From Lachnospiraceae bacterium (lineage in GTDB: Bacteria > Bacillota > Clostridia > Lachnospirales > Lachnospiraceae): a stretch of 47,131 nucleotides of DNA. This document shows, piece after piece, positions 1 to 47,131 of the stretch (its first letter is position 1; every line of letters starts with the position of its first letter). The translations under genes and the position numbers were made by a program. Under the pieces are notes generated by a model. It was not told the origin of the DNA. It ran no database searches and worked only from the letters and a program-made list of their open reading frames with translations. The DNA is taken from positions 1-47,131 of the forward strand of contig JAFTWC010000043.1 of NCBI GenBank assembly GCA_017465475.1, given 5' to 3'.

Positions 1-2
1 TG

Positions 3-101
3 GACGAATATATAAACTATTACAACAACGAAAGAATTCAGGCAAAAACAAAATGGATGCCTCCTGTAAAATACAGGGAAGCATCCATGTGCTGTGCCTA
101 A
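3..101 (+). mobile_element. IS3-family transposase, C-terminal end (partial, 5' cut by window edge)
   Basis: The first open frame on the plus strand encodes about 32 residues ending in a stop at 99-101. The peptide contains YINYYNNERIQ followed by KTKWMPPVKYREA. This is the typical C-terminus of the DDE integrase-type transposase (OrfB) of IS3/IS150-group insertion sequences, just after the catalytic glutamate. The catalytic DDE residues would lie upstream, outside the window. Only the tail is visible, so I cannot tell whether the element is intact. The family assignment rests on the YNxxRxQ...MxPxxYR pattern. Confidence 0.8.
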
Positions 102-115
102 TTCATAAATCAATG

Positions 116-135
116 TGTCCAGGATTCTGGGTACA
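116..135. repeat. Probable right terminal inverted repeat of the IS3-family element
   Basis: The stretch TGTCCAGGATTCTGGGTACA lies 14 bases after the transposase stop and ends in CA, as IS3-family termini do. The matching left end (starting TGTACCC) would be outside the window, so the exact boundary and any target-site duplication cannot be confirmed here. It places the insertion about 70 bases downstream of the rubrerythrin gene's 3' end. Confidence 0.55.
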
Positions 136-205
136 TATCAAAGCTTACGGGAGCATTTATTTTTCACTTGTTGTAGCGGATGCTCGTTACCTGAGCAGTT
201 CCCTC

Positions 206-748
206 TTAGCCGAAGTATCTCTTTAACAATCCCTCGAATGCCTTACCATGTCTCGCCTCGTCGCGAGCCATCTCGTGGACGGTATCATGGATTGCATCTA
301 AGTTCTGTGCCTTTGCTCTCTTTGCAAGGTCGGTCTTGCCTGCGGTTGCGCCGTTCTCAGCGTCTACGCGAAGCTGTAAGTTTTTCTTGGTGCTGTCGGT
401 TACTACTTCGCCAAGGAGCTCTGCGAACTTAGCTGCATGCTCTGCCTCTTCGTAAGCAGCCTTTTCATAGTACATACCGATTTCCGGATAGCCCTCTCTG
501 TGTGCCACGCGAGCCATTGCAAGGTACATACCAACCTCACAGCACTCACCCTCGAAGTTTGCACGAAGGTCCATCAAAATATCCTCGCTTACGCCCTTTG
601 CCACACCTACTACATGCTCGGAAGCCCAAACCTTCTCACCTGCCTGTTCGGTGAACTTCTCAGCCGGTGCCTTACATACCGGACAAACCTCCGGAGCTGC
701 ATCTCCCTCATGAACATAACCACATACCTGACATACATATTTCGCCAT
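206..748 (-). CDS. rbr: Reverse rubrerythrin (NADH/rubredoxin-linked peroxidase)
   Basis: The 180-residue protein starts with a rubredoxin-type iron site (Cys6, Cys9, Cys22, Cys25). A ferritin-like di-iron four-helix domain follows (about 45-178), with glutamate/histidine motifs such as [19 protein letters not shown] and DEARHGK. A rubredoxin domain at the N-terminus is the 'reverse' order compared with classical rubrerythrin. Proteins of this family reduce hydrogen peroxide, and sometimes oxygen, in the cytoplasm of anaerobic clostridia. They are commonly repressed by PerR, and the neighbouring gene is a PerR homologue. A near-consensus promoter followed by a palindromic operator shared with perR sits upstream. 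No strong terminator was seen between the stop and the IS end; a short GCTC/GAGC hairpin is the only candidate. Confidence 0.93.
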
Positions 749-832
749 ACTCTCTTCGCTGTGTCGCGCTTACGTCTTACACACAGCATCCTCCTTTTTA
801 TAAAATTTGTTTCGGCCTTGCCGTTTGTTTTT

Positions 833-855
833 AATTAGTAATTGTTACTGATATC
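833..855. promoter_or_regulatory. Putative PerR operator of rbr
   Basis: The sequence TTAGTAATTGTTACTGA (835-851) is a near-perfect inverted repeat directly downstream of the rbr -10 box. Read on the minus strand, ATATCAGTAACAATTACT aligns base for base, at the same distance from -10, with ATATTAGTAACTATTATT at the perR promoter. A repressor bound here would cover the transcription start. It only loosely resembles the Bacillus PerR box, so its identity as a PerR site is inferred from the gene pair. Confidence 0.6.
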
Positions 856-884
856 AATATAACATGTTCCAAACAGTTTGTCAA
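856..884 (-). promoter_or_regulatory. rbr promoter
   Basis: On the minus strand a consensus -35 TTGACA (complement of 879-884) is separated by 17 bases from a -10 TATATT (complement of 856-861). The start of transcription would fall around 845-850, inside the putative PerR operator. Confidence 0.75.
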
Positions 885-964
885 CACTTTTTTAAAAGAA
901 AATAATAATTATTCCTATTTTCTTATGCGTACTATTCATACCCAACACTTTTCCGGACTTTTTC

Positions 965-1354
965 TCAGTTCGCCTGCTTTTTCCCGCACTCCGGACAACA
1001 TCCGTAGAAGTAAGCGAAATGACCCTCTATAGTTCCCCCGAAATTCGCTCCGGCAATCACATTGATATGCTCCAGTCCCGCCATCTCAAGGTCCGATACA
1101 TTCCCGCATTCCTTGCACAAAAAGTGATAATGCTGCTCCGGATTTCCGTCGTACCTGTCACTGGTTCCGCCACAGGACAAACGAAGCACCTCTCCCGCAT
1201 CCGCCAATAGATTCAGATTCCGGTATACCGTTCCCAGACTAATATTCGGAATACTCTCCCGTACATTCTCATACACGGTTTCTGCCGTAGGATGTGCCTT
1301 TGTACTATGTAAATAGTTCAAAATCGCATCTCGCTGTTTGCTGTGTTTTATCAT
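965..1354 (-). CDS. perR: PerR-type peroxide-sensing Fur-family repressor
   Basis: The 129-residue protein has the Fur-family winged-helix domain (HPTAETVYENV, GTVYRNLNLL) and a C-terminal dimerisation domain. Structural zinc is expected at Cys80/Cys83 (CKECG) and Cys120/Cys123 (CPECG). The five regulatory-metal ligands of Bacillus PerR all have counterparts: His21, Asp69 (RYD), His75 and His77 (HYH), and Asp88 (VSDL). The aspartate at the last position favours PerR over Fur or Zur. PerR senses peroxide by iron-catalysed histidine oxidation and derepresses defence genes such as rbr. The gene lies about 215 bases upstream of rbr in the same orientation and has its own promoter, probably autoregulated through the shared operator. 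Confidence 0.9.
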   Translation of the reverse strand: MIKHSKQRDAILNYLHSTKAHPTAETVYENVRESIPNISLGTVYRNLNLLADAGEVLRLSCGGTSDRYDGNPEQHYHFLCKECGNVSDLEMAGLEHINVIAGANFGGTIEGHFAYFYGCCPECGKKQAN

Positions 1355-1376
1355 AATGACCTCATTTCAAATAAAC

Positions 1377-1400
1377 AATAATAGTTACTAATATTAGTAT
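1377..1400. promoter_or_regulatory. Putative PerR operator of perR (autoregulation)
   Basis: This stretch contains the perfect 14-base palindrome TACTAATATTAGTA (1386-1399), overlapping the -10 box. Downstream of -10 it contains the minus-strand string ATATTAGTAACTATTATT, which matches the rbr operator at the same position. Overlap with the -10 box and start site implies repression. Confidence 0.6.
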
Positions 1401-1424
1401 ACTGTTCTTTAGAGTCTTTGTCAA
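1396..1424 (-). promoter_or_regulatory. perR promoter
   Basis: On the minus strand TTGACA (complement of 1419-1424) lies 17 bases before TATACT (complement of 1396-1401). This is a near-consensus SigA promoter placed about 45 bases upstream of the perR start codon. Confidence 0.75.
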
Positions 1425-1550
1425 GAAATTTTAAAATATCTTCTCTTAGTCTATTCCCAAACAGACCGCATCAGCACCTTTCCTAATAAACATTTTCGAA
1501 TACATATCTTCAACCGATTACGTCTCCCTCATGAACCGAAAGATTTTTCG

Positions 1551-1582
1551 CACGAAAACAGGACCGCCCATCCAAGCGGTCC
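1551..1582 (-). terminator. Intrinsic terminator of the chemoreceptor gene
   Basis: The arms GGACCGC (1561-1567) and GCGGTCC (1576-1582) form a 7-bp stem. On the minus strand it is followed by TGTTTTCG. It lies 36 bases after the chemoreceptor stop codon. Confidence 0.7.
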
Positions 1583-1617
1583 CGTCATTACTAATCTTCT
1601 CTGTTGATTCCTTAGAT

Positions 1618-2943
1618 CTACATTTCCACAACCTGGAATCTCTGCATCATGTTTTCCAACATTTCTGCCTGGCCGGTCATTTCCTCGCTGGCAGCAGCAC
1701 ATTCCTGAGATGTTGCGGAATTCATCTGTACCACATCATTAATATGTGTCACACCCTTTGCAATCTGCTTAAAGGACTCTGCCTGCGCCTTCAATGCCGT
1801 CGCTGCCTGATTGATATCACCCATAATCTCATTGGAATCATCAACCACTTCCTTTAATTGCTGTGCGGTTTCATTTGCGATGACAATACCCTTTTCTACT
1901 GCAGCAAGAGAACTGTCAATAAGTGCCTTAGACTCCTTAGCCGCCTCCGCACTTTGCGCTGCAAGGTTGGATACCTGATCTGCCACAACCGCAAAGCCCT
2001 TACCGGCTTCCCCTGCTCTTGCCGCCTCAATGGACGCATTCAATGCAAGAAGATTGGTTTGGGATGCAATATCATTAATCGCTCCGATAATGGTCTCAAT
2101 CTGCTTTGTTGCTTCACTGATTTCATTCATGGACTGTACCATTTCACGTACTTTTTCGTTACTCTTATCAATAGCAATTCCGGATTCTTCCACTTTCTTA
2201 CTTACCATATTCGCAGCTTCTGCACTCATGGATACTTCTGATGTAGCGGTTTCAATGGATGCCGTAAGTTCCTCGGTCACCCCGGCCTGCTCCGTAGCCC
2301 CCTGTGCAAGCTCCGTAGAACTGTCTGCCACCTGGTTCGCACCGTTGGTTACCTGCGCTGCCACATTACGAATGCCAACTACCATATCCGAAACGCTCTT
2401 TTCAAATTCAAACATCGCATTGGAGATTGCTTCGAAATCACCTTTCATTTCTACAGACGGCTGTGCGGCAAAATTTCCGCCTGCAAACTCATTCATGCCT
2501 CTGGCAATATCATCTACATAGGATGCCAGCGCCTTACAGGACTGACGTAAACTCTCCGCCATCTGTCCGACCTCATCCTCAGAAGTATACGCAATCTCTA
2601 TATGTACATTTCCGTTTTCCAGCTCTTTGGTCGCTTTTTCCATCTCTTCCAACGGCTCGGTTACCATCTGAACAACTCTTTTCCCGATAGTTTTCATAAT
2701 TACAAAAGAACCGAACAGGAAGAACAACGGGAAGAAGATACCCAACAACACCATAATCTGAGTATTGCCCAACTGCTTCGCCACTTCCGGATCCAAACCG
2801 CCCAGCATCGTAGCAAGAAAAATCAATACAAATTCCGTAAATATACAAGACACAAGCATCTGTTTAAAAATCATCCGAAGGCCATACTGAATCTTGTCAC
2901 CAATGCTCTTGTTTACAAGCTTATTTAATATTTTCTCTAACAT
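1618..2943 (-). CDS. Methyl-accepting chemotaxis protein without an extracellular sensor domain
   Basis: The 441-residue membrane protein has two hydrophobic segments (about 26-48 and 62-87) separated by only some 15 residues, so it lacks the usual periplasmic or extracellular ligand domain. HAMP-like helices follow ([24 protein letters not shown]). The long signalling coiled coil carries the conserved hairpin tip [22 protein letters not shown], given here in part as [20 protein letters not shown]. It would relay signals to CheA/CheW. I chose the ATG at 2943 because AGGAGAAGAGG lies just upstream. An in-frame ATG seven codons earlier (2964) would place that ribosome binding site inside the coding region. 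Ligand unknown; no che genes are nearby. Confidence 0.88.
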
Positions 2944-3007
2944 AGTACCTCTTCTCCTTTTCACTTTCTTTTATGTACATAAAAAACTCGTGCACTAATT
3001 CTTTTAT

Positions 3008-3036
3008 ATTATACTCCCTTTTCTTTGTTTTGTCAA
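3008..3036 (-). promoter_or_regulatory. Promoter of the chemoreceptor gene
   Basis: The minus strand shows TTGACA (complement of 3031-3036), a 17-base spacer and TATAAT (complement of 3008-3013). Both hexamers match the SigA consensus exactly, so it is not a SigD-type motility promoter. Confidence 0.8.
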
Positions 3037-3094
3037 AATATTTCGTCACTTTTAAAATTATTTTAACAATATTCATTATCTATACATATTCTTG

Positions 3095-3136
3095 CAAAAC
3101 AAAAACCCGGTCAAACAATATTCTGCTCAACCGGGC
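3095..3136 (-). terminator. Intrinsic terminator of the DEAD-box helicase gene
   Basis: CCCGGT (3106-3111) pairs with ACCGGG (3130-3135). On the minus strand the stem is followed by TTTTTGTTTTG. It lies about 35 bases after the helicase stop. Confidence 0.75.
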
Positions 3137-3167
3137 CTCTTCCTCTTTCTGCTATATTTTTACAAAC

Positions 3168-5030
3168 TTACTTTTTCTTTCTTACCGGCTTACCGGTCAG
3201 ACTCACATCTACCACACCAAGTTTTCCCCCGGCACGCTTTTTGCCGGTACTCTTACTCTTCGTTTTCCCAGCTCCTGTTTCTTCGTTTTCTGCATTCCTG
3301 CTTTTGCGTCCTTCCGCGCCTGCTTCCGTCTTTGCTCTGCCACGACCGGTTCTTCCCTCACCGGAATTGGAACCGCGCCCGGAGCTTCTGCCCTCACCGG
3401 TACCGGCACGGCGACCTGCACTTCTTCCCTCGGAACGTCCACCCGACTTGCCGTTTCCGTTCGCACGCTCAATCTGAATATTTCTGCCGCGAATCTTTAC
3501 ATTCTGCATAGCTTCCAATACTGCATCCGCATAATCCACCGGCACTTCCACAAAGGTATAATTGTCATACATCTGAATGGAACCTACCAGCTGTCCCGGC
3601 ATGCCGCTCTCACCTGCAATGGCTCCTACGATATCACCCGGACGGATTCTGTCACGCTTTCCTACATTCACAAATAATCTGGCTCTGGCAGCCTTGCCTT
3701 CGCCTTCGCTCATATCAAGCCCCGCATCAAAGGAAGCCTCGGTTGCAAACTCACCCATAGACATCTTTAACAGAGCCGCTGCCATCTCAAGGGCGGTACA
3801 ATCCGTCTCCTCGATATGCTTTTCAATCAGTTCTGTCATAGCACGAAGCTCACCGCCTGCAATCAGCTCATCCACCTGCTTCATCAGCTTTTCGGAACGG
3901 ATGGCATTGATATCGTTGGCCGACGGAATCGGACGAAGATGAATCTTCGTCTTACAATACCGCATAATGTCCTTTAACTTATAAATCTCCTTACCCACTA
4001 CTAACGTATGGGAGGTGCCTACGCGGCCTGCACGACCGGTTCTGCCGATACGATGTACATAATACTCATCATCCTGCGGCACATCGTAGTTAAATACCGC
4101 TTCCACATCATCTACATCAATACCTCTTGCCGCCACGTCCGTTGCCACCAAAAGGTCAATCTTTCCGCTACGGAACGCTTCCATGACACGATCACGCTGC
4201 TGCTGCTTTAAATCCCCGTGAAGACCATCCGCAAAATACCCCCGAAGCTGTAAATCAGCCACCAGCTCATCCACCAGCTTCTTCGTATTACAAAACACCA
4301 ACGCACGCTTCGGATCGTACATATCCAAAAGTCTTGCCAATACTTCCGGCTTATTTTTCTGACGCACTTCATAATAAAACTGCTCAATCTTCGGCACTGT
4401 CAGCTCTTTCTTTACCACTCGGACAATCTCCGCATCCTTCTGGTAGGTTTCTGCCAAGTCCATAATCGGTTGCGGCATAGTTGCGGAAAATAAAAGCGTC
4501 TGGCGTTCTTCCGGAAGCTCCTTTAAGATGGTCTCAATATCCTCGCGGAAGCCCATGTTCAACATCTCATCCGCCTCATCCAGGGCAATCATCTTCACCG
4601 TTCCCATCTTTAACGTGTGACGACGCATATGGTCCATCACACGGCCCGGCGTACCGATAATCACCTGTACACCGCCTTTTAAAGAACGAATCTGCTTATT
4701 GATATCCTGGCCGCCGTAAATCGGAAGTACCTTCACGCCATGCATAAACTTGGCAAGCTTACGTACTTCATCCGCCACCTGGATTGCCAGCTCTCTGGTC
4801 GGACAAAGTACCAACGCCTGCATACTCTTATCCTTCGGGTCCACTCTCTGTAAAAGCGGGATGCCGAAGGCCGCCGTCTTACCGGTACCGGTCTGTGCCT
4901 GCCCAATGATATCTTTTCCTTCTAATACTACCGGGATTGCCGCCGCCTGAATCGGAGACATTTCTTCAAATCCCATCTCTGCCACCGCACGTAAAATCGG
5001 TGCCTGTAAATTACTTTCATCAAATCTCAT
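3168..5030 (-). CDS. deaD: DEAD-box ATP-dependent RNA helicase (DeaD/CshA type)
   Basis: The 620-residue protein contains the helicase core in order: the Q-motif region (FEEMSPIQAAAIP), Walker A AQTGTGKT, PTRELA, TPGR, DEAD, SAT, ARGIDV and HRIGRTGRAG. A DbpA/CsdA-type RNA-binding domain follows (about 455-535; GDIVGAIAGESG, GRNIQIERANG). The tail is rich in Gly, Arg and Lys (about 540-620), typical for non-specific RNA contact. Such helicases unwind RNA during ribosome assembly, mRNA decay and cold growth. I placed the start at 5030 (MRFDESNL), preceded by AGGA nine bases upstream, rather than at the longer in-frame ATG at 5096, because family members begin about here. A hairpin with a U-run lies in the probable leader. 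Confidence 0.92.
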   Translation of the reverse strand: MRFDESNLQAPILRAVAEMGFEEMSPIQAAAIPVVLEGKDIIGQAQTGTGKTAAFGIPLLQRVDPKDKSMQALVLCPTRELAIQVADEVRKLAKFMHGVKVLPIYGGQDINKQIRSLKGGVQVIIGTPGRVMDHMRRHTLKMGTVKMIALDEADEMLNMGFREDIETILKELPEERQTLLFSATMPQPIMDLAETYQKDAEIVRVVKKELTVPKIEQFYYEVRQKNKPEVLARLLDMYDPKRALVFCNTKKLVDELVADLQLRGYFADGLHGDLKQQQRDRVMEAFRSGKIDLLVATDVAARGIDVDDVEAVFNYDVPQDDEYYVHRIGRTGRAGRVGTSHTLVVGKEIYKLKDIMRYCKTKIHLRPIPSANDINAIRSEKLMKQVDELIAGGELRAMTELIEKHIEETDCTALEMAAALLKMSMGEFATEASFDAGLDMSEGEGKAARARLFVNVGKRDRIRPGDIVGAIAGESGMPGQLVGSIQMYDNYTFVEVPVDYADAVLEAMQNVKIRGRNIQIERANGNGKSGGRSEGRSAGRRAGTGEGRSSGRGSNSGEGRTGRGRAKTEAGAEGRKSRNAENEETGAGKTKSKSTGKKRAGGKLGVVDVSLTGKPVRKKK

Positions 5031-5117
5031 ACTATCAATTCCTATTCTATAATTTCGAGTCTTTCCGCACTCGAACATTCCATGTAACAAGAACACACCA
5101 ACATCTTATCACAATAA

Positions 5118-5142
5118 AAAGGCAGACCTTTCGTCTGCCTTT
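5118..5142 (-). terminator. Strong hairpin-plus-U-run: terminator of the upstream symporter or leader attenuator of the helicase
   Basis: AAAGGCAGAC (5118-5127) and GTCTGCCTTT (5133-5142) form a perfect 10-bp stem with a 5-base loop. On the minus strand TTTTTATTG follows. It lies between the symporter stop and the helicase start, but downstream of the candidate helicase promoter at 5184-5212. It may therefore act in the helicase leader as well as ending the symporter transcript. Confidence 0.8.
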
Positions 5143-5183
5143 ACACCTATCCCGACTTCTGTTTCCGGCGCAAAGACTTTGTC

Positions 5184-5212
5184 AGTATAGCACAACGCCC
5201 CGGAAAATGCAA
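5184..5212 (-). promoter_or_regulatory. Candidate promoter of the helicase leader
   Basis: On the minus strand TTGCAT (complement of 5207-5212) is followed after 17 bases by TATACT (complement of 5184-5189). The leader to the ATG at 5030 would be about 145 bases and would include the hairpin at 5118-5142. The -35 box is a weak match. Confidence 0.5.
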
Positions 5213-5272
5213 CTTGAAAATTTATAAATATACTTCTGACACCGTTTCCATTCGAACATTTTTTACAATTTC

Positions 5273-6643
5273 CTACTTTGCAAAGGTGTTATAAAGTCCC
5301 ATGATAAACAGCACCACAACCACTACCGGAAGCACATAACTCATATACCCCCGCATCCAGTTGGCCACTTTCATACCCTTTCCTTCATTGGCCTCTGCGA
5401 TAAACTTCTTCCATCCCCAACCGTACCGGCAGGTACAGAACAGGATAAACAACAAAGAACCGATCGGAAGTAACAGATTGCTGACAATAAAGTCCTCCAG
5501 GTCCATAATACTGCTTCCTTCGCCTAACGGCTTAACACCCTTTAATACATTGAATCCCAAAATGCACGGAAGAGACAATACAAAGAGAAGAATGCCGTTT
5601 ACAAGACAGGCCTTCTTTCTTCCCCATCCGAACAAATCCATAGTACAGGATACCAGATTTTCAAACACCGCAAGTACCGTTGACAGTGCCGCAAAGGATA
5701 AAAATACAAAGAACAAACCGCCCCAGATTCTTCCTCCCGCTAAATTGTTGAAAATATTCGGAAGCGTAATGAAAATGAGACTTTTTCCGCTGTCCACCTG
5801 CACTCCGTATGCCATGCATGCCGGGAAAATAATAAGACCGGAGGCAACTGCAACAAAGGTATCCAAAACCGCCACTCTGGTAGCCTCACCCATCAGGGCA
5901 CGTTCTTTCCCAATATAACTTCCGAACACCGCCATACTGCCGATACCGATGCTGAGAGTGAAGAACGCCTGATTCATTGCACCCACGATAACATTCCCGA
6001 TACCGACTTCTTTCATTCGGTCAAGATTCGGTACTAAATAAAAACGAAGTCCCTCGTCGCTGCCCGGTAAGGTAATACTGTTCACTGCCAGTACCACCAT
6101 AATGGCAAACAACGCTAACATCATCCATTTCGTAATACGTTCCAAGCCGTTCTGCAAGCCGATGGAACACACCACCACTGCAATTACTACCGTAATCGCC
6201 ACGGAAACAATCATCATTCCCGGCTCCGCCAGCATCCCCTCGTACGCAGCCTTAATACCTGCCGTATCCAATCCTTCGAAGGAACCGCTCACGGTCTTTA
6301 CAAAATACTGCAACAGCCATCCTGCCACACTGGTATAAAACATTAAAAGCAGATAATTGCCTGCCAACGCTGCATAACCGTGCAGATGCCATTTACTTCC
6401 CTTCGGCTCCAGCTCCTGATAAAACTTCACCGGACTCTTCTGCGCCGCACGTCCGATGGCAAACTCCATGGTCATAATCGGCACCCCAAGGGCAATCAAA
6501 AAGAATATATAAATCAGTACAAAGGCACCACCGCCGTTTTGACCTACCATATAGGGAAACTTCCAAACATTTCCCAGACCGATGGCACATCCCGCACTTA
6601 ACAAAAGGAAACCAAGACGGCTTCCCAACCGTTCTCTTTGCAT
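5273..6643 (-). CDS. Neurotransmitter:sodium symporter (SNF/LeuT-like) family transporter
   Basis: The 456-residue integral membrane protein carries the family signature near its start (GCAIGLGNVWKFPYMV, with the unwound TM1 substrate and sodium site). It has about eleven hydrophobic segments, fewer than the twelve of LeuT, as in MhsT-type bacterial members. It is expected to import amino acids with sodium. Substrate cannot be told from sequence alone. It is probably monocistronic: the downstream hairpin at 5118-5142 would end it, and a terminator of the next gene (6805-6861) lies upstream. The start is the ATG at 6643 with a weak purine stretch GAGAGAAT before it. Confidence 0.9.
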   Translation of the reverse strand: MQRERLGSRLGFLLLSAGCAIGLGNVWKFPYMVGQNGGGAFVLIYIFFLIALGVPIMTMEFAIGRAAQKSPVKFYQELEPKGSKWHLHGYAALAGNYLLLMFYTSVAGWLLQYFVKTVSGSFEGLDTAGIKAAYEGMLAEPGMMIVSVAITVVIAVVVCSIGLQNGLERITKWMMLALFAIMVVLAVNSITLPGSDEGLRFYLVPNLDRMKEVGIGNVIVGAMNQAFFTLSIGIGSMAVFGSYIGKERALMGEATRVAVLDTFVAVASGLIIFPACMAYGVQVDSGKSLIFITLPNIFNNLAGGRIWGGLFFVFLSFAALSTVLAVFENLVSCTMDLFGWGRKKACLVNGILLFVLSLPCILGFNVLKGVKPLGEGSSIMDLEDFIVSNLLLPIGSLLFILFCTCRYGWGWKKFIAEANEGKGMKVANWMRGYMSYVLPVVVVVLFIMGLYNTFAK

Positions 6644-6804
6644 AGTATTCTCTCGCTTTCTTATATTGCTTCAATCATTCCAAAAAACTAATTTTTCCTA
6701 TCTTACGTCAACGAAAAACCTACTCTCCTATTTTACTATGTTACCGACGGTTGCGCAACAAATATTTACACAGATACGCAGGTTATTCCTATTCTTCCGC
6801 ACGC

Positions 6805-6861
6805 AAAAAGAGCATATGCCCTGCCTGTACCGTTACATGAGTAACTGCAAAACATATACTC
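6805..6861 (-). terminator. Branched terminator-like structure after the DUF2798-like gene
   Basis: On the minus strand GAGTATATG pairs with CATATGCTC (one G-U pair), enclosing an inner hairpin GTTAC/GTAAC. TTTTTG follows directly. The outer arms are 6810-6818 and 6853-6861. It lies about 40 bases after the stop at 6904. Confidence 0.5.
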
Positions 6862-6903
6862 TTTCGTCTTGTTTTCCACTATATGGATTATGTCAGTGTA
6901 TTT

Positions 6904-7470
6904 TTACTTGGCTGCTTCTTCGCGGCTTTTAATATCCTTTGCAAAAATCAGACGGAATATCAGACGTACCAACGGCTGAATAAAGAATAATTGAGATAAT
7001 ACCGCAAACGGGAAATTGAAACATACCAACTTTAAGAAATTAGCCAGTAAGGTAAAAATGTCAAATCCCGCATAGTACGGATAATATAAAAATGCTGCAA
7101 GAAAACTCATGGCCGGGCACATAAGACCCGCTGTCGCACAGATAATTGCGGTCTCAAACAATACCGGATGAACCGTTCCCGGTTGAAACACCTTACAGGC
7201 AAGTTTGAAAGAACACGGACTTCCCATGACATTTTCCAAAGTATACGCCAGTACAAACTCCAACAACACCACTGCCCAAATCGGCACGTTGCGTCCGCAC
7301 ATATAAACACCGCCCATGGCATTCACAGCCTTTAATACACTGCTTTGGCCGGTTACCTCCATAAGAGTGGCACCATTCACCACATACAAACTGTAAAACA
7401 CATAGGCATGTACCGTAATTACTACCGTAATAAAGGCAAACACCATTCTCTGAAACTGATTTCTCGGCAT
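6904..7470 (-). CDS. DUF2798-like integral membrane protein of unknown function
   Basis: This 188-residue protein starts MPRNQFQRMVFAFITV and consists of about four hydrophobic helices with short loops. The start and the duplicated two-helix pattern resemble DUF2798 membrane proteins, of unknown function, common in clostridia and often controlled by MarR or TetR regulators. A good ribosome binding site (AAAGGAGG) lies 11 bases before the ATG. The gene stands alone with its own promoter. That promoter is overlapped by a near-perfect palindrome at 7655-7669, suggesting inducible expression. I do not assign a transport role. Confidence 0.7.
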   Translation of the reverse strand: MPRNQFQRMVFAFITVVITVHAYVFYSLYVVNGATLMEVTGQSSVLKAVNAMGGVYMCGRNVPIWAVVLLEFVLAYTLENVMGSPCSFKLACKVFQPGTVHPVLFETAIICATAGLMCPAMSFLAAFLYYPYYAGFDIFTLLANFLKLVCFNFPFAVLSQLFFIQPLVRLIFRLIFAKDIKSREEAAK

Positions 7471-7654
7471 CTTAAATATCCTCCTTTGTTCTGTTGCACA
7501 GACTTATTTTCCTCTAACCAGCAAAATCCAGGTAAAAAGCGCAAAAAAATACACGCACGCTTTGTACATCACCCGCCACAAAAACATAGTTCCGTGATCA
7601 GATTTATGTGCAAAAGCACTACGTGTGTCGTCCATGCATGTTCTTAAATTATCC

Positions 7655-7689
7655 TGTCACAGTGTAACATAAAACAGAATCGGTGTCAA
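7655..7689 (-). promoter_or_regulatory. Promoter and overlapping operator of the DUF2798-like gene
   Basis: The minus strand has TTGACA (complement of 7684-7689), 17 bases, then TACACT (complement of 7661-7666). The 15-base sequence TGTTACACTGTGACA (complement of 7655-7669) is an inverted repeat with one mismatch and covers the -10 box. This is the arrangement expected of a MarR/TetR-size repressor site. The implied leader is about 180 bases. Confidence 0.6.
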
Positions 7690-7734
7690 TACCACACCGG
7701 AGCGTTTTTACGAGGGAATTACGCAATTTTCTCG

Positions 7735-7766
7735 AAAAAACGGGCCCGCAGTTTCTCTGCGAGCCC
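7735..7766 (-). terminator. Terminator of the natAB-like operon
   Basis: GGGCCCGCAG (7742-7751) and CTGCGAGCCC (7757-7766) form a 10-bp stem with one wobble pair. On the minus strand it is followed by GTTTTTTCG. It lies 11 bases after the permease stop. Confidence 0.85.
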
Positions 7767-7776
7767 TTTGCACTAT

Positions 7777-8991
7777 TTATGCGTTTAACATAACTTTTTC
7801 GTTATTGAACACCTTAGAAATAGCAAATACAATTACCAACATAAGTACCACATTCACACCTGCGCTGAGTCCGAACTGTACAAGAGTAAGCTCATTGTTA
7901 ACCAATGCCTGAATTGCAAGGGAGCTTCCGTAAATCGGAATTGCATAAGAGGTGGTGGCCGGTGCTGCACCGCCGGTATTAAACATAGTCAACATACCAA
8001 GTACAATAACAGCCATATAAAGCGGCATTACATACGCATTTGCTTCTTTTGCATTCTTTGCAAATACGGAAATCAGGCAAAGCGCACTTACATTAAAGAG
8101 TACCAGGCTTACAATAATACCGAGAAGTTCTACAATCTGCAACGGAGAGAAGGATACCGCTCCTCCCATTTCTCCCATACCGTCCATCATCATCGGCATA
8201 GCAAGAATCATGGATACCGCATATACCAAGGAGGACATAACGGATAATACAGATAAACCAAATAACTTACCGAATACGATGGAACTTCTCTTAATCGGGC
8301 TAAGAAGCATATTTGCCATGGTTCCCCTCTCCTTTTCCCCGGCAATGGCATCTACTACAAGACCCATGGAACCTGCGAAGAGAAGCATTACGATTAAGTA
8401 CGGTAACATCATGGCAAGGAACTCGCCGTTTGCCTTATCTTCATTTACAATCACTTCGGTTTCGGTATTAAACACCGTAAGCAAATCCAAATTGCCGAAA
8501 CGGCTCTGCAAAAGGCCGGTTTCCAAAGCGCCTAACATCATTCCGTTAAAGGTACTTCTTGCCGCATTGGAATAATTCAAGGAAGAATTGTACGCCATGG
8601 TAACACTCGGAATCGGATCGCCGGCATTCTGATATGCTGCTGCTTTTTCCATGAACTGTGCATCAAAGGTTACAAGCAAATCCACACCGCCGTTTAAAAT
8701 GCCGTCCTTCAGCTCTGCAATCTTCTCTGCAGAGGCATCTGCCTCTAAATAGGTAACATTTGCAAGCTTATCATAACCGGACTGTGCTGCCAGCTCCTCA
8801 AATCCTTCCGGAGCATTCTGTACATATACAGAACCCACATGTTCCTCAATATCGGAAACCATGTTATCCATCAACATTCCCATTAAACCGTAAATACCGA
8901 ACATAAGCACTGCCGGCAATACAAACAGGGAGAAAATCATTTTCTTATCGCTGAATACACGCGCTAATTCTTTTTTAAATATATTTTTCAT
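7777..8991 (-). CDS. natB: ABC-2 type exporter permease, NatB-like
   Basis: The 404-residue protein has the ABC-2 permease plan. One N-terminal membrane helix (about 19-42) follows the basic start MKNIFKKELARVFSDKK. A large extracytoplasmic domain (about 43-180) comes next, then about five helices (about 190-395). The soluble loop and length match NatB of the NatAB sodium exporter and related ABC2_membrane_3 proteins. Its start codon directly abuts the stop of the ATPase gene (TAAATG), showing tight translational coupling. Sodium export is an inference from family resemblance; antimicrobial or lipid export is possible. Confidence 0.8.
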   Translation of the reverse strand: MKNIFKKELARVFSDKKMIFSLFVLPAVLMFGIYGLMGMLMDNMVSDIEEHVGSVYVQNAPEGFEELAAQSGYDKLANVTYLEADASAEKIAELKDGILNGGVDLLVTFDAQFMEKAAAYQNAGDPIPSVTMAYNSSLNYSNAARSTFNGMMLGALETGLLQSRFGNLDLLTVFNTETEVIVNEDKANGEFLAMMLPYLIVMLLFAGSMGLVVDAIAGEKERGTMANMLLSPIKRSSIVFGKLFGLSVLSVMSSLVYAVSMILAMPMMMDGMGEMGGAVSFSPLQIVELLGIIVSLVLFNVSALCLISVFAKNAKEANAYVMPLYMAVIVLGMLTMFNTGGAAPATTSYAIPIYGSSLAIQALVNNELTLVQFGLSAGVNVVLMLVIVFAISKVFNNEKVMLNA

Positions 8992-9768
8992 TTACTTTTC
9001 CTCCTTGTGATGTACTCTGTAAAGGTTAAAGAATGCATCTTCTAAGTCTGCCGCCTTGGTTTCTTCCAAAATCTCCGGAAGCGTACCTTCCGTAATCTTC
9101 TTACCGTCGATAATAATACCGATGCGGTCACAGAGCTTCTGTGCCTCAGACATAATATGGGTAGAAATAATCACCAGCTTGCCTTCGTTCCGAAGCTTCA
9201 ATAACAAGTCCGTTACGTTACGAGCGGTAATAATATCCAAGCCGTTGGTCGGCTCATCAAAGATAACTACCTTCGGGTCATGCACCAGGCTTACTGCAAT
9301 GGAAGCCTTCTGCTTCATACCGGTGGAAAGTTCCTCTATCTTCTTATTTTCAAAATCCGTAATCTCAAAATACTCAAAGAGTTCTTTTCTGCGAGCTTCA
9401 ATGGTTGCCTCATCAATTCCGTGAAGTCTGCCGAAAAAATTGAACAAATACTTCGGAGAAAAATGCGGGTCAAGCTTAATCTCATTGGTCAAAAAGCAAA
9501 TGCTTTCACGAACCTTATCAGACTGCTTTACAGTATCGTAACCGCACACGCTTACCTCACCCTCGGTCGGCTTTAACAACGTTGCCACACAACGAAGTGT
9601 GGTGGTCTTTCCGGCACCGTTCGGTCCCAGAAGGCCGTAAATCTCTCCCGGTCTCGCAGTCAATGAAATGTTATCTGCTGCACGTTTCATAGTTTCTTTT
9701 GTCTTCAGCTCTGCCATCTTCTTTTTGCTGAGCTTATACACTTTGGTCAGATTCTTGATTTCTATCAT
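8992..9768 (-). CDS. natA: ABC transporter ATP-binding protein, NatA-like
   Basis: The 258-residue ATPase shows Walker A (GLLGPNGAGKTTT), the Q-loop region, the ABC signature (ELSTGMKQKASI), Walker B (VVIFDEPTNGLD) and the H-loop (ISTHIMSEAQ). It belongs to the drug/sodium exporter group that pairs with ABC-2 permeases such as the adjacent gene. The short insertion KKKMAELKTKETMKRA near the start is typical of NatA-like members. It is the first gene of a two-gene operon. The promoter lies about 210 bases upstream and is covered by a long palindrome. No regulator gene is adjacent. Confidence 0.88.
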   Translation of the reverse strand: MIEIKNLTKVYKLSKKKMAELKTKETMKRAADNISLTARPGEIYGLLGPNGAGKTTTLRCVATLLKPTEGEVSVCGYDTVKQSDKVRESICFLTNEIKLDPHFSPKYLFNFFGRLHGIDEATIEARRKELFEYFEITDFENKKIEELSTGMKQKASIAVSLVHDPKVVIFDEPTNGLDIITARNVTDLLLKLRNEGKLVIISTHIMSEAQKLCDRIGIIIDGKKITEGTLPEILEETKAADLEDAFFNLYRVHHKEEK

Positions 9769-9952
9769 GTTTATACTCCTTTCAATTGACCTTCCCTTAG
9801 TTGTTTCTAAAACTTTCCGCTCCCATCCAATTACAACGTCCCACTCCTATCTACAACCTTCTGCTCCCACGCTATCTACGTTATCTCACCACCAAATCAT
9901 AACTTACATCCACCCAATTCTCCCGACACACCTATGTATACTGCACGCGTCC

Positions 9953-9992
9953 GTGTATATACTGTATATGTCCATATACACAGTATATACAC
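9953..9992. promoter_or_regulatory. 40-bp palindromic operator over the natA promoter
   Basis: GTGTATATACTG (9953-9964) is the exact reverse complement of CAGTATATACAC (9981-9992). The inner sequences TATATG and CATATACA extend the symmetry. The site covers the -10 box and the expected start of transcription. A further half-site, TGTATACTGC (about 9936-9945), lies in the leader. The GTGTA...TACAC ends recall operators of YtrA-type GntR repressors that control ABC exporters, but no such gene is present here. Confidence 0.65.
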
Positions 9993-10010
9993 GCCTATAT
10001 GATTTGTCAA
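9982..10010 (-). promoter_or_regulatory. natA promoter
   Basis: The minus strand shows TTGACA (complement of 10005-10010), exactly 17 bases, then TATACT (complement of 9982-9987). This is one of the strongest promoters in the window. The leader to natA is about 205 bases and purine-rich in the transcript. Confidence 0.8.
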
Positions 10011-10085
10011 GTACTATTTTACATTTTTTTAAAAAATTATCAAGATAAAGCAACGCCGTATTACCAATCTAAAGAAAATCTTAAG

Positions 10086-10222
10086 ATTCGTGCAGGCAAA
10101 GTGAGCATTAAAGAGATTTTGGAAGCTTGCTTCCAAAAATCTCTGATAATGCGAACGCGCCCACGACGTAGTGACCGCAGGTCACGGAGTGAGGGCTGAT
10201 GCGCAGCATCGCCTGCACGAAT
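10086..10222. repeat. 137-bp unit bounded by 12-bp inverted repeats and holding three hairpins
   Basis: ATTCGTGCAGGC (10086-10097) and its exact reverse complement GCCTGCACGAAT (10211-10222) bound the unit. Inside are a long hairpin (10105-10152; arms GCATTA/TAATGC and GAGATTTT/AAAATCTC, core GGAAGC/GCTTCC), GTGACC/GGTCAC (10171-10176/10180-10185) and GATGC/GCATC (10198-10202/10206-10210). No convincing coding frame is present. It resembles a REP/BIME-like or small mobile element, but I do not recognise the family. Confidence 0.5.
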
Positions 10223-10227
10223 TACAT

Positions 10228-10349
10228 TCCGTGCGAACGCGCCCACGACCGAGCGACACCGTCGCGAGGTGAGGGGGCCGGTGCAAAGAGAGCATGCGAG
10301 CAAATTGCGGGGACTTGTTCCCAAGCAATTGCGCAGTCCGTGCGAACGC
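10228..10349. repeat. Second, degenerate palindromic unit with direct repeats of the first
   Basis: GCGAACGCGCCCACGAC occurs at 10151-10167 and again at 10233-10249. TCCGTGCGAACGC occurs at 10228-10240 and 10337-10349. The unit holds the hairpin GCGAC/GTCGC (10253-10257/10261-10265). It also holds a stem-loop around GGGGACTTGTTCCC flanked by CAAATTGC and GCAATTG. The segment is visibly richer in G and C than its surroundings. Confidence 0.45.
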
Positions 10350-10637
10350 ACTCACACCATACTCTTTTGGGTCATTTTGTCGTTTTCCGTGACATCTGAC
10401 CCAAAATCCTTCTTCGAACAAGTATTTTCAGCACATTTTTATTTGATTTCCGGACATTTACCACCTGCACTTTCTCAAATACTTCCGTAAGTCAGCTTTT
10501 GAGAAACCTTTTGTTGATTTCCTGGGTACAAATAGCCCAAATGGCCGCTTCTGAGAAAATCCACTCTCAAAGGCTTTAAAAGCACCTTCTCTCCAGCGAT
10601 TTAACTACGTACTTTGGGTCAAATCATATAAACAAAA
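10350..10637. other. Gene-free stretch with further inverted repeats
   Basis: No believable coding frame is present. TTTTGGGTCA (10365-10374) is the exact reverse complement of TGACCCAAAA (10397-10406), and TTTGGGTC recurs at 10613-10620. TTTCTCAAA (10471-10479) pairs exactly with TTTGAGAAA (10498-10506). Purpose unknown. The stretch ends at the terminator of the small lipoprotein gene. Confidence 0.4.
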
Positions 10638-10666
10638 AGGCGGCCCCGCACTGCGGTTCCGCCTCT
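10633..10666 (-). terminator. Terminator of the small lipoprotein gene
   Basis: AGGCGG plus CCCCGCA and the complementary GCGGTTCCGCCT (about 10638-10665) form a GC-rich stem. On the minus strand it is followed by TTTTTG. It lies about 20 bases after the stop at 10687. Confidence 0.8.
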
Positions 10667-10686
10667 TTTATCTACTTCCTCTTATT

Positions 10687-10908
10687 TTACTTGCCATCCA
10701 GTTCTTTCAGGTTCTCGGACATCGGCATCAGTGCTTCTTCGCAATCCTTACAGGTGTTTCGCTCTCCGATAACAGAAAACTCAACCATCTTACACTTCTT
10801 CATTTCATTGCACCAATAGCACTCGGTTTTCTTACAGCCTGCCAGACATCCTACTAACAACACCGTTGCAGCCGCAACAGCGATAACTCTCATAGCTTTC
10901 TTTTTCAT
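10687..10908 (-). CDS. Small cysteine-rich lipoprotein with a zinc-ribbon-like motif
   Basis: This 73-residue protein has a lipoprotein signal peptide (MKKKAMRVIAVAAATVLLVGC). The lipobox cysteine is Cys21 or Cys25. The mature part has Cys30-x2-Cys33 (CYWC), Cys39 and Cys53-x2-Cys56 (CKDC). Two CxxC knuckles about 20 residues apart look like a zinc ribbon or another metal site, unusual for an extracytoplasmic lipoprotein. It has its own promoter and terminator, so it is a single-gene unit. I do not recognise the family. The coding call rests on the signal peptide, the cysteine pattern, the promoter and the terminator; no strong ribosome binding site was scored beyond a purine-rich AAGAAGGAGAGC stretch. 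Confidence 0.75.
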   Translation of the reverse strand: MKKKAMRVIAVAAATVLLVGCLAGCKKTECYWCNEMKKCKMVEFSVIGERNTCKDCEEALMPMSENLKELDGK

Positions 10909-10953
10909 TTGCTCTCCTTCTTTCTGTTCCCGACCACGGTTTCTTTTCTTCTT

Positions 10954-10982
10954 ATTATAAAAGGCGCATCAGAAAAAGTCAA
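10954..10982 (-). promoter_or_regulatory. Promoter of the small lipoprotein gene
   Basis: The minus strand has TTGACT (complement of 10977-10982), 17 bases, then TATAAT (complement of 10954-10959). It lies about 46 bases upstream of the ATG. Confidence 0.75.
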
Positions 10983-11079
10983 GCAAGCAGAGCTTACTGC
11001 AAAGCAATTCACAGTTCCCTCACAGCAGGCATCTCGCAAACAGGTTATTACGAACAGCATCCATCAGTCCAAAAACAAT

Positions 11080-13662
11080 TTAAATTCTGGCAAATAAGCC
11101 ATTCTCATTCACATCAATGACAATGGTACTGCCCGGTGTCACCTCATCCGCCAGAATCAGTCTTGCGCTTAAAGTTTCTACATACTTTTGAAGATAACGC
11201 TTTAACGGACGGGCACCGTACACCGGGTCATAGGCCTCTTCCATTACAAAGGACTTGGCCTCCGGAGTCAGCTCTATGGTAAGCTCTTTATCCGCAAGAC
11301 GCTTATTCAAATCCGCAAGCAGCAGCTCGATAATGCCTCCGATGTCGGCCTTGGTTAACGGCTTAAAGAATATGATCTCATCCAAGCGGTTCAAAAACTC
11401 CGGTCTGAAATGAGCCCGCAGCTCCTCATTTACCGCTTCTCTTGCCGTTACTCCGATTTCGCCGTCCGGTTCAATCCCCTCTAATAAATAGCGGGAACCG
11501 ATATTGGAGGTCATAATCAGAATGGTATTCTTAAAGTCCACGGTTCTGCCCTGAGAATCTGTAATACGGCCGTCATCCAGCACCTGCAACAGCACATTAA
11601 ACACATCCGGATGGGCCTTTTCAATCTCATCAAACAACACTACCGAGTACGGCTTTCTGCGCACCGCTTCCGTCAACTGGCCACCCTCTTCGTAGCCCAC
11701 ATAGCCCGGAGGCGCTCCGATTAAGCGGGACACGGAATACTTCTCCATATACTCACTCATGTCAATGCGCACCATATTGGCTTCGTTGTCAAATAATGCT
11801 GCCGCCAACGCTTTCGCCAGCTCCGTTTTACCCACACCGGTAGGTCCCAAAAAGAGGAACGAACCGATTGGTTTTGTCGGGTCCTTGATCCCCGCCTTGG
11901 CACGCAGGATGGCATCCGCCACCTTCTGAACTCCTTCTTCCTGACCGATGACTCTGCGATGAAGCTCCTCGTCCAAATGAAGGGTCTTGTTACGCTCGCT
12001 TTCCGTCAGCTTTGCCACCGGGATGCCGGTCCATCGGGACACAATCTTTGCAATCTCCTCTTCGCTGACATTTTCGTGTACCAGGGTATGACCCTCCTTC
12101 GCCACCGCCTCTTCCTCGGCGGCAAGAAGCTTTTGAAGCTCCGGCAGTTTCCCGTACTTAAGCTCCGCAGCCTTGTTTAAGTCGTACTCCCGCTCCGCCT
12201 TCGCAATCTCGTTATTTAACTCCTCCAACTGTTCACGAAGCTTCTGCACCCGCTCCACCGATGCTTTTTCATTATCCCACTTCGCCTTAGCTTCCGCAAA
12301 CTGCTCCCGTTCCTCTGCCAGCTCCTTCTGTAAGGCTTCCAGACGCTCTTTGCTGAGGCGGTCATCTTCTTTCTTTAATGCAGCCTCTTCAATCTCCATC
12401 TGCATAATGTGTCTCTGTACATCGTCCAGCTCCGTAGGAAGGGAATTGAGCTCCGTCTTAATAAGGGCGCAGGCTTCATCCACCAAATCAATGGCCTTAT
12501 CCGGCAGAAAACGGTCGGAAATATAACGATTGGAAAGGGTGGCCGCAGACACCAGTGCTGCATCATTAATCCGGACACCGTGGAACACTTCATAACGCTC
12601 CTTCAGTCCTCTTAAAATGGAAATGGTATCCTCTACCGTAGGTTCTTCCACCAAAACCGGCTGGAACCGACGTTCCAATGCCGCATCCTTTTCAATATAC
12701 ATACGGTATTCATTCAATGTGGTAGCGCCGATGCAGTGAAGCTCTCCTCTTGCCAGCATAGGCTTTAACATATTGCCCGCATCCATGGCACCGTCAGTCT
12801 TGCCGGCACCTACGATGGTATGAAGCTCATCAATGAAAAGAATAATCTTTCCTTCACTTTTCTTTACTTCCTCCAACACTGCCTTTAAACGCTCTTCGAA
12901 CTCACCACGATACTTGGCACCCGCCACCAATGCACCCATATCCAGTGCAAACAAACTTTTATCCTTTAAGCCCTCCGGCACATCGCCTCGCACAATACGC
13001 TGAGCCAGGCCTTCTGCCACCGCCGTCTTACCTACCCCCGGTTCTCCGATGAGCACCGGATTATTCTTCGTCTTACGGGACAAAATCCGAATCACATTTC
13101 GAATCTCCGCATCCCGTCCGATAACCGGGTCCAACTTCTGATTCCGGGCTCTCTCTACCAAATCGTAACCGTACTTTTCCAGAGTATCATAAGTAGCCTC
13201 CGGATTGTCCGTCATCACCTGCTGATTGCCCCGTACCGTGGCAAGGGCCTGTAAAAACCGCTCTCTTGTAATTCCAAAGGAGCGGAACAGCTCCTTCACC
13301 TCTTTGGACGGATTCCTAAGCAAGGACAAAAACAAATGCTCCACGGAAACATAAGCATCTCCCATGGCCTTCGCCTCATCCTCCGCATAAATCAGCACCT
13401 TATTTAAATCATTTCCCACATATACCTGGGCTGCACCGGACACCTTCACTCTTTTATTAAGAAGCCCTTCCACCTGGGCCGTAAACACCTCCGGCACTAT
13501 CTCCATCTTCGTAAGAAGCTTCGGAATCAACCCTTCTCCATCCTTCATAAGGGCATACAGCAAATGCTCCTGCGCCAGCTCCTGATGCCCAAAATCATAG
13601 GCAATACGCTCACAATCCTGCACCGCCTGCATGGACTTCTGTGTAAATTTGTTAATATTCAT
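11080..13662 (-). CDS. clpB: Disaggregase chaperone ClpB
   Basis: The 860-residue protein has the full ClpB plan. It has an N-terminal Clp repeat domain (1-145), AAA+ domain 1 with Walker A GEPGVGKT (about 202), and a long coiled-coil middle domain (about 400-525; many Glu/Lys/Leu heptads). AAA+ domain 2 has GPTGVGKT (about 602) and a C-terminal D2-small domain. It lacks the ClpC/ClpA-type IGF loop, as expected for a ClpB that works with DnaK on aggregates rather than with ClpP. It is monocistronic. The promoter upstream looks SigA-type. I found no CIRCE element and only an isolated CtsR-like half-site, so the heat-shock control is unclear. Confidence 0.95.
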
Positions 13663-13750
13663 ACCGCATCTCTCCCTTCTGACCTTTGGTCAAACACACC
13701 CTGTACCTAACCTTTGAAACGCAACTATGTTTTCTACCTGTTCTACATTG

Positions 13751-13779
13751 AATATAACACCGTTTCTTTAAAAATGCAA
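13751..13779 (-). promoter_or_regulatory. clpB promoter
   Basis: On the minus strand TTGCAT (complement of 13774-13779), 17 bases, then TATATT (complement of 13751-13756). A small palindrome, TGACC-TTT-GGTCA (13680-13692), lies in the leader just before the start codon. Confidence 0.55.
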
Positions 13780-13833
13780 GTACTAATTTATTTTTTCTCC
13801 GATTCCGGATTTCATTCATCTGCAAACCACAAA

Positions 13834-13861
13834 AAGGTCCACGCACAAGTGCGTGGACCTT
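13834..13861 (-). terminator. Terminator of the sugar ABC importer operon
   Basis: AAGGTCCACGCAC (13834-13846) and GTGCGTGGACCTT (13849-13861) form a 13-bp perfect stem. On the minus strand TTTGTGG follows the TT of the stem. It lies about 20 bases after the last permease gene. Confidence 0.85.
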
Positions 13862-13879
13862 AAAAAACTTATACAATGA

Positions 13880-14731
13880 TTAACCCTTTACAGAACCAAG
13901 TGCAACACCTGCGATAATGTACTTGGATAAAAGGAAATATACAATAAAGAGCGGAAGTACCGTAAGGGACAAGCCCAAATATACAGAACCGTACTCTGTC
14001 TTATAAATATCACCCTTTAACAAACTAACCATCATCGGCATGGTAAACTTATCCGTATCCGTCAACAATACGGACGGAATGAAGAGTTCGTTCCACTTCT
14101 GTACGAAGGCAAAAATCGCCTGGGTTGCAATTGCCGGTTTCATAATCGGAATTACGATACGATTAAAGGTAAAGAACTCTCCCGCACCGTCGATACGAGC
14201 TGCCTGCACAATTTCCAGCGGCAATGCCGGCTCCATATACTGTTTCATATAGAACACAACCGCCGGAGACGCAATCGCCGGAATAATAAGCGGAAGGAAA
14301 CTGTTGTTCAATCCGAAGGAATACATCATCTGATAGAAACCGATGGACACAATCTGGCTCGGAATCATCAACACTGCCATAATAAAGGTAAAGAACGCTC
14401 TTCTGAACTTCCATCTGTAGGCCACGATAGCGTATGCCGTCATGGAAGAGAAGTACACGGAAAGCACCGTCGCACCGGCAGAAATAATCATGGAATTCAC
14501 AAAACCGGTCATTGCGTTAAAGGACTTTGTACTGATTACTTCCCAGTTTCTTGCAAGGAACTTTGACGGGAGCAGCCCTAACGCATTAGCATTAATCTCC
14601 GGAGTGGAACGGGTTCCGTTCATAAGCATGATCCAAAACGGAAGAATACTTAACACTGCCAGAAGGATAAGGAATACATAAATCCAAAAGTGTGCAACTA
14701 CGGAGCCCACTTTATTCTTATTCTTCGCCAT
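13880..14731 (-). CDS. Carbohydrate ABC transporter permease (MalG type)
   Basis: The 283-residue protein has six hydrophobic segments and the EAA loop of binding-protein-dependent permeases (AARIDGAGEFFTFNRIVIPIMKP). It is closest in form to MalG/LacG-type sugar permeases, with the long first extracellular loop ending near FLARNWEVIS. Its ATG overlaps the stop of the upstream permease by one base (TAATG), indicating translational coupling. It forms the translocation channel with the MalF-type partner. The ATPase is not encoded here and is probably supplied by a shared MsmK/MalK-type protein elsewhere. Confidence 0.9.
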   Translation of the reverse strand: MAKNKNKVGSVVAHFWIYVFLILLAVLSILPFWIMLMNGTRSTPEINANALGLLPSKFLARNWEVISTKSFNAMTGFVNSMIISAGATVLSVYFSSMTAYAIVAYRWKFRRAFFTFIMAVLMIPSQIVSIGFYQMMYSFGLNNSFLPLIIPAIASPAVVFYMKQYMEPALPLEIVQAARIDGAGEFFTFNRIVIPIMKPAIATQAIFAFVQKWNELFIPSVLLTDTDKFTMPMMVSLLKGDIYKTEYGSVYLGLSLTVLPLFIVYFLLSKYIIAGVALGSVKG

Positions 14732-15762
14732 TACTGCACACCTCCCTTAGCTTTCTGTTCTTTTAAAGCCTTCTTAAATGCCTTCTCATTGGCCTTTTCA
14801 ATCTTATGCTGTGCAATCTCATCCTTATCACGAAGCAGGAAGAAGATAACTGCTGCCAATACCGCAATCATCACAAACATAATCATACTTGCCGCAGAAG
14901 CACGGTTGTACAACTTACCGCCCTGGAAGGACATTTCGAAAATGTATACACTGGCCGTACGGATATTGCCTCTGATACCACCGGAGCCACCAATCATGTA
15001 CGGAATATCGAACATGGTCATACCACCGATCATACTGGTTACTAACGTAAAGAGCATAATGGTCTTTAAGTTCGGAAGTGTCACATAACGGAACTTCTGC
15101 CAACCGCTGGCACCATCGATATCCGCCGCTTCAAACAACTCCGGACTGATACCGAGGATACCGGAAATCAAAATAATCATGGTATAACCGTACCACATCC
15201 AGAACTGGACAAACGCAACGATGGCTTTAGACGTCCACTCTATGGTGAAAAAGTCTATATTCTTGTCAATCACACCCAGCATTTTAAGCAAATCATTGAC
15301 CGGGCCCTTGTTATAGTCAAATAACTTGGTGAAAAGCATTGCAATGGTAGCCGCTGTAATAATATTCGGCATGTAGAACAATACTTTAAAGAATCCTTTA
15401 CCGCGAATCTTGTTACGACCGTTGGTAAACCATACTGCCAACAATAAAGCAAGCAGAATCTGCGGGACAAAGTTTACACCCCAAATAATTACGGTGTTTT
15501 TTAAACTACCCCAGAAATTCGGATCCGAAAGTACAAACTCATAATTTTCAAACACATTATCCAAGAGCTCAACCTTCGTTGTCTCTATTCCTATCATTTC
15601 TTCCTGAGCAATCTGCATCTGCAGCTTGTCAGTCATGTTGGTAAATCCGATTCCGAACGTATAGAGAATCGGATAAATCATAAACATCAGGTATGCAATG
15701 CAGAACGGAAGCGCAAAGATATACCCCCACTTTGCATAACTAACTCCTTTTTTCTTTTTCAA
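14731..15762 (-). CDS. Carbohydrate ABC transporter permease (MalF type)
   Basis: The 343-residue protein has an N-terminal helix, an extended loop (about 40-105), and the permease core with the EAA motif (EAADIDGASGWQKFRYVTLP). The Lys-rich C-terminal tail (about 315-343) is charged and cytoplasmic. It partners the MalG-type subunit. The gene follows the binding-protein gene after a hairpin at 15832-15854 that probably lowers readthrough, as in many sugar importers where the binding protein is made in excess. Confidence 0.9.
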   Translation of the reverse strand: MKKKKGVSYAKWGYIFALPFCIAYLMFMIYPILYTFGIGFTNMTDKLQMQIAQEEMIGIETTKVELLDNVFENYEFVLSDPNFWGSLKNTVIIWGVNFVPQILLALLLAVWFTNGRNKIRGKGFFKVLFYMPNIITAATIAMLFTKLFDYNKGPVNDLLKMLGVIDKNIDFFTIEWTSKAIVAFVQFWMWYGYTMIILISGILGISPELFEAADIDGASGWQKFRYVTLPNLKTIMLFTLVTSMIGGMTMFDIPYMIGGSGGIRGNIRTASVYIFEMSFQGGKLYNRASAASMIMFVMIAVLAAVIFFLLRDKDEIAQHKIEKANEKAFKKALKEQKAKGGVQ

Positions 15763-15827
15763 AGCACTACCTCCAATATTGGTCCAAGGAACACCGCTGA
15801 AAGCGACTCCCTCTCTACAAATCAGAA

Positions 15828-15854
15828 AAGGGGCGGACGGAAAACCCGTCCGCC
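15828..15854 (-). terminator. Attenuating hairpin between binding-protein and permease genes
   Basis: GGCGGACGG (15832-15840) and CCGTCCGCC (15846-15854) form a 9-bp stem. On the minus strand it is followed by CCTTTTCTG, a weak U-run. It lies 24 bases after the binding-protein stop and no promoter is visible between it and the permeases. This suggests a leaky terminator or an RNA-stabilising hairpin. Confidence 0.65.
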
Positions 15855-15878
15855 TCCTTATTTAATCAATTTCAAAAA

Positions 15879-17240
15879 TTACTCAATGCCCACCTTAGAC
15901 TTAACGTCTGCACGGAACATCTCGATTGCGCCTGCACGATCAACCTTGCCAGCTACGTATGCACGAACTGCATCTCTCCAGCATCCGTTGATTGCTTCGT
16001 CGTACTGAGTCATGTTTGCACCGGTAGCATAGTCACCAGCCGGAACGAAGTACTCGAACATATCCTGTCCGCCAAGAATCTCAACTTCACCGTTAGACTT
16101 CTCCATTACTACAGCAGATGCTACAGCATCCTTCGTTGCCTTTTCCGGATTAAAGGTACCGTTAGCCCACATGTACTGTAAGCTGTTCTCATCGGTATCA
16201 AGAGTAATCCACTCAATAATGTCTGCAACTACCTGCTTCTTAGCATCGCTCATGTTCTTCACAGCGGTCTTAGAAGAAGCAACGTAGGTACCACCCCAAC
16301 AGAAACCTACCGGGGAAGTGGTAATTGCCCAGTCACCATAGGTGCCTTCGCGCTCCTCAGTGGTTAAATCGTCACCACAGTTCTCAGCTAAGCTGTAGTT
16401 GATTAACCAAGCCGGACCGAAGAAACCGAGAACCTGCTTCGGGCCTTCACCCTTCATGTCTGCGAACCAACCATCCTGCCAGTCCTGAGTCTCGTTGTGG
16501 TAATCGTTATCCTTTAACTTCTTGGAGATGTCAAGGAGTGCTTCTCTCTTCGGGTCGATGTTAAGCTTGCCGTCTACAATCCATGCAGAATCGGAGCTGT
16601 TCTCGATTGCGTGCCAGATATCACCGTCACCGGAAATGATACCATAGCCCTTAGCCTTTAACTCTTCTGCAGCTACCCAGAACTGATCCCAGTTACCGGA
16701 GCCGCCACCAATCTTCTCGGAGATTACAGCCGGATCATCGGTTCCCCAAACGTCCTTCGCGATGGAACGACGATATAAGAAACATCCGCCGGTTGCCTGA
16801 TACGGAAGAGCTACTACCTTACCATCAGCCGGTCTGGTACCAACTTCGGAAGCGTAGGTAGCAATCTTTGCATCTGCAAGTCTCTTGGTGGTGTCAATGC
16901 CGAGGTCATCGTAAGTAGCTGCGAAACCTGCTGCATCACCCTGGGTGTACTTTAATACGAAAGCTGCTTCCAAACCATAGATGTCCGGAGCGTCCTTCTT
17001 GCTCTTTAACATTTCGTCGAGAGCCGGCTGATACTGCTGATCCGTGGTTGCTACGATGGTCGGATCTACGGTGTAACCGAGTTCCGGATGCATGTCAAGA
17101 TACTTCTGAATCATGTTCGGAATCTCATCGGTGAAGGACATCACGTGGATGACCTTGTCGTCTACCTTCTTGCCACAGCCAGCAAACATGGTTGCTACCA
17201 TAGCTACTGCAAGGAGACCTGCTAATAACTTCTTTTTCAT
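15879..17240 (-). CDS. Extracellular sugar-binding lipoprotein of the ABC importer (family 1)
   Basis: The 453-residue protein starts with a lipoprotein signal (MKKKLLAGLLAVAMVATMFAGC; lipobox MFAGC). The family-1 solute-binding fold includes LPYQATGGCFLYRRSIAKD, the usual hinge-side motif. I placed the start at 17240, where AGGAGG lies eight bases upstream; an upstream in-frame ATG at 17303 would add 21 residues before the signal peptide. It captures a sugar or oligosaccharide outside the cell and delivers it to the permeases. Aromatic residues (WDQFW, WQDGW, YMW) suggest an oligosaccharide. Substrate unknown. Confidence 0.9.
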   Translation of the reverse strand: MKKKLLAGLLAVAMVATMFAGCGKKVDDKVIHVMSFTDEIPNMIQKYLDMHPELGYTVDPTIVATTDQQYQPALDEMLKSKKDAPDIYGLEAAFVLKYTQGDAAGFAATYDDLGIDTTKRLADAKIATYASEVGTRPADGKVVALPYQATGGCFLYRRSIAKDVWGTDDPAVISEKIGGGSGNWDQFWVAAEELKAKGYGIISGDGDIWHAIENSSDSAWIVDGKLNIDPKREALLDISKKLKDNDYHNETQDWQDGWFADMKGEGPKQVLGFFGPAWLINYSLAENCGDDLTTEEREGTYGDWAITTSPVGFCWGGTYVASSKTAVKNMSDAKKQVVADIIEWITLDTDENSLQYMWANGTFNPEKATKDAVASAVVMEKSNGEVEILGGQDMFEYFVPAGDYATGANMTQYDEAINGCWRDAVRAYVAGKVDRAGAIEMFRADVKSKVGIE

Positions 17241-17375
17241 AAATTGCCCTCCTCTTAAATTGAGAAAAAAAATTTTATAATGTATATATGTAACATATAA
17301 CATTACCGTAAATCATGCTGTGTTACGCCGTTTTCAACATATTGCACAACAATCAACGACATTTAACACGCTCTT

Positions 17376-17404
17376 ATTATACATCATGACGAATCATTTT
17401 GCAA
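17376..17404 (-). promoter_or_regulatory. Promoter of the sugar importer operon
   Basis: On the minus strand TTGCAA (complement of 17399-17404), 17 bases, then a perfect TATAAT (complement of 17376-17381). The leader is about 130 bases. It contains TTGAAAACGGCGTAACA (complement of about 17322-17338), which has the central CG of LacI/CcpA-type sites but poor symmetry. The rest of 17241-17545 is AT-rich. Near its far end a short GGTC/GACC hairpin (about 17517-17528) may weakly terminate the next operon. Confidence 0.65.
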
Positions 17405-17545
17405 TGCCTTTTTGTCTTTTTTTTGTCTTTTCCGCAATGAATCACTATATTTTGTATATTTTCGCTGTTTTTTTCAACATATCGTTTATTTTTTAGACAA
17501 AAAACATCTAAAATAGGTCTTTTGACCCAATCCATGGTTTTCCCC

Positions 17546-18568
17546 CTATTTTTCCTCTTCCAGGTCTCTTCCCACCGTTTTTCTCATGGCTTCATCCACC
17601 TCAATCACCACTTCTCCCCTCCACTGTTCGTACAATTCCCGGAAGGTTTCCTCCTGACGAAGGGCAATCAATTCTTCCTTTTTGGCAATGGTGGCATCCT
17701 CATCATATGCGGACACGCAGTAAAAAATATAATATCCGCTGTCGGTCCGAATCTGCATGGACTCCCCTGCAGACAGTCCGTAGGCCGCTGCCAGTTCTTC
17801 CGGCAAATCTCCTTCGCCTACCATATTGTCTAAATAGGTCTTATCCTCCGTATTGGCATAGGCAAGAGAATAAAAGTCCTTTGTGGTCTGGGCTTCCTTA
17901 TACAAAGAGTCAAACCGGTCCAGCGTGGCAATCAGCTCCTGCACCGTCAAAGAAGACCGGTTGCCCAATTCATCTTCGTGGTAATTTTTCAACATCAGAC
18001 TTTGCAAATGCTTCTGTGCAGCTTCTTCATTGGAAATATCCGTGTCCACATTCAACGTCACACTGTCATAAATCTTCTGTGCCAGCGCAGTGTCTGTATA
18101 TACCCGCTCCACGTCCTTTCTGGCAATCCCGTACAAAGAAAGGGTTCCGTACTCCGCTTTCCCCATGTATTCCTCCGTCCGTTCCGCCACACGGTTTTTC
18201 TCTTCACTGTCCAGTTCAATGCCCAGCTTCTTGGCCTGGGCGCAGACAATCTTTACATAAATCACCTGTTCCAGAGTCTCGTCCGTCACCCATTCCCCCA
18301 AGGTTTCTCCGTCCTCTTTTAACACATAGTTCCAGATTTCATCCCCGTAGGTTCCTTCGTATTCCTGCTTTGCCGCCTGCAAATACAACATTACCTCCCG
18401 GTACCCCACCGGTACGCCGTCAATGGTAACCACCGCGGCATCCATATATTCCGTACGATCCGTATAGCCGGTAGGAGATGCATCTCCCCCCGGTGTTTTA
18501 TTACAGCCTGCGGCCCCTGTAAGCAACACACATGCCGCAAGACATCCTGCAATCAATCTCTTTCTCAT
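17546..18568 (-). CDS. SurA/PrsA-like foldase lipoprotein
   Basis: The 340-residue protein has a lipoprotein signal (MRKRLIAGCLAACVLLTGAAGC; lipobox LTGAAGC). A SurA_N-like helical domain follows (about 40-190). A parvulin-like region comes next (about 200-300; SLAYANTEDKTYLD, LSAGESMQIRTDSGYYIFYC) and a helical C-terminus. Such lipoproteins help fold exported proteins. The parvulin core is divergent, so peptidyl-prolyl isomerase activity is uncertain. I chose the ATG at 18568 because GGAAGGAG precedes it; an in-frame ATG at 18616 lies before that site. It follows mfd by about 55 bases and is probably the last gene of the pth-mfd operon, an arrangement common in clostridia. Confidence 0.8.
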   Translation of the reverse strand: MRKRLIAGCLAACVLLTGAAGCNKTPGGDASPTGYTDRTEYMDAAVVTIDGVPVGYREVMLYLQAAKQEYEGTYGDEIWNYVLKEDGETLGEWVTDETLEQVIYVKIVCAQAKKLGIELDSEEKNRVAERTEEYMGKAEYGTLSLYGIARKDVERVYTDTALAQKIYDSVTLNVDTDISNEEAAQKHLQSLMLKNYHEDELGNRSSLTVQELIATLDRFDSLYKEAQTTKDFYSLAYANTEDKTYLDNMVGEGDLPEELAAAYGLSAGESMQIRTDSGYYIFYCVSAYDEDATIAKKEELIALRQEETFRELYEQWRGEVVIEVDEAMRKTVGRDLEEEK

Positions 18569-18622
18569 GAAACGCTCCTTCCTTTCTCTCCCGCTACATT
18601 CCTCGTTTACAAACACCCGTTG

Positions 18623-21600
18623 TCAGGTCAACTCTTCTTTCATTATCAAAAGCACTTCCCGCAATTCTTTCAATACCGTCTTCACATCCGGGCGAAGATT
18701 ACTCTTTCCCCGCACTGCAGACAGTTCATAGGAAAACTCCGGGGTTCCTTCCGGAGAAAACTTCATCTTTCCCTCCAGCTTCGTAAGGAGAGTCGGAATC
18801 CGCTGTACCACCAAATTTGCTTTCGGGTACATGACAAACCGCACCTTGGCTCCTCGCCAGATTAACTGCGCCACATACACCTCATGGGCCAGGTTTCGAA
18901 GCAGGGCAATGGTAAGTAACCGGTTCACGCTTTGCGGAATATCTCCGAACCGGTCAATCAGTTCATCCTGCAGTTCGGAAAGCTCCTCTTCCGTCTGAAT
19001 AAGAGCAATACGCTTATACATATCCAGCTTCTGCACCTCATTTCGGATATAACTTTCCGGGATGTAGGCATCCGCTTCCAAATCCACCGTAGTTTCAAAC
19101 TCTTCTTCCTCGGTTCCGTCGCCCTTTAACTGTTTCACGGCATCGTTTAGCAGCTTACAGTACAAATCATACCCCACCGCCTCCATGTGGCCGCTTTGTT
19201 CCGCGCCTAAAAGATTTCCGGCACCACGGATTTCCAAATCCCGCATGGCAATCTTAAAGCCGGAGCCCAATTCCGTAAATTCCTTAATGGCCTGCAGTCT
19301 CTTTTCTGCCACCTCTTTTAACATTTTATCGCGCTTATACATTAAAAATGCATAGGCCGTACGATTTGTTCTTCCCACCCGGCCCCGGAGCTGATACAGC
19401 TGTGACAATCCCAACCGGTCCGCATCCGCGATAATCATGGTATTTACATTGGAAATATCCAGGCCCGTTTCGATAATTGTAGTAGACACCAACACATCTA
19501 TGTCCCCGTTTATAAATTCATACATGATTTTTTCCAAGGTACGCTCACTCATCTGTCCGTGAGCATAGGACACGTTGGCCTCCGGCAACATCTTCTGAAG
19601 ACTTGCTGCCACCTCATCAATGCCATGTACCCGGTTGTACACATAGTACACCTGACCGCCTCTGGCCAGTTCACGACAAATGGCCTCCCGCACCATTTCA
19701 TCGTTTTGCTCCAATACAAAGGTCTGAATCGGCAAGCGGTCCACCGGCGGCTCCTCCAGCACACTCATATCCCGGATGCCCACAAGACTCATGTGAAGGG
19801 TTCGCGGAATCGGCGTTGCGGACAAGGTCAATACGTCTACATCTCCCCGCAACTGCTTCATCTTTTCTTTATGGGCCACGCCGAAGCGCTGTTCCTCATC
19901 CACAATGAGAAGTCCCAGATTCTTCGGCTCAATATCCTTGGACAGCACTCTGTGGGTACCGATCATAATATCCACGGTTCCTTTTTTGAACCCTTCAATG
20001 GCCGCCTTTTGCTGGGCCGGAGTGCGGAACCTGGACATAAGCTCAATCTTTACCGGATAATTCATCATACGCTGGGTAAAGGTGTTGTAATGCTGTTGTG
20101 CCAAAATGGTAGTCGGCACCAGCACCACCACCTGCTTTCCGTTGGACACTGCCTTAAAGGCCGCCCGGAGCGCCACCTCGGTTTTTCCGTAGCCCACATC
20201 CCCGCAAAGGAGTCTGTCCATAATCCGGGTACTTTCCATATCCTTTTTAATCTCTTCAATGGCACGAAGCTGATCATCGGTTTCCTCATACGGGAACAAA
20301 TCCTCCAGTTCCTTCTGCCATACCGTATCTTCCTCACAGGCAAAGCCTTTTTTCGCACTGCGAAGCGCATACAGTTCCACCAAATCCTTGGCCAGATTCT
20401 TTACCGCGCCCTTTACTCTTGTCTTGGTATTTTTCCATTCCACGGAATTTAACTTATTCAGCTTCGGTTTCTTCGCCGCATCCGCTGCCGCATATTTTTG
20501 TATCACATCAAGACCGGTGGCAGGCACATAAAGATTGCCGCCGTCGCCGTACTCAATCTTTACATAATCCTTAATCACCCGGTCCACTTCTATCTTTTCA
20601 ATGCCCCGGTAAATGCCGAGACCATGGTTTTCGTGTACCACATAATCGCCGAAAGCCAAATCCGACAAACTGCCGATATGCTGTCCGTCGTACACCTTCC
20701 GCTTCTTTTTCTTTTTATGTTCCGTGCCGAAAATGTCGCTTTCGGAAATCACGGCCCACTTAATCATGGGATACTCAAAGCCCCTGTGGATGCTTCCGCT
20801 GCCCACCAAAATCTCTCCCGGCTGCACAACCCGCTCCGGGTCCTCGCTGTAAAATGCGGAAAGCTCCCGCTCACGAAGCTCCCCGGCCAGACGCTCCGCC
20901 CGCACCCTGGACGCGCACAAAAGCACCACCCGGTACCCGCTCTTTTTCCAGGCCGACAAGTCCTTTACCAGAAGTTCAAAATTGTTGTTATAGCCTGCAA
21001 TGGAACGTACCGTCAAATCAAACCGTTGTACAAACGGCAGGCAGCTAAGCTTTTGCTCCAGAGCAGATAACATCACTGTGTTTCGGCTTCCGAAGCCGGC
21101 TAACAGTGCCTTATAGTCAAACACCACATCCGCCTGTCCCGGCAAAATGTAACCCTTTTCCAACCGTCCCGTCATACTTTGGGAAAATTCTTCCGCTACC
21201 GCATCGCCTTTTTCTTCAATACGAGCCGGTTCATCCAAAAAAACAATGGTATCCTCATCAAAATAATCAAAGAAAGATACGGTGTCATCGTAAAAGTAAC
21301 GAATACAATGATCCGCCCCCGCAAGGCCCCCCATATAGGAAATCCGTTCACACAGCTCTTCCGTCTCCCGGCGAAGTCTCGCTCCTTCCTCCGTCTTCAT
21401 TTCCTTTCGGAAGGCTTCTACCTGAACGGCTGCCTCTTCCCGCATTTTTTCGATTCCGGTCGCTTTCCGTGCTTCAGACAAAATCAGTTCCGTGGCCGGA
21501 TAAATACAAACCTCTTCGATCCGGTCGATGGAACGCTGGTTTGTCACATCAAAATAACGGATGGAATCAATCTCATCCCCGAAAAATTCGATGCGAAACG

Positions 21601-22162
21601 GTGCTTCCTCTGTCAGGGCAAATACATCTAAAATACCGCCTCTTACCGCAAACTCACCCGGATGCTCCACTTGCCCCTGTCGCTCGTACCCCAACATAAC
21701 CAGTCTTGCAATCAATTCTGTTAAATCCGCTTCTTCTGCCTCCGCAAGGGATATGCAGTTTTCTTTCATATAAGAAAGGGGAAGTACATGGTCAATGCCA
21801 CCGTCAATGGTGGTCACCACCGTTACCGGTTTTCCTTCCGCCAACCGCTTTATCACCTGCATCCGTTCCCGTACCAGGGTATTTCCGTGAATATCCGCGC
21901 TGAAAAAGATAACGTCCTTTGCCGGATAATACAGCACCTCCGGGTCATACAGACGGTAATCTTCGCAAATCTCTTTTGCTTTTAAATCATTATACGTAAC
22001 AATCAGGCGCACCCGGTAATTTTCACCCAACGTATGCACAAAATGGCATTTCTGGGAATCAATACACCCTGTTACGGCAACAGGGGTCTTCTTCCGCAGC
22101 AATGCCTCCCTACATTCTTCATATTCTCTTAGTGCCTTCAACGGTTCGGTATAAGTACGCAT
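18623..22162 (-). CDS. mfd: Transcription-repair coupling factor Mfd
   Basis: The 1179-residue protein has the full Mfd plan. It has a UvrB-homology module at the N-terminus (about 1-330), a CarD-like RNA polymerase interaction domain (about 500-570; GDYVVHENHGLGIYRG) and a RecG-like translocase with Walker A CGDVGYGKTEVALRAA (about 665). The DEEQ box (VDEEQRFGV), motif VI (QLRGRVGRTNRTAYAF) and the C-terminal TRCF domain follow. It removes RNA polymerase stalled at DNA damage and recruits UvrA. The start lies 8 bases after the pth stop, so the two genes are co-transcribed. Confidence 0.97.
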   Translation of the reverse strand: MRTYTEPLKALREYEECREALLRKKTPVAVTGCIDSQKCHFVHTLGENYRVRLIVTYNDLKAKEICEDYRLYDPEVLYYPAKDVIFFSADIHGNTLVRERMQVIKRLAEGKPVTVVTTIDGGIDHVLPLSYMKENCISLAEAEEADLTELIARLVMLGYERQGQVEHPGEFAVRGGILDVFALTEEAPFRIEFFGDEIDSIRYFDVTNQRSIDRIEEVCIYPATELILSEARKATGIEKMREEAAVQVEAFRKEMKTEEGARLRRETEELCERISYMGGLAGADHCIRYFYDDTVSFFDYFDEDTIVFLDEPARIEEKGDAVAEEFSQSMTGRLEKGYILPGQADVVFDYKALLAGFGSRNTVMLSALEQKLSCLPFVQRFDLTVRSIAGYNNNFELLVKDLSAWKKSGYRVVLLCASRVRAERLAGELRERELSAFYSEDPERVVQPGEILVGSGSIHRGFEYPMIKWAVISESDIFGTEHKKKKKRKVYDGQHIGSLSDLAFGDYVVHENHGLGIYRGIEKIEVDRVIKDYVKIEYGDGGNLYVPATGLDVIQKYAAADAAKKPKLNKLNSVEWKNTKTRVKGAVKNLAKDLVELYALRSAKKGFACEEDTVWQKELEDLFPYEETDDQLRAIEEIKKDMESTRIMDRLLCGDVGYGKTEVALRAAFKAVSNGKQVVVLVPTTILAQQHYNTFTQRMMNYPVKIELMSRFRTPAQQKAAIEGFKKGTVDIMIGTHRVLSKDIEPKNLGLLIVDEEQRFGVAHKEKMKQLRGDVDVLTLSATPIPRTLHMSLVGIRDMSVLEEPPVDRLPIQTFVLEQNDEMVREAICRELARGGQVYYVYNRVHGIDEVAASLQKMLPEANVSYAHGQMSERTLEKIMYEFINGDIDVLVSTTIIETGLDISNVNTMIIADADRLGLSQLYQLRGRVGRTNRTAYAFLMYKRDKMLKEVAEKRLQAIKEFTELGSGFKIAMRDLEIRGAGNLLGAEQSGHMEAVGYDLYCKLLNDAVKQLKGDGTEEEEFETTVDLEADAYIPESYIRNEVQKLDMYKRIALIQTEEELSELQDELIDRFGDIPQSVNRLLTIALLRNLAHEVYVAQLIWRGAKVRFVMYPKANLVVQRIPTLLTKLEGKMKFSPEGTPEFSYELSAVRGKSNLRPDVKTVLKELREVLLIMKEELT

Positions 22163-22170
22163 ACTCCTCC

Positions 22171-22734
22171 TTACAGGCAGTTACACCTGGTCATGGCCAT
22201 CTCAATCCCATCATTCATAATCATACCACAAGCCTTTGCAGCAGTTCCCACTGCCTCCCGCATAAGCGGAAGTTCCTCGGTTTTAAACCGTCCCAGAACA
22301 TAGTCTGCCAAATCCCAACCATTCGGTTTTTCTCCGATACCGATCCGGACACGAGCGAACTCTTCCGTTCCCAGTCTCGCAATAATGCTTTTCATGCCGT
22401 TGTGGCCACCGGCACTGCCCTTTGCTCTCACCCGGAGCTTGCCCACCGGGAGAGAAATGTCATCATAGATTACTATTATATGCGACGGATCGATTTTATA
22501 GAAATCCGCTGCCTCTTTAATACAGTCTCCGCTTAAATTCATATAGGTCAGGGGCTGTACCAAAAGCACCTTCTGCCCTTCAATCACACCTTTTCCGCAA
22601 AGACCTTTATGCTTTTTCATATCCAGGGAAATGTGATAGTCATCACAAAGTCTTGTAATGGTATCATACCCGATGTTATGTCTTGTACCGGCATATTCCC
22701 TGGTGGGATTGCCCAGTCCTGCAATCAAATACAT
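22171..22734 (-). CDS. pth: Peptidyl-tRNA hydrolase
   Basis: The 187-residue protein shows all Pth hallmarks: GLGNPTREYAGTRHNIGYD with the catalytic histidine near residue 20, TYMNLSG with the substrate-binding asparagine, the aspartate in IYDDISLPVGKLR, and GSAGGHNGMKSI. It releases tRNA from prematurely dropped peptidyl-tRNA in the cytoplasm. It sits between the deacetylase gene and mfd; the pth-mfd order is conserved in Firmicutes. Confidence 0.97.
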   Translation of the reverse strand: MYLIAGLGNPTREYAGTRHNIGYDTITRLCDDYHISLDMKKHKGLCGKGVIEGQKVLLVQPLTYMNLSGDCIKEAADFYKIDPSHIIVIYDDISLPVGKLRVRAKGSAGGHNGMKSIIARLGTEEFARVRIGIGEKPNGWDLADYVLGRFKTEELPLMREAVGTAAKACGMIMNDGIEMAMTRCNCL

Positions 22735-22754
22735 ATCGTTTCTTCCTTTTCTTT

Positions 22755-24287
22755 CTAATTGTAGCTGCTGTGGTACACTCCTCCGTTTTCCAATTCCACA
22801 TTTTGGTAATAGAGTAATTCTCTTACCGTAACAATCTGGTATCCTCTGTCAATCAGCTCCGGAAGCAATACTCTTACCGCATCAATGGTAAACTGATGAA
22901 TATCATGCATCAATACAATCTTTCCGTTTCCGGCTTCAAGAAGTACATGGTCCACCACCTTTTCCGCATCTCTGAAATCCCAGTCCTTACTGTCCAAGTT
23001 CCAGATAATCAACGGTGCAAAGCAGTTTTCTTTCACCATATCATTATATGCTCCGTACGGCGGACGCACAAACACCGGATACACACCGGTCACCTCATAA
23101 ATATTGTCTCTTGCCTTCATAATCTCTTCCGTCATCTGCTCCAGCGTCAACGTCTTGAGATTTTTGTGGGAATAGGTATGACTGGCAATCTCATGGCCTG
23201 CCTTCGCTACTGCCTGGGCAGTTTCTCTGTTTGCCGGTCCGGAATTTGCCCGGTCTCCCAAAATAAAGAAGGTAGCCTTCGCATCATACTCTTCCAAAAG
23301 CTCCAATAACACCGGAGTTCTTTGATAATGAGGACCATCATCAAAGGTAAGGGCAATCATCGGCTTGTCCGGGTCAAGTTCCCGGATATTGTCCATCACC
23401 GCTACCCCGTCCGGAGTCACCATCATATAAGTATAAATCTCTACAAAAGGAATCAAAATGGACTGTCTTGCTCCGTTTTGTTCATAATAAAATCTGGCAC
23501 CTTCCTCGGTCAGAAGATACGTCCCAAACTCTTCTCTTGTTCCCTCAAACACCTTTTGTTCGCCGTCCGTCTGTTGCTCCTCTGCCGGTGTGCTTCCTTC
23601 CTCTCCGGTTTTTGTATCTTCCTTCTGCACATCATCCGTCTCCAATGCTTCCGCCAAAGCATTTACCTTTTGCGCCACATAACCATAGGCACGGTCCGTA
23701 AACAACTCCTCCGGCTCCGCCGGTTCCTCTTTCTTCTTATTGTAAATCCAACAAGCCTGTCTTTCTTCCGTCTGTTGTTCATTCTCTGCAGTTATATAGA
23801 ACACCACCGACAATAATTCACCGGCAGTGCTGTCTTCATAATCAATAAGAAGCACCGGATCTCCTGCCCATAAGGAAGCCACCTGTTCCAGTTCTTCGGA
23901 AAGTAACTGCTCCGCAACTTCCTTCACAGACGCAGACGCCTGCTCACTCTCATAAATCGGGTACCGAAGACCGTATGCTACACCGTTTTTATGAGAAAGA
24001 ACCTCCTCCATTTTCGTATGATGCTCATACACCTTTGTAAATTCTGCCTGTGGTACCGGTTCCGGCGTCGGAGTCGCTGTCGGAGTCGGCTGTTCCGTTA
24101 TTTGTGTCGGCGGTTCCGCTCCCGGCGTACTCTGTGCAAACACATCCTTACTTCCTTCTTTGGTTCCGTCGTCCGGCAAACTCAATGCCCAACGCACCAC
24201 ATATATAGACAACACAAGCGCAAGTACGCACCAGGAACAAAGCAGTACTCTTTGCAGTTTTGTTAATCCCTTCTTCTTTTGCTTCAT
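22755..24287 (-). CDS. Membrane-anchored polysaccharide (peptidoglycan) deacetylase
   Basis: The 510-residue protein has a short basic cytoplasmic start, one membrane helix (about 13-33), a Pro/Thr/Glu-rich stalk (about 45-80), a DUF3298/PdaC-like domain (about 85-280) and a NodB catalytic domain (about 305-495). Active-site motifs are complete: TFDDGPH (metal Asp and base Asp), HTYSH (two metal His), RPPYGAYN, and LMHDIHQ. The family removes acetyl groups from cell-wall N-acetylglucosamine or N-acetylmuramic acid, giving lysozyme resistance. It is the first gene of the run that continues into pth and mfd, with an upstream promoter at 24328-24356. Confidence 0.9.
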   Translation of the reverse strand: MKQKKKGLTKLQRVLLCSWCVLALVLSIYVVRWALSLPDDGTKEGSKDVFAQSTPGAEPPTQITEQPTPTATPTPEPVPQAEFTKVYEHHTKMEEVLSHKNGVAYGLRYPIYESEQASASVKEVAEQLLSEELEQVASLWAGDPVLLIDYEDSTAGELLSVVFYITAENEQQTEERQACWIYNKKKEEPAEPEELFTDRAYGYVAQKVNALAEALETDDVQKEDTKTGEEGSTPAEEQQTDGEQKVFEGTREEFGTYLLTEEGARFYYEQNGARQSILIPFVEIYTYMMVTPDGVAVMDNIRELDPDKPMIALTFDDGPHYQRTPVLLELLEEYDAKATFFILGDRANSGPANRETAQAVAKAGHEIASHTYSHKNLKTLTLEQMTEEIMKARDNIYEVTGVYPVFVRPPYGAYNDMVKENCFAPLIIWNLDSKDWDFRDAEKVVDHVLLEAGNGKIVLMHDIHQFTIDAVRVLLPELIDRGYQIVTVRELLYYQNVELENGGVYHSSYN

Positions 24288-24327
24288 AGGTTTCCTTCCT
24301 TTCTAAAACCCTCCCTGCTACCTCTTT

Positions 24328-24356
24328 AGATTACCCCAATTTGGGCGAACTTGCAA
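24328..24356 (-). promoter_or_regulatory. Promoter of the deacetylase-pth-mfd operon
   Basis: On the minus strand TTGCAA (complement of 24351-24356), 17 bases, then TAATCT (complement of 24328-24333). It lies about 40 bases before the start codon. Match quality is moderate. Confidence 0.45.
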
Positions 24357-24471
24357 GTCCATTTTTTAACATTCGTGTGCCTTATAAAATAAAAAAACGA
24401 TTCTCATGAGTAGGAGAAAAGAGGTATTCCTGACATGCACCCTTCCTTCCCTTGGATTCCCGTTTCCTCAA

Positions 24472-24501
24472 AAAAAGCGGGGCTGCGCAGCCCCGCTTTT
24501 T
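24472..24501. terminator. Terminator of glgCD (symmetric)
   Basis: AAAAAGCGGGGCTGC and GCAGCCCCGCTTTTT form a perfect 15-bp inverted repeat just after the glgD stop. A- and T-runs on both flanks would let it work in either direction. Confidence 0.9.
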
Positions 24502-24507
24502 GGTTCA

Positions 24508-25632
24508 TTAGCCTATGGAAAAACGATCGTCTTTCTGTACCACAATTTTTATCTTGCCGTCCTCGCCCACATACTTGGAATTCGGACGAATGGTATCACG
24601 ACTTTCAATGATACAATTCTCAAGATAGGTATTGTCTCCGATGTGTACATCATTTAAGATGACACAATTTTTAATGGTACAATTATTTCCCACAAATATC
24701 TTCTTAAACAGTACGGAATTCTCTACTACACCGTTGATAATACATCCGCTGGATACAAGACTGTTTTTCACTACCGCTCCCGGATTGTACTTTGCCGGCG
24801 GCAAATCATCAATCTTGGAGTAAACATCCGGATATTCCTTATAGAAGTAGTTACGAATATTCTTGTCCAGGAAATCCATATTGGTGCGATAATAGGACTC
24901 TACCGATGCAATGTTGCTCCAATAGGTATCCATTTTATAAGAATAAATCTGCTTTGCATCCTTGTAACGAATGAGAATGTCCTTTACAAAGTCAAAACGC
25001 TCTTCTTCCGCTGCCTGCTCCATCAACTCAATAAGCTGACGACGACGAATCACATAAATACCGGTGGAAATAAGACTGCCGGACGGAATAAGCGGTTTTT
25101 CCTGGAGGTTGGTGATACGACCGTCTTCTGCCGTCTCCACAATACCAAAGCGGTCCAGCTCGTCCGGATTGGTTACTTCCGTGGTTACCACCGTAATGTC
25201 TGCTTTCTTCTCAATATGATATTCTAATACCTTATTGTAATCCAGCTTGTACACACAGTCACCGGATGCAATGACAACATACGGTTCATGACTGTTTCGC
25301 AGGAAGGTCAGATTCTGCGCGATAGCATCTGCAGTACCGCGATACCAGAAACCGTTGTCATTGGTAATGGTCGGCGGGAATACAAACAAACCGCCCTGCT
25401 TACGTCCGAAATCCCACCACTTGGAAGAGCTTAAATGCTCATTTAAGGAACGGGAGTTGTACTGGGTCAGCACCGCCACCTTCTGTACATGGGAATTGGA
25501 CATATTACTAAGTGCGAAGTCAATGGCACGATAACTTCCCGCAACCGGCATTGCCGCAATCGCACGTTTATTGGACAACTCATGCATTCTGCCGGAGTTT
25601 CCGCCTGCTAAAATAATACCTAATGCTCTCAT
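24508..25632 (-). CDS. glgD: Glucose-1-phosphate adenylyltransferase, regulatory subunit GlgD
   Basis: The 374-residue protein has the nucleotidyltransferase domain ([18 protein letters not shown]) and a C-terminal left-handed beta-helix with hexapeptide-like repeats. Compared with GlgC, the catalytic GGDH is changed to SGDC ([14 protein letters not shown]), and the substrate loop is different. This fits the non-catalytic GlgD subunit that modulates GlgC in Firmicutes. It overlaps the glgC stop by four bases (ATGA) and is translationally coupled. It takes part in ADP-glucose synthesis for glycogen. Confidence 0.93.
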
Positions 25633-26900
25633 ACACGGTCACCTGCCTTAATAATATTTTCACCGCTTGCAAGAATTCCTCTCGGATAATCATCAATGGT
25701 AGTACCACCGGAAATCGCAGTGTTCTTTCCGATTTTTACTCTGTCAGGCACAATCGAATTCTCGCCGATAGTAACCATACCGTTATTATAAATATCCGGT
25801 TTCCAGGAATTCGGCACCTCGTCAAATACGCCCAGCTCACAGTTCGTACCGATGTAACAGTTCTCGGCAATAATCGCCTTATTTACCACGGTGTTTTCTC
25901 CGATGACGGTTCCCTTCATAATAATGGAATCACGTACCACACAATTCTCTCCGATCACAACGCCCGGTCCGATTACGGAATTATAAACCTGTCCGTAAAT
26001 TTCAGCACCTTCACCGATGATGGCACGTTCGATAACGCTGTCTTCGGAAATGTACTGCGGCGGAATCACTTCGGATTTGGTGTAAATCTTCCAGAACTCT
26101 TCATATAAATTGAACTCCGGAATCAAATCAATCAGTTCCATATTGGACTCCCAATAGGACTGTAACGTACCTACATCCTTCCAATATCCGTTATACTCAT
26201 AAGCATAAATACTGCCTCTCTCATGGCAATACGGAATGACGTGCTTACCGAAGTCGCAACCCTTCTGGTCGGAAAGCTCAATCAGTGCTTCCTTAAGAAC
26301 CTTCCAGGTGAAGATATAAATACCCATGGAAGCCAGGTTACTGCGCGGCTGTGCCGGCTTCTCTTCGAACTCAAGAATGCGCTTTTCCGCATCGGTAATG
26401 GCAACACCGAAGCGGCTGGCCTCTTCAATCGGCACCGGAATGGTTGCTAATGTAACATCCGCTTTCTTCTGCTTATGGAAATCAAGCATGGACTCATAGT
26501 CCATCTTATAAATGTGGTCACCGCCTAAAATCAATACGTACTCCGGATTATAATACTCCATGTACTTTAAGTTCTGATAAATCGCATTTGCGGTACCGGT
26601 ATACCACTCACTGTTCTTACTCTTTTCGTATGGCGGAAGAATGGAAACACCGCCTACATTACGGTCCAAATCCCACGGAATACCAATACCGATATGGGTA
26701 TTCAACCGAAGGGGCTGGTACTGGGTCAGCACACCAACCGTGTCTACACCCGAATTGATACAATTACTAAGCGGGAAATCAATGATACGGTATTTTCCGC
26801 CAAATGCAACTGCAGGTTTTGCTATGGATGAAGTCAACACACCCAGACGGGAACCTTGTCCGCCGGCCAACAGCATCGCAATCATTTCCTTCTTAATCAC
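25629..26900 (-). CDS. glgC: Glucose-1-phosphate adenylyltransferase, catalytic subunit GlgC
   Basis: The protein makes ADP-glucose from ATP and glucose-1-phosphate, the committed step of glycogen synthesis. It shows [49 protein letters not shown] and FEEKPAQP, plus a beta-helix C-terminus. I set the start at the GTG at 26900 (protein [14 protein letters not shown], 423 residues). AGAGGTGA lies six to seven bases before it, and family members begin there. An in-frame GTG three codons earlier (26909) would overlap that ribosome binding site. glgD follows with a four-base overlap. Confidence 0.95.
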
Positions 26901-26949
26901 ATCAATCACCTCTTATTATTAATTTTTATCTCTTATTTCCAGTACCTAT

Positions 26950-26955
26950 AGTATA
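26950..26955 (-). promoter_or_regulatory. Extended -10 promoter of glgCD
   Basis: On the minus strand TGTTATACT gives an extended -10 (TGn plus TATACT). No good -35 is present; the hexamer at 17 bases is TGTACT. It lies about 50 bases before glgC. Confidence 0.45.
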
Positions 26956-27112
26956 ACATATTTTCACCGGAAAGTACACGGTTTTTTCTACAAATTCCTT
27001 AAAAAAAAGAATTTTTTCCACATTTTATTATTTTTCTCTATTTTTGCCAACCATTTTAACCCGTTATCACTGTTTCTTCTTATTATAATGTAAAAACCAA
27101 ACCGCTCACCCC

Positions 27113-27140
27113 TTGCACATAATCCAAAATATGCTATACT
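27113..27140 (+). promoter_or_regulatory. murC promoter
   Basis: TTGCAC (27113-27118), 16 bases, then TATACT (27135-27140). It lies about 46 bases before the murC ATG. The intergenic stretch separates divergent glgC and murC. Confidence 0.6.
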
Positions 27141-27185
27141 ATTTATTATCTTACTATTTCCGACGTTATGAAAGGAGATTTGCCC

Positions 27186-28592
27186 ATGTTTCAGATTTCG
27201 TTTACCGACCCGGTATCCGTACATTTTATCGGCATCGGTGGCATCAGTATGAGCGCACTTGCCGAGCTGTTACACCGACAGGGCTTTCGTGTCAGCGGTT
27301 CCGATTTGAAAGAAACACCACTTACAAAGCATTTAGAGCAACTGGGAATTACCGTTTCTTATCCGCAGCAGGCTTCCAATATAAAAGAGGATTGTTCCGT
27401 TGTAATCTATACCGCAGCAGTCCATTCCGACAATCCGGAGATGGTTCGCGCAAAGGAGCTGGGACTTCCGATTTTGGAGCGCAAAGATTTGCTGGGTCAG
27501 ATTATGAAGCAATACCGTCACGTAGCCGGCATTGCCGGTTCCCACGGCAAAACCTCCACCACCTCCATGCTTTCCCTGATGCTTATGGAGGGCAACTTAG
27601 ACCCGACTGTTTTGGTAGGCGGCGTATTGGACGGCATCGGCGGCAATCTCCGCATGGGTTCCGATCAATATCTGGTAGCAGAGGCTTGCGAATACTGCAA
27701 CAGCTTTTTAAGTTTTTATCCTACGGACGCTATTATACTTAACATTGAAGCGGAGCATTTGGATTTCTTTAAAGATTTGGAAGATATCCGTCATTCCTTC
27801 CGCAAATATTCGGAGCTTCTTCCGTCCTCCGGCACTTTGGTAATTAACGGAGACATCAAACGGCTTTCAGAGTTAACCGACGCGCTTCCGGCCAACGTCC
27901 TTACTTACGGACTGGCAGATACGCCGGAGGGCTGCAAAGACTATGACTACGCCGCAACCAACTGCACCTTTGACAAAAACGGCTTCGGCAGTTACGACCT
28001 ATATAAAGAAGGAACTCTTTTAGGACGACTTTCCTTGCGGGTGATCGGTATGCACAACATTTCCAACTCCCTGGCAGCCGCTGCCCTGGCCTTTTCCTAC
28101 GGTGTATCCTTTGATGCGGTTGCCGCAGCACTGTTAAAGTACACCGGCACCCACCGTCGGTTCGAATTCAAAGGTGAGGCAAAGGGAATTCGGGTTTATG
28201 ATGACTATGCACATCATCCGTCGGAGATTTCCGCCACCTTAAGTGCTGCCCGGGCTTGTGTTTCCGGAAGCGAAAAGTTGTGGTGCGTGTTCCAACCTCA
28301 CACCTTTTCCCGCACCAAAGCCTTTTTGCAGGAGTTTGCGGAAGCTCTGTCTTTGGCAGACACAGTTGTACTGGCAGATATCTACAGTGCCTCCCGTGAA
28401 GAAGACCCGGGAGATATCTCTTCCGGCAATATCGAAGCACTTTTAAAGCAAAAAGGTAAAGATGTTTACTATTTTCACTCTTTTGAGGAGATTGAAAAAT
28501 TTTTATTTGCCCATTGTACCCCGAATGATTTGTTGATAACTATGGGCGCCGGGGACATCGTCAGCGTGGCAGAATCCATGGTTTCTGCCTAG
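27186..28592 (+). CDS. murC: UDP-N-acetylmuramate--L-alanine ligase
   Basis: The 468-residue protein has the Mur ligase three-domain plan. It has an N-terminal UDP-binding Rossmann domain (HFIGIGGISMSALAEL), an ATP-binding central domain (IAGSHGKTSTTSML, EACEYCNSF, HLDFF) and a C-terminal domain (DDYAHHPSEI, FQPHTFSRT). It adds L-alanine to UDP-MurNAc in cell-wall precursor synthesis. The ATG at 27186 has AAAGGAG nine bases upstream; the in-frame ATG at 27168 precedes that site. It is the first gene of a plus-strand group, but the DnaA-box cluster and a fresh promoter separate it from dnaD. Confidence 0.96.
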   Translation: MFQISFTDPVSVHFIGIGGISMSALAELLHRQGFRVSGSDLKETPLTKHLEQLGITVSYPQQASNIKEDCSVVIYTAAVHSDNPEMVRAKELGLPILERKDLLGQIMKQYRHVAGIAGSHGKTSTTSMLSLMLMEGNLDPTVLVGGVLDGIGGNLRMGSDQYLVAEACEYCNSFLSFYPTDAIILNIEAEHLDFFKDLEDIRHSFRKYSELLPSSGTLVINGDIKRLSELTDALPANVLTYGLADTPEGCKDYDYAATNCTFDKNGFGSYDLYKEGTLLGRLSLRVIGMHNISNSLAAAALAFSYGVSFDAVAAALLKYTGTHRRFEFKGEAKGIRVYDDYAHHPSEISATLSAARACVSGSEKLWCVFQPHTFSRTKAFLQEFAEALSLADTVVLADIYSASREEDPGDISSGNIEALLKQKGKDVYYFHSFEEIEKFLFAHCTPNDLLITMGAGDIVSVAESMVSA

Positions 28593-28665
28593 TTATCCAC
28601 GTTATCCACAACCTTATTCACATTTTTTGCGGAATTTGGTTGTGGATTTCTTTTTTTCTTCCACA
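28593..28665 (+). promoter_or_regulatory. DnaA-box cluster, part 1
   Basis: Immediately after the murC stop are TTATCCACG (28593-28601) and a perfect TTATCCACA (28602-28610), which abut without a gap. TTATTCACA (28614-28622) follows. Weaker matches lie at 28641-28649 (reverse orientation, AAATCCACA) and 28657-28665 (TCTTCCACA). The DnaA consensus is TTWTNCACA. Confidence 0.75.
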
Positions 28666-28757
28666 TTTTTCTACAAAAATAGACCTACAAAAGTAGAACG
28701 TTGTTTTTATAGGTTTTCCCGCCTTTTTCATTTTCGAATTCGGAATAACGGATATAT

Positions 28758-28784
28758 TTTTCCACATTATCCACAGTATCCACA
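28758..28784 (+). promoter_or_regulatory. DnaA-box cluster, part 2 (three abutting boxes)
   Basis: TTTTCCACA (28758-28766), TTATCCACA (28767-28775) and GTATCCACA (28776-28784) follow head-to-tail with an exact 9-base period. They lie 27 bases before the -35 box of the dnaD-like gene. All face the same way as the boxes in part 1. Confidence 0.75.
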
Positions 28785-28811
28785 ACCTTGTCCTCCATTC
28801 GGTGAGACAAA

Positions 28812-28839
28812 TTGCTTTTTAAAGAAAATATGGTATACT
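28812..28839 (+). promoter_or_regulatory. Promoter of the dnaD-dnaC operon
   Basis: TTGCTT (28812-28817), 16 bases, then TATACT (28834-28839). A small stem (CGATTTCCC/GGGAATCG, 28848-28869) lies in the leader just ahead of the ribosome binding site GGAGGAGG. Confidence 0.6.
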
Positions 28840-28887
28840 CATGATAGCGATTTCCCCCGGAGGGAATCGTCGGAGGAGGAACTTACT

Positions 28888-30003
28888 ATGGATGGAATTT
28901 CGGTATATTCAGAAGACACACGGACCACTCTGGTTCCAAACGAATTTATCGATTATTATATGCCCCGTGCCAACGGTGCGTTTGTAAAAGTATATTTGTA
29001 TCTGCTTCGTTGCCTGACCGCACCGGAAGCAGGATTCGGCATCAGTGCCATTGCGGACGCCTTAGAAGAGACGGAAAAAGACATTTTGCGCGCCCTTCGC
29101 TACTGGGAGAAGGAAACCGTGCTCTCCCTTACCTGGGGCCAGGAAAACGAGATTCGGGGAATTAAGTTAAACCGCCTTACGAATCCGGCGCTTCAGTCTT
29201 CACCGGTGTCCCTTTCTTCCGCATACGCAGATTCGGTTGTTCCGGCCTATGCCGCTGCAAAAGAGTCTCCGGACACCCCGGTTCGGCCTGTTTCCGCAAA
29301 AAAAGAGGTTCCGGCCATTTTACCGGATTACACACCTGCACAGCTGGACGAGTTTTCCGCCAGAGAAGATACCAACTGGCTGTTACATGCCGCCGAAAGT
29401 TATTTGGAGCGTATGTTAAAGCCGGCAGACGTACAGCTTTTATTCTTTTTACATGACGACCTTTGTTTTTCCAATGAACTGATTCTGCATCTTTACGAGT
29501 ACTGTGTTTCCCGAGGAAAAAAAGCGCCTTCCTATATCCAGAAGGTTGCTCTTTCCTGGCACGAGGACGGCATCGACTCCGTAGAAAAAGCCGAGGAACG
29601 TTCTTTACAGTTTGATACCTGTTTCACCGCTGTGAACCGTGCTTTTGCCTTGAACCGCGCTCCGGGTATTTCTGAACGCCGTTTCTTAAATCGTTGGAGC
29701 ACTTTAGGCTTTTCTTCCGACTTAATCGAAGAAGCTTGCAGCCGTGCCTTGCTTTCCACCTCTCATCCGGATTTCAAGTATGCGGATAAGATTTTGGAAC
29801 GCTGGCATCAGAATAATGTACATACCATGTCCGATGTAAAAAAGCTGGATGAAGCCCACAATGCCCGTGCTGCCCGCGGACAAGCTCCGACAGGAAACAA
29901 TTCTGCCGGTAATCGTTTCAACGCGTTTCCGCAGCGAAACTATTCCGACAATGATTTATCAGACCTTGAAACCGCACTTTTAGCCACCCCGGCAGCCCGT
30001 TAA
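28888..30003 (+). CDS. DnaD-domain replication initiation protein
   Basis: The 371-residue protein has a winged-helix N-terminal part (about 1-95; GAFVKVYLYLLRCLTAPEAG, GISAIADALEETEKDI). Two DnaD-type helical domains follow (about 150-225 and 255-320; LHLYEYCVSRGKKAPSYIQKVA, RWSTLGFSSDLIEEACSRAL). The C-terminal segment FNAFPQRNYSDNDLSDLE ends in the basic/aromatic motif seen in clostridial members. DnaD proteins act with DnaB/DnaI to load helicase after DnaA opens the origin. I chose the ATG at 28888 after GGAGGAGG; the open frame extends upstream to 28627 but would cross the DnaA boxes and promoter. The downstream dnaC-like gene follows after 28 bases. Confidence 0.88.
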   Translation: MDGISVYSEDTRTTLVPNEFIDYYMPRANGAFVKVYLYLLRCLTAPEAGFGISAIADALEETEKDILRALRYWEKETVLSLTWGQENEIRGIKLNRLTNPALQSSPVSLSSAYADSVVPAYAAAKESPDTPVRPVSAKKEVPAILPDYTPAQLDEFSAREDTNWLLHAAESYLERMLKPADVQLLFFLHDDLCFSNELILHLYEYCVSRGKKAPSYIQKVALSWHEDGIDSVEKAEERSLQFDTCFTAVNRAFALNRAPGISERRFLNRWSTLGFSSDLIEEACSRALLSTSHPDFKYADKILERWHQNNVHTMSDVKKLDEAHNARAARGQAPTGNNSAGNRFNAFPQRNYSDNDLSDLETALLATPAAR

Positions 30004-30031
30004 CCATGTTTTTGTAAACAAGGAGTCTCCC

Positions 30032-31033
30032 ATGCACCAGGAAGAGTTACAGTATAATAAGCTGCTACGCAGCTACGAAGAAACAAGAACCCGACACTTA
30101 CGCGAGCAAAAAGAACGTCGGGAAACCGTATATGAGAAGCTTCCGGAGCTTGCCGCTCTGGACCGTAAGCTGGCAGAGTCTTCCGTTGCAGCCGTGAAAG
30201 CCGCTTTGGATGGTGACTCCTCTGCGCTTGATCGTCTCGGAAAAGACAACGCGCAGATCGCCTCAGAAAAAAAAGCTTTATTACAATCAGCCGGTTATCC
30301 TGCCGATTATTTGGAACTTCCCTATACTTGTCCGGACTGTAAAGATACCGGATTTATCAACAAAGAAAAGTGCCACTGTTTCAAGCAAGCACTCACCTTT
30401 GCCCTGTCTGAAACTTCTACCCTGCCTCATCTTTTGAAGCAGGAGAATTTCGAGCATTTTTCCTTTTCTTATTATGATGATATGACCACAGATTCCCGGT
30501 TACAGCTTACCCCCCGTGAAAACATGGAAAAGATTGTAGCCGACGCAAAGCAGTTTGTGGATGAGTTTGATTCCGTCAGCCGCAGTATTCTGATTTACGG
30601 CAACACCGGTGTGGGAAAAACATTTCTTTCCAATTGTATTGCGAAAGCATTGTTAGATACCGCACATCATGTGGTGTATATGACATCCCATAATTTATTC
30701 GAAGTCTTTGAGGCCCATCGGTTCGACCATACGACAGAATCTTCCGGTGACGCTTCTTTATACCAATATATTTTCCATTGCGATTTGCTGATTATTGATG
30801 ACTTAGGCACGGAGCTTTCCAATTCCTTTACCAACTCCATGCTTTATACCTGCATCAACGAACGGCAGCTTCGCAAAAAATCTACTGTCATTTCCACGAA
30901 TCTTTCTTTGGAACAGCTTCGGGATCGTTACAGTGAACGTATTTTTTCCCGTATCACCGGAAACTATACCTTGTGGAAACTTATCGGTAAAGACATCCGG
31001 GTATTAAAGCGCATGGAGGGTTCTTTTTCTTAA
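30032..31033 (+). CDS. dnaC: DnaC/DnaI-like helicase loader ATPase
   Basis: The 333-residue protein has an N-terminal coiled region and a Zn-binding knuckle (CPDCKDTGF...CHCF, about 97-115). An AAA+ domain follows with Walker A YGNTGVGKTFLSNC, Walker B LLIIDDLGTE, sensor STNLSLEQLRDRYSERIFSRI and an arginine finger region. This matches DnaI/DnaC, which brings the replicative helicase to DNA. It is the partner of the upstream DnaD-domain protein and is co-transcribed with it (ribosome binding site AAGGAG before the ATG). Confidence 0.9.
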   Translation: MHQEELQYNKLLRSYEETRTRHLREQKERRETVYEKLPELAALDRKLAESSVAAVKAALDGDSSALDRLGKDNAQIASEKKALLQSAGYPADYLELPYTCPDCKDTGFINKEKCHCFKQALTFALSETSTLPHLLKQENFEHFSFSYYDDMTTDSRLQLTPRENMEKIVADAKQFVDEFDSVSRSILIYGNTGVGKTFLSNCIAKALLDTAHHVVYMTSHNLFEVFEAHRFDHTTESSGDASLYQYIFHCDLLIIDDLGTELSNSFTNSMLYTCINERQLRKKSTVISTNLSLEQLRDRYSERIFSRITGNYTLWKLIGKDIRVLKRMEGSFS

Positions 31034-31100
31034 ACCATCCCGATTCCTGTGCAAAACCGCAGGTATTCTGCAAGAAAAAAGACATTTTTCCCGTCATTCC

Positions 31101-31129
31101 TTGACAAAGTAATCCGGTCATGGTATGAT
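31101..31129 (+). promoter_or_regulatory. prs promoter
   Basis: TTGACA (31101-31106), 17 bases, then TATGAT (31124-31129), about 58 bases before the prs ATG. Confidence 0.75.
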
Positions 31130-31186
31130 ACAAAACGCTGAAACCCTTATTTTTACACTATTTACAAAACATCGGAGGAAACGATT

Positions 31187-32362
31187 ATGCCGCTTCATGA
31201 AGATTATGTCGCCACTCTGCCGGTTGGAAAACTCGGCATCATTGCATTGGAAAGTTGTCAACAGATGGGTCAGAAAATTGATCAGTATCTGGTTGATTGG
31301 AGAAACAAAAGGGTCCATGAGGCACATACCCCTACCGTTTTGTTGGACGGTTATCAAAGAGATTCCTATCTCGTAGAAACCAAATGTCCGCGTTTCGGTT
31401 CCGGTGAAGCAAAAGGTATCATCAGACAGTCCGTTCGTGGTGATGACCTTTACATTTTAGTAGATGTTACCAATTATAACCTGACTTACTCCGTATGCGG
31501 TCAGTTAAGTCACATGTCTCCGGACGATCATTTCCAGGATTTAAAGCGTATTATTGCTGCTGCTGGCGGAAAAGCACATCGCATCACGGTAATCATGCCG
31601 TATTTGTATGAAAGCCGCCAGGACAAGCGTAGCTCCAGAGAATCCTTAGACTGTGCTGTTGCTTTACAGGAGCTTACCAACATGGGCGTAGAAAGCATCA
31701 TTACCTTCGATGCCCATAACCCGAGTGTACAAAATGCCATTCCGTTAAAAACCTTCGAGTCCGTACCGCCGACTTACCAGTTCGTAAAAGCGTTACTTCG
31801 CTCCGCTCCGGACCTTATTGCAGATCCGGCTCACCTCATGGTCATCAGCCCGGATGAGGGTGCTATGGGACGTGCTGTTTACCTTGCAAACTCCCTGGGT
31901 GTGGACGTAGGTATGTTCTACAAGCGCCGTGACTACACCACCATCGTGGACGGTCGCAATCCGATTGTTGCTCACGAGTTCTTAGGCGCCAACGTAGAAG
32001 GCAAAGATGTTGTCATCATCGATGACATGATTTCTTCCGGTGACAGTATGATTCACACCGCAAAAGAATTAAAGGAACGCAAAGCAAACCGGGTATTTGT
32101 ATGTTCCACCTTCGGTTTGTTTACCAACGGACTTGCAAAATTCGACGAAGCTTACGAAAAAGGTTGGATTACCAAGGTAATCACCACCAACTTAATCTAT
32201 CAGCCGGCGGAGCTTTTAGCAAAGCCTTATTATGAAACTGCCGATATGAGCAAGTATATTGCATTGCTCATCGATGCGCTGAACCACGACGGTTCCATCA
32301 GTGAATACTTAAATCCGGCAGAACGCATTCAGAACTTATTACATAAGCACGGAAAACGATAA
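31187..32362 (+). CDS. prs: Ribose-phosphate pyrophosphokinase (long form)
   Basis: The 391-residue protein belongs to the PRPP synthase family. It has the PRPP-binding loop VVIIDDMISSGDSMIHTAKEL, shown here as DDMISSGDS. The first-domain motifs are MPYLYESRQDKR and the metal-binding FDAHN. It makes PRPP from ribose-5-phosphate and ATP for nucleotide, histidine and NAD synthesis. It is about 75 residues longer than the usual 315-residue enzyme and has a distinct N-terminal extension. This form is common in Lachnospiraceae, often as a second copy. Whether it has the usual ADP feedback control is unknown. Confidence 0.9.
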   Translation: MPLHEDYVATLPVGKLGIIALESCQQMGQKIDQYLVDWRNKRVHEAHTPTVLLDGYQRDSYLVETKCPRFGSGEAKGIIRQSVRGDDLYILVDVTNYNLTYSVCGQLSHMSPDDHFQDLKRIIAAAGGKAHRITVIMPYLYESRQDKRSSRESLDCAVALQELTNMGVESIITFDAHNPSVQNAIPLKTFESVPPTYQFVKALLRSAPDLIADPAHLMVISPDEGAMGRAVYLANSLGVDVGMFYKRRDYTTIVDGRNPIVAHEFLGANVEGKDVVIIDDMISSGDSMIHTAKELKERKANRVFVCSTFGLFTNGLAKFDEAYEKGWITKVITTNLIYQPAELLAKPYYETADMSKYIALLIDALNHDGSISEYLNPAERIQNLLHKHGKR

Positions 32363-32369
32363 AATTTTA

Positions 32370-32405
32370 GGAACGGACACAGGCACCTGTATCCGTTCCT
32401 TTTTG
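32370..32405. terminator. Bidirectional terminator between convergent prs and PBP genes
   Basis: GGAACGGA (32370-32377) pairs with TCCGTTCC (32392-32399), with an inner ACAGG/CCTGT stem. TTTTTG follows on the plus strand and AAAATTTT precedes it, giving a U-run on the minus strand as well. The two genes converge here. Confidence 0.85.
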
Positions 32406-34730
32406 TTACTCATAAAAATCATCATATCCGCCGGTATTTCCGCCCACATGCTCTTCCCACCAATCATCGTCATGTTCTATCCAACCGGTAGGCGGCGTAG
32501 GTTCCGGTTCCGGAGTCGGCGTTCCAAACAGTTCTTCTGTCAGATTTTCCACATCGTCTCCCCCCGGTTCTTCCTGTTCTCCCGGTGTTCCGGTTATCGT
32601 AGGATTTGGCAAACCAGACGGGGTCGGTGTCGCCGTAACCCCCGGCACCTCCGTTTCTTCCGGATTCCATACCGTCACATCCTCTGTATTCCCCTTTAGC
32701 GCATCATCCACAATGGCCACCGGACGGTCATCCTCATACAATGTAAAGTCCTTTTTCGGCAGATTCTCATGAAGTTTGTCCATAAAGGCCTGCCAAATAT
32801 AGCCCGGATAGGTATTTCCGGCCAGACTATCCAGTTCTTTCGGCATATCGTACCCTACCCACACCGCGGTGGTATAATACGGGGTATATCCCACAAACCA
32901 TCCGTCCTTAATATCATTGGTGGTGCCGGTTTTTCCCGCCGATACAGAATTTTTCAGTTGCAGCTTCACACCGGTACCGTTGGTCATGACTCCCTGCAAA
33001 ATATCCGTCATCATTCGAGCTGCATTTTCCTCATAAATGCGAGTCTTTTCCCTGTCTTTTCCCACAATAATCTCACCGTCTGTGGTTGTAATCTTTACAA
33101 TACAGGTAGGATTACGGTACATACCTTCATTGGCAAGCGTACAATAGGCCCCTGCCATTTCAAGGGTACATACCCCGTAGGTCAGACCACCCAAAGATGC
33201 CGCCGGCACATAATCCGATGGCACAATATTTCGAAACTGCATCCGGGTCACATAAGACAACCCTTCTTCCGGCGTCAGCTCCTCAAACAGCTTCCATGCC
33301 ACAGTGTTTTTCGACACCTCCACCGCCCGTCGTAGTGTAATCTTTCCGGAATACACATGATTTGCATTTCGCGGTCCTCCCGGAAACTTCTCATCCACCA
33401 CAATGGTATCCGGAAAATACCCCCTCTCCAACCATGGCGTATACACCACCAACGGCTTAATGGAGCTTCCCGGCTGTCTGAAGCTTTGGTAGGCACGATT
33501 TAAGGAATATCCGTATTCCACCTCGCCTCTGCCTCCTACAATGGCCACCACACGGCCACTCTCGTTTTCCACACAGGTTGCTGCACCCTGCAAGGTATAA
33601 ATCCCGTTCTCATTTTTCTCATCAAATTCCGCCAACTGATTCTGCACCGTAGAAAGCAACAATGCCTGCTTTTCCAAATCAATGGACGTATAAACGCGAT
33701 ATCCTCCGTTATACAGCTGCTTTTGCCAATAGGCATAACTTTCTTCATAATACTTTAAATACGTGTCCTTGGCATCATCATCCACAAAGGAGAAACAAAA
33801 TGGGAAGCCATTTTCCTCCATCAATGCTCTTGTGGCACAAAAAATCGCAAAGGTTTCTACATAATCATTATAGGGTTCCTCCCCCGGACAAAGTACAATT
33901 TCCTCCATACAAGCAGCAAGATACTTTTCTTTCTCTAACTTTCCGTCGTTATACATCTGCTGCATAATGGAATCCCGTCTGGCCAACGTATCCTCGTAAT
34001 GTTCAAACGGATTATACATGGTAGGATTATTCGGGATGGCACATAAAAACATTAACTCGGAAAGCGATAACTCCGCCACCCCCTTGGAAAAATATCCGTG
34101 AGCCGCCGCCTGAATTCCGTAATACCCGTTGGCAAAATAGATATTGTTCAGGTAATATTCTAAAATATCTGTTTTACTATATCGTTTCTCCAGTTCCGCC
34201 GCCAAAAAAATCTCTGTTATCTTTCGGGCATAGGTTTGCTCGTTAGACAGGTAAATATTTCTTGCCAGCTGTTGCGTAATAGTACTTCCGCCCTGATAAA
34301 TGGTACCTTTATGTTTCACCAGACTATATGCCGCTCGAAGATTGGCTATATAGTCCACCCCTTTATGGGCAAAAAACTTTTTATCCTCCGTAACAATCAT
34401 GGCGGTGATGACTTCCTCCGGAATCTCCTCATAAGAGAGATAGTACACTTCTTTTCCGGACTGCAATGTCTTTATCACTGTACCGTCTGTGGCATAAATA
34501 ATACTGGTCTCCGAGCGTCTGAAATCCGCTTCCGAAGACTCTCGCATTATCTTTTTCGCCCTGCTGTAATAGGAAAGTATGGTCCTTCCGTACTTGGCAT
34601 AAAACCAAAGCCCCACAGACGATGCCGCCAAAAGAAAAATCAAAAACAGGAAGCCCAGCACACGACGTCTGCGCTTCTTCTTCATTTTCTTTTTTTGCTT
34701 TCGTTCCTGTTCTGTCATCTCAGCTTCCAT
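32406..34730 (-). CDS. Class A penicillin-binding protein (transglycosylase/transpeptidase, PBP1A type)
   Basis: The 774-residue protein has a very basic cytoplasmic start and one membrane helix (about 24-45). Its GT51 glycosyltransferase domain shows EDKKFFAHKG, GGSTITQQLARN and KRYSKTDILEYYLNNIYF. The transpeptidase domain has the serine motif QPGSSIKP, SKN and KTGTTND. A C-terminal extension (about 655-774) is rich in Pro, Thr, Glu and Asp and ends in a Tyr/Gly/Asp-rich tail. It polymerises and cross-links peptidoglycan outside the membrane. The start at 34730 has GGGAG close by; an ATG four codons downstream is an alternative. A TATAAT (complement of 34753-34758) lies just upstream but without a clear -35. 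Confidence 0.93.
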   Translation of the reverse strand: MEAEMTEQERKQKKKMKKKRRRRVLGFLFLIFLLAASSVGLWFYAKYGRTILSYYSRAKKIMRESSEADFRRSETSIIYATDGTVIKTLQSGKEVYYLSYEEIPEEVITAMIVTEDKKFFAHKGVDYIANLRAAYSLVKHKGTIYQGGSTITQQLARNIYLSNEQTYARKITEIFLAAELEKRYSKTDILEYYLNNIYFANGYYGIQAAAHGYFSKGVAELSLSELMFLCAIPNNPTMYNPFEHYEDTLARRDSIMQQMYNDGKLEKEKYLAACMEEIVLCPGEEPYNDYVETFAIFCATRALMEENGFPFCFSFVDDDAKDTYLKYYEESYAYWQKQLYNGGYRVYTSIDLEKQALLLSTVQNQLAEFDEKNENGIYTLQGAATCVENESGRVVAIVGGRGEVEYGYSLNRAYQSFRQPGSSIKPLVVYTPWLERGYFPDTIVVDEKFPGGPRNANHVYSGKITLRRAVEVSKNTVAWKLFEELTPEEGLSYVTRMQFRNIVPSDYVPAASLGGLTYGVCTLEMAGAYCTLANEGMYRNPTCIVKITTTDGEIIVGKDREKTRIYEENAARMMTDILQGVMTNGTGVKLQLKNSVSAGKTGTTNDIKDGWFVGYTPYYTTAVWVGYDMPKELDSLAGNTYPGYIWQAFMDKLHENLPKKDFTLYEDDRPVAIVDDALKGNTEDVTVWNPEETEVPGVTATPTPSGLPNPTITGTPGEQEEPGGDDVENLTEELFGTPTPEPEPTPPTGWIEHDDDWWEEHVGGNTGGYDDFYE

Positions 34731-34826
34731 TTGCTCCCGTTCCTTTTTTCAAATTATACTTATGCTTTGACCACGCATCCATCCCGGTATTGCGTTGCTC
34801 CACCGTATTATCGTTCATTTAAGAAG

Positions 34827-34859
34827 AAAGAGGCCCGCAGCCCATGCGACGGCCTCTTT
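34827..34859 (-). terminator. Terminator of the GGDEF/EAL gene
   Basis: AAAGAGGCC (34827-34835) and GGCCTCTTT (34851-34859) form a 9-bp perfect stem with a 15-base loop. On the minus strand it runs into CTTTCTTC. It lies about 20 bases after the stop codon. Confidence 0.7.
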
Positions 34860-34878
34860 TGCACTTTCTTATTCTTTC

Positions 34879-36777
34879 TTATTCTTCCTTATAATCCCGT
34901 ATGTATTCAATAAATGCCTGCTCCGGAATCGGTCTGGAGAAGTAGTACCCTTGGATATAACTGATTCCGAGAGACTTCATCACCTCAAACTGCTCCTTTG
35001 TCTCGATACCCTCTGCCACAATCTCCAAATTCATACCGTGAATCATGTGCATCGCAGCATCCATGACATACTTGGCCTTACCGTTTTCAAAATAGGAGTT
35101 AATCATAGTACGGTCAAACTTTACAATAGCCACCGGCATTTCCGCAATATAATTCAAGTTGGACTCTCCGGTACCGAAATCATCCAGTGAAAAACTTACG
35201 CCGTAATCAATCAGCTTCTGCATATTGGAAAGTACCACATTCTTGGCACCAATGGCCGCCGTTTCCGTAATTTCCAAATTAATGAAATTCGGACGCACTC
35301 CGTACTTCTCCATGGATGCAATACAGTTTTCCGCAAACAACTCATGGGCACATTGTATGGTGGACAAATTCACTTCGATATACTGAATACCGTACTGTTC
35401 CGGCTTTGCATCCCGGATGAACTCACACACCTTATCAAAAATAATCTCTCCGAGGCGAAGCATCATACCGTTCTTTTCCGCTACCCACACAAAATCGTAA
35501 GGCGGTACTACCTTACCCTCTTCATTTGTAATTCGCACCAATGCTTCTGCCGAAGTAATCTTATTTTCCTTTGTGGAATAAATCGGCTGATAATACACCG
35601 TAATCCAGTTTCGTTCGATGGCGTTGAAAATCACCTGCTCCATATCGCGGGTCCGGTACATCTCATCCGCCAGCTCTTTATCAATCTGTAAAAAGCCGTT
35701 ATCAATGAGCTCCTTACTGTTCTGACGCGCATGCTTAATCAACTGGGTAATATCTTTTACATCCTTTAATACAGCAGAATCCGGCAAATAAATCCAAAAC
35801 GGTCGCTTAAATACCGATTCATCCTTCCCCCAGCCTCGTTCGAAACGTTTTCTCAAAATTCGAAGGCCTTCTTCTGCAGTCGCTTCATTCTCATACAGCA
35901 ACATAATTTCATCGCCTGCAGTCTTAAATGCCATGGTCCCCGGTACGGTAAAGATATAGTTTATCATCTCCATCTCTGCCGCCGTTTCTGACTCCTGAGA
36001 AATGTTTTTATAGAAGGAATACTCCAATACCATAAGCACAAGTGAGAAATGCTTCTCACGGTTGGAGAGCTGACGCATATAGCGGGTCAATGCGGTTTGG
36101 TTAAAGAGTCCGGTCTGACGGTCCAAATTCACTTCCGGGTTCTCCAATTTAATATACAGTATCATAATGCCCAACGCTTCTCCGAATCCCACAAGCAAAA
36201 TCTCGTTGTTAAAAAACTGTATCACTGCCGCTCCGATCCAAATCAGCATCCAAAACAACATCGCCTTTCTTCTGCTGGGACGAATCACGGATTTTTTCCA
36301 AATCAAAAGAATTGTATTGATTACCAAATTAATCAAAGCAGCCGCATAAGCCGTCATTACACTGACACCGTAGGTATATACCTCTGTACCACCCTTTTCA
36401 CAATGAATATAAATCGGCGAAATATAAATCACGGCAATCGCAATTACGGCAATAACTAAATTATAATAAAAAGCTTTTCGATATTCTACTTTCTTTGTAT
36501 AAATATCAGTACAAATATAATGTACTGCACAAAGTGCCAGGATAACCAAAGATGCTAAATAAGTTTTACATACTGCCTTCACAAAAAACTCCGAAAGATG
36601 CTCCATATTGCAAATCACTACAATAGAAAGGGCATCCAGTATAATGGAGCTTAAGCCCACAAGAAGGGTACGCAAAAACGCTTCTCCGGTATTTAAATGC
36701 AATCGTTTCTGATTCCCGTAGAACCAAAGTACGATTAACAATAACAGAATACCGCAACATTGTGTATAAATGTTCAT
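34879..36777 (-). CDS. Membrane GGDEF-EAL protein, probable c-di-GMP phosphodiesterase
   Basis: The 632-residue protein has about seven N-terminal membrane helices (1-215), a GGDEF-like domain (about 220-360) and an EAL domain (about 370-625). The GGDEF signature is degenerate (AGDEI), so cyclase activity is unlikely. The EAL domain keeps the catalytic set: SAEALVR, VNLS, LEITET, SLDDFGTGESN, VKFDR, VAEGIET and QGYYFSRP. It therefore probably hydrolyses c-di-GMP in response to a signal sensed by the membrane part. It is monocistronic, with a promoter at 36851-36879 and ribosome binding site AAAGGAGC. Confidence 0.88.
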   Translation of the reverse strand: MNIYTQCCGILLLLIVLWFYGNQKRLHLNTGEAFLRTLLVGLSSIILDALSIVVICNMEHLSEFFVKAVCKTYLASLVILALCAVHYICTDIYTKKVEYRKAFYYNLVIAVIAIAVIYISPIYIHCEKGGTEVYTYGVSVMTAYAAALINLVINTILLIWKKSVIRPSRRKAMLFWMLIWIGAAVIQFFNNEILLVGFGEALGIMILYIKLENPEVNLDRQTGLFNQTALTRYMRQLSNREKHFSLVLMVLEYSFYKNISQESETAAEMEMINYIFTVPGTMAFKTAGDEIMLLYENEATAEEGLRILRKRFERGWGKDESVFKRPFWIYLPDSAVLKDVKDITQLIKHARQNSKELIDNGFLQIDKELADEMYRTRDMEQVIFNAIERNWITVYYQPIYSTKENKITSAEALVRITNEEGKVVPPYDFVWVAEKNGMMLRLGEIIFDKVCEFIRDAKPEQYGIQYIEVNLSTIQCAHELFAENCIASMEKYGVRPNFINLEITETAAIGAKNVVLSNMQKLIDYGVSFSLDDFGTGESNLNYIAEMPVAIVKFDRTMINSYFENGKAKYVMDAAMHMIHGMNLEIVAEGIETKEQFEVMKSLGISYIQGYYFSRPIPEQAFIEYIRDYKEE

Positions 36778-36850
36778 ACCCTTGCTCCTTTCCTATGTAT
36801 TCCCTAATAGACGTCATACAAATCACTAGTCATTTTTACCTAGCAATACC

Positions 36851-36879
36851 AGTATACCACTTTTTTCGCGGAAACACAA
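36851..36879 (-). promoter_or_regulatory. Promoter of the GGDEF/EAL gene
   Basis: On the minus strand TTGTGT (complement of 36874-36879), 17 bases, then TATACT (complement of 36851-36856), about 75 bases before the start codon. Confidence 0.55.
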
Positions 36880-36942
36880 GAAAAGTACAGAAAAAATCCC
36901 CCTTTTCTCATGTACTTTCTATTCTGACTACCTCCTCAATTG

Positions 36943-36975
36943 TATAACAAAAGAGCCGACTATCACTGCCGGCTC
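36943..36975 (-). terminator. Terminator of the Rpn-type nuclease gene
   Basis: GAGCCG (36953-36958) pairs with CGGCTC (36970-36975). On the minus strand TTTTGTTATAC follows. It lies about 50 bases after the stop. Confidence 0.7.
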
Positions 36976-37022
36976 ATATCAGTCAAAAATAACATCTACA
37001 CCCCCGTTAAGAACGTGTACTA

Positions 37023-37223
37023 TTAATTCATCTCCTGTACCACCTGTTCATACAGGGGCCGGATAACTTCCACCGTCTCTTCCAACTCATCCGCTATTTG
37101 CTCCAAAGACTTGCCTTTGGCAAGTTTCTTTTGGATGAGAGTAAGAAGATGGAGACGTTCGCCTTGCTCAATACCCTGCTCAAGAATTTCAACAGTTAAG
37201 GTCTTATATACTTGTCCTCCCAT
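37023..37223 (-). CDS. Candidate internally initiated 66-residue C-terminal product of the Rpn gene
   Basis: Inside the Rpn gene, in frame, an ATG (complement of 37221-37223) is preceded by GGAGGC (complement of 37231-37236) with seven bases between. This is a better ribosome binding site than that of many full genes here. The product would begin MGGQVYKTLTVEILEQG and share the Rpn C-terminus. Published work on Rpn proteins describes short products from internal starts that neutralise the full-length nuclease. That this one does so is inference. Confidence 0.5.
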   Translation of the reverse strand: MGGQVYKTLTVEILEQGIEQGERLHLLTLIQKKLAKGKSLEQIADELEETVEVIRPLYEQVVQEMN

Positions 37224-37985
37224 GGTAATCGCCTCCATTCGTTTCCGCATTTCTTTGTGCTTGCGAAAAATGTGATTGTCAATCTTTTGGATATGGCTGA
37301 TAAGTTCCGTATAAATCAGCCCTTTTTCCTCGCCGATGGCCTGCTCCAAGCGAGTACGAATGTCAAGAAGCTCCGCTAACAAAACACGGGAGGCTTCTTC
37401 ATCTCGGCAAAGCTCGGGAAGAGAACGTTCGTAACGCATAAAATAGTACGGGAGCAAAGCTAACAGGTTCTTTTCAAAAAGCTCATCTTTGGTGTAGTTC
37501 TGCGCCTTAATAATCGGAATGTCGTAACAATGATGGGTACCGTCCTGAAAACGAATCCGCACGCGGGCACAATCTTTTGTGTGTTCATTGTGCCGTAAGT
37601 AAATAACGCAGGAATGTGGGAAAAACATTTCATAATCGTGTTCGGAACCGCCTGAAAGTTCGACTTCCTTCGCACTTTGCAAGGCAAGTGCCATGTCATG
37701 CTCAATGATGCGCAGGGCAATGGTCCGGTCCGGCGTACTCTGACATTCCAGGTGATAATGCTTTTCGCGGATACCAAGAACGCAGTCGGTGATGGTCACC
37801 CCACTTTTGGTAAAATGCTCGTTCTTTAGCTGCGTGATGGGTTCATCATCCGGATAATCCGTAGAAAAGATTTCGTTAATAAGCGGAATCATAATCTCCG
37901 GAATCCTCTCCAACATGGTGCGAAACACATCGTCAAAAACGGTATTGCTTTCCTGTACTTCATTTAATTCCATTGTATCTTCCAT
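37023..37985 (-). CDS. Rpn-family PD-(D/E)XK nuclease (recombination-promoting nuclease / transposase-like)
   Basis: The 320-residue protein matches the Rpn (PDDEXK_2) family: the N-terminal FDDVFRTMLERIPEIMIPLINEIF, then Asp67 followed by YHLECQS (Glu80, Gln82) as the nuclease core. A long helical region follows, then a charged C-terminus (VEILEQGIEQGERL, GKSLEQIADELEE). Rpn proteins are DNA nucleases linked to recombination and, for some, phage defence. The start ATG has AAAGGAG at good spacing, and a promoter lies just upstream. An internal in-frame start near the C-terminus has a strong ribosome binding site. It is the only recognisable defence-like gene in the window. Confidence 0.85.
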   Translation of the reverse strand: MEDTMELNEVQESNTVFDDVFRTMLERIPEIMIPLINEIFSTDYPDDEPITQLKNEHFTKSGVTITDCVLGIREKHYHLECQSTPDRTIALRIIEHDMALALQSAKEVELSGGSEHDYEMFFPHSCVIYLRHNEHTKDCARVRIRFQDGTHHCYDIPIIKAQNYTKDELFEKNLLALLPYYFMRYERSLPELCRDEEASRVLLAELLDIRTRLEQAIGEEKGLIYTELISHIQKIDNHIFRKHKEMRKRMEAITMGGQVYKTLTVEILEQGIEQGERLHLLTLIQKKLAKGKSLEQIADELEETVEVIRPLYEQVVQEMN

Positions 37986-38000
37986 ATCGTCTCTCCTTTG

Positions 38001-38029
38001 ATTGTAATATGATTTTTGTGTTTTGGCAA
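38001..38029 (-). promoter_or_regulatory. Promoter of the Rpn gene
   Basis: On the minus strand TTGCCA (complement of 38024-38029), 17 bases, then TACAAT (complement of 38001-38006). It lies only about 16 bases before the start codon, so the leader is very short. Confidence 0.55.
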
Positions 38030-38370
38030 GTGTTTATTTACAACACTGCGTCCAATTTGTAGTGTGGGAAGAGCGGAGAATATCCGCGAAAGAAACTTAC
38101 ATCGATTTGCCTACAGTCTATACACTGTAGTGGGAAGAGCAAACTATGTTACGTTAGAAACTGTAAATCATCTTCCAAAACTATCATATCACGACCACAC
38201 CATAAAATCAACTTGGCATATGTCACGAAAATACATCGGAAATTTGGTAGAAAATGCACAAAGAAAAACATCTGCAAAGCGACGGGAAATGCAGTAAAAT
38301 CAAGGAACCAAAGAGAAACCGAAGAAGTCACTTGCTCTGAGGGCTCTATACTCACTTTGCCTGCACGCAA
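38030..38370. other. Gene-free stretch with short repeats
   Basis: I see no credible gene. TTGTAGTGTGGGAAGAGC (38057-38074) recurs as CTGTAGTGGGAAGAGC (38125-38140). TACAGT (38112-38117) pairs with ACTGTA (38124-38129). CTCACTTTGCCTGCACG (about 38352-38368) is the exact reverse complement of a 17-base stretch at about 10088-10104 in the palindromic island. The surrounding bases resemble degenerate sequence rather than a regulatory leader. Confidence 0.4.
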
Positions 38371-38371
38371 A

Positions 38372-38399
38372 ATCCCCCTTGGAATTTCCAAGGGGGATA
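38372..38399 (-). terminator. Terminator of the surface-protein operon
   Basis: ATCCCCCTTGGAA and TTCCAAGGGGGAT form a 13-bp perfect stem. On the minus strand TTTGCG follows. It lies about 30 bases after the surface-protein stop. Confidence 0.75.
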
Positions 38400-38428
38400 A
38401 ACAGCAACTGCTTATTACATTCTCATTC

Positions 38429-40879
38429 TTATTCGAAAGTAATGCTGTTAAGAACAATATTGGCAACACCATCTACATTACACATAAAGTAAATTTCAGA
38501 CAGTGAATAATTACGTGCAGCAGAATAGTCAGTCCACTCTGTTGCATCAAACTCTAAAGTATGCGGAGAGGTTATCGTAGCTGCCGAATATGCATCTACA
38601 AATGCCGTCTTTGCACCCCACTGGTTGGTTTCAGCTTCCGGATTAATCAACTTAATATCCAAAGCAGCATCGCTGGTCATATCAAGGATAATTCTATCAT
38701 ACTGAGACAAATCAACTGCCTCCGGAAGAACAAAACGGATTTCCTGATTTTGTGCATTAATGGTGCCTGCTATTGCTCCGTCAACTACGTCAACAGTATA
38801 ACCATAACCGCCCGGAGTAAGATCTGCAAAATTGTAAATCGGCGCTCCGCTACCGGTTTCACCACCACCGTTTCCACCGGCATTTTCTTCCGCCGGTAAC
38901 TTATCAGCAGACTTTGCAAATACAATCTTACTGAAGGTAATCGTATTGGTAGCACCTGCGGCACCGTTTACACCAAACTTCTCATAGGTCTCACCGTATG
39001 CCAAATTCAATGTGCCGTCTACACCCTTGTAATCCCAAGACTTCACTTCCGGATTATCTGCAGTTTCACCGGTCTTCCAAACCTTCATGGTTGCGGTGCC
39101 TTCGCCTTCACCGTCATAAAGCTTAATTACAGTATAAACACTTGCATCGATAGAATCCGGAAGTCTCCACTTCACACCTGCATAATCACCGGTAAAGTCA
39201 ACGGTTACAGAACCGTCATCATTTACATTGTAAGTTGCATTGCTCCACTCGTAAATCAATTCATCAAACGTATACTCTACGGTATCCGGAAGGTTAGCAC
39301 CTGCGTCATCGCCTTCCTCTGCCAAAGTAAGTTCAACATCCTTTACGGTTACATTCAGCGGAAGCTGATCATTACCACAAGACATAAAGTCAATTCTGGT
39401 CACTGTCTTACCGGTTACATTATAGCTCTTCGTCACAGCCTTCATGGTTACTTCATCACTACCGTTATACCAGTTTACGCTGTCGGTACACCATCCTGCA
39501 CCGTTTAAGTCAAGCATATTTCCACTTCCGTCAATAAGCTTAATTGCGGTCTGCTTATCACTTTCCATGGTAATCTTAATCACTTTAAGCTTATCCTGTG
39601 CCTCTGCCGGAATATCATAAGAAGCAGTTGCATAGGTTCCGGTCATCTTAGCCTTATTTCCGGTAACTTCGATAGTATCACTACCGTTTAAGTTATAAAG
39701 TACCACATCAGACGGCGGCTCCGGCTTCGGAAGCTGCGGCATCGGAACTACCGGTGCGAAGGTATTGCTACCGGTGATATTGGAGATACCTGCCATGGTA
39801 ACGGTTGCTACACAACCCGGCTCAATGGTACACTCTGCTACATTACCAGCACCGGTCATGGAGTTATCAGCACCTGCAATAGATGCTTCCATTACTTCTG
39901 CGTTCGGTCCGATATCCACTGCAACTTCGGTACCTTCCATCTTGATGTTATCAACAGAAGAAAGTACGCTGATGTTACAATTCTTTGCGCCTGCATCGGT
40001 AACTAAATTGTTAGCCGGCATATTCAAGGAGAATAAGCCCTCTGCAGTACCGTCACCAACACTGGTGCACTTTACGGTCTCTACTACAGAGTCCGGGGAA
40101 CGAAGGATTACGTTACCTTCACCTTCCGTTGCCACGCTAATGGTACCGAATAAAGAATCTTCAGCCTTAACATTTACAATACCGAATACACCGTTTTCGG
40201 ACTTGCTCTGGGTAATGTTCATATCACCCACATAACCGGAAATGGTTACGTTCATATCCTGTGTCGCACTGGTATACGCTACGTTTAATGCAACCGGCAT
40301 GGTACCGTCTGCACAATCTACCTTTGCGTTACCGGAAAGAGTGATATTCTCAACCTTCTGTGCACTGCCTTCCATGTCTGCGCCCTTTAATGCTACGGTC
40401 GGAGCTTCGGTGGAAAGAGCCTTATTCTTAGCCTGAATATCATTGATGAATCCTGCAATGTCAAACTTGCTCGGGTCTTCCGATGCAATCATCACATCGA
40501 TGTATTCACCCAATGCATCGTTTAAATCAATCAACTCGGACGGAGTTACGGTTACATCCTTAATCTGTGCATCCCAAATCTGAATCTCCGGGGTGTTACC
40601 GCTTTCAATGCTTAACTCGCCGATCTCACTTCCGTCTACATAAATGCGCTTTACATCTACGTCGTTCGGAATTACTACTTTATCTAACTTCTCACCGCTG
40701 AGTACCAGTTCACCGTCGGTATCAACCATACTCTGCGTGATTTCTAATACGTTTCCTGCTTTCGGAGCCGGAGCAATTAACTTCACGTCTTCTGCCTTTG
40801 CAGTAGCAGGAACTCCAAGACTTGCAACCATCGTCAGGGCAAGAGCCGCTGCGATTGCTTTTAATCCAAATCTCTTCAT
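38429..40879 (-). CDS. Large secreted surface protein with three beta-rich repeat modules
   Basis: The 816-residue protein has a classical signal peptide (MKRFGLKAIAAALALTMVASLG, cleavage near TAKA-ED). Residues 30-380 are beta-rich with repeated NITLSGNAKV/NVTISGYVG-like strands, suggesting a beta-helix. Three related modules follow (about 383-520, 530-657, 680-816) with the pattern YxFxDL, LPxxxDxSxYxxIxLxM, IKLxD and a final SITF/KIVF strand; short Gly/Ser/Pro linkers separate them. I see no enzyme motifs, LPXTG or S-layer motif. Carbohydrate binding is plausible. I chose the ATG at 40879 (AAAGGAG upstream) over an upstream TTG at 40942. It follows the next gene closely. Confidence 0.75.
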   Translation of the reverse strand: MKRFGLKAIAAALALTMVASLGVPATAKAEDVKLIAPAPKAGNVLEITQSMVDTDGELVLSGEKLDKVVIPNDVDVKRIYVDGSEIGELSIESGNTPEIQIWDAQIKDVTVTPSELIDLNDALGEYIDVMIASEDPSKFDIAGFINDIQAKNKALSTEAPTVALKGADMEGSAQKVENITLSGNAKVDCADGTMPVALNVAYTSATQDMNVTISGYVGDMNITQSKSENGVFGIVNVKAEDSLFGTISVATEGEGNVILRSPDSVVETVKCTSVGDGTAEGLFSLNMPANNLVTDAGAKNCNISVLSSVDNIKMEGTEVAVDIGPNAEVMEASIAGADNSMTGAGNVAECTIEPGCVATVTMAGISNITGSNTFAPVVPMPQLPKPEPPSDVVLYNLNGSDTIEVTGNKAKMTGTYATASYDIPAEAQDKLKVIKITMESDKQTAIKLIDGSGNMLDLNGAGWCTDSVNWYNGSDEVTMKAVTKSYNVTGKTVTRIDFMSCGNDQLPLNVTVKDVELTLAEEGDDAGANLPDTVEYTFDELIYEWSNATYNVNDDGSVTVDFTGDYAGVKWRLPDSIDASVYTVIKLYDGEGEGTATMKVWKTGETADNPEVKSWDYKGVDGTLNLAYGETYEKFGVNGAAGATNTITFSKIVFAKSADKLPAEENAGGNGGGETGSGAPIYNFADLTPGGYGYTVDVVDGAIAGTINAQNQEIRFVLPEAVDLSQYDRIILDMTSDAALDIKLINPEAETNQWGAKTAFVDAYSAATITSPHTLEFDATEWTDYSAARNYSLSEIYFMCNVDGVANIVLNSITFE

Positions 40880-40901
40880 GGTTCTCCTTTCTTTTCGGAC
40901 C

Positions 40902-40919
40902 GGCCCTCCAAAGAGGGCC
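40902..40919 (-). promoter_or_regulatory. Intergenic hairpin between the two surface-protein genes
   Basis: GGCCCTC (40902-40908) pairs with GAGGGCC (40913-40919) around a four-base loop. On the minus strand GGTCCGAAAAG follows, not a U-run, so it is probably an RNA-stabilising or processing hairpin rather than a terminator. It sits 22 bases before the start codon. Confidence 0.5.
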
Positions 40920-40963
40920 TGCCGAATCACCTCAAGGTTCAATATGTTCTTATCTAATAGTTC

Positions 40964-42550
40964 TTACTGCTTCGGAACAAGAGTGATGCTCTTAAGTAAT
41001 GCTTCACATGCACCGTTCTGTGCCATAATACCGATGTAATCGAACTCCTTATTCATAAGATCTTCGCTTACCGGCTCATTCTCACCGTATCCGGTCTTGC
41101 TGTAGGAAAGGCTGATGTCTGCCATATCTGCAGAGCCCTTGCTCCACCAGAACGTGATTGCACTGCTCATGTTAGCAGAATCTAATAACTTAATACCAAC
41201 TAAATCCGTGGTGGACATGGTCATGATGATTTCCTGGAAATCGCCGATCTTCATCTTCTGCGGCATCTTAAACTGTGCCTCTGCATACTGCTTACTCCAT
41301 GCAACCTTTACAGCACCGCCTGCTTCTTCGGAGGTGTAATCGTATCCGCCCTTCTGTAAGTCAGCTACATTCAATACAACTGCCTTAGACAAATCAACCG
41401 GCTCAACAATAAGCTTGGTACCTGCCTTTACTTCGGTGATGGAGAACTTATCAACCATGAAGTCGATTAAGGTATCTGCCTCGAAGTAAAGAAGAAGATC
41501 TGTGGTATCATCTGCTACGGTGAACTCACCGGAAATCTCAGTCCATTCATTCTTAGCAGTGGCAACAGCTCCCACACCGGAATACTCGCCGCCGTTCTTA
41601 CGTAAGGTAGCCTTAATGTTCTCGCCGTCTCCTGCGGTCTGCTTTACATAAGCGGTAAGCTTATAGGTTCCGCCAAGCTTCAAGATGCCGTTTACTTCCA
41701 CACCGACACCCTGCCAGTTGGAACTTCTGCCGGATACCTGAAGGAACTGGGTACCGTCTGCAGCAGAAGCGGACTTCTTAATGGAAACGGAAGCACCGCC
41801 GTGGCCGGAGAACTTGCCCTGGCCCTTTTCAAAGTTTTCGGTATATACACTGCCGGTGGACGGCTTCGGAGCCTGGGTCGGCTTCGGTGCCTGGGTCGGC
41901 TTCGGCTTGTCTTCGCTGCCCGGTGCCGGGGTTGCATCCGGTGCCTTGGTCGGTTCCGGAGCTCCGTACACGGTAATCTCTACGCTGTCAGTCTTACCGC
42001 TCATGGTAGTAGCGGTAATGGTAACGGTGCCGTTGCCCTCGCCGTATACAACACCGTTTTTATCTACGGTAGCAACCGATTCGTCGGAAGAAGTCCAGGT
42101 GGTAACGTCGTTGGACTTACTCGGGGTAAGTGCACGATTTAAATCGTAATCCTTACCGTACTTCAACTCATCGATTTTATTGATAATCTCAATCTTAACC
42201 GCCGGCTTACGAACCTTTGCAGTTGCGGTTAACTTCTGTGTCTTACCTTCCACGGTAACTTCACAGATAATCTTTGTCTCGCCCTTGGTGATACCGGTCA
42301 CTACACCGTCCTCATCAACAACAGCGACAGCCGGATTGCTGCTCTTCCAAGTAACAACAGCATCCTTCGGTGCATTCTTCACATCCAAATCAAACGTACG
42401 TCTGGTCAGGACATTAAAGCTCTTCTTGTTTAAACCGGCTTCCCCAGCTGCGTAAGACTTACCAGCTCCGGCAAACAGCACCGTTATTCCCATTGCAAGT
42501 GCCAAAGCACCAACGAGAATCCCTCTCACAGTCTTTTTACTGTTTTTCAT
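40964..42550 (-). CDS. Secreted surface protein: two Big_2 Ig-like domains, CBM-like domain and a C-terminal beta module
   Basis: The 528-residue protein has a signal peptide (cleaved near KSYAAGEAG). Two bacterial Ig-like group 2 domains follow (about 37-118, 120-198; WKSSNPAVAVVDEDGVVTG, WTSSDESVATVDKNGVVYG). A Pro/Thr/Lys linker with TQAPKP repeats comes next (about 199-237), then a CBM4/9/22-like jelly-roll (about 238-375; YTENFEKGQGKFSGHGG, LTAYVKQTAGDGENI). The C-terminal module (about 390-528) matches those of the downstream protein (VLNVADLQKGGYDYT, IGIKLLDS-like). No catalytic domain is seen. It probably binds plant or other glycans at the cell surface. The start ATG at 42550 has AAAGGAG; a longer ORF start at 42589 is not used. 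Confidence 0.8.
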   Translation of the reverse strand: MKNSKKTVRGILVGALALAMGITVLFAGAGKSYAAGEAGLNKKSFNVLTRRTFDLDVKNAPKDAVVTWKSSNPAVAVVDEDGVVTGITKGETKIICEVTVEGKTQKLTATAKVRKPAVKIEIINKIDELKYGKDYDLNRALTPSKSNDVTTWTSSDESVATVDKNGVVYGEGNGTVTITATTMSGKTDSVEITVYGAPEPTKAPDATPAPGSEDKPKPTQAPKPTQAPKPSTGSVYTENFEKGQGKFSGHGGASVSIKKSASAADGTQFLQVSGRSSNWQGVGVEVNGILKLGGTYKLTAYVKQTAGDGENIKATLRKNGGEYSGVGAVATAKNEWTEISGEFTVADDTTDLLLYFEADTLIDFMVDKFSITEVKAGTKLIVEPVDLSKAVVLNVADLQKGGYDYTSEEAGGAVKVAWSKQYAEAQFKMPQKMKIGDFQEIIMTMSTTDLVGIKLLDSANMSSAITFWWSKGSADMADISLSYSKTGYGENEPVSEDLMNKEFDYIGIMAQNGACEALLKSITLVPKQ

Positions 42551-42603
42551 TTTGCTTCTCCTTTTGTCAAAATAGAATAGTTGCGACAATACGCACTAAT
42601 ACA

Positions 42604-42632
42604 ATTTTACCAGTGTTTGGTCAATTTGTCAA
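42604..42632 (-). promoter_or_regulatory. Promoter of the surface-protein operon
   Basis: On the minus strand TTGACA (complement of 42627-42632), 17 bases, then TAAAAT (complement of 42604-42609), about 50 bases before the start codon. It is divergent from the GH43 promoter; the 170 bases between them are AT-rich with no other element seen. Confidence 0.7.
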
Positions 42633-42801
42633 TGTCTGCAGATAAAGAAGACTTAAATTTTGTCAAAATTATACAAATACTGTTTTTTTGTGTTCTTGCT
42701 TCGGCTTCTGACCTTTTTTCATCACTTTTCTGTTCCGGTCGAATTATTAAAATTTTCCAATCCCACGCAAAATCCGTATATATTCACATAGTTAGAAAAC
42801 C

Positions 42802-42830
42802 TTGACAAACGTTTTATTTCCATGTATAGT
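42802..42830 (+). promoter_or_regulatory. GH43 promoter with an AAACGTTT palindrome in the spacer
   Basis: TTGACA (42802-42807), 17 bases, then TATAGT (42825-42830). The palindrome AAACGTTT (42807-42814) with central CG is the kind of core bound by LacI-family or CcpA regulators, but the flanks are asymmetric. Confidence 0.65.
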
Positions 42831-42890
42831 TATACTAATTTGTAATGTTTATTTTGTAATCTTTTACATTTAAATAATAAGGAGGCTTTT

Positions 42891-43865
42891 ATGGCAGATC
42901 AGAAGAAACCTTTAGTAACCCATATTTATACCGCAGACCCGTCTGCGCATGTATTCGACGGAAAGCTTTATATTTATCCGTCTCACGACATCGCTTTGGA
43001 TTGTCCGGACGATGATAACGGTGATCAGTACCAGATGGAAGACTACCACATTTTATCCATGGACACTCCGGATTCTCCGTGTGTGGATAACGGTATGGTA
43101 CTTCACGAGAACGAAGTTCCGTGGGTAAGTCATCAGATGTGGGCTCCGGATGCCGCTTACAAGAACGGCAAGTACTATTTGATTTTCCCGGCAAAGGACA
43201 AGGACGGTATCTTCCGTATCGGTATCGCTACCAGCGATTCTCCGGCAGGTAAGTTCACTCCGGAACCGAATTACATCGAGGGCAGCCGCAGTATTGACCC
43301 GGCTGTATTGGTTGATGATGATAACAGAGCTTACATGTATGTGGGCGGACTTTGGGGCGGCCAGTTAGAGAAGTGGCAGACCGGCGAATATGTTGAAAAT
43401 CCGCACGCGCCGGAAGGTGACGAACCGGCATTGGGACCGCTTGTTGCAGAAATGAGCGACGACATGCTTTCTTATAAGACCGAGCTTAAGGAAATTCAGA
43501 TTTTAGACGAGAACGGCGAGCCGCTTAAGGCAGGCGATCATGACAGACGTTTCTTCGAAGCTGCCTGGGTACATAAGTACAACGGTCTTTACTACTTATC
43601 TTACTCTACCGGTGATACTCACTTCCTTTGCTATGCTACCGGTGAGAACCCGATGGGACCGTTCACTTACCGCGGCCGTATCTTAGAGCCGGTTATCGGT
43701 TGGACCACCCATCACTCCATCGTAGAGTGGAACGACAAGTGGTACTTGTTCTACCACGACTCTTCCCTTTCCGGCGGTGTAAATCATCAGCGTTGTGTTA
43801 TGTTCAGAGAGATTAAGTACAACGCAGACGGCACCATTCAGTGCATGAAGCCGTACGAAGAGTAG
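42891..43865 (+). CDS. Cytoplasmic glycoside hydrolase family 43 (xylosidase/arabinofuranosidase-like)
   Basis: The 324-residue protein has the five-bladed beta-propeller pattern of GH43. It begins THIYTADPSAHVFDGKLYIY (catalytic base Asp in ADPSAH). It continues with SHQMWAPDAAYKNGKYYL, the second Asp in SIDPAVLVD, and the acid Glu in FFEAAWVHKYNG. It ends with a C-terminal blade HHSIVEWNDKWYLFYHDS. There is no signal peptide, so it likely acts on imported oligosaccharides such as xylo- or arabino-oligosaccharides. The exact substrate is unknown. Ribosome binding site AAGGAGG lies seven bases before the ATG. A terminator follows, so it is monocistronic. Confidence 0.9.
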   Translation: MADQKKPLVTHIYTADPSAHVFDGKLYIYPSHDIALDCPDDDNGDQYQMEDYHILSMDTPDSPCVDNGMVLHENEVPWVSHQMWAPDAAYKNGKYYLIFPAKDKDGIFRIGIATSDSPAGKFTPEPNYIEGSRSIDPAVLVDDDNRAYMYVGGLWGGQLEKWQTGEYVENPHAPEGDEPALGPLVAEMSDDMLSYKTELKEIQILDENGEPLKAGDHDRRFFEAAWVHKYNGLYYLSYSTGDTHFLCYATGENPMGPFTYRGRILEPVIGWTTHHSIVEWNDKWYLFYHDSSLSGGVNHQRCVMFREIKYNADGTIQCMKPYEE

Positions 43866-43883
43866 GAAATTACAAAAATCCAA

Positions 43884-43915
43884 GGGGCATCGCATGTAAG
43901 CGCGACGCCCCTTTT
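43884..43915 (+). terminator. Terminator of the GH43 gene
   Basis: GGGGCATCGC (43884-43893) and GCGACGCCCC (43902-43911) form a stem with one mismatch, followed by TTTTC. Confidence 0.8.
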
Positions 43916-43953
43916 CTCTACCCATTTACAAACGACTGTATTTTCTCCGGTTT

Positions 43954-44280
43954 TTATAAATCTTTCAGCAAACACAAAATCATATATACCGGTTTTAGTT
44001 TTAACGTTCCCATCTTCCCAACATCTTTTTGTGACAAAAGAAATCGTTCTCCCACACATTGAGAATATTTTTCTTCAAAGTTATCAATAGATTTATGATT
44101 TTTTACCGAAGAAGATTTTACTTCTATCGGTATGACTTTGTTTTTTGACGTTATCAAAAAATCTATTTCAAACGAATGTGTACTCTTCTCTTTTTTCCAT
44201 GTGTGATAATACAAATCTCTTCCGCTTGCTTTAATGGCCTGTGCCACAACATTCCCCTGCAACGCCCTTAATCGGTTTTA
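43954..44280 (-). pseudogene. Remnant of an AAA-type ATPase with DUF4143 C-terminal domain
   Basis: The fragment encodes about 105 residues with GNVVAQAIKASGRDLYYH and EIDFLITSKNKVIPIEVKSS. This is the PD-(D/E)XK-like end of DUF4143 ATPases that are otherwise about 400 residues. The N-terminal ATPase part with Walker motifs is missing and an in-frame stop lies just upstream. No promoter or good start is seen. It is a decaying gene, possibly with remaining transcription from the CYTH side. Confidence 0.7.
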
Positions 44281-44292
44281 TCCTTGAAAAAA

Positions 44293-44820
44293 TTAAAGTT
44301 CATGTATTATCCCGGCCTTCTTTAACTCCTCCGGCGCTTCCGGCCACAGTGCCAGCTTGTTATTCTTAAATCTGTCATCAAAGGTCACATCTTTGTCAAA
44401 CCATGCAGGCTGTACAAAACTTGCAGCCGCCTCTTCATCCGGGAATTCCACTTCCGCAAACAGAAGACCGGCTAACTCTCCTCCGAACACATCCAGCTCA
44501 ATGGTATAGGTCTCGTAAGGTATCAGATATCTCTTTTTCGTTATGACACGTCCGTCTACTTTTGAAAGCAGCTTTTCATAAGCTTCGGCAGTGAGAGGCA
44601 TTTCTTCTTCCCTACACACCTGGGCCGTGGCATCCGCCTTCTTTTCCAAACCTAATTTTGACTTATAACATAGGATATAGCTTGCTTCCCCGTTCTTCAC
44701 TGATTTTCGTACACGCACCACCGGGCGGGTACACAAATACCCCTGCTCCAACTCCTTACAGGTATACTGTGACAGTTCTTCCGGAAGCTGTTTCACCGTA
44801 AATTTGCGCTCGATTTCCAT
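44293..44820 (-). CDS. CYTH-domain (triphosphate tunnel metalloenzyme) protein
   Basis: The 175-residue protein begins with the diagnostic ExExK-type motif (MEIERKF). It carries further tunnel residues: VRVRKS, ILCYKSKLG, ITKKRYLIPY, IELDVF and FAEVEFPDEEAA. CYTH enzymes hydrolyse triphosphates such as inorganic tripolyphosphate or thiamine triphosphate, or make cAMP. In clostridia the role is mostly unassigned. It follows the anti-sigma gene by 38 bases with AGGAGG before its ATG and may be in the sigma operon. Confidence 0.88.
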   Translation of the reverse strand: MEIERKFTVKQLPEELSQYTCKELEQGYLCTRPVVRVRKSVKNGEASYILCYKSKLGLEKKADATAQVCREEEMPLTAEAYEKLLSKVDGRVITKKRYLIPYETYTIELDVFGGELAGLLFAEVEFPDEEAAASFVQPAWFDKDVTFDDRFKNNKLALWPEAPEELKKAGIIHEL

Positions 44821-44858
44821 AGAAAACCTCCTGTCTCTGTTTTCCGCAACCCGATTTC

Positions 44859-45185
44859 TTATCTCTCATTCCGCAGTATAGCGCGGGTGACCAGCACGGT
44901 AATGCCGATACAAACCGCAAAGGCTCCCGTTACCACCGTATGCTTCCAAAACTTTCTTTTCTTAATTCTTTTAGCCAGCTCACCGTACTGCGGCTCCGGA
45001 ATATACTTTACTTCCGGCTCCGGATGGTATTCTTCCTGATTCAAATGAGCATACTCTCTGTAAACCCGCCGGCATGCTCTACATTCTTTTAAATGGTCTC
45101 TGATTTCTTGTCTCGTCTCATCACTTACGGTCTTCTCCTGAAACAATACGATTAAATCCTGCACTGCATTACAGCTTATACTCAT
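44859..45185 (-). CDS. Zinc-finger (zf-HC2) anti-sigma factor, membrane-bound
   Basis: The 108-residue protein has an N-terminal cytoplasmic zinc-finger domain (DHLKECRACRRVYREY; HxxxCxxC-type with an upstream Cys) and one C-terminal membrane helix (about 78-98). It probably holds the adjacent sigma factor inactive until a membrane signal. Its ATG lies inside the end of the sigma gene (17-base overlap), so the two are translationally coupled. Confidence 0.85.
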   Translation of the reverse strand: MSISCNAVQDLIVLFQEKTVSDETRQEIRDHLKECRACRRVYREYAHLNQEEYHPEPEVKYIPEPQYGELAKRIKKRKFWKHTVVTGAFAVCIGITVLVTRAILRNER

Positions 45186-45681
45186 TTTGCAACCTCTCCT
45201 TTAACATATTTTTTGCCCGGAAGTACAGCACCTTTGCCGAACTTTCCGAAATCCCCATAGCCTCTGCCACTTGCTTAAATGACATCTCTGCATAGATTCT
45301 GAGTGCTACTACTTCCAAATTCTTTTGAGGCAATTCCAAAAGCACTTCCCGCACTTTTTCCGTCACCTCATTCCGAAGCATCCGGTTCTCCGCCGAATCC
45401 TGTCCTTCCTGTTCCATAAAGAATGTAACCACATCATCTAATTGTATGGACTCTCTGGACTGCTTCTCTTTTTTCAGGTGCCCGAAATAGGTATACTTTG
45501 CAATGGCTGCCAGCCACGTAAAGATACTGCTGTTTCCCTTATATTTTTCAAAGGATACAAAGGCCCGGTAAAATGTCTCCTGGGTCAGCTCCTCCGTCAA
45601 ATGTACATCACCGCACAACCGGTATAAGAAGCTGTATACCTTGGGCTGGTTCTGTACATATATTTTCTCAAAATCTTCCAA
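45169..45681 (-). CDS. ECF-type RNA polymerase sigma factor
   Basis: The 170-residue protein has region 2 (LYRLCGDVHLTEELTQETFYRAF, shown in part as DVHLTEELTQETFYRAF) and region 4 (LPQKNLEVVALRIYAEMSFKQVAEAMGISESSAKVLYFRAK, seen in the helix-turn-helix FKQVAEAMGISESSAKVLYF). It belongs to the ECF group paired with zf-HC2 anti-sigma factors. The start is a TTG at 45681 with AGGAGG eight bases upstream. A TATACT (complement of 45781-45786) lies further upstream, but without a clear -35. Its target genes cannot be read here. Confidence 0.9.
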   Translation of the reverse strand: MEDFEKIYVQNQPKVYSFLYRLCGDVHLTEELTQETFYRAFVSFEKYKGNSSIFTWLAAIAKYTYFGHLKKEKQSRESIQLDDVVTFFMEQEGQDSAENRMLRNEVTEKVREVLLELPQKNLEVVALRIYAEMSFKQVAEAMGISESSAKVLYFRAKNMLKERLQNEYKL

Positions 45682-45958
45682 CCGAACTTCCTCCTATTCA
45701 CCGAAGTCGTGTGTCCGTTCCCCGCAAACGTCTCCGTTTCAAACTCATCCCGCTATAGTTTCTGACAGGATACATCAAACAGTATAGCATACATTTTTTT
45801 GTTTGAACACCAAAATTTTTCCAAAAAAATTTTAATTTTCTTTGTAACCTTTTTCCTCTTTCTGCCACTAACTTATCGAATGGCCTTTTTGAAGGGCCCG
45901 TAGCAAGGAATTTTTTCAAGGGATTTTTCTTTGCCGAATGAATTTTTTGGAGGATGTT

Positions 45959-46912
45959 ATGTTTCATATAATCGGAACCGGTATGTATGTACCGGAACGC
46001 ATCGTCACCAACGACGAACTTTCCACCATGGTAGATACCAATGACGAGTGGATCAAACAGCGTGTCGGCATTTCCGAACGCAGAATCAGCACCGATGAAT
46101 GGACTTCGGACATGGCATATAAGGCAGCCCTGAATGCATTGGAAAATGCAAACTGCAAGCCGGAGGATTTGGACTACATCATTACCGCCACCGTAAGCGG
46201 CGAATATGTTTCCCCATCCACTGCATGTATGGTACAAAAGCTTCTCGGAGCCACCTGTCCCGCACTGGAAATAAACGCAGCCTGCTCCGCTTTTCTGTTC
46301 TTATTAGAAACTGCTGCAGGACTCTTTGCAAGAAAGAAAGCAAATAAGATTCTTGTAATCGGTGCAGAACGTTTAAGCGGTATTATGGATTGGTCCGACC
46401 GGGGCACCTGTATTATTTTCGGCGACGGTGCCGGAGCTGCAGTTTTAGAGGGCGGTACCGATGGTTATCTGGATTCCGTAGTTACCGTACAGGGTAACGA
46501 CGAAGTCATTACCATTCCGAACTTCGTGGGTTGTTCTCCGTTCTTCACCAAAGAAGCGGATACCCCTTACGTTCACATGATGGGACAGGAAACTTTTAAA
46601 TATGCCGTAAGTTCCATTTGTGCCGATGTAAATACGTTGCTTACACAGAACAATCTTACCTTAGACGATATCAGCTACATTGTGCCGCATCAGGCCAACA
46701 AGCGTATCATTGATTTTGCCGCAAAGAAATTAAAAACCACGGAGGAGAAGTTCTATTTGAACATCGACCGTTTCGGCAATACCTCCAGTGCAAGTATTCC
46801 GATTGCTCTGGACGAATTAAATCGTGCCGGCAAGCTTCATAAGGGCGATTACATTATTCTTACCGCATTCGGCGGCGGCCTTGCAAACGCAGCCTGCCTC
46901 ATTCGCTGGTAA
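45959..46912 (+). CDS. fabH: 3-oxoacyl-ACP synthase III
   Basis: The 317-residue protein has the FabH thiolase fold and the catalytic triad: Cys109 in EINAACSAFLF, His in VPHQANKRI, and Asn in FGNTSSASIP. It condenses acetyl-CoA or branched acyl-CoA with malonyl-ACP to start fatty-acid synthesis. I set the start at 45959 (MFHIIGTGMY), with GGAGG six bases upstream; a longer in-frame ATG at 45938 lies before that site. It heads a probable fab operon with acpP next. The 277-base upstream gap is AT-rich. It holds imperfect repeats (CTTTTTGAAGGG and TTTTTTCAAGGG), and I see no clear FapR or FabT site. Confidence 0.95.
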   Translation: MFHIIGTGMYVPERIVTNDELSTMVDTNDEWIKQRVGISERRISTDEWTSDMAYKAALNALENANCKPEDLDYIITATVSGEYVSPSTACMVQKLLGATCPALEINAACSAFLFLLETAAGLFARKKANKILVIGAERLSGIMDWSDRGTCIIFGDGAGAAVLEGGTDGYLDSVVTVQGNDEVITIPNFVGCSPFFTKEADTPYVHMMGQETFKYAVSSICADVNTLLTQNNLTLDDISYIVPHQANKRIIDFAAKKLKTTEEKFYLNIDRFGNTSSASIPIALDELNRAGKLHKGDYIILTAFGGGLANAACLIRW

Positions 46913-46993
46913 CATTACACGGTAACACGCCTGCGGGTTTCCAATGGCTTGTTCATAAATCATATTATATTTATAAAAAAGGAGATTAACACT

Positions 46994-47131
46994 ATGTTAG
47001 ACCAGATCAAAGAACTTTTAGCAAACAGCCTCTCTATCGATGCAGATTCCATCACCGAAGCAAGCAACTTCTCTGATGACCTTGGTATCGACTCTCTCGA
47101 TATCGTTGAGTTACTTATGAACGTTGAAGAA
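46994..47131 (+). CDS. acpP: Acyl carrier protein (partial, cut by window end)
   Basis: The visible 46 residues begin MLDQIKELLANSLSIDADSI and contain GIDSLDIVELLMNVEE. Ser34 in the DSLD motif is the 4'-phosphopantetheine attachment site. The acidic helix II pattern matches ACP. It follows fabH by about 80 bases with AAAAGGAGA upstream of the ATG. The rest is beyond the window. Confidence 0.93.
   Translation, partial: MLDQIKELLANSLSIDADSITEASNFSDDLGIDSLDIVELLMNVEE

Follow-up and report, generated by a model that had tools for sequence, protein, structure and literature searches.

The window—the whole stretch of 47,131 nucleotides analysed here—carries on its minus strand, to which the parts of this gene given below all belong, a gene at 37023..37985 that starts with ATG and encodes 320 amino acids plus the stop codon. 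From its likeness to TIGR01784 and from its active-site positions, the product is a putative full-length Rpn-type nuclease, i.e. an RpnL-like toxin. The start codon is preceded by the Shine-Dalgarno (SD) sequence AAAGGAG (37993..37999). Inside the gene and in frame with it lies a second ORF, at 37023..37223, that would give 66 amino acids plus the stop codon, identical to residues 255-320 of the full-length protein; this product, for which an AF2 model was obtained, is our candidate for an RpnS-like antitoxin. Its start codon ATG (Met255, 37221..37223) stands behind the SD sequence GGAGG (37232..37236) with a spacer of 8 nt, or 7 when counted after GGAGGC. The earlier note on this DNA had described exactly this arrangement, an in-frame internal ATG behind GGAGGC with a seven-base gap and a 66-residue C-terminal product, and the sequence bears it out; absent from that note is a second in-frame ATG, at 37238-37236, which overlaps the internal SD. 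Residues 14-21 of the short product are the 4-residue repeats LEQG-IEQG (37161..37184), and residues 266-320 of the full-length protein (37026..37190) form a tail module common to genes with other N-terminal families.

The gene had also been described as a self-contained module, with a short leader and its own terminator. The terminator holds: a terminator-like hairpin (GAGCCG..CGGCTC) followed by the T run TTTTGTT lies at 36953..36975, and terminator-like sites number 3 in the region versus 0.7 expected. The short leader finds no support: promoter-like sites occur at the frequency found in shuffled sequence (3 versus 2.3), and from the upstream one, with its -10 at 38006-38001, transcription would begin inside the SD of the main start. 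No internal sigma-70-like promoter was found within the gene on its own strand. Two overlapping terminator-like hairpins lie on the opposite (+) strand at 37103-37127, inside the tail region.

The pairing energy of SDs was computed for the 16 bases at -20 to -5 against the 16S tail, in what we take to be its sequence. The internal SD reaches -14.3 kcal/mol, the strongest value among 350 internal ATGs of the window (in frame and lying 30 codons or more within the 34 longest open frames that do not overlap), the next being -11.7; the gene's own start pairs more weakly, at -9.2 kcal/mol. The 33 first ATGs of the window frames average -8.3, and one of them (-15.6) is stronger than the internal site. 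An SD-like stretch may reflect the protein sequence it encodes, and we separated protein from RNA constraint with a null in which the 8 codons before the Met are recoded synonymously following each gene's codon usage. Taken singly the window gene gives only p = 0.043 in this test, so that the strength of the case for the SD comes from the relatives.

The putative nuclease is too divergent for the curated profiles. With the 320-aa protein a Pfam search returned nothing of note (no PF04754 or PF12784) and PADLOC no Rpn or defence match, while in NCBIfam TIGR01784 (Rpn) scores 20.4 bits, below its cut-off of 52.1, and covers the C-terminal part. The same profile is found at E<0.01 in 9/13 aligned members of the window gene's own family, hereafter family A (window gene included), the best at 8e-6. 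We take the sub-cut-off score as a limit of the profiles rather than a defining biological feature, hence the term divergent member. Aligned with E. coli RpnA by hhalign, the protein matches at the E-x-Q-S motif and at the tail, with an E of 0.0018 that stands for a single comparison and a probability of only 14.8%. The RpnA active site has been mutated: the changes D11A, D63A, E82A and Q84K are reported to have abolished all three tested phenotypes, and Q84A and R94A to have abolished recombination while retaining toxicity (Kingston et al. 2017, PMC5350276). All five positions have counterparts here. D18 (37932..37934, in 77/80 family A members) and D67 (37785..37787, in all 78 non-gap rows of 80) were matched by eye to D11 and D63. 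The others were placed by the hhalign alignment: E80-C-Q82 (37740..37748) corresponds to E82-H-Q84, with E80 in 79/79 non-gap rows and position 82 occupied by Q in 57 and E in 22, and R92 (37710..37712, in 80/80 members) corresponds to R94. The AF2 model of the full-length protein is of low confidence (mean pLDDT 58.5), and its structural matches, being uninterpretable, do not confirm the nuclease fold, PD-(D/E)XK. The five positions lead us to read the N-terminal domain as that of a divergent Rpn nuclease whose active site is apparently in place.

This domain was found in 75/397 genomes of the same taxonomic family (own genome included, the 397 being drawn from a larger group), and a species-genome scan yielded 12 loci. 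Their titles read Lachnospiraceae, Clostridium or Clostridiaceae, save for three loci from two strains called just "Bacterium". Family A was built from 30 loci, the window gene among them, and 40 chosen further places of the same-family search (weaker rows, fragments and rows interrupted by stops being passed over), to which we added three genus loci (L008-L010) and nine of the 12 species-scan loci, L053-L055 being the same genes as L009, L008 and L010. Identical frames, frames shorter than 150 aa and a spurious minus-strand frame of L043 were dropped, leaving 80 frames, window included. At the internal start 77 of these have Met, one a GTG-encoded Val (L097) and one Phe (L084), and one reaches the contig end (L082). 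The column ranks eighth in conservation among 302, and no other Met column is as well kept, the next having Met in 56/80; the column of the ATG at 37238-37236 has Met in 8/80 and is mostly Val. The usual motif is [IV]-M-G-G-[KQR]-[VI]-L, replaced by M-T in a subgroup with coiled-coil tails. L084 has a GTG codon just before its Phe codon and is thus a natural variant of the start; GTG in place of ATG also occurs outside family A, in L116 of family B described below.

For the recoding test, the 78 family A frames with M or V at the site were grouped into 42 clusters (60% identity). Their SD pairing averages -14.2 kcal/mol versus -8.75 after recoding, and is stronger than the own null mean in 42/42 clusters (Z -11.6). 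Among 241 offsets scanned, only those at most 2 codons from the Met stand out, the next reaching -2.8. We further compared the real anti-SD with 60 shuffled ones, none containing CCUCC or CUCCU: in family A the real value of -11.6 lies beyond all 60 (minimum -8.4, mean -2.8).

A genus search showed similar tails behind other N-termini, and two further families, B (with MCNLS at the internal start) and C (MCEAL), were first noticed through this tail likeness to the window gene. Family B has an invariant E-x-Q and, in the two members scanned, PDDEXK_2 (PF12784) below cut-off; family C has an invariant E-x-K and, likewise in two scanned, no Pfam match above cut-off. Between the N-termini of A, B and C no similarity was found by BLAST (E<=1e-3) nor by hhalign. 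Families B and C of the genus resemble the window gene by the internal SD-ATG arrangement and, for some members, by a common tail whose identity reaches 90% over 48 aa, and differ from it by N-terminal domains without detectable sequence similarity. Of 35 family B frames one pseudogene fragment was dropped and the degraded L002 retained; in the 34 remaining [MV]CN is always present at the junction (GTG once, in L116), and in 25/25 clusters SD pairing is tighter than under the null (Z -10.5). Family C comprises 37 frames, 33 with the motif (L142, L152, L154 and L156 lack it); the motif includes the Met, so that the conservation of this Met is not independent evidence. Such evidence comes from the SD test, in which 22/22 clusters pair more strongly than the null (Z -8.3 at the Met, -9.3 at the preceding codon). 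In the anti-SD control the real values, -10.0 for B and -8.4 for C, again lie beyond all 60 shuffles (minima -7.5 and -7.4, means -4.9 and -5.2). The means below zero in the three families (-2.8, -4.9 and -5.2) reveal that part of the SD signal is a general purine-rich codon choice.

A class-wide search found a match in 12/391 genomes. Other taxonomic families contributed five long frames, spread over three genomes (L186-L188, L192 and L196); the N-terminal part of L187 is without match. Each of the five carries an internal Met, 56 to 82 residues before the C-terminus, at which pairing is -13.4 or stronger, and the truncated class-level relatives L189 and L193 have no such internal start. The genome of the window itself contains a family C gene (L004, contig 3) with a MCEAL internal start and GREEG/GRAEG repeats, and two degraded rpn-like family B genes (L002 and L003/L006, contigs 6 and 65) with broken frames; their tails share 83-84% DNA identity with that of the window gene.

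The earlier note had proposed codon-level conservation of GGAGG and ATG across homologues as a check, and had considered that homologues lacking either would speak against its idea. The conservation was found: the start codon is kept as described above, the SD exceeds synonymous expectation and the real anti-SD surpasses 60/60 shuffles in the three families. Codon choice thus shows that the second start has been maintained in evolution, i.e. that a putative internal ribosome-binding site, together with its start codon, is kept by selection at the junction of nuclease domain and tail. The same recoding test is applicable at the predicted internal start of any genes-within-genes candidate.

This arrangement recalls the Rpn proteins of E. 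coli, where the short RpnS is made from an internal start and counters toxicity (Zhong et al. 2023, PMC10327210, bioRxiv version); RpnA_S binds to RpnA_L and prevents it from cleaving DNA, and a rpn gene of C. difficile also makes RpnS (PMC10327210). In E. coli rpnA, AAGGAG stands 6 nt before the internal ATG. The window gene shares with the E. coli Rpn (COG5464 / TIGR01784 / PF04754) the D, D, E-x-Q and R active-site positions in the N-terminus, an internal start with AAGGAG/GGAGG before the tail, a short three-helix tail protein, the status of accessory gene, and 4-residue repeats of varying number 8-20 residues past the internal Met. It differs in its divergence, which puts it out of reach of Pfam and under the NCBIfam cut-off, and in the MGG motif at its internal start; besides, no defence genes were found around it and no promoter inside it. 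It therefore fits the Rpn features testable on sequence, except the curated profile cut-offs and the fold, and is best called, on these features, a divergent Rpn member.

The tail adds to this likeness. The AF2 model of the 66-aa product (mean pLDDT 84.5) has a long helix at 9-35 and two short ones at 40-46 and 51-65, and RpnA_S is reported as three helices, the first being long (Zhong et al., PMC10327210). By hhalign the tail profile aligns with RpnA_S over 31 columns with E 0.0011, again a single comparison, and a probability of 20.7%. The model also resembles HTH domains at middling Z, and RpnS has been related to HTH motifs by HHPred (Zhong et al., PMC10327210). Compared with the E. coli RpnA_S structure 7TH0, the window product is thus alike in its internal start, in its three helices with a long first one and in the 31 aligned columns, and unlike in its length (66 aa versus 49) and in the 16% identity over the aligned part; the likeness comes from profile and helix count and not from structural superposition.

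We consider it probable that this single gene constitutes an Rpn-type toxin-antitoxin unit, its antitoxin, of the RpnS type, being intragenic. The earlier note had suggested such a unit, and its suggestion gains support from the conserved internal start, the counterparts of the active site, the 4-residue repeats and the three-helix model of the tail. By analogy with E. coli we infer the toxin and antitoxin roles of the two proteins, translation from the internal start and a function in phage defence. Ribosomes starting at 37223 would make the 66-aa tail protein, which might form a dimer, via its long helix with the repeats, with the identical tail of the full-length chain and so hold the nuclease inactive; once the tail protein is released, probably in phage attack, the nuclease would cut DNA. 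If so, intragenic antitoxins, tested in a few rpn genes, would also occur in divergent families of gut Clostridia.

The evidence given so far reveals a selected start and not the role of its product. The internal start could thus be real and the tail protein be a structural or stoichiometric subunit, or an activator, instead of an inhibitor, as for Cas11d made with Cas10d, a case cited by Zhong et al. (PMC10327210). Against such a role, removal of RpnS made RpnA, RpnB and RpnP2 more toxic in E. coli, and RpnA_S and RpnB_S each blocked SOS induction by their own partner (PMC10327210); the repeats, the site and the modelled helices of the tail agree with an inhibitor, so that we hold a subunit or activator to be rather improbable.

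Another explanation dispenses with the second product altogether: the SD-like stretch would cause ribosome pausing, or help folding, and Met-Gly-Gly would be kept for the fold. The stretch does sit at a domain boundary, MGG is conserved as protein sequence, and a structural role of this region is not judgeable from the AF2 model, which is of low confidence at residues 243-272. Pausing, however, requires no start codon at a fixed distance, while the three families, with differing residues around it, share an ATG or GTG behind the SD, mostly at 7-11 nt. Moreover SD-like sequence is avoided around and just after the ATG: in family A the Gly-Gly codons following the Met give Z +4 to +5 at offsets +4 to +7. 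In codons 2-6 of the internal frame (37206-37220 in the window) family A often has GGT or GGC before GGA; the window gene itself has GGA GGA. Pausing at a boundary is for us very improbable.

That an ordinary Met lies by chance behind purine-rich codons would agree with the single-gene p value, and is hardly credible given the rank of this site, best of 350 in the window, and the contrary result of the tests on relatives. Equally hard to credit is that the internal start is a relic in a decaying mobile copy without activity, as the two other, degraded rpn-like copies of the genome might evoke, for the window copy is intact in its frame, active-site positions, both starts and terminator.

The toxin-antitoxin reading bears on how such genes may change specificity: as the same tail would be on both proteins, a change in the repeats or an exchange of tail would alter toxin and antitoxin together and leave them matched. 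Many family A tails have little or no repeat. Among pairs whose N-termini are identical at 85% or more and whose tails differ in length, the difference is a multiple of four in 13/16; at 60% N-terminal identity or more it is so in 57/104, other length changes occurring too, and these pairs are not independent of one another. On contig 2 of G270, at about 171-178 kb (L037 and L068), three closely spaced family A copies with N-termini 98% identical have tails that differ by 8, 10 and 2 four-residue units.

Tails also appear, from their similarities, to have been exchanged between families. At E<=1e-5 there are 52 A-B, 30 A-C and 40 B-C tail links; with the last 36 residues only, E<=1e-4 and the seed loci, through which B and C were first noticed, left out, there remain 33, 9 and 10, and a partner tail in another family is found for 23/75 A, 16/30 B and 10/30 C members (seed loci left out). 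The best 12 cross-family links have 39-58% identity, so that they are not recent. Within family A, the same loci being left out, the sharing of tails falls with the N-terminal identity of the pair, from 76/126 at 60% or more to 14/444 at 40-60%, 22/1036 at 30-40% and 16/1169 below 30%; this fall below 60% head identity indicates that tails turn over faster than heads. Between families, seed loci left out, the proportions are 33/2250 (A-B), 9/2250 (A-C) and 10/900 (B-C): a distant family A head is hardly likelier to share a tail than a family B head (16/1169 versus 33/2250). Both observations speak against tails being just the slowly evolving portion of genes with an ancient common origin.

The window gene may itself be a recent case. 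Its tail is 90% identical in amino acids (48 aa) and 84% in DNA (133/159) to that of a degraded family B gene of the same genome, versus 77% in DNA (119/155) to that of its own orthologue L008. Among 129 sites 21 group the window with the degraded gene only and 7 with L008 only (p 0.0125, tree support 78). Over the 17 codons after the internal Met the orthologues L008, L009 and L010 are alike at 40 to 42 of 51 bases, and the window matches L009 and L010 at 35/51; where the repeats begin the orthologues diverge (7 to 14 of 24 bases alike), L009 ending at the contig end after the repeats. Likeness just after the Met and divergence at the repeats suggest that the exchange took place in the repeats or close to them, on the downstream side of the internal start.

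Hence the tentative proposal, to which we give somewhat less than an even chance, that the tail is an exchangeable toxin-antitoxin cassette: at least three families would keep their own internal start before 4-residue (12-bp) repeats and swap tails downstream. One recombination in the repeats would then re-specify toxin and antitoxin jointly, changing identity without an unprotected phase, and in gut Clostridia nuclease heads and immunity tails would make up a repertoire of combinations. Tails swapping between unrelated heads would be a simple answer to the question of how both specificities change at the same time. The literature searched showed no account of codon-level selection on the internal start, of its presence in three N-terminally dissimilar families or of the apparent tail exchange between them.

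The surroundings of the gene resemble those of an accessory insertion. The neighbour gene, which encodes an EAL domain, is present in 8/9 relatives, and beside it no rpn gene was found within flanks of up to 1.5 kb (about 0.3 kb upstream for L175, none for L177). When five window genes, rpn included, were sought beside three orthologues, rpn alone was found (one side only for L105). An EAL neighbour with no rpn found beside it in the relatives, and orthologues without the window neighbours, make the gene look inserted. No relatives were found in viral contigs or in phage or plasmid records. PADLOC on 20 other long window frames gave matches on three proteins only, to general helicase or AAA domains; by their Pfam domains we read them as probable Mfd, DeaD and ClpC. 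Two large proteins adjoin the rpn gene at 38429-42589: the first is without Pfam match and the second has bacterial Ig-like and carbohydrate-binding domains.
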